Assembly (NCBI RefSeq): GCF_022343685.1
Contig: NZ_CP092123.1
Span: 1,488,001-1,552,000 of the forward strand
DNA: 64,000 nucleotides
Direction: 5' to 3'
From: Marinobacterium sediminicola
GTDB lineage: Bacteria > Pseudomonadota > Gammaproteobacteria > Pseudomonadales > Balneatricaceae
The notes below the pieces were generated by a model. The model did no database searches and was not told the DNA's origin. It saw only the letters and a program-made list of their open reading frames with translations. Position 1 is the stretch's first letter. Each line of letters opens with the position of its first letter. Shown piece by piece: positions 1-64,000 of the stretch. The translations under genes were made by a program, and so were the position numbers.

Positions 1-1360
1 GCCCGGTTGAGAAGGCTACGGGCACGAATACCGCCACCAGTGTAGCCGTGGTGGCAATGACGGCAAAGCCGATCTCGCGAGCGCCCTTGAAAGCAGCCTG
101 AATCGGATCAAGCCCGGCTTCGACATGACGGTAGATGTTTTCCAGCATAACGATGGCGTCATCCACCACGAGCCCTATGGCGAGCACCAGTGCCAGCAGA
201 GTCAGTGTGTTGATGGAGAAATCCATCAGCAGCATCATCGCGAAAGCACCGACCAGCGACAGAGGGATGGTGATCACAGGAATCAGTGTGGCCTTGAGGT
301 TGCGCAGGAAGAAGAAGATGACCAGCACGACCAGTACACCCGCCTGCCACAAGGTGGTGAAAACTGACTCGATTGACTCTTCAATGAAGATGGAGGAGTC
401 ATATCCTACCTGAGCATGCATGCCCGGTGGCAGGTTCTGTTCGATCTGTACCAGCATTTCGCGGACACCTGCAGATACATCAAGCGGGTTGGCCGTTGAT
501 TGCTTGATCACACCCAGTGCTACGGCGTTGTTACCGTTGAAGCGTGCGGTGTTGCGCTCTGAAGCCGGGGCAATCTCCACGCGCGCGACATCGCGAACAC
601 GCACTGGATAGCCGTTATCGTTACGGATGATGATGCGCTCGAACTCGGATACGGAATTCAGGTCTGTCTGGGCCAGAACGGTGAATTCACGGTCGCGGCT
701 CTCGATGCGACCGGCCGGGATTTCGACATTCTGTGCGCTCAATGCAGCCTCGATATCCTGCGGGACCACCCTATAGGCTGCCATCTTCTGTGGGTCCAGC
801 CAGATTCTCATGGCGTAGCGGCGCTCACCGACGATCATGACGCTTGCAACACCAGGTACGGTTTGCAAAGGATCCTTGACCCGGTTTTCGGCGTAGTCAG
901 TCACTTCCATGGTGGTGTGACTGTCGGAAGACAGTGCAATCCAGATGATTGGCTGTGCGTCGGCTTCCGATTTGGCGACAACTGGTTCCTCAATATCGTC
1001 GGGCAATTGGCCGCGGACTCGGCCGACTCGATCGCGCACTTCACTTGCAGCGTCGTCTGGGTCCCGCTCGAGGCGGAACGTGACTGAAATCTGGCTTTTT
1101 TCAGAGCGGCTAATCGAACTGATGAAGTCGATGCCTTCGATGCCGGAAAGCGAGTCCTCGATAATCTTGGTAACCTGCGACTCGATGATTGAAGCGCTGG
1201 CGCCAGGATACACCGTCTCCACAGAAACAACAGGGACGTCAATTTTGGGGTATTCGCGAACACTTAGTCGGTCATAAGCGATCAGGCCGACCAGCAGAAT
1301 AAGCAGGCTCAATACGCTGGCCAGTACCGGGCGCTTGATACTGATATCAGACAGGATCAT
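1..1360 (-). CDS. RND multidrug efflux inner-membrane pump, N-terminal part (truncated by window edge)
   Basis: Reading the minus strand from the ATG at 1360 gives 453 codons with no stop before the window ends; a full HAE1-family pump has about 1030 residues, so roughly the N-terminal 44% is present. The protein begins MILSDISIKRPVLASVLS, the usual first transmembrane helix of RND pumps, then a periplasmic porter domain (YPKIDVPVVSV, YPGAS), and reaches TM2-TM4 with the motif VDDAIVMLENI that is diagnostic of this family. It should take up drugs or other amphiphiles from the inner membrane or periplasm using the proton gradient. Its ATG overlaps the TGA of the adaptor gene by 4 bp (ATGA), so the two are translationally coupled. 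An outer-membrane channel gene is not visible and may lie beyond the edge or elsewhere. Confidence 0.93.
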   Translation of the reverse strand, partial: MILSDISIKRPVLASVLSLLILLVGLIAYDRLSVREYPKIDVPVVSVETVYPGASASIIESQVTKIIEDSLSGIEGIDFISSISRSEKSQISVTFRLERDPDDAASEVRDRVGRVRGQLPDDIEEPVVAKSEADAQPIIWIALSSDSHTTMEVTDYAENRVKDPLQTVPGVASVMIVGERRYAMRIWLDPQKMAAYRVVPQDIEAALSAQNVEIPAGRIESRDREFTVLAQTDLNSVSEFERIIIRNDNGYPVRVRDVARVEIAPASERNTARFNGNNAVALGVIKQSTANPLDVSAGVREMLVQIEQNLPPGMHAQVGYDSSIFIEESIESVFTTLWQAGVLVVLVIFFFLRNLKATLIPVITIPLSLVGAFAMMLLMDFSINTLTLLALVLAIGLVVDDAIVMLENIYRHVEAGLDPIQAAFKGAREIGFAVIATTATLVAVFVPVAFSTG

Positions 1361-2409
1361 GAGCCTTTACCCTCACTGCTTCCCGGTTGTGCAAATATGG
1401 GGGTTACCGGCATGCCAGGTTGTAGCTTTATATGGCCGGCGGTTACCACCACGGCTCCGGGCTTCAGGCCTGAAAGGATCTGGACCTCGCCATAACGGCG
1501 GCTGCCTGTGGTAACGGGGACCATCTCAACCTGGTTGGCGTCATTCACCTGCATGATGAGGGTTTGATTACCCTGAAGAATCAGGGTCTGCTCGGGCACA
1601 ACAAGTGCCTGCTCATCGCGTGAGGTGATGATGGTAATGCGTGCAAACAACCCGGGACGCATCAGTCCTTCTGAGTTTGGTACTCGGGCACGCACACTGA
1701 TGTTGTGGCTGTTGGGGTTTGCGCTGGGTGAGATCGCATAAATCTCGCCCGCAAAGGCAGAGTCACCAAGCGCATCGACGCTTAGGTTGATCGGCTGACC
1801 AACGTGAAGCTGCTGCAAATGTCGTTCAGGGATGCTGAACTCCACTTTCAAACTGGAGGTGTCGGTCAGTTCTACAAGATCCTGCCCGGTGGTGACGAAA
1901 TCACCCGGGCTGACGAGTCTAAGGCCCACAGTTCCGGTAAAGGGTGCGCGAACGGTCATCTTTTCCAGGCGAGTACGGGCCAGTGCGACTTCGGCCTCAT
2001 CCACACGCAATTGTGCCAGTTTGGCGTCATGCTCGGTCCGCGAGCCGACGCGCTTTTGCAGCAGGCTGGCCGCACGTTCGTATTCAAGCTGGCTAAGGCG
2101 GGCACGGGCCTGCGCCTGTGCAAAGGCCGCATCATAGAGCGCACTATCAAGCTTGAACATCGGGCTGTCTTCACTGACCTGCTGGCCTTCCTCAAACAGG
2201 ATCTCGCTGATGCGCCCGCTTTGTTCCGGGCGGATCATCACCGATTCATTGGCCTGCAGCACGCCCACAGCGGTCAGTGACTGCTCGAGCAATGTGGGCT
2301 GCACACGCATCACTTCGGCCGGCAATCCAGATGGTTTGCCGTCCTCTGCCCATGTGTGCGGGCTGTTGAGCAAACTGGTCAAACAGATGGCTACTAGTGT
2401 TTTTCTCAT
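1357..2409 (-). CDS. RND efflux periplasmic adaptor (membrane fusion protein)
   Basis: The 350-residue protein starts at the ATG at 2409, where MRKTLVAICLTSLLNSPHTWA forms a signal peptide; an in-frame upstream extension to 2541 would run into the preceding regulator gene and is rejected. The order is typical of HlyD/AcrA-type adaptors: beta-barrel strand and lipoyl half (VMIRPEQSGRISEILFEEGQ), an alpha-helical hairpin rich in Ala, Arg and Leu (around residues 85-125), the second lipoyl half (VRAPFTGTVGLR), then the barrel and membrane-proximal domains. It would connect the inner-membrane pump encoded next to it with an outer-membrane channel. The gene lies 17 bp downstream of the tetR gene and overlaps the pump gene by 4 bp, so all three form one operon. 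Confidence 0.93.
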   Translation of the reverse strand: MRKTLVAICLTSLLNSPHTWAEDGKPSGLPAEVMRVQPTLLEQSLTAVGVLQANESVMIRPEQSGRISEILFEEGQQVSEDSPMFKLDSALYDAAFAQAQARARLSQLEYERAASLLQKRVGSRTEHDAKLAQLRVDEAEVALARTRLEKMTVRAPFTGTVGLRLVSPGDFVTTGQDLVELTDTSSLKVEFSIPERHLQQLHVGQPINLSVDALGDSAFAGEIYAISPSANPNSHNISVRARVPNSEGLMRPGLFARITIITSRDEQALVVPEQTLILQGNQTLIMQVNDANQVEMVPVTTGSRRYGEVQILSGLKPGAVVVTAGHIKLQPGMPVTPIFAQPGSSEGKGS

Positions 2410-2426
2410 GTCGGGCTCTTGGGGGC

Positions 2427-3032
2427 TTAGAGTTGTTGGGGTGGCAGCAGGTTCTGCCAAAGCATATCGACTGCCTGGTACAGCGGGGCGCGGCTGTTCT
2501 CGGTCTTCATACGCAGGACGGCACCTTGCCAGTAATCCCAAATCAGCTGCGCAAGCTCATTGGCAGGCAGGTCGGTTCTTACGGTGCCTTCCTCTTGGCA
2601 GATCCTTATGTCATCCGTAATCGCATGCAATACACGGCTGATGGCGTTACGGATCGCAGCGCGAAAATTGTCCGACGCAAGTGCCATTTCGCCAGAGAGG
2701 TTGGCCAGCAGTCCGCCGATGCGTTCATTGGAAATACTGAATTCTTCAATCAGGCGGCGCATCATGATCTGCATCTTGGCCGCGTGTGAACCTTCCAGTC
2801 GTGAAAACTCTTCCTGCCAGCAATCCATTTCAAGAACTTGATAATGTTCAATAACTTCAATGGCATAGGCTTCCTTGCCACCAAAAAAGTTATAGAAGGA
2901 CCCGCGGGAGACGCCGCAGGCCTCCAGAATCATGCTCAAGCTGGTGCCGTGGTAGCCGTGCAACTGGAACAGGGAGTTGCCGATTTCCAGTAGTGCTTCG
3001 CGGCTGTGTGTGGGCGGTCTGCCTCTGGTCAT
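2427..3032 (-). CDS. TetR-family repressor of the RND operon
   Basis: This 201-residue protein has an N-terminal TetR helix-turn-helix at about residues 10-55 (TSLSMILEACGVSRGSFYNFF), followed by an all-helical ligand-binding domain of normal length. The domain layout resembles AcrR/NemR-type regulators. It is the first gene of the regulator-adaptor-pump operon and starts just beside a large inverted repeat (3037-3092) that is the natural operator, so it probably represses its own operon until a pump substrate binds. The inducer cannot be read from the sequence. Confidence 0.9.
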   Translation of the reverse strand: MTRGRPPTHSREALLEIGNSLFQLHGYHGTSLSMILEACGVSRGSFYNFFGGKEAYAIEVIEHYQVLEMDCWQEEFSRLEGSHAAKMQIMMRRLIEEFSISNERIGGLLANLSGEMALASDNFRAAIRNAISRVLHAITDDIRICQEEGTVRTDLPANELAQLIWDYWQGAVLRMKTENSRAPLYQAVDMLWQNLLPPQQL

Positions 3033-3036
3033 TAAA

Positions 3037-3092
3037 TTGAACCATTCATTCCAGAAAACAGGTATTCTGCATCATTGGAATGATCGGTTCAA
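3037..3092. promoter_or_regulatory. Inverted repeat, probable TetR operator
   Basis: TTGAACCATTCATTCCA (3037-3053) and TGGAATGATCGGTTCAA (3076-3092) are inverted copies of each other, matching at 15 of 17 positions with a 22-bp spacer. The first copy lies 4 bp upstream of the tetR start codon and the pair fills most of the gap between tetR and the next gene upstream. The position and symmetry fit an autoregulatory operator. Protein binding is inferred. Confidence 0.6.
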
Positions 3093-3117
3093 TATTAGGG
3101 GGCGCTGTTTTTGGGCT

Positions 3118-4284
3118 TCAGGTTTTTTTCTTGGCCTGTTTTAAGCGGCTGTCGGCCAGTAGCATCAGTTCATCGCTGCTGCCATTGGCTTCGGTCATCA
3201 GTGCGTAGCCTGCACTGGCCTTGAAAGGGTGGTTCAGCTGTTCGGCCATGCTGCGGTTCAGCAGGTCCAGTCGCTTGATGATGGGTGCCGCTTTCTTGCT
3301 GACAGGCATCAGTAATACGAACTCATCCCCGCCAAATCGAAAAACCTGGTCGTTGGGTCGGCATTCGTGCCGTAACTTGTCAGCATATGTGCACAGAACG
3401 CGGTCGCCTTCCTGGTGGCCAAACTCGGCATTGATGCGGGACAAACCGTCGATATCAATAAGCGCCAGCATGTATTCATGCTCAGGAAAGGACTTCTCAC
3501 ATTGTGAAAGCGCATTATCCAGAGCATCACGCTGGGGCAGATGGGTGAGTGGGTCGGCGGTATAGGCTGTTGGTTCGGACTCAGCGTTTTTGGGTGGCAG
3601 CCAGGCTCCAACCAGGTCGGCGCAGAGCTGCAGCAGGTGAATGCTGTCTGTCAGATTGGCTTTGGGCTCTTTGTCCCAGACCGCCAAGTGCCCGATTGTC
3701 TCGCCGCTGGCGTCTTCGATACGTTGACCCAACCAGATACCTGACGTCGGCATCAAGGGGTCCCGAGTGGCTTTAATCCATTCCTGTATCTGGGTGGTTG
3801 GTGCCTGGTGGATGTAAAGCGAAGCGGCAAGGCTATCGTGAAGCTCAAGGGTTTGTGGAGGGTGCTGCTCACCGGCATGCCAATGGCCTACCAGGGTCAG
3901 TTGATGGTTATTCAGGGTAGTGCAGGCGGCTGACGACTCCCAGTCGAGTAGCTCACACAGAACCTGTGGTAGAGCAAAGAAAGGACTGATGCCTTTTTGC
4001 AGTTGTGGTATCAGGGCTTGCATCAGTTGACGTTGCTGAGAGGCGGCCCGGTGCCCGCTTGCTATGATCAGCGTATGATCACCTGCGCTCAGGCGCTCAA
4101 ACACGATGCCTGCGCATACAACAATTTCTCCCTTGCCCTCGTTTCCCCAGTGTTCCAATTGGTGGCGATCAGACTTGGCTAGCGAGTTAAATGCATCGTT
4201 ACTCCAGTGTGTGTCACCTTCCTTGAGCAGAAGAGCGGGAGCCGACGTTGAGGCAAGCAGTTGGGTGAGAGCGTGGGTTTTCAT
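3118..4284 (-). CDS. Diguanylate cyclase with GGDEF domain
   Basis: The 388-residue soluble protein has a C-terminal GGDEF domain from about residue 245 (DPLTHLPQRDAL ... FRFGGDEFVLLMP). The catalytic A-site GGDEF is intact, and an RxxD inhibitory site (RPND) sits exactly five residues before it, so it should make c-di-GMP from two GTP and be subject to product inhibition. The first 240 residues contain no membrane segment; they look like a PAS-like start (PALLLKEGDTHWSNDAF) followed by a GAF-like stretch, but I cannot assign the ligand. It is a single gene between the efflux operon and the aminotransferase; the terminator at 4304-4333 separates it from the latter. Confidence 0.88.
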   Translation of the reverse strand: MKTHALTQLLASTSAPALLLKEGDTHWSNDAFNSLAKSDRHQLEHWGNEGKGEIVVCAGIVFERLSAGDHTLIIASGHRAASQQRQLMQALIPQLQKGISPFFALPQVLCELLDWESSAACTTLNNHQLTLVGHWHAGEQHPPQTLELHDSLAASLYIHQAPTTQIQEWIKATRDPLMPTSGIWLGQRIEDASGETIGHLAVWDKEPKANLTDSIHLLQLCADLVGAWLPPKNAESEPTAYTADPLTHLPQRDALDNALSQCEKSFPEHEYMLALIDIDGLSRINAEFGHQEGDRVLCTYADKLRHECRPNDQVFRFGGDEFVLLMPVSKKAAPIIKRLDLLNRSMAEQLNHPFKASAGYALMTEANGSSDELMLLADSRLKQAKKKT

Positions 4285-4303
4285 GGCAGGTTATCTGTGG
4301 CGT

Positions 4304-4333
4304 AAAGAAAACGCCCCGGTTGAACCGGGGCGT
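4304..4333 (-). terminator. Rho-independent terminator of the aminotransferase gene
   Basis: A perfect 10-bp stem ACGCCCCGGT / ACCGGGGCGT with a 3-nt loop (4311-4333) is followed on the minus strand by a T-rich run TTTTCTTT. It starts 7 bp after the aminotransferase stop codon. Confidence 0.88.
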
Positions 4334-4339
4334 AGGGTG

Positions 4340-5521
4340 TTACTTCTCAAGTGCCGCTTTGATGCGGCTGATTGCCGATTCCAGCACGTTAAGGCTGGTG
4401 GCGAATGAGAGTCGCATATTACCCGGAGCGCCAAAGGCTGAGCCGGGTACCAGTGCCACACCGGCTTCCTGCAGCAGGAACTCGGCGAGGGCGATGTCAT
4501 CAGCAAACTCTGGACGAGAATCGATCACCTTGTGGAAGCTCGGGAATGCGTAGAAGGTGCCGTCAGCTTCGATGCAGTCGACGCCTTCGATCTCGTTCAG
4601 TGCTGCGACGACAAAGTCATGACGCTGTTTGAACGCAGTGACCATCATCTCGACGCAGTCCTGTGGGCCTTCCAGTGCGGCCTGGGCTGCAACCTGAGCT
4701 ATAGAGTTCGGGTTGGAGGTGCTCTGGGACTGAATCTTCTTCATCGCACCGATCAGTTTGGCCGGGCCAGCAGCGTAACCGATGCGCCATCCTGTCATGG
4801 AGTAGGCCTTGGAAACACCGTTTAGCACGATGGTACGGTCATACAGTTCAGGGCAGGCGTTCAGGATGTTAACGAACGGCTGCTCGGTGAACAGGATGTG
4901 CTCGTACATATCGTCGGTAGCGACCAGCACATTCGGGTACTTATTCAGTACCTCACCCAGCGCTTTAAGCTCTTCCAGTGTGTAAGCTACGCCGGAAGGG
5001 TTGGATGGGCTGTTTAGTACCACCAGGCGAGTTTTGTCGGTGATCGCTTCATCCAGCTGTTCCGGTGTGATCTTGAAACGCTGTTCCTGAGTTGTGGTGA
5101 TGATGACAGGGGTGCCTTCGGCCACAATAACCATGTCCGGGTAAGACACCCAGTATGGCGCAGGAATGACGACTTCGTCACCCGGGTTGAGCAGGGCCAG
5201 TGCCAGGTTGAAAAAGCTCTGCTTGCCACCGCTTGAGACCAGGATCTGGTTGGCTTCATATTTGAAGCCGTTCTCACGTTCGAATTTGGCGATAATGGCC
5301 TTTTTCAGCGCTGGAGTGCCATCCACGGCGGTGTACTTGGTAAAACCGTCCTGAATGGCTTTGGTAGCCGCGGCCTTGATGTGCTCCGGGGTATCGAAAT
5401 CAGGTTCGCCGGCACCCAGGCCGATAATGTCTTTGCCTTCGGCACGCAACTCGGCAGCACGGTTGGTGACTGCCAGGGTGGGGGAAGGTTTGATGCTGTT
5501 CACGCGGTTGGAAAGCTGCAC
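4340..5521 (-). CDS. Pyridoxal-phosphate aspartate/aromatic aminotransferase (class I, Ib subgroup)
   Basis: The 393-residue protein transfers the amino group of aspartate (and possibly other amino acids) to 2-oxoglutarate. It has the fold-type I signature: SNPSG (substrate-binding), the TDDMYEH region, and the PLP lysine in NGVSKAYSMTGWRIGYAAG. The N-terminus LSNRVNSIKPSPTLAVT and the overall length match the bacterial Ib aspartate aminotransferases found in Bacillus and Pseudomonas rather than E. coli AspC. I chose the GTG at 5521, giving VQLSNRVNSIKPS as the start, because it matches the family. An in-frame ATG at 5596 would add 25 residues with no family similarity. It is a single gene closed by its own terminator. 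Confidence 0.9.
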   Translation of the reverse strand: MQLSNRVNSIKPSPTLAVTNRAAELRAEGKDIIGLGAGEPDFDTPEHIKAAATKAIQDGFTKYTAVDGTPALKKAIIAKFERENGFKYEANQILVSSGGKQSFFNLALALLNPGDEVVIPAPYWVSYPDMVIVAEGTPVIITTTQEQRFKITPEQLDEAITDKTRLVVLNSPSNPSGVAYTLEELKALGEVLNKYPNVLVATDDMYEHILFTEQPFVNILNACPELYDRTIVLNGVSKAYSMTGWRIGYAAGPAKLIGAMKKIQSQSTSNPNSIAQVAAQAALEGPQDCVEMMVTAFKQRHDFVVAALNEIEGVDCIEADGTFYAFPSFHKVIDSRPEFADDIALAEFLLQEAGVALVPGSAFGAPGNMRLSFATSLNVLESAISRIKAALEK

Positions 5522-5725
5522 GTCCAAGCCTTGGTCCTCTCTATAAATCGGTGCAAGGTATCCATCAATGCATATAGCCAGAAGAGCATACAGCATAAGT
5601 GACCGGGTCTGAATGCCCCCGAGTCAAAAAAGCCGATGTTGAAGTGAAGATCCATTGGCTCAGTAATTTAATGCGTACTTGCTGACAAGGTATACTGTTG
5701 GGTCATCTTGAATAGTGGTGGAGTG

Positions 5726-7738
5726 ATGAAACAAAGGTTCAGGGTTCAGTCGGCCTTCGCGCCGGCCGGGGATCAGCCCAAGGCGATCGAAATGCTGGTC
5801 GATGGTCTTGAATCGGGTCTGGCGGCTCAGACGCTGCTCGGCGTTACAGGTTCAGGGAAGACGTTCACCATCGCCAATGTTGTCGCGGCCGTTCAGCGTC
5901 CCACAATTATCATGGCGCACAATAAGACCCTGGCGGCACAGCTGTATGGGGAGTTCCGCGAGTTTTTCCCCGATAATGCCGTGGAATACTTTGTTTCCTA
6001 CTACGATTACTACCAGCCGGAAGCCTATGTGCCCTCGTCGGATACCTTCATAGAGAAGGACGCCTCCATAAACGATCACATCGAACAGATGCGTCTGTCA
6101 GCGACCAAGGCGCTGCTGGAGCGTGATGACGCAATTATCGTAGCCACTGTATCTGCAATCTACGGATTGGGTGACCCTCAATCGTACCTGTCGATGATGT
6201 TGCATCTGGACCGTGGCGATGTGATTGATCAGCGCGACCTGTTGCGTCGATTGGCTGAGCTCCAATACACACGCAATGATATCGAGTTTCATCGCGGGAC
6301 CTACCGTGTGCGGGGAGATGTGATTGATGTGTTTCCCGCCGAGTCGGAAAAGGAGGCGATTCGAATAGAGCTCTTTGGCGATGAGGTGGATCAGATTGCA
6401 TGGTTTGACCCTCTGACCGGTGAAGTGCTGCGCAAGGTGCCTCGCGCAACGATTTATCCAAAAACCCACTATGTTACGCCGCGTGAAACACTGCTCGAAG
6501 CAACCGAACATATCAAGGAAGAGCTTCAGCACAGGCTCAAGCAGCTCAAGGACAACAACAAGCTGGTTGAAGCTCAACGGCTGGAGCAGCGTACCCTTTA
6601 TGATATCGAGATGATATTGGAGCTGGGTTATTGCTCGGGGATCGAGAATTACTCGCGTTATTTGTCAGGTCGTGAGCCTGGGGCGGCACCTCCGACATTG
6701 TTTGACTATCTGCCGGATGATGCGCTGCTGGTCATCGACGAATCCCACGTCACCGTGCCGCAGATTGGTGCCATGTACAAGGGGGACCGATCACGCAAGG
6801 AGACGCTGGTGGAATATGGCTTCCGACTGCCATCGGCACTGGACAACCGTCCGATGAAATTCGAGGAGTGGGAGCGCATCTCGCCCCAGATGATTTTTGT
6901 TTCGGCCACCCCCGGTAAATACGAAGCCCTGCATGCGCAGCAAGTCGTCGAGCAGGTCGTGCGTCCGACGGGCCTCATTGATCCGGTGGTCGAAGTGCGG
7001 CCGGCAAGTACACAGGTTGATGATCTGCTTGAAGAGATCAATCGCGTCGTTGCCCGCAAGGAACGAATAGTGGTGACGGTGTTGACCAAGCGAATGGCAG
7101 AGGACCTGACCGAGTATCTCGCCGAGCATGATGTCCGAGTACGTTACCTGCATTCGGATATTGACACTGTCGAGAGGGTCGAAATCATTCGGGACCTGCG
7201 TATCGGTGAATTTGACGTTCTCGTAGGGATCAACCTGTTGCGAGAAGGGATCGATATGCCTGAAGTGGCTTTGGTGGCAATTCTCGATGCAGATAAGGAA
7301 GGGTTCCTGCGTTCTGAAACCTCCATGATTCAGACGATCGGTCGCGCCGCACGTAATGTGAACGGGCGTGCGATTCTCTATGCTGATCGCATCACCGGTT
7401 CGATGCAGCGTGCGATTGACGAAACCGAACGACGCCGTGAAAAGCAGCTTGCCTTCAATGCCGAGCATGGCATCATCCCGCGTGGAATCCGCAAATCCGT
7501 TGCCGATATCATGGAAGGTGCCCAGCAGATTCCAGGTAAAAAAGGAAAGAGTGGAGCCCGCAAAGTGGCCGAACCTTCGGCTGAGTACTCAGTGGATGTA
7601 TCAAGGCTGTCACCGGATGAATTGGTGAAGGCGATGAGCCGACTGGAAGACCAGATGTACGAAGCCGCCAAGAACCTCGAGTTCGAGAAAGCTGCGGCCT
7701 ATCGTGATGAACTGGAGCGATTGAAGCACAGTGGTTGA
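5726..7738 (+). CDS. uvrB: UvrABC excision nuclease subunit B
   Basis: UvrB is the helicase-like damage-verification subunit of nucleotide excision repair: it is loaded by UvrA2, opens the duplex and recruits UvrC. Visible motifs are the Walker [10 protein letters not shown] near residue 40, the DNA-clamping beta-hairpin region ([21 protein letters not shown]), helicase motif II ([11 protein letters not shown]), motif VI (QTIGRAARN) and the C-terminal UVR domain that contacts UvrC ([13 protein letters not shown]). The length of 670 matches the family. The ATG at 5726 aligns with the start of E. coli UvrB; an ATG 18 bp upstream is also open. I found no convincing LexA box: upstream CTGT at 5694-5697 has no matching ACAG half. 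Confidence 0.98.
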
Positions 7739-7775
7739 AGCAAAGAAGCTGTTCATACAGAAGTAGGGAATCTTT

Positions 7776-8513
7776 ATGCTGGAATGGAGTGTGCTTGTCG
7801 TCGCTGGCTACCTTGCTGGGGTCTTGAATGCAATCGCAGGTGGCGGGTCCTTCTTGACGTTTCCTGCGCTGGTTTGGGCCGGTGTTCCTCCAATCGTGGC
7901 CAATGCAACCAGCGCAGTGGCCGTATTGCCGGGGTATCTGGGGGGGGCAGCAGGTTTTCGCCGTGAACTTGGCGAAATGAGCCGTGCATCCCATGTGAAA
8001 ATGTCTCTGGTTGGTCTGACCGGAGGCCTCTGTGGCGGACTCTTGCTGCTGATCACGCCTGCAGATGTATTTTCGCAGGTTGTGCCTCTGCTGTTGCTGC
8101 TGGCAACGCTGATGTTTGCGTTTGGGCAACAGTTGCTGGCGCGTATTCGCAAGAGTGAGCATCCCTTGCCGCTGTTGCCCGGGTTGTTTGCCGTTGCCGT
8201 GTACGGCGGCTATTTTAATGGTGGGTTGGGTATCATGTTGCTGGCCATGTTTGCTGCGGCGGGCATGAGCAATATGCTGCTCATGAATGGCCTGAAAAAC
8301 TGGGTTTCATTTGTTATCTCCTTAATTTCGGTAGTCGCTTTTGCCCTGGCGGGTAAGGTGCTCTGGCTGGAAGCAGTGGTTATGATGTTGGCTGCTACCC
8401 TGGGAGGCTACCAGGGCGCTGCATTATCCCGGCGTCTGCCGGCAAACTGGGTTAAGGCTTTTGTGGTCCTGGTAGGTCTGGTGATGACGGCGATATTTTT
8501 TGCTCGAGCCTGA
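7776..8513 (+). CDS. TauE/SafE-family membrane permease
   Basis: The 245-residue protein has about eight hydrophobic helices and two similar halves, typical of the TauE/SafE (UPF0721) family of putative sulfite, sulfoacetate or organosulfonate exporters. Recognisable family motifs are the glycine-rich N-terminal stretch AGVLNAIAGGGSFLTFPAL followed by NATSAVAVLPGY, and the second-half copy VYGGYFNGGLGIMLLA. It starts 37 bp after uvrB and ends 34 bp before the luxP-like gene, all on the plus strand with no terminator between, so co-transcription is possible. The substrate cannot be assigned. Confidence 0.88.
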   Translation: MLEWSVLVVAGYLAGVLNAIAGGGSFLTFPALVWAGVPPIVANATSAVAVLPGYLGGAAGFRRELGEMSRASHVKMSLVGLTGGLCGGLLLLITPADVFSQVVPLLLLLATLMFAFGQQLLARIRKSEHPLPLLPGLFAVAVYGGYFNGGLGIMLLAMFAAAGMSNMLLMNGLKNWVSFVISLISVVAFALAGKVLWLEAVVMMLAATLGGYQGAALSRRLPANWVKAFVVLVGLVMTAIFFARA

Positions 8514-8547
8514 TGGATAAAGTCGAACAGGGAATTGGTATCTAAGG

Positions 8548-9693
8548 ATGACAAGAGAGTCGCAGGGAGATCGCCGGTTTGGTGGGGTGATCAGACAGCA
8601 GTGGTCATGTTTTCTGCTGTTGATGGTAATGGCTTGTCTGTTGAAGGTGCAGGCGGCAGGGCTTGGGGACTACTGGACCCTGGAGCAGTACTACAATGCA
8701 CACCCTGATCAGAAAGTGTGGCTTGAAGAGCTGCAGCGAGAGGTTGATAAAGACCCAGTCCCCGTAAAACCGGGTGTTCAGAACCGTCCGGTTCGTATCG
8801 CGCAGGTTTATCCTGGGCTGCAGGCTTCGAGCTACTGGTCAGACAGCGAGAAGGCGCTGGTGGGTCGCTTGAAAGACCTGGGTATTGAGTTTGAATTGGA
8901 GGCGCGCTACACCAGCCCAAATACCCAGCTGGATGAGCAGATCCGACAAATCCGCGAATTGCTGGACTGGAAGCCTGATTATCTGATCTACACGTTGGAC
9001 TCCCCGCGACAAAAGCTGCTGGTTGAGCGGCTGGTGCAAAATACAGAGACGCGCCTGATTCTGCAGAATATCACTACCCCCTTGAAAGACTGGGAGTTGC
9101 GTCAGCCCTTCATGTATGTCGGCTTTGATCATACCGAAGGTGCGCGCCTGCTTGCTCAGCATTTTGCGAAGTGGTTTGCTGAAGCTGATTACGGCGTGCT
9201 TTTTCGCAGTAAAGGGCTGGTCAGCCAGATGCGCGGTACCGGCTTTATTCAGGGGGTGCCTGCAGAGCACCGACTGCTTAGCAGTTACTACTCGGACTCC
9301 AGTCGAGAAGGTGGGCGAAATGCGGCGTTACGCATGCTCTCAGAGCACCCTGAACTCGACTACATTTACGCCTGTTCAACTGACGTGGCGCTGGGAGCGC
9401 TGGATGCACTGGAACAATTGGAGCGCAAGGATGTGGTGGTTAATGGCTGGGGTGGTGGCCCGGAAGAGATAGAACAGCTCCTTTCGGGACGCTTGCCGGT
9501 TGTTTTAATGCGCCTGAGTGATGAGGCCGGGATCGCCATGGCAGAAGCGATGCGGCGAGACCTGATAGGAAAGCCGGTGCCTAAAGTCTATTCAGGTCAG
9601 TTTGTTGTTCTTGATGATCGGATGGCTGAAGAGAATATTCGCCATTATGAAACACGTGCCCACCGTTACTCCGGAGGGGCGCATGTTCAATAA
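8548..9693 (+). CDS. luxP: LuxP-like periplasmic binding protein with complete AI-2 pocket
   Basis: The 381-residue protein has a signal peptide (hydrophobic residues 20-33, likely cleavage near VQA-AG) and a two-lobe Peripla_BP fold. It lines up with Vibrio harveyi LuxP along its whole length: YPGLQASSYW, LILQNITTPLKDW, YVGFDHTEGAR, YIYACSTDVALGALDAL, NGWGGG and the C-terminal RYSGG. The residues reported to contact the AI-2 furanosyl borate diester are all present: Gln92, Ser94, Trp97, Asn174, Arg229, Ser277/Thr278, Trp301 and Arg322, with constant offsets of 15, 14 and 12 from LuxP numbering. The two arginines that balance borate charge are among them. It overlaps the next gene, a sensor kinase, by 11 bp. 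By family logic it binds a sugar-like signal in the periplasm and presents it to that kinase. A TorT-type or ribose-type ligand remains possible, but the conserved pocket favours AI-2. Confidence 0.85.
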   Translation: MTRESQGDRRFGGVIRQQWSCFLLLMVMACLLKVQAAGLGDYWTLEQYYNAHPDQKVWLEELQREVDKDPVPVKPGVQNRPVRIAQVYPGLQASSYWSDSEKALVGRLKDLGIEFELEARYTSPNTQLDEQIRQIRELLDWKPDYLIYTLDSPRQKLLVERLVQNTETRLILQNITTPLKDWELRQPFMYVGFDHTEGARLLAQHFAKWFAEADYGVLFRSKGLVSQMRGTGFIQGVPAEHRLLSSYYSDSSREGGRNAALRMLSEHPELDYIYACSTDVALGALDALEQLERKDVVVNGWGGGPEEIEQLLSGRLPVVLMRLSDEAGIAMAEAMRRDLIGKPVPKVYSGQFVVLDDRMAEENIRHYETRAHRYSGGAHVQ

Positions 9694-11413
9694 GCCAAAA
9701 TTCAAGGTTCTTACCTTTCTGCTTACCCTGACCTCTTCACTGGTGTTTTTGGCGGTGTTTGTAGGTACTGCCTTCGTAGAGTCAAAGCAGGTCATTGAGC
9801 TTCAGGCTGAGGGGTACAACCGTGCTCTTGCAGCGCGATACTTGCAACGCCTGAACGAGTACTTTCAGCTGGTGGCAGAGGAAGCGCATGCAATTGGTGC
9901 CAATTCGGAACATGTCGAAGCACTGCATGCGGGAGATCAGCATCGGTTCAATACCAGTCTGACCCATTGGGAAGAAACCTATGAACATATTCATTATGAC
10001 TTTGTAGCGGCCTCCCTATTCGAAGGTGATGTGTGTTACCTCTCGCGCAGCTATGTGCCTGAGTTGAGTATCCTGCCCTGTGAAGAGCTGGCTCGGGAGG
10101 GGGATGATCTTGCCAGCCCCGGATGGCGCCTGGTCCAGGTTCAGGGTGAGTGGCTGGCGGTTTATTCAGAGCCTTTGTCCTTGAAAGACACGGGTAAGAT
10201 TATCGGACAGTTGATGGTGGGTGTGCGGCTGAAAGGTAATCGCTACCTAATTAATCAGTTGTTGATGCCATCGGATGGCCTACAAATGTTGGGTATTTTC
10301 AGTGGCGATGAGCCACTGGCAAAGCTGGACAGGGTGGATGAGCAATTCCCGGTGCAACAGGGGCTCAGAATTACCTTCTCAGAAGGAGGTACGCCCTTGG
10401 GGCAGGATATTCGCATTGGCCTGGTTTCAAGAGATTTGGCCCAGGTGCAATTACGAGAAGCACTGATTGAAACGCTTGTCTACGGCTGCCTGCTGGCACT
10501 GGGTGTTTCACTTGGACTTGCGCTGCTTTTGTCCGGAGCGGTGGACAGGCAGTTGCAGCAGCTGATCACCTTTACTCGGCTTGCTAATCTGAATCGCAAT
10601 ACGCGCTGGCCGGAAATTCGTATCCGAGAGTTCAACCTGATCGGCGAAGAAGTTGTCAGCATTGTGAATTGTCTGAAGGAACGTGAGGATGAACTGGAGG
10701 GACTTAATCGACAGTTATCCAAGAATAACGAAGAGAAGCGTCAGATCCTTCAGCATTTGATTCAGGCTCAGGAACGGGAGCGACTGCGTCTGTCCAATGA
10801 ACTTCACGATGATATGGCTCAACTCCTGGTTGCTGTGAAGATGAATCTGCAGTTACACCGGGAGGAACTGAAGAAAATAGACTGCCCGCGCGAAACGCTC
10901 GAGCATGCAATCGAGCTGGTAAACACGATTTACGATACGGTTTATAACCGGATAAGAATGTTGCGGCCTTTCGAATTAAATGATTTTGGCCTTGGCGTCA
11001 GTTTGACCTCTCTTCCGGCAGTCAAAATCCTTGAACAGCTGGATTATGCAGTTGAGTTTGATATTAATCAGTCGCGTCCGCTGCAAAAGGAGCTGATGTC
11101 CAGCCTCTATCGCATCGCTCAGGAAGCATTGTCAAATGTAATCAAGCATGCCGGTGGTACTTACGTACTGGTTAAGCTGGAGGATGAGTCAGATGGATTG
11201 CGCATGGTGATCGAAGATGACGGGGAAGGCTTCGGTGACAATGCTGCCACGCGTACAGGAGGTTTTGGTTTGCTCGGGATTCGAGAACGCGCAGAGCATA
11301 TGCATGCTGAGCTGACAATTCATTCGGATGAAGGTGTCAAAGTAGAGCTGTTTGTTCCAGCGCGTTATGCCTATGTTGATGATAAAGCGGGGGAGGTATT
11401 GGCTTCTACGTAA
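9683..11413 (+). CDS. Sensor histidine kinase: LuxQ-like periplasmic domain on a NarX/DegS-type (HisKA_3) kinase
   Basis: The chosen ATG at 9683 follows a strong GGAGG and lies inside the end of the luxP-like gene (11-bp overlap); an open frame from 9602 is less likely. The 576-residue protein has TM1 (about 8-31), a periplasmic region (32-260), TM2 (261-284), a HAMP-like linker, and a HisKA_3 dimerisation domain with the phosphoacceptor His375 (SNELHDDMAQLL). The ATPase boxes are EALSNVIKHA, DDGEGFG and GFGLLGIRERA. Part of the periplasmic region (ASPGWRLVQV ... GQLMVGVRL) resembles the second PAS-like fold of LuxQ. Unlike LuxQ there is no C-terminal receiver domain, and the kinase type is different. 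Cys118 and Cys133 of the periplasmic domain could form a disulfide. Likely partner is the NarL-type regulator at 16005. Confidence 0.88.
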   Translation: MFNKPKFKVLTFLLTLTSSLVFLAVFVGTAFVESKQVIELQAEGYNRALAARYLQRLNEYFQLVAEEAHAIGANSEHVEALHAGDQHRFNTSLTHWEETYEHIHYDFVAASLFEGDVCYLSRSYVPELSILPCEELAREGDDLASPGWRLVQVQGEWLAVYSEPLSLKDTGKIIGQLMVGVRLKGNRYLINQLLMPSDGLQMLGIFSGDEPLAKLDRVDEQFPVQQGLRITFSEGGTPLGQDIRIGLVSRDLAQVQLREALIETLVYGCLLALGVSLGLALLLSGAVDRQLQQLITFTRLANLNRNTRWPEIRIREFNLIGEEVVSIVNCLKEREDELEGLNRQLSKNNEEKRQILQHLIQAQERERLRLSNELHDDMAQLLVAVKMNLQLHREELKKIDCPRETLEHAIELVNTIYDTVYNRIRMLRPFELNDFGLGVSLTSLPAVKILEQLDYAVEFDINQSRPLQKELMSSLYRIAQEALSNVIKHAGGTYVLVKLEDESDGLRMVIEDDGEGFGDNAATRTGGFGLLGIRERAEHMHAELTIHSDEGVKVELFVPARYAYVDDKAGEVLAST

Positions 11414-11463
11414 TTATACGTAGTGGCTTGCGGCTTTTACCTGCGGCGCCTGCGTAGTAAAGG
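11406..11463 (+). promoter_or_regulatory. Dyad-symmetric elements upstream of dctP
   Basis: CTACGTA / TACGTAG (11406-11423, 4-nt centre) is a perfect palindrome that spans the stop codon of the kinase gene. It is followed by an imperfect dyad GCTTTTAC ... GTAAAGGC (about 11431-11463) centred on GGCGCC. Neither has a T-run, so they are not simple terminators. They may be binding sites for a regulator of the transporter genes such as the NarL-type protein encoded downstream; this is inference from position only. Confidence 0.4.
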
Positions 11464-11500
11464 CAGGCATTTGCGGGGTATTGCGAATGTTTTTATTGCT

Positions 11501-11563
11501 CTGTCGTGTCGATACTGACAACTGCCGGCAACAGTTCCGAGTTGCCGGTCAGAACGACAACAG
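11501..11563 (+). promoter_or_regulatory. Long hairpin in the dctP 5' leader
   Basis: An inner perfect stem CCGGCAAC / GTTGCCGG (11525-11548, 8-nt loop) is enclosed by an outer stem in which CTGT(CG)TGTCG at 11501-11511 pairs with CGACAACAG at 11555-11563 around a 2-nt bulge. The structure ends immediately before the ribosome binding site (GAGGAT, 11563-11568) of dctP. No T-run follows, so it is not a terminator. It could stabilise the mRNA or regulate translation start. Confidence 0.5.
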
Positions 11564-11579
11564 AGGATAGATAAAAACA

Positions 11580-12653
11580 ATGTTTAAACTGACCTTTGCT
11601 CGTAAAATTATGGCGGCTGCTGCCTGTGCGGCTGTTCTGATTAGCCCGGCACAAGCGGCCGAGAAAGTTTATACACTCAAATTGGCTGAAACCTGGCCGA
11701 CCAACTTTGGTGTTTTCAGTGAGCCTGCGCGCCGCATGGCCGACCTGGCCAACAAAATGTCCAACGGTCGCCTTGAAATTCGTATCGACACTGCCAACAA
11801 GCACAAGTCAGCTTTTGGTGTTTTCGATATGGTTCGTGCTGGCCAGTATGATATGGGCCACTCCGCATCCTATTATTGGAAAGGAAAAGTACCGAACACC
11901 CTGTATTTCACCACTATGCCTTTTGGTATGACCGCGACAGAGCAGTACGGCTGGTTCTACTATGGCGGCGGCATGGAGTTGATGCAGAAGGTTTATGAGC
12001 CGTTCAATCTGATGTCTTTCCCGGGCGGTAATACCGGTGTGCAGATGGGCGGCTGGTTCCAGAAAGAGATCAACAGTGTTGAAGACCTTGAAGGTCTGAA
12101 AATGCGTATTCCAGGCTTTGCGGGTGAAGTGCTGGCCAAGCTGGGTGCCAATCCGACAAATATTCCGCCGGGCGAGCTCTATACCTCGTTGGAGCGTCGA
12201 ACCATTGATGCACTGGAGTGGGTTGGTCCCTCTATGGATCTACGCATGGGCTTCCACAAGATCGCTCCCTATTACTACACTGGCTGGCATGAGCCGGGCA
12301 CCGAGCTGCAGTTCCTTGTTAACAAGCGCTCCTTTGACAAGCTGCCGGCTGATCTTCAGGAAATCCTGACAACGGCAATGCGTGTCGCTGCATATGACAT
12401 GACTATTCAGTCATACCATGAGTCTGGACAGAACTGGGCAACCATGAAAGCAGAATTCCCGAACGTGGAAGTCAAGTCTTTCCCGCCTGAGGTTTTGGCC
12501 GCTTTGCGCAAAGCCAACGACGAACTGCTGGCTGAACATGCTGCCAACGATGAGCTTGCCAAAGAGATTCTTGATTCTCAGGCCGAGTACATGGGTGTCG
12601 TTCGTCAGTGGACCGATATTGCTGATCGCGCATATCTGAACAGCTTCGAATAA
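11580..12653 (+). CDS. dctP: TRAP transporter periplasmic solute-binding protein, TakP/FcbT1 type
   Basis: The 357-residue protein has a clear signal peptide (MFKLTFARKIMAAAACAAVL, cleavage near AQA-AEK) followed by a DctP-family fold. It carries segments typical of the subgroup that includes Rhodobacter TakP: FYYGGGMELM, PGGNTGVQMGGW, GLKMRIPGFAGEVLAKLG, DALEWVGP and APYYYTGWHEPG. TakP binds 2-oxo acids such as pyruvate with a sodium ion, and related members bind chloroaromatic carboxylates, so a small organic acid is the likely ligand. The binding protein is the first of three consecutive TRAP genes. The 166-bp gap before it holds dyad repeats and a long leader hairpin, suggesting its expression is controlled separately from the sensor genes upstream. 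Confidence 0.92.
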   Translation: MFKLTFARKIMAAAACAAVLISPAQAAEKVYTLKLAETWPTNFGVFSEPARRMADLANKMSNGRLEIRIDTANKHKSAFGVFDMVRAGQYDMGHSASYYWKGKVPNTLYFTTMPFGMTATEQYGWFYYGGGMELMQKVYEPFNLMSFPGGNTGVQMGGWFQKEINSVEDLEGLKMRIPGFAGEVLAKLGANPTNIPPGELYTSLERRTIDALEWVGPSMDLRMGFHKIAPYYYTGWHEPGTELQFLVNKRSFDKLPADLQEILTTAMRVAAYDMTIQSYHESGQNWATMKAEFPNVEVKSFPPEVLAALRKANDELLAEHAANDELAKEILDSQAEYMGVVRQWTDIADRAYLNSFE

Positions 12654-12734
12654 GCCTGTTCCGGGGCTCGGCTAGGCGAGCCCCATTCAACCGCCAGACG
12701 ATTTGTCTGCAGTCCCTACCCGAGAGGACTTCAC

Positions 12735-13271
12735 ATGTTTCTGTTACGCCTTGAGCAGACGATCAACGCATTCTCAGACTGGCTGGGCAAGATCTCTGCT
12801 GTGCTATTTGTCTTGATGTTGTTCAACGTCTTCTATGACGTCATTACGCGTTACCTTTTCAACGATGTGTCTATCGCCATGCAGGAAATGGAGTGGCACC
12901 TCTTTGCGGCCATGTTCATGTTGGGTGTTCCATTTACGCTCAAGGCCGGAGGTCATGTGCGTGTTGACCTGATCTACGAAGGTTTGAGTCTGAAAAAGAA
13001 AGCCTGGATCGATCTGTTCGGTGTCCTGACATTGTTGTTTCCGTTCTGCCTGTTGGTGGCCTGGTACGGCGTGGACTTCGCCCGCGAATCCTTTGAGCTG
13101 GGTGAGGGGTCCGGTGACCCAGGTGGATTGCCCTACCGTTGGGTGATCAAGGCGGTGATCCCCTTTGCATTCTTCTGCACCTTCATCAGCGGGGTGGGGT
13201 TGATGCTGCGGGCGATCAATACTCTGAATGGTCATCACAAAAGCGATGACTACATCCCGACACAGCACTGA
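12735..13271 (+). CDS. dctQ: TRAP transporter small permease subunit
   Basis: The 178-residue protein has four transmembrane helices (about 15-40, 50-70, 92-115 and 135-158) and the family-typical sequence VLMLFNVFYDVITRYLFNDVSIAMQEMEW in helices 1-2, where the Arg and Trp residues near the membrane face are common to DctQ proteins. It pairs with DctM to form the sodium- or proton-driven membrane part of the transporter. It is 81 bp after dctP and 14 bp before dctM. The region 12654-12734 between dctP and dctQ holds only a weak GC-rich repeat (GGGGCTCGG ... CGAGCCCC), which may lower dctQM expression relative to dctP. Confidence 0.9.
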   Translation: MFLLRLEQTINAFSDWLGKISAVLFVLMLFNVFYDVITRYLFNDVSIAMQEMEWHLFAAMFMLGVPFTLKAGGHVRVDLIYEGLSLKKKAWIDLFGVLTLLFPFCLLVAWYGVDFARESFELGEGSGDPGGLPYRWVIKAVIPFAFFCTFISGVGLMLRAINTLNGHHKSDDYIPTQH

Positions 13272-13285
13272 CGAAGGACTTCACG

Positions 13286-14575
13286 ATGATTGGTATAACA
13301 ATGTTTTTCGTGGCCCTGGTGATGCTGTTGATCGGCTTCCCGGTGGCCTTCATCTTTGGCGGCGTGGCGCTATGGTTTGGCGTGTATGCTGAAGGTCCGG
13401 ACATGTTTGCTTTCATGCCATTCCGCATCCAAAGCATTATGGAAAACACGGTATTGATGGCGGTGCCACTGTTTGTCTTCATGGGTATCGTGTTGCAGAA
13501 AACCCGATTGGCTGAGCAGTTGCTTGAGTCGATGGGTAAGCTATTTGGCGGCGTACGTGGCGGTCTGGCAATATCAACGGTACTTGTTGGGGCGCTCCTG
13601 GCTGCCTCAACCGGTGTGGTGGGTGCATCGGTAGTGGCGATGGGGCTTATCTCACTACCGGTGATGCTCAAGTACAACTATGACAAGAAACTGGCCTGCG
13701 GCACCATTTGTGCCTCCGGCACTTTGGGCCAAATCATTCCACCCTCAATTATCCTGATCATTCTGGGTGATGTGATGGGTATCCCGGTCGGTGATCTCTT
13801 TCAGGCAGCTATTCTGCCGGGTGCGATTCTGATTGGCGCCTATATTATCTATATCTTGATTTATACCTTCCTTAAACCTGAAGCCGCACCGGCGCTTCCT
13901 ATGGATATGGACGACGGGACGAGAAAGCAGCAGGTTTACAAGGCCCTGAAGGCGATTATTCCACCCTTGGCGCTTATCCTGGTCGTACTGGGTTCCATCT
14001 TTGCCGGAATAGCCACACCAACAGAATCTTCGGCACTGGGTGGTGTAGGTGCCTTGTTTCTGGCGCTTGTCTACCGTCAATTCAGCTGGAAAATGGTTTA
14101 TGAATCAGCAGCTGAGACCGTAAAAGTGACCGCAATGGTGTTTGCGATTCTGCTGGGCGCTACAGCGTTTTCGATGGCGTTCAGCTACACCGGCGGTGAG
14201 GAAGTAGTTGAACACTACCTGTCAAATCTGCCGGGTGGGGCCATGGGCTTCCTGCTACTGTCGATGCTGGCAATTCTGATTCTGGGTTTCTTTATCGACT
14301 TTGTCGAAATCAGTTTTATTATCGTACCGATTCTGCTGCCTGCGGCAGAAGTATTGGGTATTGCGCCGGTATGGTTTGCTATCCTGATTGCCATGAACTT
14401 GCAAACCAGCTTCCTGACGCCCCCATTTGGATTCAGTCTTTTCTATTTGAAAGGGGTGGCGCCACCACAGGTGCGCACGCTGGATATCTATAAGGGTGTT
14501 GTACCTTTCATTTTGCTGCAGATCGCGATCGTTATCTCGATATTGCTGTTCCCGGAATTCTACGGACTGGTTTAG
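13286..14575 (+). CDS. dctM: TRAP transporter large permease subunit
   Basis: The 429-residue protein is an ion-transporter superfamily member with about 12 hydrophobic segments and the DctM signatures: ALLAASTGVVGASVVAMGLI, GTICASGTLGQIIPPSIILI (the conserved GxLGxxIPPS motif), ATPTESSALG and LTPPFGFSLFYLKG. It carries the substrate across the inner membrane while DctP delivers it. Length and motifs are normal for the family. It is the last gene of the transporter operon, closed by a strong terminator 10 bp downstream; the second sensor kinase follows. Confidence 0.94.
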   Translation: MIGITMFFVALVMLLIGFPVAFIFGGVALWFGVYAEGPDMFAFMPFRIQSIMENTVLMAVPLFVFMGIVLQKTRLAEQLLESMGKLFGGVRGGLAISTVLVGALLAASTGVVGASVVAMGLISLPVMLKYNYDKKLACGTICASGTLGQIIPPSIILIILGDVMGIPVGDLFQAAILPGAILIGAYIIYILIYTFLKPEAAPALPMDMDDGTRKQQVYKALKAIIPPLALILVVLGSIFAGIATPTESSALGGVGALFLALVYRQFSWKMVYESAAETVKVTAMVFAILLGATAFSMAFSYTGGEEVVEHYLSNLPGGAMGFLLLSMLAILILGFFIDFVEISFIIVPILLPAAEVLGIAPVWFAILIAMNLQTSFLTPPFGFSLFYLKGVAPPQVRTLDIYKGVVPFILLQIAIVISILLFPEFYGLV

Positions 14576-14584
14576 ACTGAAACG

Positions 14585-14612
14585 GCCCCATGCATCCGCA
14601 TGGGGCTTTCTT
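14585..14612 (+). terminator. Rho-independent terminator after dctM
   Basis: GCCCCATGC / GCATGGGGC is a perfect 9-bp stem with a 4-nt loop followed by TTTCTT. It separates the TRAP genes from the following kinase gene. Confidence 0.9.
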
Positions 14613-14638
14613 GCATTTATTGAAGCGGGTGCTGCTTT

Positions 14639-16000
14639 ATGCCGCTCAAGTTCAAGATTCTCCTCCTTGCGCTCATACCCATGATGCTGGTGACTGCTGC
14701 CGTGACCTGGATTGGCCTTAATCAGGCTCGCCAGTTGTCGGAGGATGAGATCAGGCTGTTTGAAGAACATCTTCTGGCGTCGAAAAAGCGTGAGCTTAAA
14801 AACTACGTCAGTCTGGCAATGACCTCGATAGGTCATATCGTTGATAACGCAGGCGCCGATGACGAGCAGGCGCAGGCTGAAGTTCGCAAGATATTGACGG
14901 ATATGACTTTTGGGCAAGACAAGGATGGATATTTCTTTGTCTACACGCTCGATGGCACCAATCTGGTTCATCCCACTGAACCGGAGTTGATCGGGCAAAA
15001 CCTCTATGACCTTCAGGATAGTGGCGGAGATTACGTTATCCGTAATCTGTTGGCGCAGGTTGAGCTGGGGGGCGGCTATCATCGATACATCTGGCGCAAG
15101 CCGTCCCGTCAGGAGCAGATCGACAAATTAAGCTACGTGGTTTTGCTGCCCAAGTGGAACTGGATGCTAGGTACAGGGCTGTACCTGGATGACATCAGTC
15201 GAGAAGTTGCAAAAATTCGTGCCCAGGTAAATCGTAATATTCGAAATACGTTTTTCACCGTGTTGGTGATTACATCCGTGGCGGTAGTACTGGTTGTTCT
15301 TGTTGGGATAGCAGTCAATCTTCATGAGAGTCGAATGGCTGACAGTCGACTCAGGATGCTGGCCCATCGTTCAGTCCTGGCCAACGTGGCTGATAGAAGG
15401 CGATTTTCGCGTGAGTTGCATGATGGTATCAACCAGTTGATGGTTTCAGTGCTCTACAGGATCGAGTTAGCCAAACGCAAACTCAAAAATGAAGATCCGA
15501 GTGGGCTTGAGGACCTTGATCAGGGATATGATGTCCTGAACGAGGCAATCCAGGAAGTACGACGTATTTCCCATGACTTGCGGCCAACGTTGCTGGATGA
15601 TCTTGGCCTGAAGGCGGCCTTGGACGGATTGCTCAGTCGATTTGAGGAGCGAACAGGTATCCGTTTAAAGGTGGATATAAGGTTGCCGACAGCAGAGCTG
15701 CCCGAGGATGTAGAGATTACAATCTATCGTCTCGTACAGGAGGGGCTGACCAATGTTGAACGGCACGCAGATGCGAGTATGCTGAAATTGAGTCTTTGGG
15801 GTCAGGCTGGGACCCTATGGCTACGATTGCAGGATAACGGATGTGGTTTCGATACCGATGTTCTTGAGCGCTTTGAGGGTATAGGCTTGCGTAATATGCG
15901 AGAACGCGTTGAACTGCTTGGAGGCGAGTTCCGATTGCTGTCGAAACCGGGTCAGGGAGCTACCTTGTTGGTAGGTCTCTCATTGCGTCAAAGGGCATGA
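14639..16000 (+). CDS. Sensor histidine kinase with Cache sensor and HisKA_3 kinase domain
   Basis: The 453-residue protein has TM1 (about 5-27), a periplasmic single-Cache domain (30-195) recognised by DGYFFVYTLDGTNLVHPTEPELIGQNL, TM2 (203-226), and a cytoplasmic HisKA_3 domain with His261 (SRELHDGINQLM). ATPase boxes are EGLTNVERHA, DNGCGFD and GIGLRNMRERV. Cache sensors of this kind usually bind small organic acids such as pyruvate or C4/C2 acids in the periplasm, consistent with its place right after a TakP-like TRAP transporter. The start ATG is 63 bp after dctM and 26 bp after the terminator. The response regulator follows with a 4-bp gap, so it is the cognate partner. Confidence 0.92.
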   Translation: MPLKFKILLLALIPMMLVTAAVTWIGLNQARQLSEDEIRLFEEHLLASKKRELKNYVSLAMTSIGHIVDNAGADDEQAQAEVRKILTDMTFGQDKDGYFFVYTLDGTNLVHPTEPELIGQNLYDLQDSGGDYVIRNLLAQVELGGGYHRYIWRKPSRQEQIDKLSYVVLLPKWNWMLGTGLYLDDISREVAKIRAQVNRNIRNTFFTVLVITSVAVVLVVLVGIAVNLHESRMADSRLRMLAHRSVLANVADRRRFSRELHDGINQLMVSVLYRIELAKRKLKNEDPSGLEDLDQGYDVLNEAIQEVRRISHDLRPTLLDDLGLKAALDGLLSRFEERTGIRLKVDIRLPTAELPEDVEITIYRLVQEGLTNVERHADASMLKLSLWGQAGTLWLRLQDNGCGFDTDVLERFEGIGLRNMRERVELLGGEFRLLSKPGQGATLLVGLSLRQRA

Positions 16001-16004
16001 ATTG

Positions 16005-16658
16005 ATGACACAGCGGATACGCGTATTACTGGTTGATGACCATCCATTGGTCATAGATGGTATTCAGGCACGCCTTGAGGATGAAGGCACGATAGACGTG
16101 GTTGGACGCGGCGGTAATGGTCAGCAGGCTATAGCGCTGAGTGAGGAGTTGCAGCCGGACGTTGTGTTAATGGATATATCGATGCCGGTCATGAATGGTT
16201 TGGAAGCAACTCGCGTATTGACAGAACGGCTGCCTGGTATTCGCGTGCTGATACTGAGTATGCATGATAACCGTGAGTATATGGTGCAGCTCATTCAGGC
16301 AGGTGCGAAGGGATATATCCTAAAGGATGTTTCGGCCGCGGAAATGGTTAAGGCAGTTGAAACGGTATATCACGGTGGCACCTATTTCAGTGCGAGTGCC
16401 TCGCAAACGCTTTTCAGCAGCTTCGATCAGCCCAATGCAGGTGCAGAAAACAAGGATACACAGCTGACGCAGCGGGAACAGACGGTGCTGAAGCTGCTGG
16501 CTGAAGGGCATAACAATAAAGAGATAGCCAGAGTGCTGGGGATTTCGGTTCGTACGGTTGAAACACACAGGCAGAATATCAAGTCAAAACTTGATGTTCA
16601 TACAGCAGCAGGCCTGACCCGCTATGCTATTGAGCATAATCTGGTGCAGTTATCCTGA
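16005..16658 (+). CDS. NarL/FixJ-family response regulator
   Basis: The 217-residue protein has a receiver domain with the acidic pocket (LLVDDHP), phosphoacceptor Asp57 (VVLMDISMP) and conserved Lys in YILKDVSA, then a LuxR-type helix-turn-helix (LTQREQTVLKLLAEGHNNKEIARVLGISVRTVETHRQNIKSKLDV). I take the ATG at 16005 as start; a TTG at 16002 is also open. It probably regulates the TRAP genes and perhaps itself. Two HisKA_3 kinases in this locus, the LuxQ-like one at 9683 and the Cache one at 14639, are candidate inputs, and no second regulator is encoded nearby. Confidence 0.93.
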   Translation: MTQRIRVLLVDDHPLVIDGIQARLEDEGTIDVVGRGGNGQQAIALSEELQPDVVLMDISMPVMNGLEATRVLTERLPGIRVLILSMHDNREYMVQLIQAGAKGYILKDVSAAEMVKAVETVYHGGTYFSASASQTLFSSFDQPNAGAENKDTQLTQREQTVLKLLAEGHNNKEIARVLGISVRTVETHRQNIKSKLDVHTAAGLTRYAIEHNLVQLS

Positions 16659-16746
16659 TCGTACCGACATGTTGCAAGCGATATGAGCAACAGTTGTGCA
16701 GTTGTTGCATCCATATGAAAACGAACGAAAAAGTTTGAAAAAACGC

Positions 16747-16774
16747 TTGCAAGCCAAACGTTCATCTATATAAT
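16747..16774 (+). promoter_or_regulatory. Sigma-70 promoter of tRNA-Val
   Basis: TTGCAA (-35, 16747-16752) and TATAAT (-10, 16769-16774) are separated by 16 bp and followed by a GC-rich discriminator (ACGCAGCAC). The tRNA starts 14 bp beyond the -10 box, as expected for a stable RNA promoter. Confidence 0.8.
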
Positions 16775-16788
16775 ACGCAGCACATCGA

Positions 16789-16865
16789 AGGACTATAGCT
16801 CAGCTGGTTAGAGCACCACCTTGACATGGTGGGGGTCGCTGGTTCGAATCCAGTTAGTCCTACCA
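16789..16865 (+). tRNA. tRNA-Val (anticodon GAC)
   Basis: A complete cloverleaf is visible: acceptor AGGACTA / TAGTCCT, D-arm AGCTCAGCTGGTTAGAGC, anticodon stem CCACC/GGTGG with loop TTGACAT (anticodon GAC at 16823-16825), and T-arm GCTGGTTCGAATCCAGT, with CCA encoded. The anticodon reads GUC, and by wobble GUU, for valine. The gene is single, with its own promoter and terminator. Confidence 0.97.
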
Positions 16866-16879
16866 AATTCCAAAACAGA

Positions 16880-16917
16880 AACAGCGGGTTAGCGAAAGCG
16901 GCCCGCTGTTTTTGTTT
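16880..16917 (+). terminator. Rho-independent terminator of tRNA-Val
   Basis: AACAGCGGG (16880-16888) pairs with CCCGCTGTT (16902-16910) and is followed by a T-rich run to 16917. It ends the tRNA transcript. Confidence 0.87.
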
Positions 16918-17000
16918 ATCAGTCTTGCAATTCGTTAGTTGTCCGGCTCAGTTTCATTTTGCACCTGCGCCTGTCAGGGGTGCCGTGGATTGAGTGGTGC

Positions 17001-17147
17001 ATGGCACTCTTGAGGCGAGCACTAATACGCTATTTAAAGCTTGGCGTTTTATGCATTCTCCCATTTATTCTGTACGAATCTGCTGCAAATAGCCTTGAGT
17101 GGGTTGTATTCAGGGTTTTGCTTGTATTGCTGATCAGCTGTGTATGA
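17001..17147 (+). CDS. Possible small membrane protein (hypothetical)
   Basis: A 48-residue frame from the ATG at 17001 carries one to two hydrophobic stretches (LGVLCILPFILYES and WVVFRVLLVLLISCV), preceded by a basic N-terminus (RRALIRYLK). Its TGA overlaps the ATG of the next small frame by 4 bp (ATGA), the usual sign of translational coupling. I see no strong ribosome binding site and no family. This could equally be chance; the coupling is the only positive evidence. Confidence 0.25.
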   Translation: MALLRRALIRYLKLGVLCILPFILYESAANSLEWVVFRVLLVLLISCV

Positions 17148-17269
17148 TGTCAGAGCTAATATTGATGGGTATCGGCGTAAGTCTGCTGCTTTCATGGAAT
17201 CGGAATGGGGGTGAATGGCGTACGCTGTGCCCTGGGTGCGGTTCTATGTATTGTGGAGCAATAGGGTGA
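17144..17269 (+). CDS. Possible 41-residue Cys-rich small protein (hypothetical)
   Basis: The frame starts at the ATG overlapping the previous stop codon. It has a short hydrophobic N-terminus (SELILMGIGVSLLLSW) and a C-terminal CPGCGSMYC motif resembling a zinc-binding knuckle. It is unrecognised. Together with the frame at 17001 and the Cys-rich genes on the other strand it belongs to a 1.1-kb stretch after tRNA-Val that has no housekeeping genes. Confidence 0.25.
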   Translation: MMSELILMGIGVSLLLSWNRNGGEWRTLCPGCGSMYCGAIG

Positions 17270-17436
17270 CCAGGGCGGGAGGGTTTGTGGAAATTCATTG
17301 CCACACTTAAATGTGGAGTTTAATAGACCCTTAAAGCTGGTATTCATTGGCAATTACTGGCTGGATAGTTTGACTTAGCAGGGATGAGGTTGTGATTTTC
17401 ACGCTAATCGGCTATCTGAAAGCTTTGGCATGCTGA

Positions 17437-17622
17437 TTAAGCCAGACGCGGTATCCATCCAGGAAAACTGGGCTCCCAGCAATCAAACAACAGTACCAGT
17501 TCGGAGCGGCATTGCCTGCAGCGGTAGATAGGATGGGAGTGGTGTTGGCTGATTTTGACCATTTCCTTGTGCGGTGGGTTATTGGTACCCATTAAGTCAC
17601 GGCAATCTTTGCATTCGGACAT
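17437..17622 (-). CDS. Small zinc-ribbon-like protein A
   Basis: A 61-residue frame begins MSECKDC and carries C-x2-C (residues 4-7), then ISQ at 24-26, C-x2-C (35-38, YRCRQC), and Trp-Glu at 49-50. The neighbouring gene at 17727-17948 has the same sequence of elements at matching spacings (ISQ to C 11 residues, CxxC to WE 11), so the two are paralogues. Four cysteines in two knuckles suggest a single bound zinc ion; function unknown. A purine-rich AGAAGG lies upstream of the ATG. There are no recognised neighbours. Confidence 0.45.
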   Translation of the reverse strand: MSECKDCRDLMGTNNPPHKEMVKISQHHSHPIYRCRQCRSELVLLFDCWEPSFPGWIPRLA

Positions 17623-17629
17623 TCTGGAT

Positions 17630-17704
17630 AAGCACCTTCTTATAGTTATTGGTATATCTTATGTATATACACTAACTTGAGAAAATAAGTTTGTGAAGGT
17701 GCTT
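17630..17704. repeat. 10-bp inverted repeat between the two zinc-ribbon genes
   Basis: AAGCACCTTC (17630-17639) and GAAGGTGCTT (17695-17704) are perfect inverted copies separated by 55 bp of AT-rich sequence. The pair lies just upstream of small gene A and may be a regulatory site or a remnant of a mobile element end; neither is proven. Confidence 0.4.
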
Positions 17705-17726
17705 TAAATGAACAAATTATGACAAC

Positions 17727-17948
17727 TTAGTTTTGCATAATTGCATCATATTTGGGTTTGGTCGGAAATGGGTAATGATCCCCATGAGATGAAACTGTCT
17801 CCCAGTGGGACTGCTCATGCAGATAGTAACTGAGGCAGAGTGTGCATTTGACGAGTTCGCTATTGCGAATTTGGCTAATGGTCGTAAGGTAAGAGTGGCG
17901 TCTGCCGGTGCGAAGCAACTGCTGGCAGGGAGGGCATTGGCAAAGCAT
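17727..17948 (-). CDS. Small zinc-ribbon-like protein B
   Basis: The 73-residue protein starts at the ATG at 17948 because GGAG lies 6 bp upstream; an ATG 12 bp earlier is also in frame. It has C-x2-C (CPPC), ISQ, a second C-x2-C (KCTLC) and HWE near residue 50, in the same spacing as protein A. The C-terminal 20 residues are polar. The function is unknown; DNA- or RNA-binding zinc ribbons and regulators of this size exist, but I see no match that I can name. It ends 104 bp upstream of gene A on the same strand. Confidence 0.45.
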   Translation of the reverse strand: MLCQCPPCQQLLRTGRRHSYLTTISQIRNSELVKCTLCLSYYLHEQSHWETVSSHGDHYPFPTKPKYDAIMQN

Positions 17949-18036
17949 GTTCAACTCCATTTGAACTTGAATTTCCTGTACTACTATAGGCTGTGTCAGT
18001 AAAAAGCACTAGAGGGAATGTTAAGGAAGTTTAGAG

Positions 18037-18064
18037 CAAAAGCCCCGCATAAGCGGGGCTTTTG
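18037..18064. terminator. Bidirectional terminator downstream of gltA
   Basis: AGCCCCGC / GCGGGGCT is a perfect 8-bp stem with a 4-nt loop (18041-18060), flanked by AAAA and TTTT, so it can stop transcription in both directions. It lies 15 bp after the gltA stop codon. Confidence 0.88.
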
Positions 18065-18078
18065 TTAAGCAGGGGCAT

Positions 18079-19356
18079 TTACGCGGGGTAATCGCGCTGC
18101 TGCTCACCAGTGTAAAGCTGGCGCGGACGGCCGATCTTGTTCGGGCTGGAGTGGAATTCATTCCAGTGAGAGATCCAGCCGATTGTGCGAGACAGGGCAA
18201 AGATCACAGTGAACATGTTGGTCGGAATGCCGATCGCTTTAAGGATAATGCCGGAATAGAAGTCGACGTTCGGGTACAGCTGACGCTTAACGAAGTATTC
18301 ATCTTCCAGCGCGATCTGCTCCAGACGCTTGGCGATCTGCAGCTGAGGATCGTTTTCGATGCCCAGCAGTTCCAGGACTTCGTCGCAGGTCTTCTTCATG
18401 ACCTTGGCGCGCGGGTCAAAGTTGCGGTACACGCGGTGGCCGAAGCCCATCAGGCGGAACGGATCGTTCGGATCCTTGGCCTTTTCGATGAACTCGGCAA
18501 TGTTGGCTTCATCGCCAATCTCGTCCAGCATGTTCAGCACGGCTTCGTTAGCGCCACCGTGTGCAGGCCCCCACAGGGCTGCAATGCCTGCAGCGATACA
18601 GGCGAACGGGTTGGCGCCGGAAGAGCCTGCCAGACGTACGGTAGAGGTGGAGGCGTTCTGCTCGTGGTCGGCATGCAGGATGAAGATGCGATCCATGGCA
18701 CGGGCCAGTACCGGATTGACTTCATAATCAGAGCACGGAGTGCCGAACATCATGCGCAGGAAGTTAGCGCCGTAGCTGAGGTTGTTCTGCGGATACATGA
18801 ACGGCTGGCCGATGGAGTACTTGTAGCACATGGCGGCAAGTGTCGGCATCTTGGCGATCAGACGGTACGCGCAAACCTCGCGGTGATGCGGGTCGTTGAT
18901 GTCCAGTGAGTCGTGGTAGAATGCAGACAGGGCGCCTACAACACCGCACATGATGGCCATCGGGTGAGCGTCGCGACGGAAGCCTTTGAAGAACTGGCTC
19001 AGCTGCTCGTGCACCATGGTGTGGTTTGAAATGGTGTTGACGAACTTGGCCTTCTCTTCTGCGTTTGGCAGTTCGCCATTCAGCAGCAGGTAGCAGACTT
19101 CCAGATAGTCTGACTTTTCAGCCAGCTGTTCAATCGGATAGCCGCGATGCAGCAAAATGCCATTAGCACCATCAATGTAGGTGATCTTGGATTCGCAGGC
19201 CGCCGTGGACACGAAGCCGGGGTCATATGTGAACAGGCCTTTGCCGGTCAACGGGCGTACATCTATGACGTCGGGACCTTCAGTGCCGGAGTAGACCGGC
19301 AGCTCGATCGCTTCGTCCAGACCATCGACTGTCAAACGTGCTTTCTTGTCAGCCAT
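18079..19356 (-). CDS. gltA: Citrate synthase (type II, hexameric)
   Basis: The 425-residue enzyme condenses oxaloacetate with acetyl-CoA to citrate, the entry step of the TCA cycle. Family motifs include [23 protein letters not shown], the [10 protein letters not shown] active-site segment with catalytic His, [12 protein letters not shown], and [16 protein letters not shown] with substrate-binding arginines; the catalytic Asp lies in NVDFYSGII. The length and N-terminal domain ([23 protein letters not shown]) match gram-negative NADH-sensitive citrate synthases. It is divergent from the sdh operon, with a 446-bp intergenic region carrying promoters for both. Confidence 0.98.
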
Positions 19357-19441
19357 TAGAGGCTCCTATCATTCTGTTTGTATTGCTGCGGCAAACTACA
19401 TGAGCCGCGTCATAGGAAATGGCCCGAAAAAGGACCCGAAC

Positions 19442-19469
19442 ACTATAGAGTTTGAAACAGGATTGTCAA
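19442..19469 (-). promoter_or_regulatory. Sigma-70 promoter of gltA
   Basis: On the minus strand TTGACA (19464-19469) and TATAGT (19442-19447) are separated by 16 bp. It is 85 bp upstream of the gltA ATG. Apart from this promoter and the one at 19641, the rest of 19357-19802 is AT-rich (about 19495-19600) with no gene that I can support. Confidence 0.75.
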
Positions 19470-19640
19470 TTAAGCCTTTAGCTTAAGTGCTGCACTGCAA
19501 AACAGATTTTAGAGTTAACAAGTAGGGGAGGTAATGGGGAATAAATAATTAGTTTAATAGGAGTCAAAAAGTATCTATACGTAAAAAATTTATTGTTGGA
19601 GCCATACACTAGACTTAAGCCTTAAGGCCCTGTTGTCTCG

Positions 19641-19669
19641 TTGTATTCCGAAAGTGATCTGTCTATACT
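19641..19669 (+). promoter_or_regulatory. Candidate promoter of the sdh operon
   Basis: TTGTAT (19641-19646) and TATACT (19664-19669) are 17 bp apart, about 130 bp before the sdhC start. The -35 box is weak, which fits an activator-dependent or globally regulated TCA promoter; the operator is not evident. Confidence 0.5.
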
Positions 19670-19802
19670 CTCGCACCTGAGTTGGCACCGTGCCCACTGG
19701 TTTAGTGTCAGTTCTGGCATCTCGAGGTACTACTCTCTGAGCACTTCCTAGCAACCTTGTCCTCTTGTCCTGCAATTGGACAAAAAAGTGTGAACTAGAG
19801 CC

Positions 19803-20180
19803 GTGAACAAGAAAAGACCTGTAAATTTAGATCTTCGAACCATAAAACAGCCACTTCCGGCGATTACTTCAATTCTGCATCGAGTAACGGGTGTAGCCCT
19901 GTTCTTCGGCGCCATCTTTATGATGTATGTCTTGGGTTTGTCGCTGGAGTCTCAGGCAGGCTTCAATGAAGCTGCTGAGATGCTCCAGGAATCATTCCTG
20001 GCAAAACTCATTGCATGGGGACTGGTTTCAGCACTGCTGTACCACTTCTTTGCAGGTATCAAGCACCTGATCATGGATCTGGGTCACTGTGAAGAGCTGG
20101 AAGGTGGTCGTATGGCTGCCAAAGTCACCCTGGTAGTAGCGGTTATCGCTATTCTGCTGGCAGGAGTCTGGATATGGTAA
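19803..20180 (+). CDS. sdhC: Succinate dehydrogenase cytochrome b556 subunit
   Basis: The 125-residue protein has three transmembrane helices and the SdhC signature SILHRVTGVALFFG, with further helices near HHFFAGIKHLIMDLGH, where histidine provides a heme b ligand. With SdhD it anchors SdhAB and forms the quinone-binding site of complex II. The start is a GTG with AGAG upstream. It overlaps sdhD by 7 bp. Confidence 0.96.
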   Translation: MNKKRPVNLDLRTIKQPLPAITSILHRVTGVALFFGAIFMMYVLGLSLESQAGFNEAAEMLQESFLAKLIAWGLVSALLYHFFAGIKHLIMDLGHCEELEGGRMAAKVTLVVAVIAILLAGVWIW

Positions 20181-20521
20181 CTAGTATTACAAGCTTTGGT
20201 CGTAGCGGTTTGTACGACTGGATGATGCAGCGCGTAACGGCGCTGGTACTGCTGACCTACACCGTTTTCATGATCGGTTATCTGCTGTTGAACCCGGATC
20301 TGGGTTATGAGCAGTGGAAGGAGCTGTTCAGCGGTACTGTGATGCGCATCTATACCCTGCTGGCACTGCTGTCCATGGTAGCTCATGCATGGATCGGCAT
20401 GTGGTCTGTTTCAACTGACTACATCAAGCCGACCGGTGCTCGCTTTGTGTTCCAGTCCGTATGCGGCCTGCTGGCGTTTATCTACGTCGTGTGGGGCATC
20501 CAGATTCTGTGGGGTATCTAA
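20174..20521 (+). CDS. sdhD: Succinate dehydrogenase membrane anchor subunit
   Basis: The 115-residue protein has three transmembrane helices and the motif GLYDWMMQRVTALVLLTYT, typical of the SdhD N-terminus, with a heme-ligating His in helix 2 (SMVAHAWIGMWSV). It completes the membrane anchor with SdhC. The ATG overlaps the end of sdhC and the stop is 3 bp before sdhA, so expression is coupled. Confidence 0.96.
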   Translation: MVTSITSFGRSGLYDWMMQRVTALVLLTYTVFMIGYLLLNPDLGYEQWKELFSGTVMRIYTLLALLSMVAHAWIGMWSVSTDYIKPTGARFVFQSVCGLLAFIYVVWGIQILWGI

Positions 20522-20524
20522 AAC

Positions 20525-22300
20525 ATGTCTAAACTGCGTACGCTTACTTTCGACGCAATCGTTGTCGGTGGTGGTGGTGCAGGCATGCGCGCCGCGCTGC
20601 AGCTTGCACAGTCAGGTTTGAATACTGCCTGTGTTACCAAAGTATTCCCGACCCGTTCTCATACTGTGTCTGCTCAGGGTGGTATTACCTGTGCGATTGC
20701 AAGTGCGGATCCGAACGACGATTGGCGCTGGCACATGTATGACACCGTTAAGGGGTCAGACTACATTGGTGACCAGGACGCAATTGAGTACATGTGCTCT
20801 GTAGGTCCTCAGGCTGTATTCGAGCTGGATCACATGGGTCTGCCGTTTTCCCGTACTGAAGTTGGCCGTATCTACCAGCGTCCGTTTGGTGGTCAGTCCA
20901 AGAACTTTGGTGAAGGTGGTCAGGCGGCTCGTACTTGCGCGGCAGCTGACCGTACCGGTCACGCGTTGCTGCATACCCTGTATCAGGCGAACATGAAGGC
21001 AGGTACTACCTTCCTGAACGAATGGTACGCCGTTGACCTGGTGAAGAACTCCCAGGGTGATGTTGTTGGCTGTATCGCCATCTGCATCGAAACCGGTGAG
21101 ACCGTCTACATCAAGGCCAAGGCAACTGTCCTGGCTACCGGTGGTGCGGGTCGTATCTACGCCTCTACTACCAACGCGCTGATCAATACCGGTGACGGTA
21201 TCGGTATGGCCATGCGTGCCGGTGTTGCAGTTCAGGATATGGAAATGTGGCAGTTCCATCCGACCGGCATCGCAGGTGCTGGTGTGCTGGTTACCGAAGG
21301 TTGCCGTGGCGAGGGTGGTTATCTGGTTAACAAGGATGGCGAGCGTTTCATGGAGCGTTATGCTCCGAACGCGAAGGATCTTGCGGGTCGAGACGTTGTG
21401 GCTCGCTCCATGATCCTGGAGATCCTTGAAGGTCGTGGCTGTGGCGAAAACGGCGATCACGTTTACCTGAAGCTGGATCACCTGGGTGAGGAAGTGCTGC
21501 ACTCCCGTCTGCCGGGTATCTGTGAGCTGTCCAAAACCTTTGCTGCAGCCGATCCGGTTAAAGAGCCGATCCCGGTTGTGCCGACCTGTCACTATATGAT
21601 GGGTGGTATTGCGACCAATATCGGTGGTCAGGCGATCTCCCCTGATCCTGAAACCGGCGAAGACAAGATCGTCAATGGTCTGTTTGCCTGTGGTGAGGCC
21701 GCGTGTGTGTCCGTTCACGGTGCTAATCGCCTGGGTGGTAACTCTCTGCTTGACCTGGTGGTATTTGGTCGTGCGGCCGGTATGCAGATTGAGCAGCAGA
21801 TGCGTGAAGGTTACGAAGTTCCTGATGCAACTGAAGCTGATATTGAAGCTGCAATGGCGCGTCTGAATCGTCTGAACAACAGCACTGGCGGCGAGAAAGT
21901 GTCAGAAGTGCGCAAGTCACTTCAGGATACTATGCAGCTGTACTTCGGCGTATTCCGTGACGGTGAGAGCATGCAGAAGGGTCTGGGCATGTTGAAGGAG
22001 ATCCGTGAGCGTGTTGCCAACGTACATCTGGAAGACAAGAGCCAGGCATTCAATACTTCGCGTATTGAAGCTCTGGAGCTTGAAAACCTGATGGAAGTTG
22101 CGGAAGCGACTGCAATTGCAGCGGAAGAGCGTAAAGAGTCTCGTGGTGCGCATGCGCGCAACGACTTCACCGATCGTGATGACGAGAACTGGCTGTGCCA
22201 CTCTGTGTTCTTCCCGCAGACCAAGTCCATTGGCAAGCGTGCGGTTAACTTCGCGCCGAAGACAATGGATCCGTTCCCGCCGAAAGTACGAACCTATTAA
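20525..22300 (+). CDS. sdhA: Succinate dehydrogenase flavoprotein subunit
   Basis: The 591-residue protein oxidises succinate to fumarate and passes electrons to FAD. Motifs are the dinucleotide fold [16 protein letters not shown], the covalent FAD histidine in [12 protein letters not shown], and the active-site region HLG...[34 protein letters not shown]. The helical C-terminal domain ends in [15 protein letters not shown]. The length and sequence are standard. It lies between sdhD (3 bp gap) and sdhB (12 bp gap). Confidence 0.98.
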
Positions 22301-22312
22301 GGGGCTGGTGCG

Positions 22313-23017
22313 ATGCTGGTAAGTGTATATCGTTACAATCCTGAAATTGATGATGCTCCGTACATGCAGGATGTTCATATCGACATCCCGGGTGGCAAGG
22401 ACATCATGGTGCTGGACCTCCTCCAGTTGCTGAAAGAAAAAGACCCGACTCTGGCGTACCGTCGCTCCTGTCGTGAGGGTGTTTGTGGCTCTGACGGCAT
22501 GAACATGAACGGCAAGAATGGTCTGGCTTGCATCACTCCGCTGTCTGAGGTGGTGGAGAACGACAAGCTGGTGCTGCGCCCGCTGCCAGGTCTGCCGGTC
22601 ATTCGTGACCTGGTCATCGACATGACCCAGTTCTACAAGCAGTACGAAAAGATCAAACCTTTCTTGATCAATGATACTCCGGCGCCGGCGATCGAGCGTC
22701 TGCAGTCTCCGGAAGAACGTGCTGAGTTGGACGGTCTGTACGAGTGTATCCTGTGTGCATGCTGTTCAACTTCTTGTCCGTCTTTCTGGTGGAATCCGGA
22801 CAAGTTCATTGGTCCGTCCGGCTTGTTGCAGGCTTACCGCTTCCTGGCGGATAGTCGTGATACTGCTACTCGTGAACGTCTGGCTGATCTGGATGACCCG
22901 TTCAGCGTATTCCGCTGCCACGGTATCATGAACTGTGTAAGCGTTTGCCCGAAAGGTCTTAACCCGACCAAAGCAATCGGCAAAATCCGCAATATGCTGA
23001 TTCAGCAGGCGACTTGA
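22313..23017 (+). CDS. sdhB: Succinate dehydrogenase iron-sulfur subunit
   Basis: The 234-residue protein carries three iron-sulfur clusters that relay electrons from FAD to the quinone: the [2Fe-2S] ligands in CREGVCGSDGMNMNGKNGLAC (near residues 55-75), and the [4Fe-4S] and [3Fe-4S] sets in CILCACCSTSCPSFWW and CHGIMNCVSVCPKGLNP. It is preceded by AAGGGG at good spacing. A strong terminator follows. Confidence 0.97.
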   Translation: MLVSVYRYNPEIDDAPYMQDVHIDIPGGKDIMVLDLLQLLKEKDPTLAYRRSCREGVCGSDGMNMNGKNGLACITPLSEVVENDKLVLRPLPGLPVIRDLVIDMTQFYKQYEKIKPFLINDTPAPAIERLQSPEERAELDGLYECILCACCSTSCPSFWWNPDKFIGPSGLLQAYRFLADSRDTATRERLADLDDPFSVFRCHGIMNCVSVCPKGLNPTKAIGKIRNMLIQQAT

Positions 23018-23036
23018 TCCTGTTTTGTCAGCTTCG

Positions 23037-23069
23037 AAAACGGCACTCCTCGGGGTGCCGTTTTTTTTT
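23037..23069 (+). terminator. Rho-independent terminator after sdhB
   Basis: AACGGCAC / GTGCCGTT with an 8-nt loop (23039-23062) is followed by nine T residues. It ends the sdhCDAB transcript 20 bp after the stop codon. Confidence 0.92.
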
Positions 23070-23110
23070 GCCATTATCCGACGGGTGGATTTTACTAGCC
23101 GAAAGGCCTA

Positions 23111-23195
23111 TGTCGTCAGAACGACAATATTTTGTAGAATCGGTGCCCGCTAACAGTGTAAAGGCTGTCACAAAAGGCGTAGAATTAATGCCCGC
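23111..23195 (+). promoter_or_regulatory. Tandem repeat with extended -10-like boxes upstream of sucA
   Basis: GTAGAATNNNTGCCCGC occurs twice, at 23134-23150 and 23179-23195, 45 bp apart; 14 of 17 positions are identical. Each copy contains TAGAAT, which looks like a sigma-70 -10 box followed by a GC-rich discriminator, suggesting two tandem promoters for sucAB-lpd-sucCD. A small palindrome TGTCGT / ACGACA (23111-23126) lies upstream. No convincing -35 boxes were found, so this is tentative. The rest of 23070-23328 holds no gene. Confidence 0.45.
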
Positions 23196-23328
23196 AACTG
23201 CATGTGATCCGTGCGGGGGCAGGTTATATACAAAAACGGTAATCAGCAGAGGGTCGCAGGACTGCCGGTACAGGAAATAGTGCAGCCTGACCGTTGCAGC
23301 GCCCTCTCAGAGCCAGGGTGAGATGATA

Positions 23329-26160
23329 ATGCAAGATGGCATAATGGAGCAGATGTGGAAGAATGCCCACCTTTACGGGGGTAACCTTTCATATGTAGAA
23401 CAACTATACGAAACCTATTTGATGGACCCGAACGCTGTTCCACAAGAGTGGCGTAACGAGTTTGATCGACTCCCCAAGGTTGGTGATAGCATCTCTCAGG
23501 ATGTGCCTCACTCCACCATCCGGGACCATTTCCTTCTCCTCTCCAAGAATCAGAAGCGCGCCGTTCCGGTTTCCGGAAGCAGTGTCAGCTCAGAGCATGA
23601 AAAGAAACAGGTTCGTGTTCTGCGTATGATCAATGCGTACCGCGTGCGTGGTCATCAGCATGCTGACATCGACCCGTTGAATCTGATGGAGCGTGAGCAG
23701 GTTCCTGATCTTGATCCTCGTTTTCATGAGCTGTCAGAGGCGGATTTCGATACTCGCTTCCAGCTTGGTTCACTCTTCTTCGGTCCTGAAGAAAGCTCTC
23801 TGAAAGAGATCCTGGCTGATCTTAAGAAAACTTATTGCACTACCGTCGGCGCTGAGTACATGCACATTGTCGACACTCAGGAAAAGCGCTGGATTCAGTC
23901 TCGTATGGAGCCTGTTCGCAGTCATCCTGTTCTGACCAATGACGAGCGCAAGCATATTCTGGAGCGTCTGTCTGCCGCGGAAGGGCTTGAGAAGTATCTG
24001 GGTTCACGCTATGCGGGCGCCAAGCGTTTCGGCCTCGAAGGTGGTGAGAGCCTGATTCCCTGCCTGGATGAATTGGTGCAGCGTGCCGGTCGTGATGGTG
24101 CCAAAGAGCTGGTTATCGGCATGGCTCACCGTGGTCGACTGAACGTGCTGGTGAATATCTTCGGTAAGAACCCGCAGGATCTGTTCGGTGAATTCGAAGG
24201 CAAGAAGTTGATCGAAACGTCTGGTGACGTTAAATACCACCAGGGCTTTTCCTCCAACGTAATGACTCCGGGTGGCGAAGTTCACCTTGCGATGGCATTC
24301 AACCCGTCGCATCTGGAGATTGTTTCGCCGGTAGTTGAGGGCTCTGTTCGTGCCCGTCAGGACCGTCGTGGCGACAAGGTTGGCAACAGTGTCATTCCGG
24401 TTTCCATCCATGGTGATGCGGCATTTGCCGGTCAGGGCGTGGTGATGGAAACTTTCCAGATGTCCCAGACCCGTGCCTACAAGACGGGCGGAACCATCCA
24501 TATCGTCATTAACAACCAGGTTGGTTTTACTACTTCCCGCAAGGAAGACGCACGCTCTACAGAGTACTGTACCGATGTGGCCAAGATGGTCCAGGCGCCT
24601 ATCTTCCACGTCAATGGCGATGATCCTGAAGCTGTCCGTTTTGTCACTCAGCTGGCACTGGATTACCGTAACGAGTTCAATAAAGATGTCGTGATCGATC
24701 TGGTGTGCTATCGCCGCCGTGGTCACAACGAAGCGGATGAGCCGTCCGGTACTCAGCCGTTGATGTACAAGCAGATCAAGGTTCAGAAAACAACCAAAGA
24801 GCTGTACGCGGCTCGTCTGGTTGAAGAAGGCGTTCTGTCGGCAGATGAAGCCAAGGCGCTGGATCAGGACTATCGTCAGGCGCTGGAAAACGGCGAACAT
24901 GTTGCCAAGTCACTGGTTATGGAGCCGAACAAGGAGCTGTTCGTCGACTGGCGTCCCTACCTTGGTCATGAATGGTCATTCGACTGCGACACCAGTGTGG
25001 ATCAGAAGTTGCTTCAGGAATTGGCTAATAAGACCTGCGAATTCCCTGAGGGTCTTGCCATTCAGCGTCAGGTTCAGAAAATCTACGAAGACCGTAAAAA
25101 GATGGCAGCCGGTGCCATGGAGATCAACTGGGGCTTCGCTGAGACCATGGCGTACGCAACCCTGTTGGCAGAAGGTTATCCGGTTCGTCTGACCGGTCAG
25201 GATGTTGGTCGTGGCACCTTCTCCCACCGTCATGCTGTCGTGCATAACCAGAAGGATGCAACGACTTACGTTCCGTTGCAGAACCTTGCTGAGGGTCAGC
25301 CGCCATTTGATATTTACGATTCCTTCCTGTCGGAAGAGGCGGTGCTTGGCTTTGAATACGGCTACTCCACTACGACCCCTAATGCTCTGGTCATCTGGGA
25401 AGCTCAGTTCGGTGACTTCGCCAACGGAGCCCAGGTCGTAATCGACCAGTTCATTACCTCCGGTGAGCACAAGTGGGGTCGTCTCTGTGGTCTGACCATG
25501 CTGCTTCCGCATGGCTTCGAAGGTCAGGGTCCTGAGCACTCTTCTGCACGCCTTGAGCGTTTCCTGCAGTTGTGTGCCGAGCACAATATTCAGGTATGTG
25601 TCCCGACTACACCGGCTCAGATTTTCCACTTGCTGCGTCGTCAGGTGGTTCGTCCGTTGCGTAAGCCGCTGGTGGTCATGTCTCCCAAGTCTCTGCTGCG
25701 TCACAAGCAGGCTGTTTGTACTCTGGAAGACCTGTCTGAAGGTACATTCCAGCCGGTCATCCCTGAAGTGGATGCCCTGGATCCGAAGAAAGTGAAGCGT
25801 CTGGTGATGTGTAGTGGCAAGGTCTACTACGATCTGTACAATCGCCGTGCCGAGCTTGAAAAGGACGATGTTGCGATTGTGCGCATCGAACAACTCTATC
25901 CGTTCCCGGAGCAGAGTCTGAAACAGGCCATTGCGGAGTACACCAACCTTGAGTCAGTGGTTTGGTGTCAGGAAGAGCCGATGAACCAGGGTGCCTGGTA
26001 CTGCAGTCAGCATCACATGCGCAATGTGTTGCAGCAGCATGATCCAAAACTGCATCTGATGGGTGTGGGGCGTCCGCATGCAGCAGCGCCCGCAGTTGGC
26101 TACATCTCGGTTCACCTTGAGCAGCAAGAACAGCTGGTCAACGAAGCAATCAACGGTTAA
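23329..26160 (+). CDS. sucA: 2-oxoglutarate dehydrogenase E1 component
   Basis: The 943-residue thiamine-diphosphate enzyme decarboxylates 2-oxoglutarate and succinylates the lipoyl group of SucB. N-terminal E2-binding region HLYGGNLSYVEQLYETYLMDPNAVP matches E. coli; active-site features include GMAHRGRLNVLVNI, the ThDP motif HGDAAFAGQGVVMETFQMS...GGTIHIVINNQVGF, and later GQDVGRGTFSHRHAVV and MLLPHGFEGQGPEHSSARLERFLQL. I chose the ATG at 23329; another in-frame ATG at 23323 is too close to the AGGGTGAG ribosome site. Confidence 0.97.
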   Translation: MQDGIMEQMWKNAHLYGGNLSYVEQLYETYLMDPNAVPQEWRNEFDRLPKVGDSISQDVPHSTIRDHFLLLSKNQKRAVPVSGSSVSSEHEKKQVRVLRMINAYRVRGHQHADIDPLNLMEREQVPDLDPRFHELSEADFDTRFQLGSLFFGPEESSLKEILADLKKTYCTTVGAEYMHIVDTQEKRWIQSRMEPVRSHPVLTNDERKHILERLSAAEGLEKYLGSRYAGAKRFGLEGGESLIPCLDELVQRAGRDGAKELVIGMAHRGRLNVLVNIFGKNPQDLFGEFEGKKLIETSGDVKYHQGFSSNVMTPGGEVHLAMAFNPSHLEIVSPVVEGSVRARQDRRGDKVGNSVIPVSIHGDAAFAGQGVVMETFQMSQTRAYKTGGTIHIVINNQVGFTTSRKEDARSTEYCTDVAKMVQAPIFHVNGDDPEAVRFVTQLALDYRNEFNKDVVIDLVCYRRRGHNEADEPSGTQPLMYKQIKVQKTTKELYAARLVEEGVLSADEAKALDQDYRQALENGEHVAKSLVMEPNKELFVDWRPYLGHEWSFDCDTSVDQKLLQELANKTCEFPEGLAIQRQVQKIYEDRKKMAAGAMEINWGFAETMAYATLLAEGYPVRLTGQDVGRGTFSHRHAVVHNQKDATTYVPLQNLAEGQPPFDIYDSFLSEEAVLGFEYGYSTTTPNALVIWEAQFGDFANGAQVVIDQFITSGEHKWGRLCGLTMLLPHGFEGQGPEHSSARLERFLQLCAEHNIQVCVPTTPAQIFHLLRRQVVRPLRKPLVVMSPKSLLRHKQAVCTLEDLSEGTFQPVIPEVDALDPKKVKRLVMCSGKVYYDLYNRRAELEKDDVAIVRIEQLYPFPEQSLKQAIAEYTNLESVVWCQEEPMNQGAWYCSQHHMRNVLQQHDPKLHLMGVGRPHAAAPAVGYISVHLEQQEQLVNEAING

Positions 26161-26214
26161 TGACAGGTTTGTATCTGTAATCAATACCTGCGCAGCATTA
26201 TTAAAGGAAACAGC

Positions 26215-27417
26215 ATGTCCATCGATATCAAAGCGCCGACTTTCCCAGAATCCGTAGCGGACGGTACCGTTGCAACCTGGCACAAGCAGCCGGGTGAAGC
26301 CTGTTCAGCTGATGAGCTGATTGTTGACATTGAAACCGATAAGGTCGTTCTTGAAGTTGTTGCGCCGGCTGATGGCGTTATCAAGGAGATCGTCAAGGGT
26401 GAAGGCGATACTGTTCTGAGCGAAGAAGTAATTGCGATCTTCGAAGCGGGTGCTGCTGCCTCTGCACCGGCTGCTGCTCCGGCTGCTGAGGCCGCTGCCG
26501 CTCCGGCTGCTGAAGTGACTACTGACGCTGACAAGGTTGGCCCTGCGGCACGCAAGCTGATCGAAGAGAACGGTCTTGATGCTGCCCAGATTCCGGGCAC
26601 AGGCAAGAATGGTGGTATCACCAAGGAAGACGTCCAGAACTTCCTTAAGAATAAGCCTGCAGCTGCGCCTGCACCGGTTGCAGCTGCACCTGTTGTGAAC
26701 GTAGCCGCTGGTGAGCGTGTTGAGAAGCGCGTTCCGATGACCCGTCTGCGCGCAACTATCGCCAAGCGTCTGGTTGAAGCTCAGCAGAACGCTGCAATGC
26801 TGACGACTTACAATGAAGTCAATATGAAGCCGGTCATGGAGCTGCGTAAGCAGTACAAGGACCTGTTCGAGAAAGTACACGGCGGTACGCGCCTGGGCTT
26901 CATGTCCTTCTTCGTGAAGGCCGCTACTGAAGCTCTGAAGCGTTTCCCGGCTGTGAACGCCTCTATCGATGGTAACGATATGGTTTACCACGGTTATCAG
27001 GATATCGGTGTTGCTGTATCTACAGATCGTGGCCTGATGGTTCCGGTACTGCGTGATACCGACTCCATGAGCCTGGCAGAAGTTGAAGCTACCATCGCTG
27101 ACTTCGGTAAGCGTGGTCGTGAAGGTAAGCTGGGTATGGAAGACATGCAGGGCGGTACTTTCACCATTACCAATGGCGGTGTATTCGGTTCCCTGATGTC
27201 CACTCCGATCTTGAACCCGCCGCAGACTGCAATTCTGGGCATGCACAAGATCCAGGAGCGTCCGATGGCAGTCAATGGTCAGGTTGAAATCCTGCCGATG
27301 ATGTACCTCGCACTGTCATATGACCACCGTATGATTGATGGCAAAGAGGCGGTACAATTCCTCGTCACCATTAAGGATCTGCTGGAAGATCCGGCACGCA
27401 TGTTGCTGGATGTTTGA
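26215..27417 (+). CDS. sucB: Dihydrolipoyl succinyltransferase (E2 of 2-oxoglutarate dehydrogenase)
   Basis: The 400-residue protein has an N-terminal lipoyl domain with the lipoylated Lys in [11 protein letters not shown], an Ala/Pro linker ([17 protein letters not shown]), a peripheral subunit-binding domain ([31 protein letters not shown]), a second Ala/Pro linker, and the catalytic domain ending with the HxxxDG motif ([10 protein letters not shown]). It forms the core of the 2-oxoglutarate dehydrogenase complex, passing succinyl to CoA. Confidence 0.97.
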
Positions 27418-27441
27418 TCAGACCCACAATCGAGCGAGTGA

Positions 27442-28896
<1,455 letters not shown>

Positions 28897-28909
28897 CCTG
28901 AAGGGTTAG

Positions 28910-28940
28910 CCCGGTTGGTCGGAGACCCCGACTTGCCGGG
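28910..28940 (+). other. Nested hairpin between lpd and sucC
   Basis: The order CCCGG-TTG-GTCGG-AGACC-CCGAC-TTG-CCGGG is a two-part stem: inner GTCGG/CCGAC and outer CCCGG/CCGGG with symmetrical TTG internal loops. No T-run follows, so it is not a classical terminator; it may be an mRNA stability or processing element dividing the 3' part (sucCD) from sucAB-lpd. Confidence 0.45.
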
Positions 28941-29020
28941 TTCTGCAGAGCAAAAGGTGTGTCCTGCCTGTGCACTTTGGCAAGGGCACCTGTATAACCG
29001 AAAATACAACGGATTAGAGC

Positions 29021-30187
29021 ATGAACCTTCACGAGTACCAGGGCAAACAACTGTTTGCTGAATATGGTCTGCCGGTTTCCAAAGGGATTGCGGTAGATAC
29101 TCCGGAAGCGGCTGCTGAAGCGGCTGAAAAGATTGGCGGTGACAAGTGGGTTGTTAAAGCCCAGGTTCACGCCGGTGGCCGTGGCAAAGCGGGTGGTGTT
29201 AAGCTGGTAGACTCTCCGGCTGAAGCCCAGGCTTTCGCTGAAAAATGGCTGGGTCAGCGTCTGGTAACTTATCAGACAGACGCAAATGGTCAGCCGGTTT
29301 CCAAGATTCTGGTTGAAACCTGCACCGATATTGCTAACGAGCTTTACCTGGGTGCAGTTGTCGATCGCTCCAGCCGTCGTATCGTGTTCATGGCATCCAC
29401 CGAAGGTGGTGTCGAAATCGAGAAAGTTGCTGAAGAGACTCCTGAGAAGATCCTGAAAGCAACCATCGACCCGCTGACCGGTGCGCAGCCGTATCAGGGC
29501 CGCGAACTGGCGTTCCAGCTGGGCCTGCAGGGTGACCAGGTCAAGCAGTTCGTTAACATCTTCCTGGGTCTGGCGAAGATGTTCGAAGAAAAGGATCTGG
29601 CACTGCTGGAAATCAACCCGCTGGTCATCACCGACCAGGGTAACCTGCACTGTCTGGATGCCAAGGTCGTTATCGATGGTAACTCCGTATACCGTCACAA
29701 GGATCTGCAGGCTATGCACGATCCGTCTCAGGACGACGCTCGTGAAGCACGTGCTGCTGAATGGGATCTGAACTACGTTGCGCTGAACGGTACTATCGGT
29801 TGCATGGTTAACGGTGCGGGCCTGGCAATGGGCACCATGGACATCGTTTCCCTGCACGGTGGCTTCCCGGCCAACTTCCTGGACGTTGGCGGTGGCGCTA
29901 CCAAAGAGCGTGTAACCGAAGCGTTCAAAATCATCCTTGAAGATCAGAACGTTAAAGCGGTCCTGGTTAACATCTTCGGCGGTATCGTTCGCTGCGACCT
30001 GATTGCAGACGGTATCATCGGTGCGGTGAAAGAAGTAGGTGTAAACGTACCGGTTGTCGTACGTCTGGAAGGTAACAACGCTGAACTGGGTGCGCAGAAG
30101 CTGGCTGAGTCCGGTCTGGACATCATCGCAGCCACCAGCCTGACTGATGCTGCTCAGCAGGCAGTGAAAGCAGCGGAGGGTAAATAA
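29021..30187 (+). CDS. sucC: Succinyl-CoA synthetase, beta subunit (ADP/GDP-forming)
   Basis: The 388-residue protein carries the ATP-grasp fold ([41 protein letters not shown]) and the C-terminal ligase domain ([31 protein letters not shown]). With SucD it converts succinyl-CoA to succinate with nucleotide phosphorylation. The length matches E. coli SucC (388). It is 2 bp from sucD. Confidence 0.98.
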
Positions 30188-30189
30188 TC

Positions 30190-31071
30190 ATGGCCATTCT
30201 GATCAACAAAGATACTAAAGTCATCTGTCAGGGCTTTACCGGTGGCCAGGGTACTTTCCACTCTGAGCAGGCGATTGCCTACGGTACCAAGATGGTCGGT
30301 GGTGTAACTCCGGGTAAGGGTGGTACTGAGCACCTGGGTCTGCCGGTGTTCAACACTGTTAAGGAAGCGGTAGAAGCGACTGGTGCTGAAGCGTCTGTTA
30401 TCTACGTACCGGCTCCGTTCTGCAAAGATTCCATCCTGGAAGCTGCTCATGCTGGCATCAAGCTGATCGTCTGCATCACCGAGCACATCCCTGTAATGGA
30501 TATGCTTCACTGCAAAGTCAAGTGTGATGAACTGGGTGTTCGCCTGATCGGCCCGAACTGCCCGGGCGTTATCACTCCGGGTGAGTGCAAGATCGGCATC
30601 ATGCCGGGTCACATTCACCTGCCGGGTAAAGTGGGTATCGTTTCTCGCTCCGGTACACTGACTTATGAAGCTGTTAAGCAGACTACTGATGCTGGTTTCG
30701 GTCAGTCTACCTGTGTTGGCATCGGTGGTGACCCGATCCCGGGCTCCAACTTCATCGACATTCTGGAAATGTTCCAGAACGATCCGCAGACTGAAGCGAT
30801 CGTAATGATCGGTGAAATCGGTGGTTCTGCCGAAGAAGAAGCAGCTGCTTACATCAAGGCAAACGTAACCAAGCCGGTTGTTTCCTACATCGCAGGTGTT
30901 ACTGCGCCTCCGGGCAAGCGCATGGGCCACGCTGGTGCGATCATTTCCGGTGGTAAGGGTACTGCGGACGAGAAGTTCGCTGCTCTGGAAGACGCTGGTG
31001 TGAAGACTGTTCGTTCCCTGGCTGACATCGGCAAAGCTCTGGCCGAAGTGACTGGTTGGGAAATGAAGTAA
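30190..31071 (+). CDS. sucD: Succinyl-CoA synthetase, alpha subunit
   Basis: The 293-residue protein has the CoA-binding fold ([30 protein letters not shown]), the second-domain motif [18 protein letters not shown] and the phosphorylated active-site histidine in [19 protein letters not shown]. It is coupled to sucC by a 2-bp gap, with the ribosome site (GGAGGG) inside the end of sucC. A strong terminator follows. Confidence 0.98.
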
Positions 31072-31089
31072 GTTTCTTCTGATCCGTGA

Positions 31090-31117
31090 AAAAGGCAGCT
31101 TCGGCTGCCTTTTTTTG
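31090..31117 (+). terminator. Rho-independent terminator after sucD
   Basis: AAGGCAGC / GCTGCCTT with a TTCG tetraloop (31092-31111) is followed by seven T residues. It ends the sucAB-lpd-sucCD transcript. Confidence 0.93.
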
Positions 31118-31191
31118 TATCTGTCTCGGGTCTGATACCGGCATTCTGTTAGAATGTAGTTTTAGTGACCCGCCATCGACAGGTAACCCTC

Positions 31192-32568
31192 TTGAGTCAA
31201 CTGCCTTTCTCGCACCTTTCCCTGAAGTCTGAACTGCTGCGTAATCTGGAATCCCTTGAGTACCATTACATGACCCCGATCCAGCAGGACAGCCTGCCGG
31301 TCATTATCGAGGGGCGTGACCTGATTGCTCAGGGTAAGACCGGCTCCGGCAAAACCGCTGCTTTCGGGCTCGGTCTATTACAGGGGCTCGACAGCAGTCG
31401 TTTTCACGTACAGTCGCTTGTTCTCTGCCCGACACGTGAGCTTGCCGACCAGGTGGCGCAGGAGTTGCGTCGCCTGGCGCGTCAGATCTCCAACGTGAAG
31501 GTACTGACGCTATGTGGTGGTATGCCGCTTGGCCCTCAGATTGGTTCCCTCGAGCACGGCGCGCATATTGTCGTCGGCACACCCGGGCGTATTGAAGAGC
31601 ACCTGCGCAAGGGCACCCTTCAACTCAACCGCCTGCAGATACTGGTTCTGGATGAAGCCGATCGAATGCTGGAAATGGGCTTCCAGGACGCAGTTGATGC
31701 CATTGTCGCGGCGACACCGGAGCTGCGACAGACGCTTCTGTTCAGCGCCACCTACCCGCAATCGATAGAAGCCATTGCAGCGCGAATCATGCGTGAGCCG
31801 GTGAAAGTTGAGGTCGAGGCGCTGCACAAGAACACCAGTATCGAACAGCACTTCCATTCGGTTGAGGATGAGCAGCGTGACGATGCGGTGACCCGGTTGA
31901 TTTTCCATTATCGTCCCGTTTCTGCCGTTGTTTTCTGCAACACCAAGCAGGAGGTACGCGATCTGGAAGGTTATCTGCAGCAGTCTGGTATTGCGGCGGT
32001 CGCGCTGCACGGTGATCTCGATCAGCGTCAACGTGACCAGACGCTGGTGCGTTTTGCCAACCAAAGTTCATCGGTACTTGTTGCGACCGATGTGGCGGCT
32101 CGTGGCCTGGATATCGAGGGTCTGGACTTGGTTATCAACCACCGCCCCTCCAAGGAAGCCCAGGTGCATGTGCATCGTATCGGACGTACTGGGCGTGCCG
32201 GCCAGAGCGGTGTGGCGGTGACACTGTTCAACGAGCGTGAACGCTTCAAGTTGGCGGCGGTCGAGGCGCAGATGGACATGATCATTACGCCGACTGCCTT
32301 GCCCAAGGGAAGTGCTGCCACTGACTATCGGCCACCCATGGCGACACTACAGCTGGATGTCGGTAAGAAGCAAAAGATACGCCCGGGTGATGTATTGGGT
32401 GCGCTGACCAAGGGGGGCGAGTTGACAGGGGATCAGGTCGGCAAGATTCGTGTGTTTGATTTCTGTACCTATGTGGCGGTCAGTCGGCCAATAGCACGCG
32501 AGGCCGTGAGCCTTCTATCAAAAGGGAAGGTCAAGGGACGCAGCTGTCGCGTGCGTCAGCTGCGCTGA
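31192..32568 (+). CDS. dbpA: ATP-dependent RNA helicase DbpA
   Basis: The 458-residue DEAD-box helicase unwinds 23S rRNA during late 50S assembly. It has the Q motif (MTPIQQDSLP), Walker A AQGKTGSGKT, DEAD (VLDEADRML), SAT (LFSATYP), and motif VI (HRIGRTGRAG). The C-terminal RNA-binding domain (KKQKIRPGDVLGALTKGGELTGDQVGKIRVFDF) targets 23S helix 92 and is diagnostic of DbpA. I took the TTG at 31192 because it follows AGGT and gives a protein of the E. coli length; a GTG at 31165 would add 9 residues. Confidence 0.93.
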   Translation: MSQLPFSHLSLKSELLRNLESLEYHYMTPIQQDSLPVIIEGRDLIAQGKTGSGKTAAFGLGLLQGLDSSRFHVQSLVLCPTRELADQVAQELRRLARQISNVKVLTLCGGMPLGPQIGSLEHGAHIVVGTPGRIEEHLRKGTLQLNRLQILVLDEADRMLEMGFQDAVDAIVAATPELRQTLLFSATYPQSIEAIAARIMREPVKVEVEALHKNTSIEQHFHSVEDEQRDDAVTRLIFHYRPVSAVVFCNTKQEVRDLEGYLQQSGIAAVALHGDLDQRQRDQTLVRFANQSSSVLVATDVAARGLDIEGLDLVINHRPSKEAQVHVHRIGRTGRAGQSGVAVTLFNERERFKLAAVEAQMDMIITPTALPKGSAATDYRPPMATLQLDVGKKQKIRPGDVLGALTKGGELTGDQVGKIRVFDFCTYVAVSRPIAREAVSLLSKGKVKGRSCRVRQLR

Positions 32569-32577
32569 GGGATGGTG

Positions 32578-33033
32578 ATGAAGATCTGGGTTGATGCAGA
32601 TGCCTGTCCGGTGGTGATCAAGGAGATCCTGTTTCGTGCGGCCGAGCGCAGCGGGCTTGAGTTAACGCTGATTGCAAACCAGCCCCTCAGGGTGCCACCT
32701 GCTGCCAATATTCGGTCAGTTCAGGTTGCCGCCGGCTTTGATGTTGCCGACCATGAAATCGTTCGTAGAGCTCAAGCGGGGGATCTGGTGATTACGGCCG
32801 ATATACCGCTGGCGGCTGAGGTCCTGGAAAAGGGGGCTATGGCCTTGACGCCTCGTGGAGAGCGCTTCACTGCGGAAAATATTCGGGCACGACTTAATAT
32901 CCGTGACTTCATGGAAACTCTGCGTGCCAGCGGCATACAGAGTGGTGGGCCTGCTGCCTTGAATCATGCGGACAGACAGCAGTTTGCCAATCAGCTGGAT
33001 CGACTCATCACCAGGGCGCTCAAGGCGAAATAA
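32578..33033 (+). CDS. YaiI/YqxD-family (UPF0178) protein
   Basis: The 151-residue protein has the conserved acidic start [16 protein letters not shown] and, further on, [15 protein letters not shown] and [15 protein letters not shown], the hallmark segments of UPF0178, whose PIN-like fold suggests nuclease activity that has not been shown. I chose the ATG at 32578 after GAGGG; the frame is also open to 32572. It lies 9 bp after dbpA and may be co-transcribed. Confidence 0.88.
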
Positions 33034-33038
33034 TCCGG

Positions 33039-33362
33039 TTAGCTCAGTTTGTGGGCCGCCAGTTCGATCAGTGTAATGTCGCGTCCTACCATATCAACTG
33101 TACCGGGGTAGCGTTCATCTCCGGTCGATGTGAAATAGAACTGGTAGCGGCGTGCCATCACCAGCGTGCCGCTCTTGGCCGAACGGATCGGCTTTATGCT
33201 CTTCAGCGCGATATTTTGATCCAGAAGCTGTACATCGTGTTGTTCACAGTATCGCTGGACCTTCAGTGTCGCATGCTCCCGCAGTTTAAGGTTATGCCAC
33301 CAGGTCAGGCATGCCAGCGCCGTCATCGCCAGCCAGAAAAGGTCTGATAATTCAATCCACAT
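33039..33362 (-). CDS. DUF3301 family membrane-anchored protein
   Basis: The 107-residue protein has one N-terminal transmembrane helix (LFWLAMTALACLTWW) followed by a short cytoplasmic domain with ATLKVQRYCEQHDVQLLDQ and YQFYFTSTGDERYPGTV, matching the uncharacterised DUF3301 family of gammaproteobacteria. I use the ATG at 33362, which has a clear GGAG 6 bp upstream; the longer frame to 33407 lacks such a site. It converges on the UPF0178 gene. Function unknown. Confidence 0.85.
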   Translation of the reverse strand: MWIELSDLFWLAMTALACLTWWHNLKLREHATLKVQRYCEQHDVQLLDQNIALKSIKPIRSAKSGTLVMARRYQFYFTSTGDERYPGTVDMVGRDITLIELAAHKLS

Positions 33363-33486
33363 CACTTGCTCCTTACTCAGCCGCAAGCTTATCAGTATGG
33401 CCATCAAAAATAACCCTGCACTTTAGGGGCTGTAAATACCTGATTAAAATGCTAGGTTATAAGGCGTTGAATGAGGAGAAATGTGG

Positions 33487-34962
33487 ATGTGTGCTGCTCG
33501 AAGTCTGGACTCGCTGAATTTTGATAACAGCTATGCTCGCTTGCCGGAGCACTGGTTTCAGCGCAGAAAGGTGCAGCCCCTGAAACACGGTCATTTGATC
33601 GCCTTCAGTCCTGAAGTGGCACGTCTTCTGGATCTGGACCCTTGTAGCATCAACTCTGATCAGCTTGTCTCTTACTCTGAAGGCACTGCGCACTGGCCCG
33701 GGGTTGATCCACTTGCGATGAAATACACCGGTCACCAGTTTGGTGTTTACAACCCAGACTTGGGTGACGGTCGAGGCTTGCTATTGGGTGAGGTTGTTAA
33801 TGGCCGGGGGGTACGCTACGACTTGCATCTGAAAGGGGCCGGCAAAACGGCATTTTCCCGTTTTGGCGATGGACGTGCCGTCCTGCGGTCCAGCATTCGT
33901 GAATACCTTGCGGGGGAGGCGATGTCAGGCCTGGGCATCCCGACGACTCGGGCGCTATGCCTGTTCGGCAGTGAGCAGCATACGATGCGTAATGGCATGG
34001 AGCCCTGTGCCATGCTGTTGAGGGTCTCTCCCTGCCATATCCGTTTCGGTCACTTTGAATACTTCTTTTATTCCGGGCAGCATGAGGATCTGCGCAAGCT
34101 GGCAGATTACTGTCTGGGCCGCTTTTTTCCTCATCTTACTGAGTCTGACCAGCCTTACAGGGCAATGTATCGTGAAGTACTCGAGAGAACTGCACGTCTG
34201 GTCGCCAGCTGGCAAGCCTATGGCTTCGTACATGGGGTGCTCAATACTGACAATATGTCTTTGATCGGAGAGACATTTGATTATGGTCCCTATACTTTTC
34301 TCGACCATTATGAGCCGCATCATGTAGCCAATAAGAATGATCACGAGGCCCGTTATGCCTTCAGCAAGCAGCCTTCGATTGTGCTCTGGAACCTGGCGGC
34401 ACTGGCACAAGCCATGTTGCCGCTGGTTGAACGAGCAGATCTAGAAACCGAGCTGGATCGCTTCGATGGCGTATATCAGGCTCACTACCTGGAGAGGATG
34501 AAGGCTCGCCTTGGGTTGCTTTCAGTTGAACCGAGTGACGGGCAACTTATCAAGGACCTTGAGTCTATTTGGAGAGAGCAGCATATCGACCATAACCGTT
34601 TTCTGCGAGCACTGACAGAATGGCAATTGGCTGGCGATGCTCAGTATCGTGAGTTGCTGGCGTTCTGCTCCCGCCCCCAGGCCCTGGTCGACTGGCTTGA
34701 GCGCTACCGCCTTAGAACTGAAGAAGAAGCGTCAAGTCCGCCAATTCGCAGGCAGCAGATGCGCTCGGTCAATCCCCGTTTTATTCTGCGCAACTATATG
34801 GCGGAGGAAGCGATCCGCGAGGCGCATCAGGGCGATTATCGACCGCTGCAGGACCTGCTGCCCTTGCTGCGCCACCCCTCCGATCAGCATCCGGGGTTTG
34901 AGCGTTATGCAGGGCCTCGACCCGAATGGGCTGAGGCACTTTTTCTCACTTGCTCATCATGA
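33487..34962 (+). CDS. selO: SelO/YdiU protein adenylyltransferase
   Basis: The 491-residue pseudokinase-fold enzyme transfers AMP from ATP to serine, threonine or tyrosine residues of target proteins, in E. coli including glutathionylation-related redox targets. Visible signatures are YTGHQFGVYNPDLGDGRGLLLGE, LHLKGAGKTAFSRFGDGRAVLRSSIREYLAGEAM, HGVLNTDNMSLIG and the DYGP metal-binding region. The C-terminus ends in CSS; eukaryotic SelO has selenocysteine at the equivalent position, and bacteria have Cys. I use the ATG at 33487 with GAGGAG 8 bp upstream; the ATG at 33481 is too close. Confidence 0.95.
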   Translation: MCAARSLDSLNFDNSYARLPEHWFQRRKVQPLKHGHLIAFSPEVARLLDLDPCSINSDQLVSYSEGTAHWPGVDPLAMKYTGHQFGVYNPDLGDGRGLLLGEVVNGRGVRYDLHLKGAGKTAFSRFGDGRAVLRSSIREYLAGEAMSGLGIPTTRALCLFGSEQHTMRNGMEPCAMLLRVSPCHIRFGHFEYFFYSGQHEDLRKLADYCLGRFFPHLTESDQPYRAMYREVLERTARLVASWQAYGFVHGVLNTDNMSLIGETFDYGPYTFLDHYEPHHVANKNDHEARYAFSKQPSIVLWNLAALAQAMLPLVERADLETELDRFDGVYQAHYLERMKARLGLLSVEPSDGQLIKDLESIWREQHIDHNRFLRALTEWQLAGDAQYRELLAFCSRPQALVDWLERYRLRTEEEASSPPIRRQQMRSVNPRFILRNYMAEEAIREAHQGDYRPLQDLLPLLRHPSDQHPGFERYAGPRPEWAEALFLTCSS

Positions 34963-34971
34963 TTGAATGGC

Positions 34972-35844
34972 TCAGTGCTGACTTTTCAGCCTTGAGCCAA
35001 TCCATACGGATCCAACACCGCCCAGGACGACAAGCGCAATCCCGGCCCAGGTACTTGCAAGGGGTACCTGGTCCCAGATCATCCAACCCCAGAGTCCCGT
35101 GAAAACCACACCCAAATAGCTTAAGGGGGCGATTACGGATGCCGGCGCATTGCTGTATGACCGTGTGTACAGCCACATTGTCAGCCAGATGGAACCTGCA
35201 ATGAGCAAAATGTAGGGCAAGGTGGACAGGTGTACAGGTTGCCAATTGCAGGCAGCGAGGGGAAGTCCTGCAAGAGCTGAGATGAGGAAATAGTAAAACA
35301 GGATGCGATTAACCGGCTCCGTTTGCGTCAGTTCGCGTGTGGTTACGATTGACCCTGCAAGCGCCAATGCCGAGATGAACCCAACCAGGTGCCAGCTACT
35401 TAACCCTTCGCCTTCCGGCTGCATGATGAGGCCGACACCGATGAAGCCCAGTATCAGGGGCAACCAGCTCATCCAGTGCAATCCAACTCTGTGCCACATC
35501 AGCAGCAACAGCGGCACGCACAGGGGGGCGGAGTTGCGCAGCAAGGCGGCATCAACCAGCGGAATCTTCTCCAGTGCCAGATAGTAGGCATAGAAACAGC
35601 CCCAGCCGCTCAGACCTCGGATCAGATGTAGCCATGGCCGTCGGGTATGCAGAGCCTGCAGGCCGCTCTGCTTAAGCCAGGGGAGCATGACAAGTACACA
35701 TAGCAGGTACTGAAAGAATACGATCATCTCGATGCTGATCATGACGGCAGTCAACTTGATCAGTACAGCGGCCATGCTCATGACGATTGTTGTGGCAAGG
35801 GCATAACCTGCACCGGCCGAAAGGTTGTAACTGCTTGAAGACAC
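34972..35844 (-). CDS. DMT-superfamily (EamA) transporter
   Basis: The 290-residue protein has about ten transmembrane helices in two similar halves (each an EamA repeat): AGYALATTIVMSMAAVLIKL and LIMQPEGEGLSSWHLVGF mark the halves, with a basic C-terminus (IGSRLKSQH). Such drug/metabolite transporters export amino acids, nucleosides or related compounds; I cannot assign the substrate. It converges on selO (10-bp gap). Confidence 0.86.
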   Translation of the reverse strand: MSSSSYNLSAGAGYALATTIVMSMAAVLIKLTAVMISIEMIVFFQYLLCVLVMLPWLKQSGLQALHTRRPWLHLIRGLSGWGCFYAYYLALEKIPLVDAALLRNSAPLCVPLLLLMWHRVGLHWMSWLPLILGFIGVGLIMQPEGEGLSSWHLVGFISALALAGSIVTTRELTQTEPVNRILFYYFLISALAGLPLAACNWQPVHLSTLPYILLIAGSIWLTMWLYTRSYSNAPASVIAPLSYLGVVFTGLWGWMIWDQVPLASTWAGIALVVLGGVGSVWIGSRLKSQH

Positions 35845-35899
35845 TGGAACTTAATCCCTGTAGATTATTGTCATACGGACCTGGTGACCGGAGTTTTCA

Positions 35900-36616
35900 A
35901 TGGAAAAAATGCTGTTGCTGATAGAAAGCAACTGGGCTAACGCACTGGCGTTGGGATGGTTTCTGCTCTGCTTTCGTGGCTATATGTACTATGCCACCTA
36001 TAAGAGCCACAGAACCCCCTGCCTGGTGAGTATGCTGCATCTGTACCGCACCGAATGGATGCAGAGGATGTTATCACGCGAAGTACGTATCGCAGATACT
36101 ACGGCGATTGCCAATCTTGAGCGCAGTGTTGCTTTCTTCGCATCCACGACCATTCTGGTGCTTGCCGGCCTGATGACGGTGATGAGCTCGACCGAGAAGG
36201 CAATCAACCTTGTGGAAGACCTGCCTTTCGTTGTAGTGGCAACCAAGCAGGAATGGGAGCTGAAGTTACTGGTACTGGTTGTTCTGTTTATTTATGCCTT
36301 CTTCAAGTTTACCTGGAGTCTGCGTCAGTACGGTTTTGTCTCCGTGATGATCGGTGGCGCTCCCTTGCCCGCCGAGAACCCTTCGGCCGCCCAGCTGAAG
36401 GCCCACGCTGAACGCATCGCCAAAATGGCATCGATGGCTGCGCATAATTTCAATCTGGGCCTGCGTACCTATTATTTCAGCATTGCCGTATTGGGCTGGT
36501 TCATCAATCCATGGGTATTCATGCTGTTGGCCTTTACGGTGGTGGTTGTGCTCTATCGACGTGAATTTACCTCGTCTACGCTCAAAACACTGATGATGAG
36601 CTCGGGAAGTGACTGA
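35900..36616 (+). CDS. DUF599 family membrane protein
   Basis: The 238-residue protein has four to five hydrophobic helices (ANALALGWFLLCFRGYMYY, VAFFASTTILVLAGLMTV, LLVLVVLFIYAFFKF, IAVLGWFINPWVFMLLAFTVVVVL) and the charged, His-rich cytoplasmic loop typical of DUF599 (LHLYRTEWMQRML, AERIAKMASMAAHNFNLGLRTYYF). The family is widespread and unstudied. It is 2 bp before the first thioesterase gene, and the three genes form one operon. Confidence 0.85.
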   Translation: MEKMLLLIESNWANALALGWFLLCFRGYMYYATYKSHRTPCLVSMLHLYRTEWMQRMLSREVRIADTTAIANLERSVAFFASTTILVLAGLMTVMSSTEKAINLVEDLPFVVVATKQEWELKLLVLVVLFIYAFFKFTWSLRQYGFVSVMIGGAPLPAENPSAAQLKAHAERIAKMASMAAHNFNLGLRTYYFSIAVLGWFINPWVFMLLAFTVVVVLYRREFTSSTLKTLMMSSGSD

Positions 36617-36618
36617 TC

Positions 36619-37104
36619 ATGAAAAAGAATGATTTCGGCGCACGCTGTATGCGTTTTCTGGATGCGCAACCGCATATGCGCAAACTGGGTATCCGTCTGA
36701 TCAGTGCCGAGAAAAGCAAGGTGACGCTTGTGCTTCCGGTTCAGTCGCAGTTGCTTACGGAAGGGATCGACACCTATTTCCATGGTGGTGTGTTAACGAC
36801 TCTGGTCGATGCTGCCAGCAGCGTATCGACGCTGTGCGCACTGGAGCAGTTCGAGCTCTGCCCAACGCTTGACCTTCGGATTGATCATATGCGCACACCG
36901 GTACAGAGCGAGTCGCTATTTGTATCCGCAGAATGCTATCGGGTGACCCGCAGTGTGCTGTTCACGCGCGCGTCAGTGTTTCAGGACGATCCCGATCGCC
37001 CGGTTGCCTATGCGATCGCCACCTTTATGCGCCCCGAGGGCGGTGTAACTGATTCGGCATTCAGAGCCATGATTGAAGGAGCTTCGGATGCAACAACTGC
37101 TTGA
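36619..37104 (+). CDS. PaaI-type hotdog thioesterase 1
   Basis: The 161-residue hotdog-fold protein has the HGGVLTTLVDAASS helix with the conserved Asp, and DLRIDHMRTPVQSESLFV, typical of PaaI-family acyl-CoA thioesterases. The hotdog strand order and length fit, while its catalytic substrate is unknown. It overlaps the next, related gene by 17 bp, so the two may form a heterodimer or arise by duplication. Confidence 0.83.
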   Translation: MKKNDFGARCMRFLDAQPHMRKLGIRLISAEKSKVTLVLPVQSQLLTEGIDTYFHGGVLTTLVDAASSVSTLCALEQFELCPTLDLRIDHMRTPVQSESLFVSAECYRVTRSVLFTRASVFQDDPDRPVAYAIATFMRPEGGVTDSAFRAMIEGASDATTA

Positions 37105-37549
37105 ACTGGTCAAACAAGCTCATGCCAGCGGCGACTACCAGCCGCTGGTCGATCTGATTCCTTACGCCCAGGTGCTGGGCGTCAAGTGTGAGTGTTATGG
37201 CGAGGAGATAATCTTCCGGCTGCCATCCAATCCGGACAACATTGGCAACCCGACGATTCCTGCGATTCATGGCGGCGTTATTGCGTCTTTCATGGAATTG
37301 ACAGCACTGTTCCAGCTTACCTTGCAGTTGCCGCAACCAGGGTTGGCCAAGATTATCGATTTCTCGGTGGACTATATGCGATCCGGCCTGGACAGGGATA
37401 CTTTTGCCATCTGTCAGATCAGTCGTCAGGGGCGTCGGGTCGGTAATTGCTCAGTGGTCGCCTGGCAGGAGCGTAAGAGCAAGCCGATCGCTCAGGCGCG
37501 TGCGCATTTTCTGCTGGATACTCGTGTAACGGCAGAAATCGAAGACTAA
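37088..37549 (+). CDS. PaaI-type hotdog thioesterase 2
   Basis: The 153-residue protein has the hotdog signature HGGVIASFMELTALFQL and FSVDYMRSGLDRDTFAICQISRQGRRVGNCSVVAW. In position of the usual catalytic Asp there is Glu (FMELT). I use the ATG at 37088 with AAGGAG 6 bp upstream; a TTG at 37073 is also open. Together with the first thioesterase it follows a DUF599 gene, an arrangement I cannot connect to a known pathway. Confidence 0.83.
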   Translation: MQQLLELVKQAHASGDYQPLVDLIPYAQVLGVKCECYGEEIIFRLPSNPDNIGNPTIPAIHGGVIASFMELTALFQLTLQLPQPGLAKIIDFSVDYMRSGLDRDTFAICQISRQGRRVGNCSVVAWQERKSKPIAQARAHFLLDTRVTAEIED

Positions 37550-37624
37550 GCCCTTGAAAAAACAATCAGCACCCCTATATCAGGGAAGGTTGATAGTTTG
37601 CTTTCGGAGGTAGGTAAGCCCGCC

Positions 37625-39541
37625 ATGACTACAGAAACACAGAAAGAGACTCTTGGTTTCCAGACAGAAGTAAAACAGCTTCTGCACCTGATGATCCACT
37701 CGCTGTACTCCAACAAGGAGATCTTCCTGCGAGAGCTGATTTCAAACGCATCCGATGCCTCTGAGAAGTTGCGTTTCGAAGCCCTGCACAACGATGCTCT
37801 CTATGAAGGTGATTCTGACCTCGATATCCGTATCGAATTTGATAAGGAAGCCGGTACCGTGACCATCGAGGACCGTGGTATCGGTATGAACCGTCAGGAC
37901 GTGATCGAGCATCTCGGTACCATCGCCAAGTCCGGTACGGCAGGTTTCCTGTCAAGCCTGACCGGTGATCAGGCCAGGGACAGTCAGTTGATCGGCCAAT
38001 TTGGTGTTGGCTTCTACTCAGCGTTTATCGTTGCACAGCGTGTCGATGTGTACACTCGTCGCGCCGGTGAGCCGGCCGAGAATGGTGTGCACTGGTCATC
38101 GACCGGTGAGGGTGATTTCACGATTGCTGCGATCGCAAAGCCTCAGCGCGGCACCCGTATTGTGCTCAAGCTGAAAGAGGGTGAAGAAGAGTTCGCCGAT
38201 GGTTACCGCCTGCGAGCGCTGGTACGCAAGTACTCCGACCATATCTCCATTCCGGTCAAAATGCTCAAGGAAGCGCTGCCGAGCGATGAGGAAGAAGGCT
38301 CCGAAGAGTCGAGCGCTCCTGAGTTGGAAAGTGTCAATTCAGCAACTGCTCTCTGGATGCGCTCCAAGTCCGATCTCAACGACGATGAGTATCAGGAATT
38401 CTACAAGCACATTTCTCATGACTTTGCTGACGCGTTGACCTGGTCGCACAACAAGGTCGAGGGCAACCTGGAGTATACGAGCCTTCTGTATGTGCCCGAG
38501 AATGCACCTTACGACCTGTGGAACCGTGAAGCGCCCCGTGGTTTGAAGCTGTATGTGCAGCGTGTCTTCATCATGGATCAGGCTGACCAGTTCCTGCCGC
38601 TTTATCTTCGCTTTATTAAGGGAGTGGTCGACAGCAATAACCTGTCATTGAACGTCTCCCGTGAGATTTTGCAGAAAGATCCAAGTGTCGATAAGTTGCG
38701 CTCGGCTTTGACCAAGCGTGTTCTGGACATGCTGAGCAAGCTGGCCAAGAGTGATGCAGACAAGTATGCCAAATTCTGGTCTACCTTCGGTCAAGTGATC
38801 AAGGAAGGCCCGGCTGAGGACTATGCCAACCGAGACAAGATTCTCAAGCTGTTGCGGTTTGCGTCTACCCATACGGGTAATGCCGAACAAACGGTCTCTT
38901 TGGAAGACTATGTTGGTCGCATGAAGGAGGGGCAGAAGAAAATCTACTATGTGGTCGCAGACTCCTTCAATACTGCCAAAAACAGCCCACACCTCGAAGT
39001 GTTCCGTAAGAAGGGTATCGAGGTGCTGCTGCTTTCTGACCGGATCGACGAGTGGATGATGAGCCAATTGTTCGACTTTGACGGTCACAGCTTCCAGGAT
39101 GTTACCAAGGGCGAACTGGATCTGGGTGAAACCGAGTCCGAGGAAGAGAAGCAGAAGCTTGAGGCGGTTGCCAAGGAGCATGAAGGTCTTATCGAGCGCT
39201 TGACCAAGGTTCTGGAAGATAAGGTCGATTCGGTTCGCATCACTCACCGTTTGACTGACTCTCCGGCCTGTCTGGTCATTGGTGATTATGATATGGGTCT
39301 GCAAATGCGCCGTATCATGGAAGCGGCTGGCCAGAAGGTCCCGGATAGCAAACCGATATTTGAGCTGAATCCGGAGCATCCATTGATCGCGAAACTTGAT
39401 CAGGAACCTGATGAAGATCGTTTTGCGGAACTGGCGTTGGTGTTGTTTGATCAGGCGGGCCTGGCAGCAGGTGCAACGCTTGATGATCCTGCGAGCTATG
39501 TTCAGCGGTTGAACAAGTTGCTGCTGGAGCTCAGCAGCTAA
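37625..39541 (+). CDS. htpG: Chaperone HtpG (Hsp90)
   Basis: The 638-residue Hsp90 chaperone has the GHKL ATPase N-domain ([62 protein letters not shown]), a middle domain with the catalytic Arg region ([12 protein letters not shown]), and a C-terminal dimerisation domain. I chose the ATG at 37625 ([20 protein letters not shown]), which matches family N-termini. It is a single gene ended by a strong terminator. Confidence 0.97.
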
Positions 39542-39556
39542 TTAACCACTCAGGTC

Positions 39557-39585
39557 AAAAAGGACACCCGCGGGTGTCCTTTTTT
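39557..39585 (+). terminator. Rho-independent terminator after htpG
   Basis: AAAAGGACACCCG and CGGGTGTCCTTTT form a perfect palindrome followed by further T residues. It begins 16 bp past the htpG stop. Confidence 0.92.
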
Positions 39586-39661
39586 ATTGTTGGCTGTTGC
39601 AGGTCATATCTCTTTAGTGGAAGTGACGTTAAGCTGAGACAAAACGTATGGAGATGATGCT

Positions 39662-39964
39662 ATGAAACTGCGTAACTGTTTGGCTTTGGCTGGTCTGTTG
39701 GTTGCACCGCTGTCTCTGCAGGCGATGACGGCAGATGAGGTGGTTCAGAATCACTGTGTTGCCTGTCACCAGGCGGGTTTGGGTGGTGCTCCGAAACTCG
39801 ATGATAAGGCTGCGTGGTCTCCGCGGATTGCCAAGGGTGTGGATGCCATGACTCAGATTGTACTGACCGGCAAGGGCGCAATGCCGCCGAAAGGCACCTG
39901 CGGAAGCTGTGACGAGGCGCTGTTGAAATCGGCTGTTGAGGTCATGACGGCTCCAATGAAGTAA
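39662..39964 (+). CDS. Cytochrome c5
   Basis: The 100-residue protein has a signal peptide (MKLRNCLALAGLLVAPLSLQA), a heme c motif CVACH near residue 33, the Met ligand in AMPPKG and a second Cys pair CGSC, which in cytochrome c5 forms a disulfide. It is a periplasmic electron carrier that may feed cytochrome oxidases or other acceptors. It ends 3 bp before the convergent EAL-HDOD gene. Confidence 0.93.
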   Translation: MKLRNCLALAGLLVAPLSLQAMTADEVVQNHCVACHQAGLGGAPKLDDKAAWSPRIAKGVDAMTQIVLTGKGAMPPKGTCGSCDEALLKSAVEVMTAPMK

Positions 39965-39967
39965 TAG

Positions 39968-41176
39968 TCAGGTTTCGTCCATCAGGCGCATGGATTCTCG
40001 GCTCCACTCCAGGCTTTCAAGGTAACAGTGCTGAAGCTTGTCAGTCAGGTGCTGGTCTGTCGATTCCCAATTACCCTGGACGAACGCTTCGGCCTGCAGC
40101 AGTAGCAGGCCAAGATCGCCCTGGCGTTCTGTCAGGGCGTCAAAAATTTTCGATGTAACATCGATCTGCTGCAGCAGATCGCTTTGGGATTGATCCATCA
40201 GGGCATCCAGATGGAGTAGCAACCCAACCATGAACGCTTCGCCGCTGTCGACGGCTGGATAGGCTTCTGACAGGCGTTCACAGAACCGTGCCATCAGCAG
40301 GATCTGGCGCACGAGTTCGCTGGGTTTGTCATAGTCATCGGCCAGAATGATCAGTGAAGCCCATTTTTTCAATTGATCGATGCCAAGATAAACCAATGCC
40401 TCCTGGAGGCTGCTGACACTTCGTTGCAAGCCGAAAGCTGCTGAATTGGTTAATCTTAACAGTTTATAGCTGAGCGCCGGGTCCCGAGAAAGCACATCAT
40501 TAAGTTGCGCGAAGTCCGATTCTGGGCGGCTGAGGGCGCTGAGCAATTGAGTGATGATCAGTTTGCTGCCTGCAGCCTTACGTCCTTTCAGTAGTTCTGG
40601 CTTGCTGAAAAAATAGCCCTGAAACATCTCGCAGCCCAGCTCCAGGCATAATTGATACTCCTCCTGGGTCTCTACTTTCTCAGCAAGTAACTTGACCTTG
40701 AAACGTCTTAACAGCTCCACTTGCTGGCGTAGCTCGATAGCAGAAAGGCTGCGTATATCCAGCTTGACGATATGAACCATTTCCAGCAGGGGCTCGAATT
40801 CTGGCTGGTAAATAAAATCATCGAGTGCAAGTTTGAATCCAGCCTTGTGCAGTCGCTCGACTGCATTGATAAGTCTGGGCGTTACCTCGCAATCCTCAAG
40901 AATTTCAATGACGATCTCTCGTGGCGAAAGCGACGGCAAGGATTCAGCTTCCAGCATCTGTTGGCTGAAATTAATAAAGGCAGGCAGGGTGCGAAGATTG
41001 CCGGCATCGGCAATACTGGTGTAAGAGCGCAGGATGACACGGCTGCTGGCGGTTTCACCGCTGATAAGTGGTAAAGGGTTAGTGCCCTCATTGCTGCGAT
41101 ACAATAACTCGTACGCAATAACTTTTTGCCGAGTGTCAAAGATTGGCTGCCGTGCCATCAATACTGAATGGGGCAT
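39968..41176 (-). CDS. EAL-HDOD signalling protein (YuxH/CdgJ type)
   Basis: The 402-residue protein has an N-terminal EAL-like domain (ARQPIFDTRQKVIAYELLYRS, ILEDCEVTP, LALDDFIYQP, VKLDI, AEKVET, QGYFFSKP) followed by an HDOD domain (LLSALSRPESDFAQLNDVLSRDPALSYKLLRLTNSAAFGL...). The EAL motif is ELLYR instead of EA(L/V)LR and the DDFGTG loop is DDFIYQ, which suggests loss of phosphodiesterase activity, as in other members of the family (Vibrio CdgJ influences motility). It would then act as a signalling partner rather than an enzyme. It is divergent from the PAS-GGDEF gene at 41327. Confidence 0.9.
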   Translation of the reverse strand: MPHSVLMARQPIFDTRQKVIAYELLYRSNEGTNPLPLISGETASSRVILRSYTSIADAGNLRTLPAFINFSQQMLEAESLPSLSPREIVIEILEDCEVTPRLINAVERLHKAGFKLALDDFIYQPEFEPLLEMVHIVKLDIRSLSAIELRQQVELLRRFKVKLLAEKVETQEEYQLCLELGCEMFQGYFFSKPELLKGRKAAGSKLIITQLLSALSRPESDFAQLNDVLSRDPALSYKLLRLTNSAAFGLQRSVSSLQEALVYLGIDQLKKWASLIILADDYDKPSELVRQILLMARFCERLSEAYPAVDSGEAFMVGLLLHLDALMDQSQSDLLQQIDVTSKIFDALTERQGDLGLLLLQAEAFVQGNWESTDQHLTDKLQHCYLESLEWSRESMRLMDET

Positions 41177-41326
41177 CTACGGATTCCTGCCGAAATGCAA
41201 TTGAAAGACTACTTATAGTCCCTGAATAGGAACATAGTATAGTCTTAGGATGATCATGAATAGATTGCTTGATATGGGTCTCATAATCAGGCGACATTGC
41301 TCAGGTACGGAGTGAAGGGGGTAGTA

Positions 41327-42220
41327 ATGAGTACAGATGCATATGAGGCGCGTTGTCAGGCACTGCTGAATGCCTGTCAGGACCCGGTGTTTATTCTGGA
41401 TAATGAGACGATCGTGGCTGTCAGTGCTGCAGAGCAGAGTTGGTGCCAATCTGAGGCGCTGGTCGGGCGCTCGTTGGAAGAGTTGTTTGCCAAGGACTTG
41501 CTGGCGCATTTTCGTCAAGTGCTCAAGCAGCTGGCAGAAGGGGAGGATGTCATGGAGCTGGAATACCAGTTACGGCCTGAACATCTACCTGTGCTGCGCG
41601 AGCTGGGTTTGAGTGAGCCCTGCTGGTATCAGAGCCGTTGGGTGATGTCCGAACAGGGAGAGGTGATCTGGACTGCAAGAGATATGACGGCCCAGAAACA
41701 CCTTGAGCGTAAATTGTCGCACCAGGCCCAGCGTGATCCTCTTACCGGGGCATATAATCGCCGTACCCTGATACCGGTGTTGGAAATGGCAACCGCTCAG
41801 GCATTACGCTATGACGGGGCCACCAGCATTCTTCTGATCGATGTGGATGATCTAAGCGGCATTAATGACCGGTACGGCTGGGATGCGGGTGATCAGGTAC
41901 TGCAGCAAACGGTGATGGTGTTGCATGCCCTCAAGCGAACCTCGGACTTCCTGGCGCGTTATGCGGATGATCAACTGGTTTTCGTTTTGCCTGAAACCAA
42001 TCATGAGCAGGGCTTGTTGGCAGCAGAAAGGATGCGTGCAGCGGTAGAGAATCTCGAGTTGCCTTACAGTACAGGTAATTTGCGTTGGACGGTCAGTATC
42101 GGGCTGGCGTCAGCGATCAATCTTGAAGATGATGCGGCTGCTCTCATGCGCAGAGCACGTGAGAATTTGCTGGTTGCCCAGCAAAGTGGTCGAAACCGTG
42201 TGGAAGGTGAGGCGCTTTAA
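41327..42220 (+). CDS. PAS domain protein with degenerate GGDEF domain
   Basis: The 297-residue protein has an N-terminal PAS domain (LLNACQDPVFILDNETIVAVS) and a GGDEF-like domain (DPLTGAYNRRTLI, LLIDVDDLSGINDRYGWDAGDQVLQQ). In place of the catalytic GGDEF it has ADDQL (ARYADDQLVF), so it should not make c-di-GMP, but RTSD is exactly five residues upstream, matching the RxxD I-site that binds c-di-GMP. It may be a c-di-GMP effector. Start at 41327 after GGGGG; the ATG at 41297 is also in frame. Its stop codon lies in the loop of the following terminator. Confidence 0.88.
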   Translation: MSTDAYEARCQALLNACQDPVFILDNETIVAVSAAEQSWCQSEALVGRSLEELFAKDLLAHFRQVLKQLAEGEDVMELEYQLRPEHLPVLRELGLSEPCWYQSRWVMSEQGEVIWTARDMTAQKHLERKLSHQAQRDPLTGAYNRRTLIPVLEMATAQALRYDGATSILLIDVDDLSGINDRYGWDAGDQVLQQTVMVLHALKRTSDFLARYADDQLVFVLPETNHEQGLLAAERMRAAVENLELPYSTGNLRWTVSIGLASAINLEDDAAALMRRARENLLVAQQSGRNRVEGEAL

Positions 42221-42238
42221 GCGCCTCAGTCTTTTTTT
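42208..42238 (+). terminator. Rho-independent terminator overlapping the end of the PAS-GGDEF gene
   Basis: TGAGGCGC / GCGCCTCA (42208-42228) with loop TTTAA, which contains the stop codon, is followed by seven T residues. The run reaches the hisC stop codon on the opposite strand. Confidence 0.9.
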
Positions 42239-43298
42239 ACAGTTCAGGATGTAACTGTAGACAGTCAATCAGCGCCTTCATCTCTTCCGGGGTGCCGATG
42301 GTGATGCGCAAGTGGTTGTCGATTCCGGGCTTGGTAAAGTGACGAACCAGTATCTTGTTATCGCGCAGGTACTGCATGAGGTCAGCGGCGGCTACTTCAG
42401 CATGGCTGGCAAACACGAAGTTCGTGTGAGATGGCAGCACATCAAATCCAAGTCGTTGCAGCTGCTCTGTGGTCCAGTTGCGTGTCTCAATTACTCGACT
42501 GACGCACGCCTTGAAATACTCCTTGTCTTCAACCGCCGCAATGGCTGTCAGTTGCGCGAGCATGTCGAGGGGGTAGGAGTTGAAGCTATTCTTAACCCTC
42601 TCAAGAGCCTCAATCAAATCGGGGTGGCCAAAGGCGAATCCGACCCGCATTCCCGCCAGTGAGCGTGACTTGGAGAATGTTTGAATAACCAGCAGGTTGG
42701 GGAACTGGTTGATTAGCTGAGTTGCACTCTCGGCTCCAAAATCAACATAGGCTTCATCGACTACCACTACGGAGTCGGTGTTGCGTTCAAGCAGAGCTCG
42801 GATGCTGTCCAGATCTACACTGACACTGGTTGGGGCATTGGGGTTGGCAAAGATGATGCCGCCATTTTCACCACAGTAATCGCAAAGCTCGATGCGAAAA
42901 TCTGCTGTCAGTGGGATGTGTTGTGCATTGATGCCGAACAGGTCGATATAAACGTTGTAAAAACTGTAGCTGGTTTCGGGCAGCAGCAAGGGTTTTGGCT
43001 GGCGCAGTAGCGCCATGAACGTGAGGGCCAATACTTCATCTGAGCCGTTGCCAACAAACACCTGATTGGTTGCAAGCCCGGCATCCTCTGCCAGTGCGTG
43101 CTTGAGTGCCTGGCAATCGGGGTCTGGATAAAGGCGCAAACGCTCACTGCTGAAGTTGCGCAGCACAGCCTCAACACCAGGAGCGGGCGGGTAAGGGTTT
43201 TCGTTGGTATTCAGCTTGATCAGCCCGTCCACCTTGGGTTGTTCGCCCGGGGTGTAGGGGACCAGAGACTGAATAGCCGGACTCCAGAATCGGCTCAT
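42237..43298 (-). CDS. hisC: Histidinol-phosphate aminotransferase
   Basis: The 353-residue PLP enzyme converts imidazole-acetol phosphate to histidinol phosphate. Markers are the N-terminal MSRFWSPAIQSLVPYTPGEQP, LNTNENPYPP, the ANPNAPT motif, VVVDEAYVDF, and the PLP Lys in TFSKSRSLAGMRVGFAFG. I use the ATG at 43298 (MSRFW), which matches homologous Pseudomonas HisC starts; an upstream in-frame ATG at 43316 would add 6 residues. It is downstream of ectR on the same strand, with a 73-bp gap. Confidence 0.93.
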   Translation of the reverse strand: MSRFWSPAIQSLVPYTPGEQPKVDGLIKLNTNENPYPPAPGVEAVLRNFSSERLRLYPDPDCQALKHALAEDAGLATNQVFVGNGSDEVLALTFMALLRQPKPLLLPETSYSFYNVYIDLFGINAQHIPLTADFRIELCDYCGENGGIIFANPNAPTSVSVDLDSIRALLERNTDSVVVVDEAYVDFGAESATQLINQFPNLLVIQTFSKSRSLAGMRVGFAFGHPDLIEALERVKNSFNSYPLDMLAQLTAIAAVEDKEYFKACVSRVIETRNWTTEQLQRLGFDVLPSHTNFVFASHAEVAAADLMQYLRDNKILVRHFTKPGIDNHLRITIGTPEEMKALIDCLQLHPEL

Positions 43299-43371
43299 TT
43301 CAAACAGTCCATCCAAAAAGACAAAACGCTGATGATAGCAGACCTGAATGGGACCGGCACTTGCCTGAGGC

Positions 43372-43971
43372 TCAGTTTTTCAGGCTGTTCTGCTCTGACT
43401 TGAGATAATCGGGAATGCCGCTCTCATTGGTGCGATCAAGTGCCCCAATGTCCAACATCGGTGCTGCATCCAGGTGGTGTGCACCCAGTATGTGTGATAC
43501 GTGCTCAAGTGCTGCCACGATCATTGACTGCTCCCAGTCATGCATGTCTTCGAACTGGCGGATGAACGTATCCTGCAAGGTCGCGGGTGCTGACTTGAGT
43601 AGCTCAAGACCTTCATCAGTCGGGCACGCAAGCACCTTGCGTTTGTCTGTGTGACTGCGTTCACGACGGACCAGATTCTTTCGTTCCAGACGATCCAGAA
43701 TACTGGTAACTGTGGCCTGAGCCAGATTCATTTCTTTTGCCAGCATGCCAATGGTAAGAGGTCCATTGATTCGCAACGTCTGCATGGTTAACAGCTGAGG
43801 CATGGTGAGGCCGGTCATGCGGCTCAGGTGCTTATCGTGCAGGTCCGTTGCACGAATGATTTGGCGCAGCAAAACGAGTGCGTCCTGGCTTTTGTCCATA
43901 GCGGTCAGAAGTTTCCCGGGTACTGAATTGGATTCAGCACGCTTTTTAGCCTGATTCGTAGAGTAATGCAA
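43372..43971 (-). CDS. ectR: MarR-family repressor of the ectoine operon
   Basis: The 199-residue protein has a winged helix-turn-helix (GPLTIGMLAKEMNLAQATVTSILDRLERKNLVRRERSHTDKRKVL) and the helical C-terminal extension known from EctR1 of methylotrophs and CosR-like regulators of Vibrio. Its position, divergent from ectA, is the classical one for EctR, which represses ectABC-ask at low osmolarity. The 208-bp region between them has AT-rich inverted repeats. The first 24 residues are basic and weakly conserved; an ATG at 43899 could be the real start. Confidence 0.87.
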   Translation of the reverse strand: MHYSTNQAKKRAESNSVPGKLLTAMDKSQDALVLLRQIIRATDLHDKHLSRMTGLTMPQLLTMQTLRINGPLTIGMLAKEMNLAQATVTSILDRLERKNLVRRERSHTDKRKVLACPTDEGLELLKSAPATLQDTFIRQFEDMHDWEQSMIVAALEHVSHILGAHHLDAAPMLDIGALDRTNESGIPDYLKSEQNSLKN

Positions 43972-44114
43972 AATATCTTCACTACCTTAGGTTCAGTATT
44001 TTGTAATGCAAAGCAATCTATCTTTGCCCTCTTTGTATGTGTTTTGGTGTCTTTTGCGCGTAATATGCTGTGTTTAAAGCATAGTGAGTCAATGTGTCAC
44101 GATTGCTTGTAAGC

Positions 44115-44179
44115 TTGAAATGTAATTTTAGATATGTTTTATACTAAAAACCATAGCATGGCTAAATAAATTAAATACT

Positions 44180-44183
<4 letters not shown>
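44115..44183 (+). promoter_or_regulatory. ectA promoter and inverted repeats
   Basis: TTGAAA (44115-44120) and TATACT (44140-44145) are spaced by 19 bp, a suboptimal distance common in osmotically induced promoters. TTTTAG / CTAAAA (44126-44149) is an inverted repeat overlapping the -10 box, and CCATAG / CTATGG (44151-44183) reaches into the first ectA codons. On the minus strand, TATTTAG followed by CTATGG resembles the EctR1 box of Methylomicrobium. EctR binding here is inferred. Confidence 0.5.
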
Positions 44184-45981
<1,798 letters not shown>

Positions 45982-46035
45982 TTGTTGTCGGGATCCTGGC
46001 GAGCAGAGCAAATTCACAGATCAAGAGTCGATGTA

Positions 46036-46434
46036 ATGATTGTTAGAACACTGGAAGAATGTGAAAAGTCAGAGCGCCGTGTAGTTTCCCAGAACTGGGA
46101 GAGCACGCGCATGCTGTTGAAAGATGACAAGATGGGATATTCCTTCCATATCACCACGATCTACGAAGGTACAGAAACCCATATCTGGTACCAGAATCAT
46201 CTGGAGTCGGTTTACTGCATCAGCGGTGAAGGCGAAGTTGAAACACTTGCAGACGGTAAAATCTATTCGATCAAGCCGGGTACGCTGTATAATCTGAACG
46301 AACATGATGAACATCTGCTGCGTGCTACCAAAGAGATGAAGCTGGCGTGTGTTTTCAACCCGCCGCTGAATGGCAAAGAGGTGCACGACGAGAATGGCGT
46401 CTACCCGCTGGAGGCGGAGACGGTCGAGGCTTGA
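46036..46434 (+). CDS. ectC: L-ectoine synthase
   Basis: The 132-residue cupin protein closes the ring of N-acetyl-diaminobutyrate to give ectoine. Motifs are [28 protein letters not shown] at the N-terminus and the cupin core [52 protein letters not shown] with metal-binding Glu and His. I use the ATG at 46036 (MIVRTLEEC), matching the family; an upstream frame to 45982 is not conserved. Confidence 0.97.
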
Positions 46435-46454
46435 TCTCGCCATCCCACGCGGAG

Positions 46455-46480
46455 CATGCCGGCTGAATGCCGGCATGTTT
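46455..46480 (+). other. Hairpin between ectC and ask
   Basis: CATGCCGGC / GCCGGCATG with a 5-nt loop (46455-46477) is followed by TTTGT. The T-run is too short for strong termination; it probably lowers transcription into ask relative to ectABC. Confidence 0.55.
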
Positions 46481-46543
46481 GTATATCGCTCAACCATTGC
46501 CATTCAGGGGCAGCAAAACACGAGAGAGCCAACAGGAAATAAC

Positions 46544-47974
46544 ATGCATACAGTAGAGAAGATCGGCGGTACCTCAATGAGTCGCTTTCGCGAGCTGATG
46601 GATACCATTCTGATTGGTGACCGTACGGGTGAACAGTTGTACAACCGTATCTTCGTCGTGTCCGCCTATGGCGGAATTACCAATCTGCTTCTTGAACACA
46701 AGAAAACCGGGGAGCCGGGTGTTTATGCGCGCTTTGCCAATGCCGAGAATGAAGGTGCATGGCGCGAAGCACTGGCCGATGTTCGTGCCCGCATGCTGGA
46801 TATCAACCAGGAGTTGTTTGGTGATTCTGTCGAGCGAGCAGAAGCTGATCGCTTCATTAGCAAGCGTATTGCTGATGTTGAATCAATAATGTTCAACCTT
46901 GAGCAGCTGTGCTCTAACGGTCACTTCCAGCTTGACGAACACCTGATGAAAGTTCGTGAAATGCTGGCAGCCATTGGTGAAGCACATAGTGCGCATAACA
47001 GTGTTCTGGCGTTGCGAAAGGAAGGCGTGAATGCACGTTTTGTTGACCTTTCCGGATGGGATCATCCGAAGCCGCTGCCGTTCGACGAGATGATCGAAGT
47101 CAGCTTCAAGGATATCGATGTCGCCAATGAGATGCCGATCGTAACCGGTTATACGCATTGTGCCGAAGGCTTGATGCGGACGTTTGACCGCGGCTACAGC
47201 GAAATGACCTTCAGCAAGATTGCCACCAAGACGGGGGCTCGTGAAGCCGTTATCCATAAGGAATTCCACCTGAGCACCGCGGATCCGGGGATTGTAGGTC
47301 TGGACAAGGTGGTGACCATCGGTCGAACCAATTACGACGTTGCAGATCAGCTGTCCAATCTGGGTATGGAGGCGATCCATCCCAAGGCGGCCAAAGGCCT
47401 GCGTCAGCAAGAGATTGAGTTGCGTATCAAGAACGCCTTTGAGCCTGATCATGCGGGTACGGTCATCAGTACCGATTACTGCAGCGAAGAGCCGCGCGTT
47501 GAGATCATTGCGGGACGTTCCAATGTATTCGCGATCGAGATATTCGACCAGGACATGCTGGGCGAAGCGATCTATGACATCGAGCTGCTTAAAATGCTGA
47601 GTGATCTGCGGCTTTATGTGGTCAACCGGGACTCTGATGCCAACAGCATCACCTATTTCGTGGCCGGATCTCGCAAAATGGTTAACCGTGCTCAGCGCCT
47701 GATTGGTGAAAAATTTGATGGTGCTGAAGTGGCGTTGCATAAGGTTGCAATCGTTTCCGCAATCGGTTCGAACCTGAAGGTGCCTGGCATCCTGGCCAAG
47801 ACCGCTACTGCACTGGCAGATGCAGGTATCAGTGTGCAGGCTTTGCATCAGTCCATGCGTCAGGTCGAAATGCAGTGCATCGTCAATCAGGATGATTATG
47901 AGCCTGCCATTCGTGCCATGCATTACGCGCTCATTGAGCAGGAAGGTCATGGGGATGTGATATGCGCTGCCTGA
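46544..47974 (+). CDS. ask: Ectoine-specific aspartokinase
   Basis: The 476-residue enzyme phosphorylates aspartate, supplying the pathway that leads to aspartate semialdehyde for ectoine. It has the kinase start KIGGTSMSRFRELMDTI, the aspartate-binding VITKTGAREAVIHKEFHLSTADPG region and two C-terminal ACT domains (VFAIEIFDQDMLGE and KVAIVSAIGSNLKVPGILAKTATALADAGISVQALHQSM). Ectoine-type aspartokinases like this one have altered feedback control so that lysine and threonine do not shut down the pathway. I use the ATG at 46544 with AGGA upstream; the open frame back to 46370 overlaps ectC and is not coding. Confidence 0.96.
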   Translation: MHTVEKIGGTSMSRFRELMDTILIGDRTGEQLYNRIFVVSAYGGITNLLLEHKKTGEPGVYARFANAENEGAWREALADVRARMLDINQELFGDSVERAEADRFISKRIADVESIMFNLEQLCSNGHFQLDEHLMKVREMLAAIGEAHSAHNSVLALRKEGVNARFVDLSGWDHPKPLPFDEMIEVSFKDIDVANEMPIVTGYTHCAEGLMRTFDRGYSEMTFSKIATKTGAREAVIHKEFHLSTADPGIVGLDKVVTIGRTNYDVADQLSNLGMEAIHPKAAKGLRQQEIELRIKNAFEPDHAGTVISTDYCSEEPRVEIIAGRSNVFAIEIFDQDMLGEAIYDIELLKMLSDLRLYVVNRDSDANSITYFVAGSRKMVNRAQRLIGEKFDGAEVALHKVAIVSAIGSNLKVPGILAKTATALADAGISVQALHQSMRQVEMQCIVNQDDYEPAIRAMHYALIEQEGHGDVICAA

Positions 47975-48900
47975 AGGTAGCTCTGTTACTGTTTGTTTCC
48001 AGTCTTGCTGTAGCGCAAACGGAGGCCCCCAATTCGGGGGCCGATTCCTTTATGGCAGATGGAGTTGCCAAGCAGTCTTCTCCGCCGACCTTGCAGGAGC
48101 AGGTTGAGCAGCTGGAGGAGCCGCTGTACAAGCCTTTTATCGAGCGTTACATCATCGATGAGATCAAGGTCCTGCGATCTGAGCTTGAGCAGCAGAAGGT
48201 TGAGATGATCCGCGAAATCACGGACCGCGAGCTTAAGGTTGCGAACAGCTCCATCTCTTATGCCACGGATACCGTGACTTACTTTTTCTACTTGATCGCG
48301 GCGGCGTCCTCCATTCTGCTGATCGTTGGCTGGAATTCAATCCGTGAAATTCGAGATCGTGTACAGTCAATTGCGGACGAGAAAGTCGGGCGCCTAGTTG
48401 AAGAGTATGAGGAGCGTCTTGAACGCGTAGAGAAAGAGTTGCTTCGCAAGTCACGCATTATCCAGGAAAACCAGCATGAACTGGAAGTGACCAACGAGGT
48501 GCAAACGCTGTGGGTCAAGGCTTCACAGGAGACTTCCTGGGAGCAGAAAATACGCCTATATGATCGCATCCTTGAATTGCGTCCCGACAATGCCGAGGCG
48601 CTTACGTACAAGGCAGATGCGGCGCTTGAACTTAATCAGCACCAGTGGGCAATCTCGTTGTGTAATCAGGCGCTGACAGTAGAGCCGGACAGTGGTCATG
48701 CTTATTTTCAATTGGCATGTGCCTACGCCGACCTTGGTGCCAGCAGGATTGCGCTGGATTACCTGAAGCAGGCTGTGAGTATTTCTGATGAATATCGCGA
48801 GCAGGGGCGTCAGGAACAGCGACTTCTGTCCTTATCGCAGGAGCCGGACTTCATGTCAGTTCTGACCAGAAGAGAAGAGTTGGCCGGCAGTGAGGCATGA
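47962..48900 (+). CDS. TPR-repeat membrane protein downstream of ask
   Basis: The 312-residue protein has a signal-like N-terminus (LKVALLLFVSSLAVA), a short Pro-rich spacer, a coiled coil, one transmembrane helix (TYFFYLIAAASSILLIVG at about 106-123), a second coiled coil (ERLERVEKELLRKSRIIQENQHELE) and C-terminal TPR repeats (LELRPDNAEALTYKADAALELNQHQWAISLCNQAL...). Its ATG overlaps ask by 13 bp, with GGGG upstream, so it is translated from the ectoine operon transcript. I know of no ectoine-operon member with this architecture; a scaffolding or envelope role is possible. Confidence 0.85.
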   Translation: MRCLKVALLLFVSSLAVAQTEAPNSGADSFMADGVAKQSSPPTLQEQVEQLEEPLYKPFIERYIIDEIKVLRSELEQQKVEMIREITDRELKVANSSISYATDTVTYFFYLIAAASSILLIVGWNSIREIRDRVQSIADEKVGRLVEEYEERLERVEKELLRKSRIIQENQHELEVTNEVQTLWVKASQETSWEQKIRLYDRILELRPDNAEALTYKADAALELNQHQWAISLCNQALTVEPDSGHAYFQLACAYADLGASRIALDYLKQAVSISDEYREQGRQEQRLLSLSQEPDFMSVLTRREELAGSEA

Positions 48901-48912
48901 ATCGCTGCCGGC
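48883..48912 (+). other. Hairpin at the end of the ectoine operon
   Basis: GCCGGCAG (48883-48890) pairs with CTGCCGGC (48905-48912), flanking the stop codon of the TPR gene. No T-run follows, so it may be an mRNA 3' stabilising stem rather than a classical terminator. Confidence 0.4.
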
Positions 48913-48920
48913 TGAGCCGA

Positions 48921-49127
48921 TCACTCGCGCAGGTGATCGTAGTCGTCGTAGATATTGCTGATCTGCTGCCTGAGGCGGCGCTCTTCCATGAAATCTTCAA
49001 TTTGACGGCGGCGTTTGCCGTTGTACTTTACACGGCTGCGGCTGACTTCTTCTTCTTCATTGAACTGTTCGTTCCAGTCGTCCAGTTCGTCATCAGCTAC
49101 TTGATCGACACGAATCTTGGTGCCCAT
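48921..49127 (-). CDS. PA3496-family small acidic protein
   Basis: The 68-residue protein is very acidic then basic: MGTKIRVDQVADDELDDWNEQFNEEEEV, followed by KYNGKRRRQIEDFMEERRLRQQIS. The RRRQIEDxxEERRLRxQ core matches Pseudomonas PA3496-type proteins, annotated as putative envelope-integrity or regulatory proteins, whose role is not settled. I use the ATG at 49127, because it starts the conserved region and has GAGAGTGAG upstream; the frame back to 49244 is not conserved. Confidence 0.78.
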   Translation of the reverse strand: MGTKIRVDQVADDELDDWNEQFNEEEEVSRSRVKYNGKRRRQIEDFMEERRLRQQISNIYDDYDHLRE

Positions 49128-49367
49128 CGTACTCACTCTCACACAAAAGTTTACGGAAACGGCAGAGCCGCGATAGTGAATGATGTGGGATAGGGTGCGA
49201 GTGCAGGAAGCACGGGGTTTTGCGCCCTCGGATGACCCCCTCATCTAAGCGCGAATATAGTCCAGCCGTGAGCAGGCTTCAAAATAAAAAATTCCTATCG
49301 GAATTGAGGAAAAACAGGGTGTGAGTCAATCGTAGATGCCCCCGAAGGGGCGTGTATCATCGAGGCA

Positions 49368-51104
49368 TTAGCGTTCGAACACATAAGTACCTGGTGCTGG
49401 AGCAATGGCAGGGTATCCGGCATCCGGATTACCCATGCCAGGTGGTGCGACTGGCGGCGAACTATGGCTGGAAAGCCAGTCTGCCCAGGGTTCCCACCAG
49501 GACCCCTCGGTACTGTCGTGTCGCAGGGGCCAGTCATCAGCAGGTATATGCTTGTCTTCCGCTTTCTGTACCCCCAGCTGGTAGCTACGTCGTGGGTGGC
49601 CGGGCTCACTGACGATGCCGGCATTATGCCCACCGCTGGCGAGAACAAAGGTAACCTCGGTATTCATCAGGTCATGAATTTTGTAAACCGACTTCCACGG
49701 GGCAACGTGGTCGCTTTGGGTGGCGACGCAGAAAATGGGAACCCGGATGTCGCGCAATGATATGGGGCGGTCACCGACATGAAAGCGCCCGCTGGCGAGA
49801 TCGTTGTTGAGGAACAGGCTGCGCAGATATTCCGAGTGCATCTTGTAGGGCATGCGAGTGGAGTCGGAGTTCCAGGCCATCAGGTCGTTCATACTAGGGC
49901 TTTCCCCGAGCAGGTACTCGCTGACGATGCGTGACCAAAGCAGGTCGTAGGAACGCAGCAGGGTAAAGGCGCCCGCCATTTGCTGGGTGTCCAGGTAACC
50001 CTTGTCCCACATGATATCTTCCATGTAGCTGAGCTGACTCTCATCGATGAACAGCATCAGCTCGCCTGCTTCGGTGAAGTCTGTTTGCGCGGTAAACAGG
50101 GTGAGCGACTGAAGACGATCATCGTTATCTCGCGCCATGGCGGCGGCCGCAATCGTGGCAAGTGTGCCGCCAAGGCAGTATCCGACCAGGTGGACCTTGC
50201 GTTCTGGAATCACTGCATTGATCGCCTTGAGCGCATCCATGACGCCCCGGCTGAGGTAGTCGCTCATCCCCATGTCACGATCCCGTGCATCCGGGTTGTG
50301 CCAGGAGATCATGAAGACAGTATGTCCCTTGTCGACCAGATAGCGAACCATGGAATTGTGCTCGGACAGGTCCAGAATGTAATACTTCATAATCCAGGCC
50401 GGTGTGATCAGAATCGGCTCCGCCGCTACCTTATCCGTGGTGGGTGAGTACTGGATCAATTCAATCAGTCGATTGCGGAAGATAACCTTACCGGGTGTAA
50501 CGGCAAGATTCTTGCCGGCGGCAAATGGCTTATTGGTCTGGTCGGATTCTTCAAGCAGGTTGTGTTGAATATCCTCCAGCAGATTTTGCATGCCCTTGAA
50601 AAGGCTTTGACCGCCTGTCTGAACCGCTTTCTCTACAACCAGCGGGTTGGTGGCGGGATAATTGGTGGGTGAAAACATATCCAGCCATTGGCGTGCGGCA
50701 AAGGAAACGACGTTTTCATGGTGCTTGGCCACGCCTGGAATGCCGGTCGTGGCATAGTGCCACCATTGCTCCTGCAGCAGGAAGCTCTGTGCCATGATGT
50801 TGTAAGGAAAGCGGTTCCAGGCGGGGTCCTTGAAGCGGCGATCACCGGGCAGAGGTGCAATGAAGGGAGGGGCGTCACTGTCAAGGCTGGCGCGCGCTGC
50901 CCAGATACTGAAAGCGCTGAACTTGCGCAGCATGTTTTCCAGCATCTCGTTGATCTTGCCTGGCGAGTGCGTGGTATGTGTAAGCCAGTCAAGGTAGGCC
51001 AGTGTCAAGGATGCGGGGGAAAGGCCCTGAGTATAACGGCCCTCGATTGCATGTATTACCCGGTCTATGCTGTTCTTGATATCTGGAAGCGGTACGCGCG
51101 TCAT
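49368..51104 (-). CDS. phaC: Poly(3-hydroxyalkanoate) synthase, class I type
   Basis: The 578-residue enzyme polymerises hydroxyacyl-CoA into PHA granules. It has the conserved N-terminal region (PLPGDRRFKDPAWNRFPYNIMAQSFLL), the lipase-like box GYCLGG with catalytic Cys, the catalytic Asp in ATQSDHVAPW and catalytic His in SGGHNAGIV. The size and central motifs fit class I synthases using short-chain substrates. It stands alone; no phaA, phaB or phasin gene is in the window. Upstream (51105-51307) lies the divergent promoter region shared with the next gene. Confidence 0.95.
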   Translation of the reverse strand: MTRVPLPDIKNSIDRVIHAIEGRYTQGLSPASLTLAYLDWLTHTTHSPGKINEMLENMLRKFSAFSIWAARASLDSDAPPFIAPLPGDRRFKDPAWNRFPYNIMAQSFLLQEQWWHYATTGIPGVAKHHENVVSFAARQWLDMFSPTNYPATNPLVVEKAVQTGGQSLFKGMQNLLEDIQHNLLEESDQTNKPFAAGKNLAVTPGKVIFRNRLIELIQYSPTTDKVAAEPILITPAWIMKYYILDLSEHNSMVRYLVDKGHTVFMISWHNPDARDRDMGMSDYLSRGVMDALKAINAVIPERKVHLVGYCLGGTLATIAAAAMARDNDDRLQSLTLFTAQTDFTEAGELMLFIDESQLSYMEDIMWDKGYLDTQQMAGAFTLLRSYDLLWSRIVSEYLLGESPSMNDLMAWNSDSTRMPYKMHSEYLRSLFLNNDLASGRFHVGDRPISLRDIRVPIFCVATQSDHVAPWKSVYKIHDLMNTEVTFVLASGGHNAGIVSEPGHPRRSYQLGVQKAEDKHIPADDWPLRHDSTEGSWWEPWADWLSSHSSPPVAPPGMGNPDAGYPAIAPAPGTYVFER

Positions 51105-51307
51105 CTAAATCTCCTTGTTCCGGCAGTGAGTCCTGATGCTCGAGCATAGCAGTCGGTATGGTTCCGGGGTAGAGGTCAGTTTTGCCCAAAGTCCTATTGT
51201 GTTCCGATTGATAATCAGCTTTTGCTGCAGGTGCGAAAAATATAGAATACGCTATCAGGTGTGACGCCTGAATGAAAACCGATTCTGTAAATAAAGGAAC
51301 TCATTGA

Positions 51308-54043
51308 GTGTCAACGAAATACCTCAAGCGCTTTTTCAGGCCACAATCGATCGCCGTCTTCGGTGCTTCCGAGCGAGAGGACAGTATGGGTGGCGTGGTT
51401 CTGCACAACCTGATCGAAAGCCAGTTTCCGGGCAAATTGATGGCCGTAAATGCGCAGGGGTATGATGAGGTACATGGCATTCAGTGCTATCGCAGTGTAG
51501 CCGATCTGCCTGAAATGCCGGATCTGGCAATCATCTGTTCTCCTCCTGAAAGTGTTGCCGGTATCATCCGCAAGCTTGGGGCCAATATGGTCAAGGCGGC
51601 GATGATTCTTACCGGGGGGCTCAACCCCTCGGATACGGCCCATAACCGTTCGCTGCGCGAAGAAGTTCGGGAAGCGGCTCGACCCTATGGAATCCGCATT
51701 CTGGGGCCGGATTGCATGGGTGTTCTGGTGCCGGGTGCCAAGTTAAATGCCAGCTACTCTCATGTGAATATTCGCAAGGGGAAAGTGGCCTACATAGGCC
51801 AGTCAGGTTTGCTGGGCACGGCGATGATCGACTGGGCCAGTGGCCAGGAGATCGGTTTTTCTCACTTCTTGACCCTTGGTGATGGTGTCGATGTGGATTT
51901 GCCTGCCATTATCGATTACCTGGCCAAGGAACCGGCCACTCAGGCAATCCTCCTGCAAATGGATCGTATCATTGGTGCCTCGCGCAACTTCGTGTCAGCG
52001 GTACGTGCAGCGTCTCGAAACAAGCTTGTGCTGGTCCTCAAGTCCAATATCATTCAGGACGGTCGTTACTCCGTTGATCTTGCTCCGGGCATTGATGACG
52101 AGGACCGAGTGTATGACGCAGCACTTCGCCGTGCGGGTGCGGTGCGTGTGGAAACGTCTGACCAGTTGTTCAACGCGCTGGAAACCCTGTCACGCATGAA
52201 ACCCATGCGTGGTGAGCGTCTGGCAATTTTGTGCAACGGCATGGGACCCAATGCACTGGCTTGCGACCGCTTGCTGCGCAAGCAGGGTAAGCTTGCCGAA
52301 ATTACGGAAGAAACTCGGCAGGCTTTGGCTGAGTTGTTGCCCTCAGGATGGAACGGCCGCAACCCGGTTGACCTGAATACCGATGCGACTCCGGCACGTT
52401 TTGCTGAAGTGACCCGGCTGCTGACCAAGGACCCTAATGTGGATGCGGTTCTGACCATCCATGCTCCTACACGAATGGCGGCCAGTGTCGCGACAGCGGA
52501 TGAAGTCATCAAAGTTGCTCGCAAGACTCCTCGTAATGTGTTGACCTGCTGGATGGGGCGTTACTCGGCCATTGAGGCGCGTAATCACTGTAACGCATCC
52601 GGCATACCCACTTTCATGACACCGGAAGAGTCGGTCGATGCTTTCATGCAGATGGTGGAATACCACCGTAACCAGGCAGCGATGAGGCAGACCCCGGCGC
52701 CTTTTCATCTGCACAACCAGCCCAATAGAGAACGAGCACGACAGATGCTGCAGCAGGCTCTGGCAGAAGAGCGTGACTACCTGACGCATGCCGAGTCTTG
52801 TCAGTTGCTCGACTTGTACGAAATCCCGACCCCGAACACCGGCTACGCCGAGGATATTGCCGGGGTCGTGGATATTGCGCGTCAAATGGGCGGTTCTGTC
52901 GCAGTCAAGGCGCTGCACCGAGATAATATATATCCCTTCTGTTATGACAATACCGCGCATCAGCGCTGGCGTGACCTGGCGCTGGACCTGTACTCGATCA
53001 GCGAAGTACGTCACGCGACCACGAAGCTGGCGTACCGGGTTGGGGAGCGTTATGCGCCTGAAGAGACCCACGGTTTCGTTGTTCAGCAGATGAAGCGTGG
53101 TTTCCAGTCCATGCAAATCAACGTGGGTATTACGCGTGACCCCGTGTTTGGTCCGCTGATTCTGTTTGGTGTTGGCGGGTATACGATAGACGTTCTGGCA
53201 GATCGAAACATCATGCTGCCGCCACTGAATTTCGCCCTGGCACGCCAACTGGTCAAGCGTTCGCGTGTACACAACATTATTGCCGAGAACAGCTATCAGG
53301 TAGAACGCGATGTTGATCACTTGTGTGAGATGTTGATCCGTCTCTCCGAAATGGCCGTTGATTTGCCAGAGCTCAAGTGCCTTGAAATCAATCCGCTGCT
53401 GCTTAATAAGCGGGGGCTTCTTGCCGTTGATTGCGCCGTGTCGCTTGGGGTGCCGGCGGAGCTCTCGATCTCCCCCTATCCTGAGTACCTGACCGAGCAG
53501 GTTACGCTGAAGCGATCAGGTCGTAGCGCGACTCTCAGAGCGATACGTGGTGAAGATGAGCCAGCGCACCTGGAATTTTTTAACCGGTTGAGCCCTGAGT
53601 CGATTCGTTTGCGTTATTTCTACAGCCGTGGGGTACCCACTCATGCTGAACTGGCGACCTGGACCCAGATCGATTATGACCGTGAGATGGCGTTTATTGT
53701 TACGGCACCGAAACTCAGTGGTGCAGGATTTGAAACGCTTGGTGTAGTGCGCGCTGTAACGGATGCTGATAATGTACGCAGTGAGTTTTCCATCGTCGTG
53801 CGTGATGACCTTCAAGGAGAAGGCCTCGGTGTCATGCTGATGCAAAAGGTAGTGGACTACTGCCGTGCACGCGGGACCCTTCAACTGGTTGGTTCTACCA
53901 TGCCATCCAACAAGGGCATGCAAGGATTGGCACGCAAGCTGGGCTTCAAAATCAGCTACAACATGGAAGAAGACGTGGTGGACATGAAGATGATGCTCAA
54001 TGAGCCCACCGAAGACTGGCAGATTTACCGTCTGCAACACTGA
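51308..54043 (+). CDS. Pat/YfiQ-type protein lysine acyltransferase (ACD domain + GNAT domain)
   Basis: The 911-residue protein has an NDP-forming acyl-CoA synthetase-like part (RPQSIAVFGASEREDSMGGVV, DCMGVLVPG, GQSGLLGTAMIDWA, GDGVDVDLPAIIDYL, ATP-grasp DEDRVYDAALRRAGAVRVE, CNGMGPNALACDRLL, NAVDLNTD) and a C-terminal GNAT domain (ESIRLRYF, IVVRDDLQGEGLGVMLMQKVVDYCR with the acetyl-CoA P-loop). The phospho-histidine SHTGALAG of active ACD enzymes is replaced by LAPGIDDE, so the ACD half is probably a regulatory acetyl-CoA sensor, as in E. coli YfiQ/Pat, which acetylates enzymes such as acetyl-CoA synthetase. The start is GTG at 51308 with AAGGAA 8 bp upstream. Confidence 0.93.
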   Translation: MSTKYLKRFFRPQSIAVFGASEREDSMGGVVLHNLIESQFPGKLMAVNAQGYDEVHGIQCYRSVADLPEMPDLAIICSPPESVAGIIRKLGANMVKAAMILTGGLNPSDTAHNRSLREEVREAARPYGIRILGPDCMGVLVPGAKLNASYSHVNIRKGKVAYIGQSGLLGTAMIDWASGQEIGFSHFLTLGDGVDVDLPAIIDYLAKEPATQAILLQMDRIIGASRNFVSAVRAASRNKLVLVLKSNIIQDGRYSVDLAPGIDDEDRVYDAALRRAGAVRVETSDQLFNALETLSRMKPMRGERLAILCNGMGPNALACDRLLRKQGKLAEITEETRQALAELLPSGWNGRNPVDLNTDATPARFAEVTRLLTKDPNVDAVLTIHAPTRMAASVATADEVIKVARKTPRNVLTCWMGRYSAIEARNHCNASGIPTFMTPEESVDAFMQMVEYHRNQAAMRQTPAPFHLHNQPNRERARQMLQQALAEERDYLTHAESCQLLDLYEIPTPNTGYAEDIAGVVDIARQMGGSVAVKALHRDNIYPFCYDNTAHQRWRDLALDLYSISEVRHATTKLAYRVGERYAPEETHGFVVQQMKRGFQSMQINVGITRDPVFGPLILFGVGGYTIDVLADRNIMLPPLNFALARQLVKRSRVHNIIAENSYQVERDVDHLCEMLIRLSEMAVDLPELKCLEINPLLLNKRGLLAVDCAVSLGVPAELSISPYPEYLTEQVTLKRSGRSATLRAIRGEDEPAHLEFFNRLSPESIRLRYFYSRGVPTHAELATWTQIDYDREMAFIVTAPKLSGAGFETLGVVRAVTDADNVRSEFSIVVRDDLQGEGLGVMLMQKVVDYCRARGTLQLVGSTMPSNKGMQGLARKLGFKISYNMEEDVVDMKMMLNEPTEDWQIYRLQH

Positions 54044-54069
54044 ATATTTTCTGCTGTATCACGAATTGT

Positions 54070-54095
54070 TGCCGCCTTTCGGGGCGGCATTTTGG
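54070..54095 (+). terminator. Rho-independent terminator after the acyltransferase gene
   Basis: TGCCGCC / GGCGGCA with a 6-nt loop (54070-54089) is followed by TTTTGG. It separates the acyltransferase from azlC. Confidence 0.7.
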
Positions 54096-54099
54096 TTAT

Positions 54100-54795
54100 A
54101 TGAATCCTGAATCCAATCAATCCGCACTTCGCTTATCGCTGCCGGTGCTTTTCGGCTATATACCCTTGGGTGCGGCATTCGGCGTAATGTTCTCTGAGCT
54201 TGGCTATCACTGGCTATATGCCACCCTGATGGGGTTGGTAATTTATGCTGGTGCGGGCCAGTTTCTGGCTGTCGGGTTGCTGGCCAATCACGCAGGCCTT
54301 ATCGAGGTGTTTGTCGCAACCTTGTTGCTGAATGCCCGGCACATGGTCTATGGGCTGTCACTACTGAGTAGCCTGAAGCTCAGGGGCTCACGGCGCTGGT
54401 ACCTGATCTATGCCTTGACTGATGAGACATACTCACTGCTCACCATGCTCAGTGCAAGCTGTGACAAGTTGCGCTCCAGGTTGCAGTTTCGCATAGCCGT
54501 TTTGAATCACCTGTATTGGGTGATCGGCTGTTCGCTAGGGGCGTGGGTTGGAGGGCAGATCGAGTTTTCAACCGCCGGAATCGAGTTTACGCTGCCGGCG
54601 CTGTTTCTTGTTCTGGCGATTGAACAATATCGTGCCATGAGGCGCCCAAGGGTATTCGCACTGGCGTTTCTAATCGGTGTCGTGGCATTGATGATCAGTC
54701 CAGACAACATGCTGATGCTGTCAATTGCGATGGCGGTATCACTGCTGATAATGGCACGAGGAGGTGTGGAATGGACTCGACTGCGTATCTTCTGA
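54100..54795 (+). CDS. azlC: AzlC-family branched-chain amino acid exporter subunit
   Basis: The 231-residue protein has five or more transmembrane helices and the AzlC motifs FGYIPLGAAFGVMFSELGY, YAGAGQFLAVGLLANHAGLIEVFVATLLLNARHMVYGLSLLS and YALTDETYSLLT. With AzlD it exports branched-chain amino acids or analogues such as azaleucine. It overlaps azlD by 25 bp. Confidence 0.9.
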   Translation: MNPESNQSALRLSLPVLFGYIPLGAAFGVMFSELGYHWLYATLMGLVIYAGAGQFLAVGLLANHAGLIEVFVATLLLNARHMVYGLSLLSSLKLRGSRRWYLIYALTDETYSLLTMLSASCDKLRSRLQFRIAVLNHLYWVIGCSLGAWVGGQIEFSTAGIEFTLPALFLVLAIEQYRAMRRPRVFALAFLIGVVALMISPDNMLMLSIAMAVSLLIMARGGVEWTRLRIF

Positions 54796-55100
54796 GTGTG
54801 GTGGCGGTCGCTGCAGTGGCAACCTTTCTGACACGGGCTCTGCCCTTCCTGCTGTTGTATCGCTGGGCAGAGCATCCGATGCTCAAGCATCTGGGCCGCT
54901 ATTTACCGCCGGTGCTGATGGTGTTGCTGCTGATGTATGCGCTCAAGGATGCGCTGGTGACAGGCGTTGAGTTGCTGCCGTCCCTGGTTTCACTCGTGAT
55001 AGTGGGAATATTGCATCTGCTGTTTCGAAATCCCTTGATCAGTATCCTGTCCGGTACCGGATTATTTATGTTTCTGACTCAAAGTGGTGTTTTGATGTGA
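54771..55100 (+). CDS. azlD: AzlD-family exporter subunit
   Basis: The 109-residue protein has three to four transmembrane helices (LLSVVAVAAVATFLTRALPFLLL, LPPVLMVLLLMYALKDALV, LLPSLVSLVIVGILHLLFR) matching AzlD. The start has GGAGGT just upstream, inside azlC. It is the partner of AzlC. Confidence 0.9.
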   Translation: MDSTAYLLSVVAVAAVATFLTRALPFLLLYRWAEHPMLKHLGRYLPPVLMVLLLMYALKDALVTGVELLPSLVSLVIVGILHLLFRNPLISILSGTGLFMFLTQSGVLM

Positions 55101-55103
55101 CGC

Positions 55104-55457
55104 TCACGCGTGGGCGTCACAGAACAGCTCGTGCAGCGTTCTGATAATGGTGATTGCGGTATCGCCGTTGAGCGAATAAAAAATGGTTTGTGATTCGCGA
55201 CGTGTACGCACGAGACCGTCCCGACGCAGAACGGCCAGATGCTGAGATAATGCCGACTGACTCAGGTCGAGGCAGCGGTTGAGTTCAGATACTGACAACT
55301 CCTTGCCATCCAGGTAACAGAGTATCAGCAGCCGGCTGTCGTTACCCAACACGCGCATCAACTTCGCTGCTGCGGCCGCATTCTGTTTCATCAGTTCAAG
55401 GCTGTCTTTGGGCAGGCCTGGGGACTGGGGTTGCTGAAGACTCAGGGATTCGCTCAC
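55104..55457 (-). CDS. ArsR-family repressor, BigR/SqrR/YgaV type (reactive-sulfur sensor)
   Basis: The 117-residue protein has a winged helix-turn-helix (ELNRCLDLSQSALSQHLAVLRRDGLVRTRRESQTIFYSL) typical of ArsR regulators that lack the metal-binding CxC. It carries Cys47 in LLILCYL and Cys113 near the C-terminus (LFCDAHA), 66 residues apart as in SqrR and BigR, where they form a persulfide bridge with sulfane sulfur. It probably senses sulfide or polysulfide, or is a redox sensor. It is convergent with azlD and divergent from the NCS2-like gene; a palindrome at 55550 is a likely operator. I use the GTG at 55457, with AGAAGAG 5 bp upstream. Confidence 0.85.
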   Translation of the reverse strand: MSESLSLQQPQSPGLPKDSLELMKQNAAAAAKLMRVLGNDSRLLILCYLDGKELSVSELNRCLDLSQSALSQHLAVLRRDGLVRTRRESQTIFYSLNGDTAITIIRTLHELFCDAHA

Positions 55458-55549
55458 AAGCACTCTTCTCGATCTTGTTATTTGTCGGCAATACTATCCC
55501 ATTTATGGATTGAATCCCATTCTCCTAATATATGTAGAAATCATATCCC

Positions 55550-55566
55550 TATACCTTATAGGTATA
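55550..55566. promoter_or_regulatory. Palindrome in the intergenic region of the ArsR-family gene
   Basis: TATACC / GGTATA (arms of 6 bp, 5-bp centre TTATA) is a symmetric AT-rich element; CCTATA/TATAGG is a second overlapping dyad. AT-rich dyads of this type are typical ArsR/BigR operators. Binding by the adjacent regulator is inferred. Confidence 0.5.
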
Positions 55567-55633
55567 CTTGTAAGTCCAGCATGATGAAGACATTCGGTGT
55601 TCAAAGTAGATGGATGTAAGGGAAAATCCGTAT

Positions 55634-55734
55634 ACTTTAGTCGCTACCAATACTAAAGTCGATTGTCGACAACTCGACTTGCTACCCAAGGCTCAGTACT
55701 GTCCACCAGCTTCGGGCATAAGGGAATGCCCGAA
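55634..55734 (+). promoter_or_regulatory. Structured 5' leader of the NCS2-like permease gene
   Basis: Stem A pairs ACTTTAGT (55634-55641) with ACTAAAGT (55652-55659). Stem B pairs AAGTCGA (55656-55662) with TCGACTT (55674-55680). A and B share AAGT, so they exclude each other. A third stem TTCGGGCAT / ATGCCCGAA (55711-55734) follows, 41 bp upstream of the ATG. Mutually exclusive hairpins are typical of riboswitches and attenuators, but I cannot match this to a named class. The rest of 55458-55775 holds no gene. Confidence 0.45.
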
Positions 55735-55775
55735 TATTCCAAGAACAAAGACCGTATCGCTTATGGGGAGCACTT

Positions 55776-57179
55776 ATGGGACTTTATCAACGTGAACATG
55801 GGGCCGAGCATCCTTACTGGAAGCTGGGACCTTTCAAGGTTCGTTTACCTTTCATACATCATCGTTGGGAATGGCCGGAAACCATCCAGGCACTGATCAT
55901 GTTCGTTGTGGGCATGGCGATGATTCCGTTGCTGGAAAAATATCTTGGCCTGCCTTATGACGTGGCTTTGGCTTACGTGGTGGTCTGTGGCTTCGGTTTT
56001 ATGCTGCCAACGATTCTGGGTGTTCCTATGGTGCCCGGATGGATTACCCCGGCCATTCCGGTTGTGGGTCTATACCTTGGCAATTTTGAGCCGGGTCCTG
56101 ACGCAATTCGTGCGCTGATTGGCCTGCAGTTGGTCGTAACGGTGATTTTCTTTGTACTGGGGGTAACACGCCTGGGCAGTAAGCTGGTTGATCTGTTTCC
56201 ATCCTCGATTAAGGGCGGCATTCTGATCGGGGCCGGTATTGCGGCCATATCGGGAGAAATCGTTGAGGGCGGGCGCCTTGCGCAGACACCGATTTCCCTG
56301 ATTATTGGGGGCGCGGTAACCGGCTACATACTGTTTTCGCTGTCATTTCGTGACTGGACTGAAAAGCATCGCTGGGCTCGAATTGTCGCCGGCTACGGCA
56401 TGGTTCCCGGTGCAATTATTGCCATGATCATCGGCTGGGTAGCAGGTGAGTACCCGATTCCGAATGTGGAGTTTGGACTAACGTCACCGGCATTCGACAA
56501 GATGCTGGATTACACCGTTTTCGGTGTCGGTTTGCCATCACTGGAGGTGATCTGGATGGCTGTGCCCACGGCGATTATCGCGTACATCATTGCATTCGGT
56601 GACATCATTGTCGGCAAGAGCTTGCTTGATCGTGTGGACCATCTGCGCCCGGACGAAAAGATCGAAGTCAATGTAGACCGCGTTCATCTTGTTACCGCTA
56701 TCCGTAATCTGTTGCACTCACTGCTTGCTCCCTATCCGGGATTGGCGGGGCCTCTGTTTACTGGCGCCATGGCCACCATCGCTGAACGCTACCGTTATGG
56801 GCGCAAGGCAATGGACACCATCTACAGTGGTGCGAGTATTTTCTGGATCGTGGGTTTTATGGCGTTGTTCATGCTGCCGCTGGTCACCGTATTCAAACCG
56901 GTGTTGCCTATCGCGCTATCACTGACCCTGCTGATTACCGGTTACCTGTGTATCAGCGTCGGTGTTGAACAGATTGATAATGCCACGTCTATGGGGGTGG
57001 CCGGCACCATGGGGGTCGTGCTGTCAGTGTATGGTGCGGCTTATGGATTGGCCGTGGGCATCCTGTTGTATCTGCTGTTTGAGAAGCGCTCGAAACAGGC
57101 TTTGAAGGAACATGCAGGTGAAAAGCCTGAAGAACCGATCCACATCGAGGAGCGGGCCGAGGAATACGGTAACCGCTGA
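55776..57179 (+). CDS. NCS2-type (nucleobase/cation symporter-like) permease
   Basis: The 467-residue protein has 12 or more transmembrane helices: LPYDVALAYVVVCGFGFMLPTIL, LIGLQLVVTVIFFVLGVTRL, SLIIGGAVTGYILFSLSF, AFGDIIVGKSLLD, PYPGLAGPLFTGAMATIAERYRYG, SGASIFWIVGFMALFMLP. Its layout and the glycine-rich helices resemble xanthine/uracil permeases (NAT/NCS2), but the usual substrate motif is not clearly recognisable, so the substrate is not assigned. The start ATG follows GGGGAG at 5 bp. It is divergent from the ArsR-type regulator, which probably controls it. Confidence 0.7.
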   Translation: MGLYQREHGAEHPYWKLGPFKVRLPFIHHRWEWPETIQALIMFVVGMAMIPLLEKYLGLPYDVALAYVVVCGFGFMLPTILGVPMVPGWITPAIPVVGLYLGNFEPGPDAIRALIGLQLVVTVIFFVLGVTRLGSKLVDLFPSSIKGGILIGAGIAAISGEIVEGGRLAQTPISLIIGGAVTGYILFSLSFRDWTEKHRWARIVAGYGMVPGAIIAMIIGWVAGEYPIPNVEFGLTSPAFDKMLDYTVFGVGLPSLEVIWMAVPTAIIAYIIAFGDIIVGKSLLDRVDHLRPDEKIEVNVDRVHLVTAIRNLLHSLLAPYPGLAGPLFTGAMATIAERYRYGRKAMDTIYSGASIFWIVGFMALFMLPLVTVFKPVLPIALSLTLLITGYLCISVGVEQIDNATSMGVAGTMGVVLSVYGAAYGLAVGILLYLLFEKRSKQALKEHAGEKPEEPIHIEERAEEYGNR

Positions 57180-57194
57180 TCGATTGGCGGGTTA

Positions 57195-58481
57195 CTAAGA
57201 GGGATTACGGGCGAAGTCACTGCGGCTTCGCCTTTTTTTTGGTTTTGCGGTCTGCTGTGCCGAACGGGTGCAGTTTCGGCCTCCGTGCTTGGCGGCGTAG
57301 AGTGCCTGGTCTGCCTGTTTAATCACCGCTTCTGCAGTCTGGCTCCCTTCATGAGTCGAAAAGCCGATGCTGATGGTCACTTTTACAGCCTGATCCTGTT
57401 CATCTCGTTTGCGCAGCGACCGTCCCGCTTCATCATCCTCTGGGCGGCTGGAACTCCGGATTCGCATCGGATACTGGGCAACCCGCTCACGCACGGCTTC
57501 CAAAGCACCTAATACGGCCTCGTGCGAACCGCGTCGAAATACAATGGTGAACTCTTCGCCGCCGTAACGAAACAGACGGCCGCCGGCGCTGACGTGACGC
57601 AGTTGGCTGGCAACCATCCGCAATACCTGGTCACCCACATCATGTCCATAGCGATCATTGAACTGCTTGAAATGATCGATATCGAGCATGGCTATGCTGT
57701 AGCCCTTGCCAGGGCTTATCAGGTGGTGCTCCAGTGCGCGCCTCCCCGGAACGCCCGTCAATGTGTCGACAAATGCCATGTCATAGCCGTTACGGATAAC
57801 GGCAATCAGCAGAACGAACTGGCCCAGTAAATGATAAAACTGACCCTGCACCCGAGAGGTTGTATCTGCCAGCGTCAAGAGAACACAGAAGCTGAGCGTA
57901 ATATGGGTCAGCAGGTCGCGTCGTCCCATCATCAGGGCTAGTCCGACAGAAAGTATCATGCATCCCAGCTGCCACCAGAAAACGGCGGGACTGATCGTCA
58001 GTTGGGGCGCCAGTTGCTCAATAAATGGCCGCGGCAGGGCAGTCAATAGTTGAACCAGCTGAATAGGCTGGTATCGCCATATCAGCACAAGGCTCAGATA
58101 GCAGCCAATGACGATAAGGATGCGTGCTATCCCTGCACGTGAGAATGTACGCCGCTCAGGGACCAGCGTGATCCAGGCCTGCATCAGCGGCCAGATGAGT
58201 CCGACCAGAACCACTAAAACGTAGCTTGCCGGGTTGTCCGGTGACGAGGCGGTGGCAAGGTCATAGAGACTGGCGACAGCGCTAATGTGGAGCACCATGA
58301 GCAGAGTGCGGCTTTGCTTGAACCCAAGCGACAGCAGAATCACGATCAGGCCGACCAGCCACGGCAGACTGGCGAGAAACATCAAGTGAGCGGAAGAAAG
58401 GGCAGTGGCCAGATCATCAAGCAGCAGCGGGAGCGGGAGCAGCAATAAGGGCAGCAGGCGCAGGGCCGGTTTCCAAATCAT
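57195..58481 (-). CDS. Membrane-bound diguanylate cyclase
   Basis: The 428-residue protein has an N-terminal seven- to eight-helix membrane region (residues 1 to about 230, including a polyleucine start LLPLLLLPLPLLLDDL), followed by a GGDEF domain (DTLTGVPGRRALE, AMLDIDHFKQFNDRYGHDVGDQVLR, FRYGGEEFTIVF). The catalytic GGEEF is intact and no RxxD inhibitory site lies five residues before it, so product inhibition of the usual kind is not expected. The C-terminus is very basic (KPKKRRSRS). Its last codons overlap the terminator of the converging permease gene. Confidence 0.9.
   Translation of the reverse strand: MIWKPALRLLPLLLLPLPLLLDDLATALSSAHLMFLASLPWLVGLIVILLSLGFKQSRTLLMVLHISAVASLYDLATASSPDNPASYVLVVLVGLIWPLMQAWITLVPERRTFSRAGIARILIVIGCYLSLVLIWRYQPIQLVQLLTALPRPFIEQLAPQLTISPAVFWWQLGCMILSVGLALMMGRRDLLTHITLSFCVLLTLADTTSRVQGQFYHLLGQFVLLIAVIRNGYDMAFVDTLTGVPGRRALEHHLISPGKGYSIAMLDIDHFKQFNDRYGHDVGDQVLRMVASQLRHVSAGGRLFRYGGEEFTIVFRRGSHEAVLGALEAVRERVAQYPMRIRSSSRPEDDEAGRSLRKRDEQDQAVKVTISIGFSTHEGSQTAEAVIKQADQALYAAKHGGRNCTRSAQQTAKPKKRRSRSDFARNPS
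57210..57241 (+). terminator. Rho-independent terminator of the NCS2-like gene
   Basis: GGCGAAG (57210-57216) / CTTCGCC (57226-57232) is followed by eight or more T residues. It lies inside the 3' end of the converging GGDEF gene. Confidence 0.85.
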
Positions 58482-58647
58482 CTGGGTAATGCTCTGAAGC
58501 AGATGAAAAGGTGTATTCTAACACCGACGATCGCAGACGTCTCACCTCCTTGCCAGGACAAAGTGGTTCAGGTGTGACGTGGCGCGTTTACTTTTTTGAG
58601 CCCTGCGGGCTATGCTCAGAACGAATGTCTAGGGAAGCGAGGGTACT

Positions 58648-59586
58648 ATGAATCAGTACGGGCGTTTGCTGGTCAGTCTGGCCGCTGACGAGCATCGGGG
58701 TGAAGTGCTGCAGAAGCTGAAGCGCCTGAGTACCTCCGAATCGAAAGTGGAACTGTTCAGCTGTGTGTATTCAGCGGCATTGGCAGGAAGCTACCTGTTC
58801 GATACTGAAGGGCGTCAGCATGCGATTCAGTCGCTGTTACGGAAGGTTGAAAAGGGATTGGCTTCCCATGTGGACAAGCTTCAGCACCAGAATATTGATG
58901 TCGGTGCTGATGTCTATTGGGATCGTGATCTGGCCGAAGGGCTGGTGCGAAAGGTGCTGCGCTATAAACCCGATCTGGTCATTCATGCTCCAGAGGCTCA
59001 CGCAAATGCCTTGCAGCAGTTGTTATCGGCACCCGACTGGCGCCTGTTGCGTCAGTGCCCTGCACCGCTTCTGCTGAGCAAGAAGGCTCAATGGAATGAT
59101 CGCCCCGTGATTGCGGCTGCTATCGATCCATTCCATCTTGATGACGCAGCGGCGGAGCTGGATCAGCAATTGTTACAGCATGCGGCTGGCCTTGCACAGC
59201 AGCTGGATGGTGAGCTGCATGTATTGCACGTTTTCAACACGCTGCCACATTCGGCGATTTTCGACGAGCATCTGGTCGTGGACTATGAAGCGCTGCAAAA
59301 AAAGGTTCGAGAGGAGCATCATGCGCGCATCGATGAGCTGATCGCACCCTATGGGCTGTCAATCAAGGATCCCTGTGTGCACCTGCTGGAAGGAGAGCTT
59401 CATCAGCTGGTTCCGGACTGGGCGGAGGAAACATTGGTTGATGTGCTGGTGATGGGAAGTCTGGCGAGGGGATTCATCGATCGTCTGCTCTTGGGCAGTT
59501 CCGCCGAGCGATTGATGGACAAAGTTAATTGTGATCTGTTGATTCTTAAACCGGACAGCTTTAGCTGCCCGGTGAGTGAATTTTAA
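58648..59586 (+). CDS. Tandem universal stress protein (UspE-like)
   Basis: The 312-residue protein has two Usp folds of about 150 residues each. The C-terminal half has the ATP-binding G-x2-G-x9-G-S motif ([21 protein letters not shown]), which the N-terminal half lacks. E. coli UspE, of similar size, has the same tandem organisation and supports survival and motility under stress. The stop codon overlaps the convergent xthA gene by 4 bp. Confidence 0.88.
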
Positions 59587-60398
59587 AGTGCAAACTCGGC
59601 CCAGATGGGGGCGTGGTCGGATGGCTTCTCCATGCCCCTGATCTCATAGTCGATACCGGCATCAGTACATTTTTCCAGCAAGACTTCTGTTGCCATGATC
59701 GCATCGATACGCAGGCCCCGCTTCGGCTCGTCATCAAAGCCACGGCTGCGGTAGTCAAACCAGCTGAACAAGCGGTCTTCATTCGGGTGCAGGCGGCGGA
59801 AGCTGTCGTGCAGTCCCCACTCGTATAAATGGGACATCCACTCCCGCTCTTCCGGCTGAAAACTGGTCTTGCCGGTTTTCAACCAGCGTTTGCGATTGGG
59901 TTCACCAATCCCGATATCCTTGTCATCCGCGGAGATATTAAGGTCGCCCATGACGACCAGCGGCTGATCAGGGCTACATTCTGATTGCAGATGCTGTAAA
60001 AGATCAGCATAGAAACGACGCTTGGCAGGGAACTTGATCGGGTGATCAATGTTCTCCCCCTGGGGGAAATAGCCGTTAAGTACACGCACTGTCTGGCCGC
60101 TCGAGCTGACAAAATCTGCCATGATCATGCGTCGCTGTGCATCGGCTTCATCACCCGGGAAGCCATACTGCACATTCAACGCAGGTTGCCTGGAGATCAA
60201 ACAAACGCCGTAGTGGGTTTTCTGTCCGTGATAGACCACGTGATAGCCCAAAGCCTCTATTTGCTCGACGGGAAACTGGTCATCGGCCACTTTTGTTTCC
60301 TGAATACCAATAACATCAGGCTGATGCTTATCGATCAGACATTCCAGCTGGTGCATGCGGGCGCGAATGCCATTGGTGTTAAAGGAGATCAGCTTCAT
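59583..60398 (-). CDS. xthA: Exodeoxyribonuclease III
   Basis: The 271-residue enzyme is the main AP endonuclease and 3' exonuclease in DNA base-excision repair. Active-site motifs are the N-terminal [16 protein letters not shown] (metal-binding Glu), [15 protein letters not shown] and the C-terminal SDHAPIW (catalytic Asp-His). The length is typical. It is convergent with the universal stress protein gene. Confidence 0.95.
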
Positions 60399-60572
60399 AT
60401 AGATCCTTAGCGTGCCTAATTTTCCAAAGCGTTAATGGTATCAGAAAATCTGAACGGGTCAGGGGTGGCTTGATCGTGATTGGCGATCACTGCTAAGGCG
60501 TGTTTACTATTGGGGCATAAAGACTAGGGTGGTTACAATGAGTCAGGGTTCTCAATATTTCAAGGAGGCACA

Positions 60573-61928
60573 GTGGCACATTTTGATTATGACCTGTTTG
60601 TGATTGGCGCAGGTTCCGGTGGTGTGAGGGCTGGCCGAATGGCGGCGGTTGAAGGTGTCAGAGTCGCCGTTGCTGAAGATCGTTACCTTGGGGGTACCTG
60701 CGTCAACGTGGGGTGTGTTCCCAAAAAGCTCTATGTCTACGCGTCACACTATGCCGAGACCTTTCATGAAGCAGAAGGTTATGGTTTCAAGGCGCAGGGC
60801 GTTGAATTCGACTGGCCGACTCTGAGAGACAACAAGAAACAGGAAATCAGCCGTCTTAATATCATCTATACCCAACTGATGGAAAGTGCCGGCTGCGACT
60901 TGATCCACGGCCGAGCCGAGATTATTGGCGAGCACCAGGTTCGGGTGGGTGATAAGACGTATACGGCCGAACGTATTCTGGTGGCTACCGGTGGCTGGCC
61001 ATTCATTCCCGACTTCGAGGGGCGTGAGCACGTCATTAGCTCCAATGAAGTGTTTGATTTGGAATGCTTCCCGCAGGATGTGCTCGTGGTCGGTGGCGGC
61101 TACATCGCTGTGGAATTTGCAGGCATTTTTGCGGGTTTGGGTGCCAATACCGAACTGATCTACAGAGGGGATCTATTCCTGCGGGGGTTCGACCAGGAAG
61201 TCCGTGAGTTTACCGCTCAGGAGGTTGCGAAGAAGGGGGTTGGGCTGAATTTCAATTGCAATATTGAAACTGTTCACAAGCTGGATTCGGGGCGTTTGCA
61301 GGCGCGGCTAACGGATGGGCGCGTGCTCGAAGCAGATCAGATCCTCTATGCGACCGGTCGAGTACCGAACAGCCGTGGTCTTGGGTTGGAATCCGTAGGG
61401 GTGGCGCAACAGGATAATGGCGCCATCATCGTTAATGACAGCTTTCAGACCAGCGTGCCTTCCATTTATGCAATTGGTGATGTGATCGACCGGGTGCAGC
61501 TAACGCCTGTTGCTTTGGCCGAGGGTATGGCACTGGTGCGGCACTTATACGCGCAAGGCAGTCCGGAAGTGGATTATGAGCTGATTCCGACCGCGGTGTT
61601 CTGCCAGCCCAATATCGGGACCGTGGGGCTGACAGAAGAACAGGCCAGAGAGCGTTATGCTGAGGTCAAGGTGTTCAGGTCAGAGTTTCGTGCTCTCAAG
61701 CATACACTCAGCGGCAGTGATGAGCGGACGCTGATGAAAATGATCGTGGACGCTGAAACTGACCGTGTACTGGGTGTTCACATGGTGGGTGCCGAGGCCG
61801 GTGAAATTATTCAGGGCATCGGTGTAGCACTGAAAGCTGGTGCAACCAAGGCTGTTTTCGACAGTACCATCGGTATTCACCCGACCGCAGCTGAAGAGTT
61901 CGTTACCATGCGGCAACCGGTACGTTAA
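60573..61928 (+). CDS. gorA: Glutathione reductase
   Basis: The 451-residue flavoenzyme reduces glutathione disulfide with NADPH. It has the FAD fold [17 protein letters not shown], the redox disulfide [17 protein letters not shown] and an NADPH fold [34 protein letters not shown], with the Arg residues that prefer NADPH, and the active-site HPTAAEE. The start is the GTG at 60573 with AAGGAGG. This is the plant-/Pseudomonas-like class. Confidence 0.94.
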
Positions 61929-61944
61929 TTCCCTATACGAGTAC

Positions 61945-61972
61945 AAAAAAGCCGGCTGAAGCCGGCTTTTTT
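61945..61972. terminator. Bidirectional terminator between glutathione reductase and CDF exporter genes
   Basis: AAGCCGGC / GCCGGCTT with a TGAA loop (61949-61968), flanked by A- and T-runs, serves both converging genes. Confidence 0.9.
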
Positions 61973-61973
61973 G

Positions 61974-63140
61974 TTATTGAGGGGGTAGCCAAAGGCTTAA
62001 TTTGCGGAACCAGTTGAGCGATGACAGCTGTTCACGCAATTGCTCCTCGAGCTCTCGGGCGCTCAAGCCGGTATGGCTCAGCAGCTGATGAAACTGCGGC
62101 GAAGCCTTGATGTCCAGATCGATAAACTCGGGATGATAGTAAAGGATCAGTTCGTAGTCGGGGTTTTCACCCAGGATGCGACTCATAGTGGCATCCAAGT
62201 GCTGACTGACCTCACGCCGCGAAGGCATCACCGGGCAGAAAACATCGCCATGAATTTCGTCATCGTAGGTATCGATATGGAAGATGACATGGCCTATGTT
62301 GTCGAAGCGGTTTTGAAGTTTACAGACGACGTTATCGCCGATGTAATGGCCTTCCGCAGCACTCAGGTGTGGAGCAACCTGAAGGTGCATCTCCAGCAGA
62401 CTTTGATTGCCCATGAGTCGGCTTTTGAAGCTGTGAACGTTGATTACGCCATCTACGCTCAGAACCTGTTCACGCAGCTCTTCGACACGGTCTTCAGGAA
62501 GGGCTGTATCAACCAGTTCTGTAACACTCTTGGCAACCAGGTCCCAGCCGATTTTACCGACCAGAAGGGCAACGAGAACAGCTGCCAGGGCGTCCAGCCA
62601 CCATACTCCTGCCATCGCTCCGGCAACGGCAAGGAGGACAACAATGGATGAAAGTGCGTCTGTCCGGCTGTGCCAGGCATTGGCAATAATGAGATCGGAT
62701 TGCAGTTTTTTCCCGATCTTGAGTGTGTAACGGAATATCCATTCCTTGCCCACTATGGACAATGCAGCAGCCAGCAAGGCTGGCCAGGTGGGAAGGGGGG
62801 GATGCTCCACCGCAAAGAGCAAGCTCACACTGTCGTAGGCCATAGCGCCGCCAACGCCAACTAGGACGACACCCAAAGCTACGGTTCCGACGGTTTCAAA
62901 ACGACCGTGTCCCCATGGGTGGCTATCATCCGGAGCGCGGTGAGAAAGGCGTAGTACGGCTACCACCATGAAATCGGTCAGCAGGTCGGAAAGCGAGTGA
63001 ATACCATCTGCAATGAGGGCGCTTGAATTTGCAATTACACCTATCAGAATCTTGAGAACACCCAGCACAGTATCCAGAACGGCCCCGATGATGGTGACAC
63101 GTTCGGCTGCCCGGCGACGTTGATCAAGTTGCTCCTGCAT
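61974..63140 (-). CDS. Cation diffusion facilitator (CDF) metal exporter
   Basis: The 388-residue protein has six transmembrane helices with the metal site ADGIHSLSDLLTD in helix 2 and WHSRTDALSS in helix 5, matching divalent metal exporters (Zn, Mn, Fe or Co). The cytoplasmic domain (TALPEDRVEELREQVLSVDGVINVHSFKSRLMGNQSLLEMHLQV) is normal, but about 85 residues follow (from CPVMPSRREV), longer than a standard 300-residue CDF. The metal cannot be assigned with certainty. It shares a terminator with gorA. Confidence 0.9.
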   Translation of the reverse strand: MQEQLDQRRRAAERVTIIGAVLDTVLGVLKILIGVIANSSALIADGIHSLSDLLTDFMVVAVLRLSHRAPDDSHPWGHGRFETVGTVALGVVLVGVGGAMAYDSVSLLFAVEHPPLPTWPALLAAALSIVGKEWIFRYTLKIGKKLQSDLIIANAWHSRTDALSSIVVLLAVAGAMAGVWWLDALAAVLVALLVGKIGWDLVAKSVTELVDTALPEDRVEELREQVLSVDGVINVHSFKSRLMGNQSLLEMHLQVAPHLSAAEGHYIGDNVVCKLQNRFDNIGHVIFHIDTYDDEIHGDVFCPVMPSRREVSQHLDATMSRILGENPDYELILYYHPEFIDLDIKASPQFHQLLSHTGLSARELEEQLREQLSSLNWFRKLSLWLPPQ

Positions 63141-63265
63141 GGGTTCCGTACTCCGCTGAAAACAGCCAGCTATTGTACCTTTATATGGTCATACACTCTA
63201 GGGCGGCTCTTGTATCTGGTTCTGCAGACATCGCAACATATTGATTATAAAGAACAAAAAACACC

Positions 63266-63282
63266 TGTACAAAAAATGTACA
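63266..63282. promoter_or_regulatory. TGTACA-N5-TGTACA operator-like dyad
   Basis: Two palindromic TGTACA hexamers (63266-63271 and 63277-63282) are separated by five A residues. The pattern resembles an operator, but no regulator gene is next to it. Confidence 0.35.
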
Positions 63283-63344
63283 ATCTGTGTCGAAGCAAGA
63301 AATTATGGGTGCTGAAGCACTTTGGTAATGAAATTTTCACAGTG

Positions 63345-63353
63345 TTATCCACA
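63345..63353 (+). promoter_or_regulatory. Single exact DnaA box
   Basis: TTATCCACA matches the high-affinity DnaA consensus exactly. Only one copy is seen in this stretch, so an origin is not suggested. It may titrate DnaA or be coincidental. Confidence 0.3.
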
Positions 63354-63412
63354 GTAGATGTGGGTAGGCTGACGCAAGCCAGCGATCACGCGGATTACAC
63401 CCAATGCTGACA

Positions 63413-63441
63413 TTGTTCCTTCATGCTGTATCACTTAACAT
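63413..63441 (+). promoter_or_regulatory. Candidate promoter of the BASS-type symporter gene
   Basis: TTGTTC (63413-63418) and TAACAT (63436-63441) are separated by 17 bp, about 36 bp before the start codon. Both boxes are partial matches. The rest of 63141-63476 holds no gene. Confidence 0.35.
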
Positions 63442-63476
63442 GTTGGGTCGTTTCGGTTTGCTCAGGATGGCTTTCC

Positions 63477-64000
63477 ATGCAGTCTTCGTATCTCACCCAG
63501 TTGATTCTTCCTCTGGCGCTGTTCAGTATCATGCTGGGGGTGGGAATGACGCTGAATCGTTCCGATTTCATTCGATTGTGGCGAATGCCTGGTGCTGTTC
63601 TGCTTGGGGTAGTGGGGCAGCTGATCCTGCTGCCGTTGCTGGGGGGACTAGTGCTATGGATGGCAAACCTGCCGCCACTGCTGACGGTCGGGCTGATGAT
63701 CCTGACATTCGCCCCCGGAGGGGCGACTTCCAACATGCTGACGTTGCTGGCCCGAGGTGATACGGCCTTATCCATCACCCTTACAGCTGTTACAAGTCTG
63801 ATAACACCCTTCACCTTGCCTCTCTTGACGGTGCTGACATTGCACTTTTACGGGTTGTCAGATGAGCTACCTGATTTCCCGGTAGTGATCACGATTCTGA
63901 AGTTCATGCTGGTGACATTGCTACCGGTTGGGTTGGGGCTCTTGGTCGCAAGCTGGAAGCCGGATTGGTGTGGTCGTTTATTGAAGCCCGTTAAGGTTTG
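63477..64000 (+). CDS. Bile acid:sodium symporter (BASS) family transporter, truncated by window edge
   Basis: From the ATG at 63477 the frame runs to the end of the window: 174 whole codons. It starts MQSSYLTQLILPLALFSIMLGVGM and continues with LLGVVGQLILLPLLGGLVLWM, then LMILTFAPGGATSNMLTLLARGDTALSITLTAVTSL, whose FAPGGATSN is a family hallmark. AGGATGG precedes the start. Bacterial BASS proteins transport organic anions such as pyruvate, pantoate or steroid acids; the substrate is unknown. Confidence 0.86.
   Translation, partial: MQSSYLTQLILPLALFSIMLGVGMTLNRSDFIRLWRMPGAVLLGVVGQLILLPLLGGLVLWMANLPPLLTVGLMILTFAPGGATSNMLTLLARGDTALSITLTAVTSLITPFTLPLLTVLTLHFYGLSDELPDFPVVITILKFMLVTLLPVGLGLLVASWKPDWCGRLLKPVKV

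Follow-up and report, generated by a model that had tools for sequence, protein, structure and literature searches.

The window, a 64,000-nucleotide stretch of the Marinobacterium sediminicola genome, probably encodes a LuxP-LuxQ-type AI-2 receptor pair in which the sensor carries a HisKA_3 (MctS/UhpB-like) cytoplasmic half and would deliver its output in one step. What is known of AI-2 sensing through LuxP comes mainly from a single Vibrio circuit. The pair and its neighbours, as predicted from sequence, are arranged as follows.

8548..9693, + strand: predicted LuxP-family periplasmic AI-2 receptor, 381 aa (similarity to LuxP, pocket alignment); pocket residues Q92, S94, W97, N174, R229, S277, T278, D279, W301 and R322
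9683..9693, + strand: 11 bp shared by the end of the receptor gene and the beginning of the kinase gene (sequence)
9683..11413, + strand: LuxQ-like sensor kinase of 576 aa, counted from ATG 9683, with HisKA_3 and HATPase_c as its output part
9707..9763, + strand: hydrophobic segment 1, residues 9-27, probable transmembrane helix (hydropathy)
9764..10474, + strand: periplasmic domain, divergent LuxQ-periplasm (double Cache) homologue (profile methods; Pfam model unmatched)
10475..10531, + strand: hydrophobic segment 2, residues 265-283, probable transmembrane helix (hydropathy)
10778..10969, + strand: HisKA_3 domain, His375 in LHDDMAQ (Pfam, residue alignment)
11102..11362, + strand: HATPase_c with N and G boxes (Pfam, residue alignment)
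11580..14575, + strand: TRAP transporter genes dctP, dctQ and dctM, neighbours outside the pair (Pfam)
14639-16000, + strand: MctS-like sCache HisKA_3 kinase, neighbour (Pfam, NCBIfam)
16002-16658, + strand: MctR-like NarL-type regulator, neighbour (Pfam, NCBIfam)

The receptor begins with a hydrophobic segment in the hydropathy profile, which is read as a signal peptide. Its full-length similarity to V. harveyi LuxP (E 3.4e-93; phmmer, PDB sequences) exceeds that to ribose-type binding proteins (7.3e-14 for the ribose-binding protein), and a ribose-type identity was rejected on this basis; placement in the ribose/TorT group without LuxP similarity was the outcome against which the first-pass annotation had staked its proposal. 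W289 of LuxP has a role toward AI-2. Alignment to V. harveyi LuxP bears out the earlier claim that all the named pocket residues are present at offsets of 15, 14 and 12: in window and V. harveyi numbering, respectively, Q92 is Q77, S94 is S79, W97 is W82, N174 is N159, R229 is R215, S277/T278 is S265/T266, W301 is W289 and R322 is R310, so that the equivalents of Q77, S79, W82, N159, R215, T266, W289 and R310 are complete. According to the available text of PMC9687752, seven LuxP residues form hydrogen bonds to AI-2 in 1JX6. W289 is mentioned in PMC9920117 for docked anthraquinones only, and a literature search on R215, R310 and borate found nothing.

Across 57 LuxP rows averaging 44% identity, from which L083, L088, L089 and L090 were left out, identity to V. 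harveyi LuxP is 98-100% at nine of the ten positions of the pocket and 68% at position 265; the nine are 92-100% once the four distant rows are counted too (61 rows). The exceptions among the 57 are L068 (position 77), L050 (position 267) and L052, a locus with a hybrid-kinase partner that has Cys at 215. Both the pocket rows and the LuxP tree (62 rows) were built without the near-duplicates L037, L042, L046 and L093, and without L096. Five LuxP-like relatives at 26-30% identity (L083, L088, L089, L090 and L119) lack the pocket set. These natural negatives support the reading of the receptor as an AI-2/borate-type LuxP, which would bind AI-2.

As first annotated, the kinase gene overlaps the receptor gene by 11 bp (ATG 9683; LuxP ORF end 9693). 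Translational coupling of the two genes is likely, and most relatives of the pair show short gaps or overlaps between receptor and kinase genes. The earlier description of a kinase with two transmembrane helices, a HisKA_3 domain and no receiver also stands: hydropathy shows two hydrophobic segments, probably the helices, and Pfam places HisKA_3 and HATPase_c over their cut-offs, with an LHDD..Q box, and finds no receiver domain. The H-box His and the ATP-site N, D and G residues are invariant in 27/27 HisKA_3 kinases of LuxP pairs. The label "NarX/DegS-type", which had accompanied the HisKA_3 assignment, proved loose; the core is by NCBIfam score MctS/UhpB-like rather than NarX/DegS-like, with best matches to MctS (1.4e-36) and UhpB (4.5e-33), both below curated cut-offs, ahead of NarQ (1.4e-18) and NarX (6.9e-18). 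The window kinase departs from the MctS/UhpB type on its input side, a LuxQ-type periplasmic domain to which LuxP would report.

The periplasmic part is confirmed as a divergent LuxQ-type domain at the level of profile methods and intermediates. Profile-profile comparison with LuxQ-type periplasm, the family alignment that the first pass had proposed as a check, gives 98.1% and E 9.1e-14 over 201 columns, indicating remote homology, and our own HMM of relatives hits the window periplasm at 1.5e-9 (best unrelated control, 0.87). In the reverse direction, with an HMM of the genus searched against the remaining sequences, the signal is weak: many relatives score 1e-2 to 1e-5 and a control 0.044. 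The NCBIfam LuxQ model matches the window kinase at 1.1e-6 and the kinases of relatives at 9.1e-11 (L040) and 4.3e-8 (L045); as a LuxQ equivalog (NF041947), the window kinase reaches 26.9 bits, short of the curated cut-off of 1200 bits. The earlier claim of a LuxQ-like segment thus holds by profiles and fails for the Pfam LuxQ-periplasm model (PF09308), which the window kinase does not match at E 1 or at E 0.01. A search of the window's own genome with that model gave no match, but neither did any of its 14 control genomes; 33/48 LuxP-linked sensors match it at 0.01. A single-sequence structure prediction of the domain was worthless (pLDDT 38.6).

The pair resembles Vibrio LuxP-LuxQ in its receptor family, complete AI-2 pocket and adjacent receptor and sensor genes, and in having a LuxQ-type periplasmic domain between two hydrophobic segments. 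It differs in that the window kinase is of the HisKA_3 type, whereas the Vibrio kinase is PAS-HisKA with a receiver, in a periplasmic region too divergent for the Pfam model, and in a genome where no stand-alone Hpt protein of LuxU size was found (all six Hpt matches lie in frames of at least 704 aa). In receiver and LuxU-type Hpt, kinase and genome do not fit a LuxPQ-LuxU-LuxO phosphorelay. In the phylum sample, 8/8 LuxP-carrying genomes of the genus f228, which appears Vibrio-like, encode after a LuxP a partner of 850-860 aa that has a HisKA motif; L108, the one partner scanned, is the hybrid LuxQ.

Collectively, the profile searches, the LuxP tree and the natural negatives support the combination first proposed, an AI-2/borate-type receptor with a divergent LuxQ-type sensor on HisKA_3, and suggest the following mechanism. 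LuxP would be exported and would bind borated AI-2 through the V. harveyi residue set, sitting on the double-Cache periplasmic domain of a kinase dimer. A ligand-dependent rearrangement would then shift the kinase/phosphatase balance. Because the kinase has no receiver and the genome no stand-alone LuxU-size Hpt, the phosphate would pass in one step to a putative NarL-family response regulator, bypassing LuxU-LuxO. With a kinase other than that of Vibrio paired to the receptor, the signal probably reaches genes by a shorter route. The cell probably makes the signal, given that luxS is present in its genome (HxxEH is seen in the translation). Moreover, luxS is found in 25/27 genomes with a HisKA_3 pair, the remaining two being 86% and 89% complete.

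No dedicated response regulator lies beside the LuxP-kinase pair. The MctS/MctR-like neighbours are a possible, though not obligate, output partner. It is conceivable, at rather long odds, that in this genus the AI-2-responsive LuxQ-like kinase and the MctS-like kinase, which would probably recognize a carboxylate, converge on MctR and so tie TRAP uptake to cell density; this would be the main reading with its response regulator specified. A single NarL regulator does lie with both HisKA_3 kinases inside 7.0 kb on one strand, and MctR matches at 59% identity or more occur in 20/26 carriers searched (G035 was dropped from the 27). However, none is found at 1e-40 in G024, G036, G037, G103 and G055 (5/26), the match in G056 has only 36% identity, and the adjacency occurs in one genus only. 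As an obligate partner MctR is rejected, being missing or doubtful in 6/26 carriers.

The same neighbourhood bears on the ligand. It is improbable that the ligand is a different small sugar or furanone, such as one linked to the neighbouring TRAP transporter, held in a LuxP-like pocket, and that the pair controls dctPQM via a shared MctR. This reading would fit dctP following the kinase in 7/8 genus genomes, with MctS- and MctR-like genes beyond, and the HisKA_3 type common to MctS and the LuxQ-like kinase. Against it stand the complete AI-2/borate residue set, luxS in 8/8 genomes of the genus, the other contexts of the pair in related genera, and the exception G024, which has the pair with no transporter at the locus and no MctR at 1e-40 in the genome. 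Nor is the pair at all likely to be a relic in which LuxP no longer senses AI-2: identities in the genus genomes shown are 58-71% for LuxP and 53-75% for the kinase against 92-94% for DctP, yet the frames are open and the pocket, H-box and ATP-site residues are unchanged in aligned genus members.

Returning to the NarL-family output of the AI-2 pair, two candidate regulators were profiled across genomes, MctR and the GacA-like L099 near luxS. The latter was rejected as a dedicated partner: at 1e-38 it matches in 104/116 genomes of the family, whether or not these carry LuxP, and is thus probably the family-wide UvrY/GacA rather than pair-specific, which fits the genes some 5 kb away that by eye resemble uvrC and pgsA. 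Each of the other NarL-type regulators examined either adjoins a kinase or is similar to ErdR, FixJ or GacA, and no dedicated orphan was identified among them.

No published report of a LuxP-HisKA_3 kinase pairing was found. The first-pass annotation, too, was not aware of a described system of this composition. In the available text of PMC2561040, Rezzonico and Duffy noted in 2008 that LuxP homologues in Oceanospirillales (Neptuniibacter, Marinomonas) lie beside regulators unlike LuxQ in output. Those regulators were described there as PAS-containing, and no luxS was then known in that order, whereas here HisKA_3 kinases occur in luxS-positive genomes. The f27 LuxP homologues in our set lack the pocket and appear Marinomonas-like. 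A histidine kinase that is not LuxQ also senses AI-2 in AsrK-AsrR of Vibrio furnissii, in which, according to the available text of PMC11796354, AI-2 is bound by the dCache_1 of AsrK itself, best without borate, and AsrK acts on the AsrR phosphodiesterase with no LuxP involved.

The neighbourhood search suggested at the outset shows that the pairing recurs. Among 116 family genomes, 48 have LuxP, at 58 places, and the next gene is a HisKA_3 kinase in 27/58 and a GGDEF-EAL protein in 23/58, with two hybrid HisKA and two simple HisKA kinases; nine genomes have two output kinds at once. Classes were set by motif patterns in scripts and hand assignment from Pfam. The Pfam searches covered the window kinase and 25 other next genes (of the GGDEF-EAL class, L061, L069 and L092 only), and the remaining assignments rest on motifs and alignments. 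Kept in the counts are L060, L083 and L096, which have no partner (L096 is at a contig end), L074, a LuxQ-periplasm ORF without output, and L090, with an unrelated next gene. The pocket is nearly invariant across all output classes. We read LuxP with a LuxQ-type periplasm as a putative module for AI-2 input that is combined with different outputs. We lean toward its being an interchangeable AI-2/borate cassette, joined within one family of Gammaproteobacteria to one-step HisKA_3 kinases, GGDEF-EAL proteins, simple HisKA kinases and hybrid kinases. One signal would then feed a transcriptional and a c-di-GMP arm in parallel, bypassing LuxU-LuxO, and some luxS-less genomes would only listen. If so, the LuxP-type input would be portable and serve four or more kinds of output, AI-2 responses in non-Vibrio genera would become directly testable, and related genomes with and without luxS would help to tell talkers from listeners. 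Distances in the LuxP tree and in the sensor-domain tree are correlated (rho 0.75; 0/500 permutations; sensor tree without L037, L042, L046, L093, L074, L086, L087, L088, L089, L090 and L092), which may reflect shared descent only. A scan of the genome contigs returned one related locus.

As homology and architecture, the reading of this locus as a LuxP receptor followed by a LuxQ-type HisKA_3 kinase is well supported by the sequence comparisons, and the observation made in the first-pass annotation (a LuxP-like receptor with a LuxQ-like sensor on a HisKA_3 kinase) is confirmed. The pair comprises the following two genes.

8548-9693, + strand: LuxP-family receptor ORF, 381 aa
9683 (ATG)-11413, + strand: LuxQ-like kinase with HisKA_3 and HATPase_c domains

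The kinase start and the LuxP stop share 11 bp (ATG at 9683, stop at 9693), as first annotated. The Pfam scan detects no receiver domain in the kinase and hydropathy marks residues 9-27 and 265-283 as hydrophobic segments, in agreement with the receiver-less HisKA_3 kinase with two membrane segments described at that stage. The receptor has an N-terminal hydrophobic stretch (hydropathy), which we read as a signal peptide. In phmmer comparisons with PDB sequences, V. harveyi LuxP matches its residues 39-376 at 3.4e-93 vs 7.3e-14 for ribose-binding protein, placing it with LuxP and not in the ribose-type group. Located 3' of the pair are dctPQM (a TRAP transporter) and then the MctS-like/MctR-like two-component pair. 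The stretch between the kinase and dctP (11414-11585) folds strongly (MFE -64.8 kcal/mol, z -3.9) and is possibly a terminator or leader of the TRAP operon.

All pocket residues initially claimed for the window LuxP, and D279 besides, pair with V. harveyi counterparts by alignment: Q92=Q77, S94=S79, W97=W82, N174=N159, R229=R215, S277=S265, T278=T266, D279=D267, W301=W289, and R322=R310. The two pocket arginines (R229 and R322) are presumably those that coordinate borate. Hydrogen bonds to AI-2 in 1JX6 are ascribed to S79, R310, R215, T266, N159, W82, and Q77 (PMC9687752). Over 57 rows, a set that excludes four distant LuxP-like rows (L083, L088, L089, and L090), the pocket positions are 98-100% identical to V. 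harveyi LuxP, except position 265 (68%), at a whole-protein mean identity of 44%; with the four added (61 rows), nine pocket positions are 92-100% identical. The AI-2 residue set is absent from five fetched relatives at 26-30% identity, which carry the pattern DSWARNTAWR (L083, L090, and L119) or ANNDRTQNWF (L088 and L089). Because the set is kept almost throughout the 57 rows and missing in these five, it seems to divide AI-2-type members from paralogues. The first three form a second LuxP-like type without a sensor partner, which is also found in a Vibrio-like genome that encodes, in addition, a LuxP carrying every residue of the AI-2-contact set. The other two, which lack the AI-2 residues and come from f27 (Marinomonas-like by inference), adjoin a protein of ~860 aa that matched no Pfam family under the thresholds applied.

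The claim of a LuxQ-like periplasmic segment stood in part. Pfam LuxQ-periplasm, which matches 33 of 48 LuxP-linked sensors, gives no match to the window kinase, whereas an HMM of 12 Pfam-positive partners finds it at 1.5e-9 (best control ORF, E 0.87; 189 targets in total, with LuxP partners and the window frame set apart), and comparing the genus alignment with the 12 partners profile to profile gives 98.1% (E 9.1e-14, 201 columns). The reverse HMM search is weaker, the best of the 12 scoring 2.8e-7 and many 1e-2 to 1e-5, with one control at 0.044. NCBIfam LuxQ matches residues 180-368 of the 603-aa frame at 1.1e-6, spanning the later periplasmic part, the second hydrophobic segment, and beyond; in relatives L040 and L045, it covers most of the N-terminal part. 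We take the domain to be a divergent LuxQ-periplasm homologue. This family has been placed in the Cache superfamily; histidine kinases account for 112 of its 115 members and a c-di-GMP protein for one (PMC4822843).

The own family contains 58 LuxP places in 48 of 116 genomes (threshold 1e-20), and the neighbourhood search shows that the pairing recurs: the next gene encodes a HisKA_3 kinase at 27 places and a GGDEF-EAL protein at 23, the remainder being hybrid HisKA (2), simple HisKA (2), a LuxQ-periplasm ORF without output domain (1), and partnerless (3). That single ORF, which has 315 aa (L074:7870-8817, - strand), looks truncated. Seven genomes hold both HisKA_3 and GGDEF-EAL pairs, and two hold HisKA_3 and hybrid pairs. 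At order level, LuxP occurs in 17 of 390 genomes, seven of them outside the family; the next genes there are HisKA (L085) and PAS-HATPase (L086 and L087) kinases, PAS-only (L091), without Pfam match (L088 and L089), or unrelated (L090). The class-level sample has LuxP in 2 of 369 genomes including our own, the other with a GGDEF-EAL partner, and the phylum-level sample in 12 of 398, again including our own. Eight of the latter, from one genus (Vibrio-like by inference), have partners of 850-860 aa with a HisKA motif, the one scanned (L108) being a hybrid kinase; the other three have partners of the PAS-HisKA (L116), hybrid (L117), and simple HisKA (L118) kinase types. No HisKA_3 partner was seen beyond the own family, where sampling is sparse.

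GGDEF-EAL proteins follow LuxP at L055, L057, L059, L061-L067, L069-L073, L075-L079, L081, L092, L094, and L098, and most carry a LuxQ-type periplasmic domain. Among 24 aligned (23 family, 1 class), G124, D126, E127, F128, and the EAL residues show no variation and G125 almost none. These pairs probably constitute a direct route from AI-2 to c-di-GMP.

LuxQ has been treated as a hybrid kinase belonging to the LuxU-LuxO route (PMC8895600). LuxP homologues of Neptuniibacter and Marinomonas were reported to adjoin PAS-containing regulators, at a time when no luxS was known in Oceanospirillales (Rezzonico and Duffy 2008, PMC2561040). A recent survey counted 267 LuxP proteins, reported AI-2 binding for three chosen at random, and described LsrB and LuxP as binding AI-2 for transport (iScience 2025, PMC12268683). 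In the parts of the open literature covered, subscription papers and most preprints lying outside, no description of LuxP with a HisKA_3 kinase or of the LuxP-GGDEF-EAL class was found. The window pair would be part of a wider output exchange among LuxPQ-type systems, with an output that appears new for this kind.

The own genome has luxS (4.7e-49, HxxEH motif), with an MTA/SAH nucleosidase-like gene (by eye) ~2 kb away. Within the family, luxS is present in 69 of 116 genomes, including 25 of 27 with a HisKA_3 pair and 14 of 21 LuxP genomes without one. Co-occurrence (both 39, LuxP only 9, luxS only 30, neither 38) gives a Fisher p of 5.7e-5, uncorrected for kinship. Six genomes with GGDEF-EAL pairs only (G058, G059, G062, G063, G067, and G068) give no luxS match and are candidate listeners that would not make AI-2 themselves. 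Two luxS score classes occur in the genus (G000:C1:1766091-1766519 and genus relatives): ~1e-48 to 1e-50 in six of eight genus genomes, also in G070 and G074 of another genus, and ~1e-56 to 1e-57 in G020 and G025, like most of the family. A luxS replacement within the genus is possible.

The own genome has six Hpt matches, all of them in frames of 704 aa or more, and a LuxU-size protein was therefore not found. The nearest candidate response regulator for the window kinase is MctR. In a search of 26 of the 27 carriers, MctR goes unmatched at 1e-40 in G024, G036, G037, G103, and G055, and matches at 36% identity in G056. Within the stretches fetched, seven genus loci have an MctR-like gene close to the pair and on its strand; in L044 and L093, a different NarL-type gene lies 7.6-8.7 kb away. 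In G024, the locus keeps the pair but has no dctP, and gene calling recognised no full dctM in G022 and G023. A UvrY/GacA-like regulator was rejected as dedicated partner, being family-wide (104 of 116 genomes).

On the LuxP tree (62 rows), the HisKA_3 partnership requires three changes, two of them being forced by starred branches. Distances in the sensor-domain and LuxP trees correlate (Spearman 0.75, 52 pairs), with none of 500 permutations as high, a permutation that ignores common descent. Set against a small number of other HisKA_3 cores (nine), those of the 23 LuxP-linked kinases group together (96/85). Within the genus (genomes shown), identity to the window copies is 58-71% for LuxP, 53-75% for the kinase, and 92-94% for DctP.
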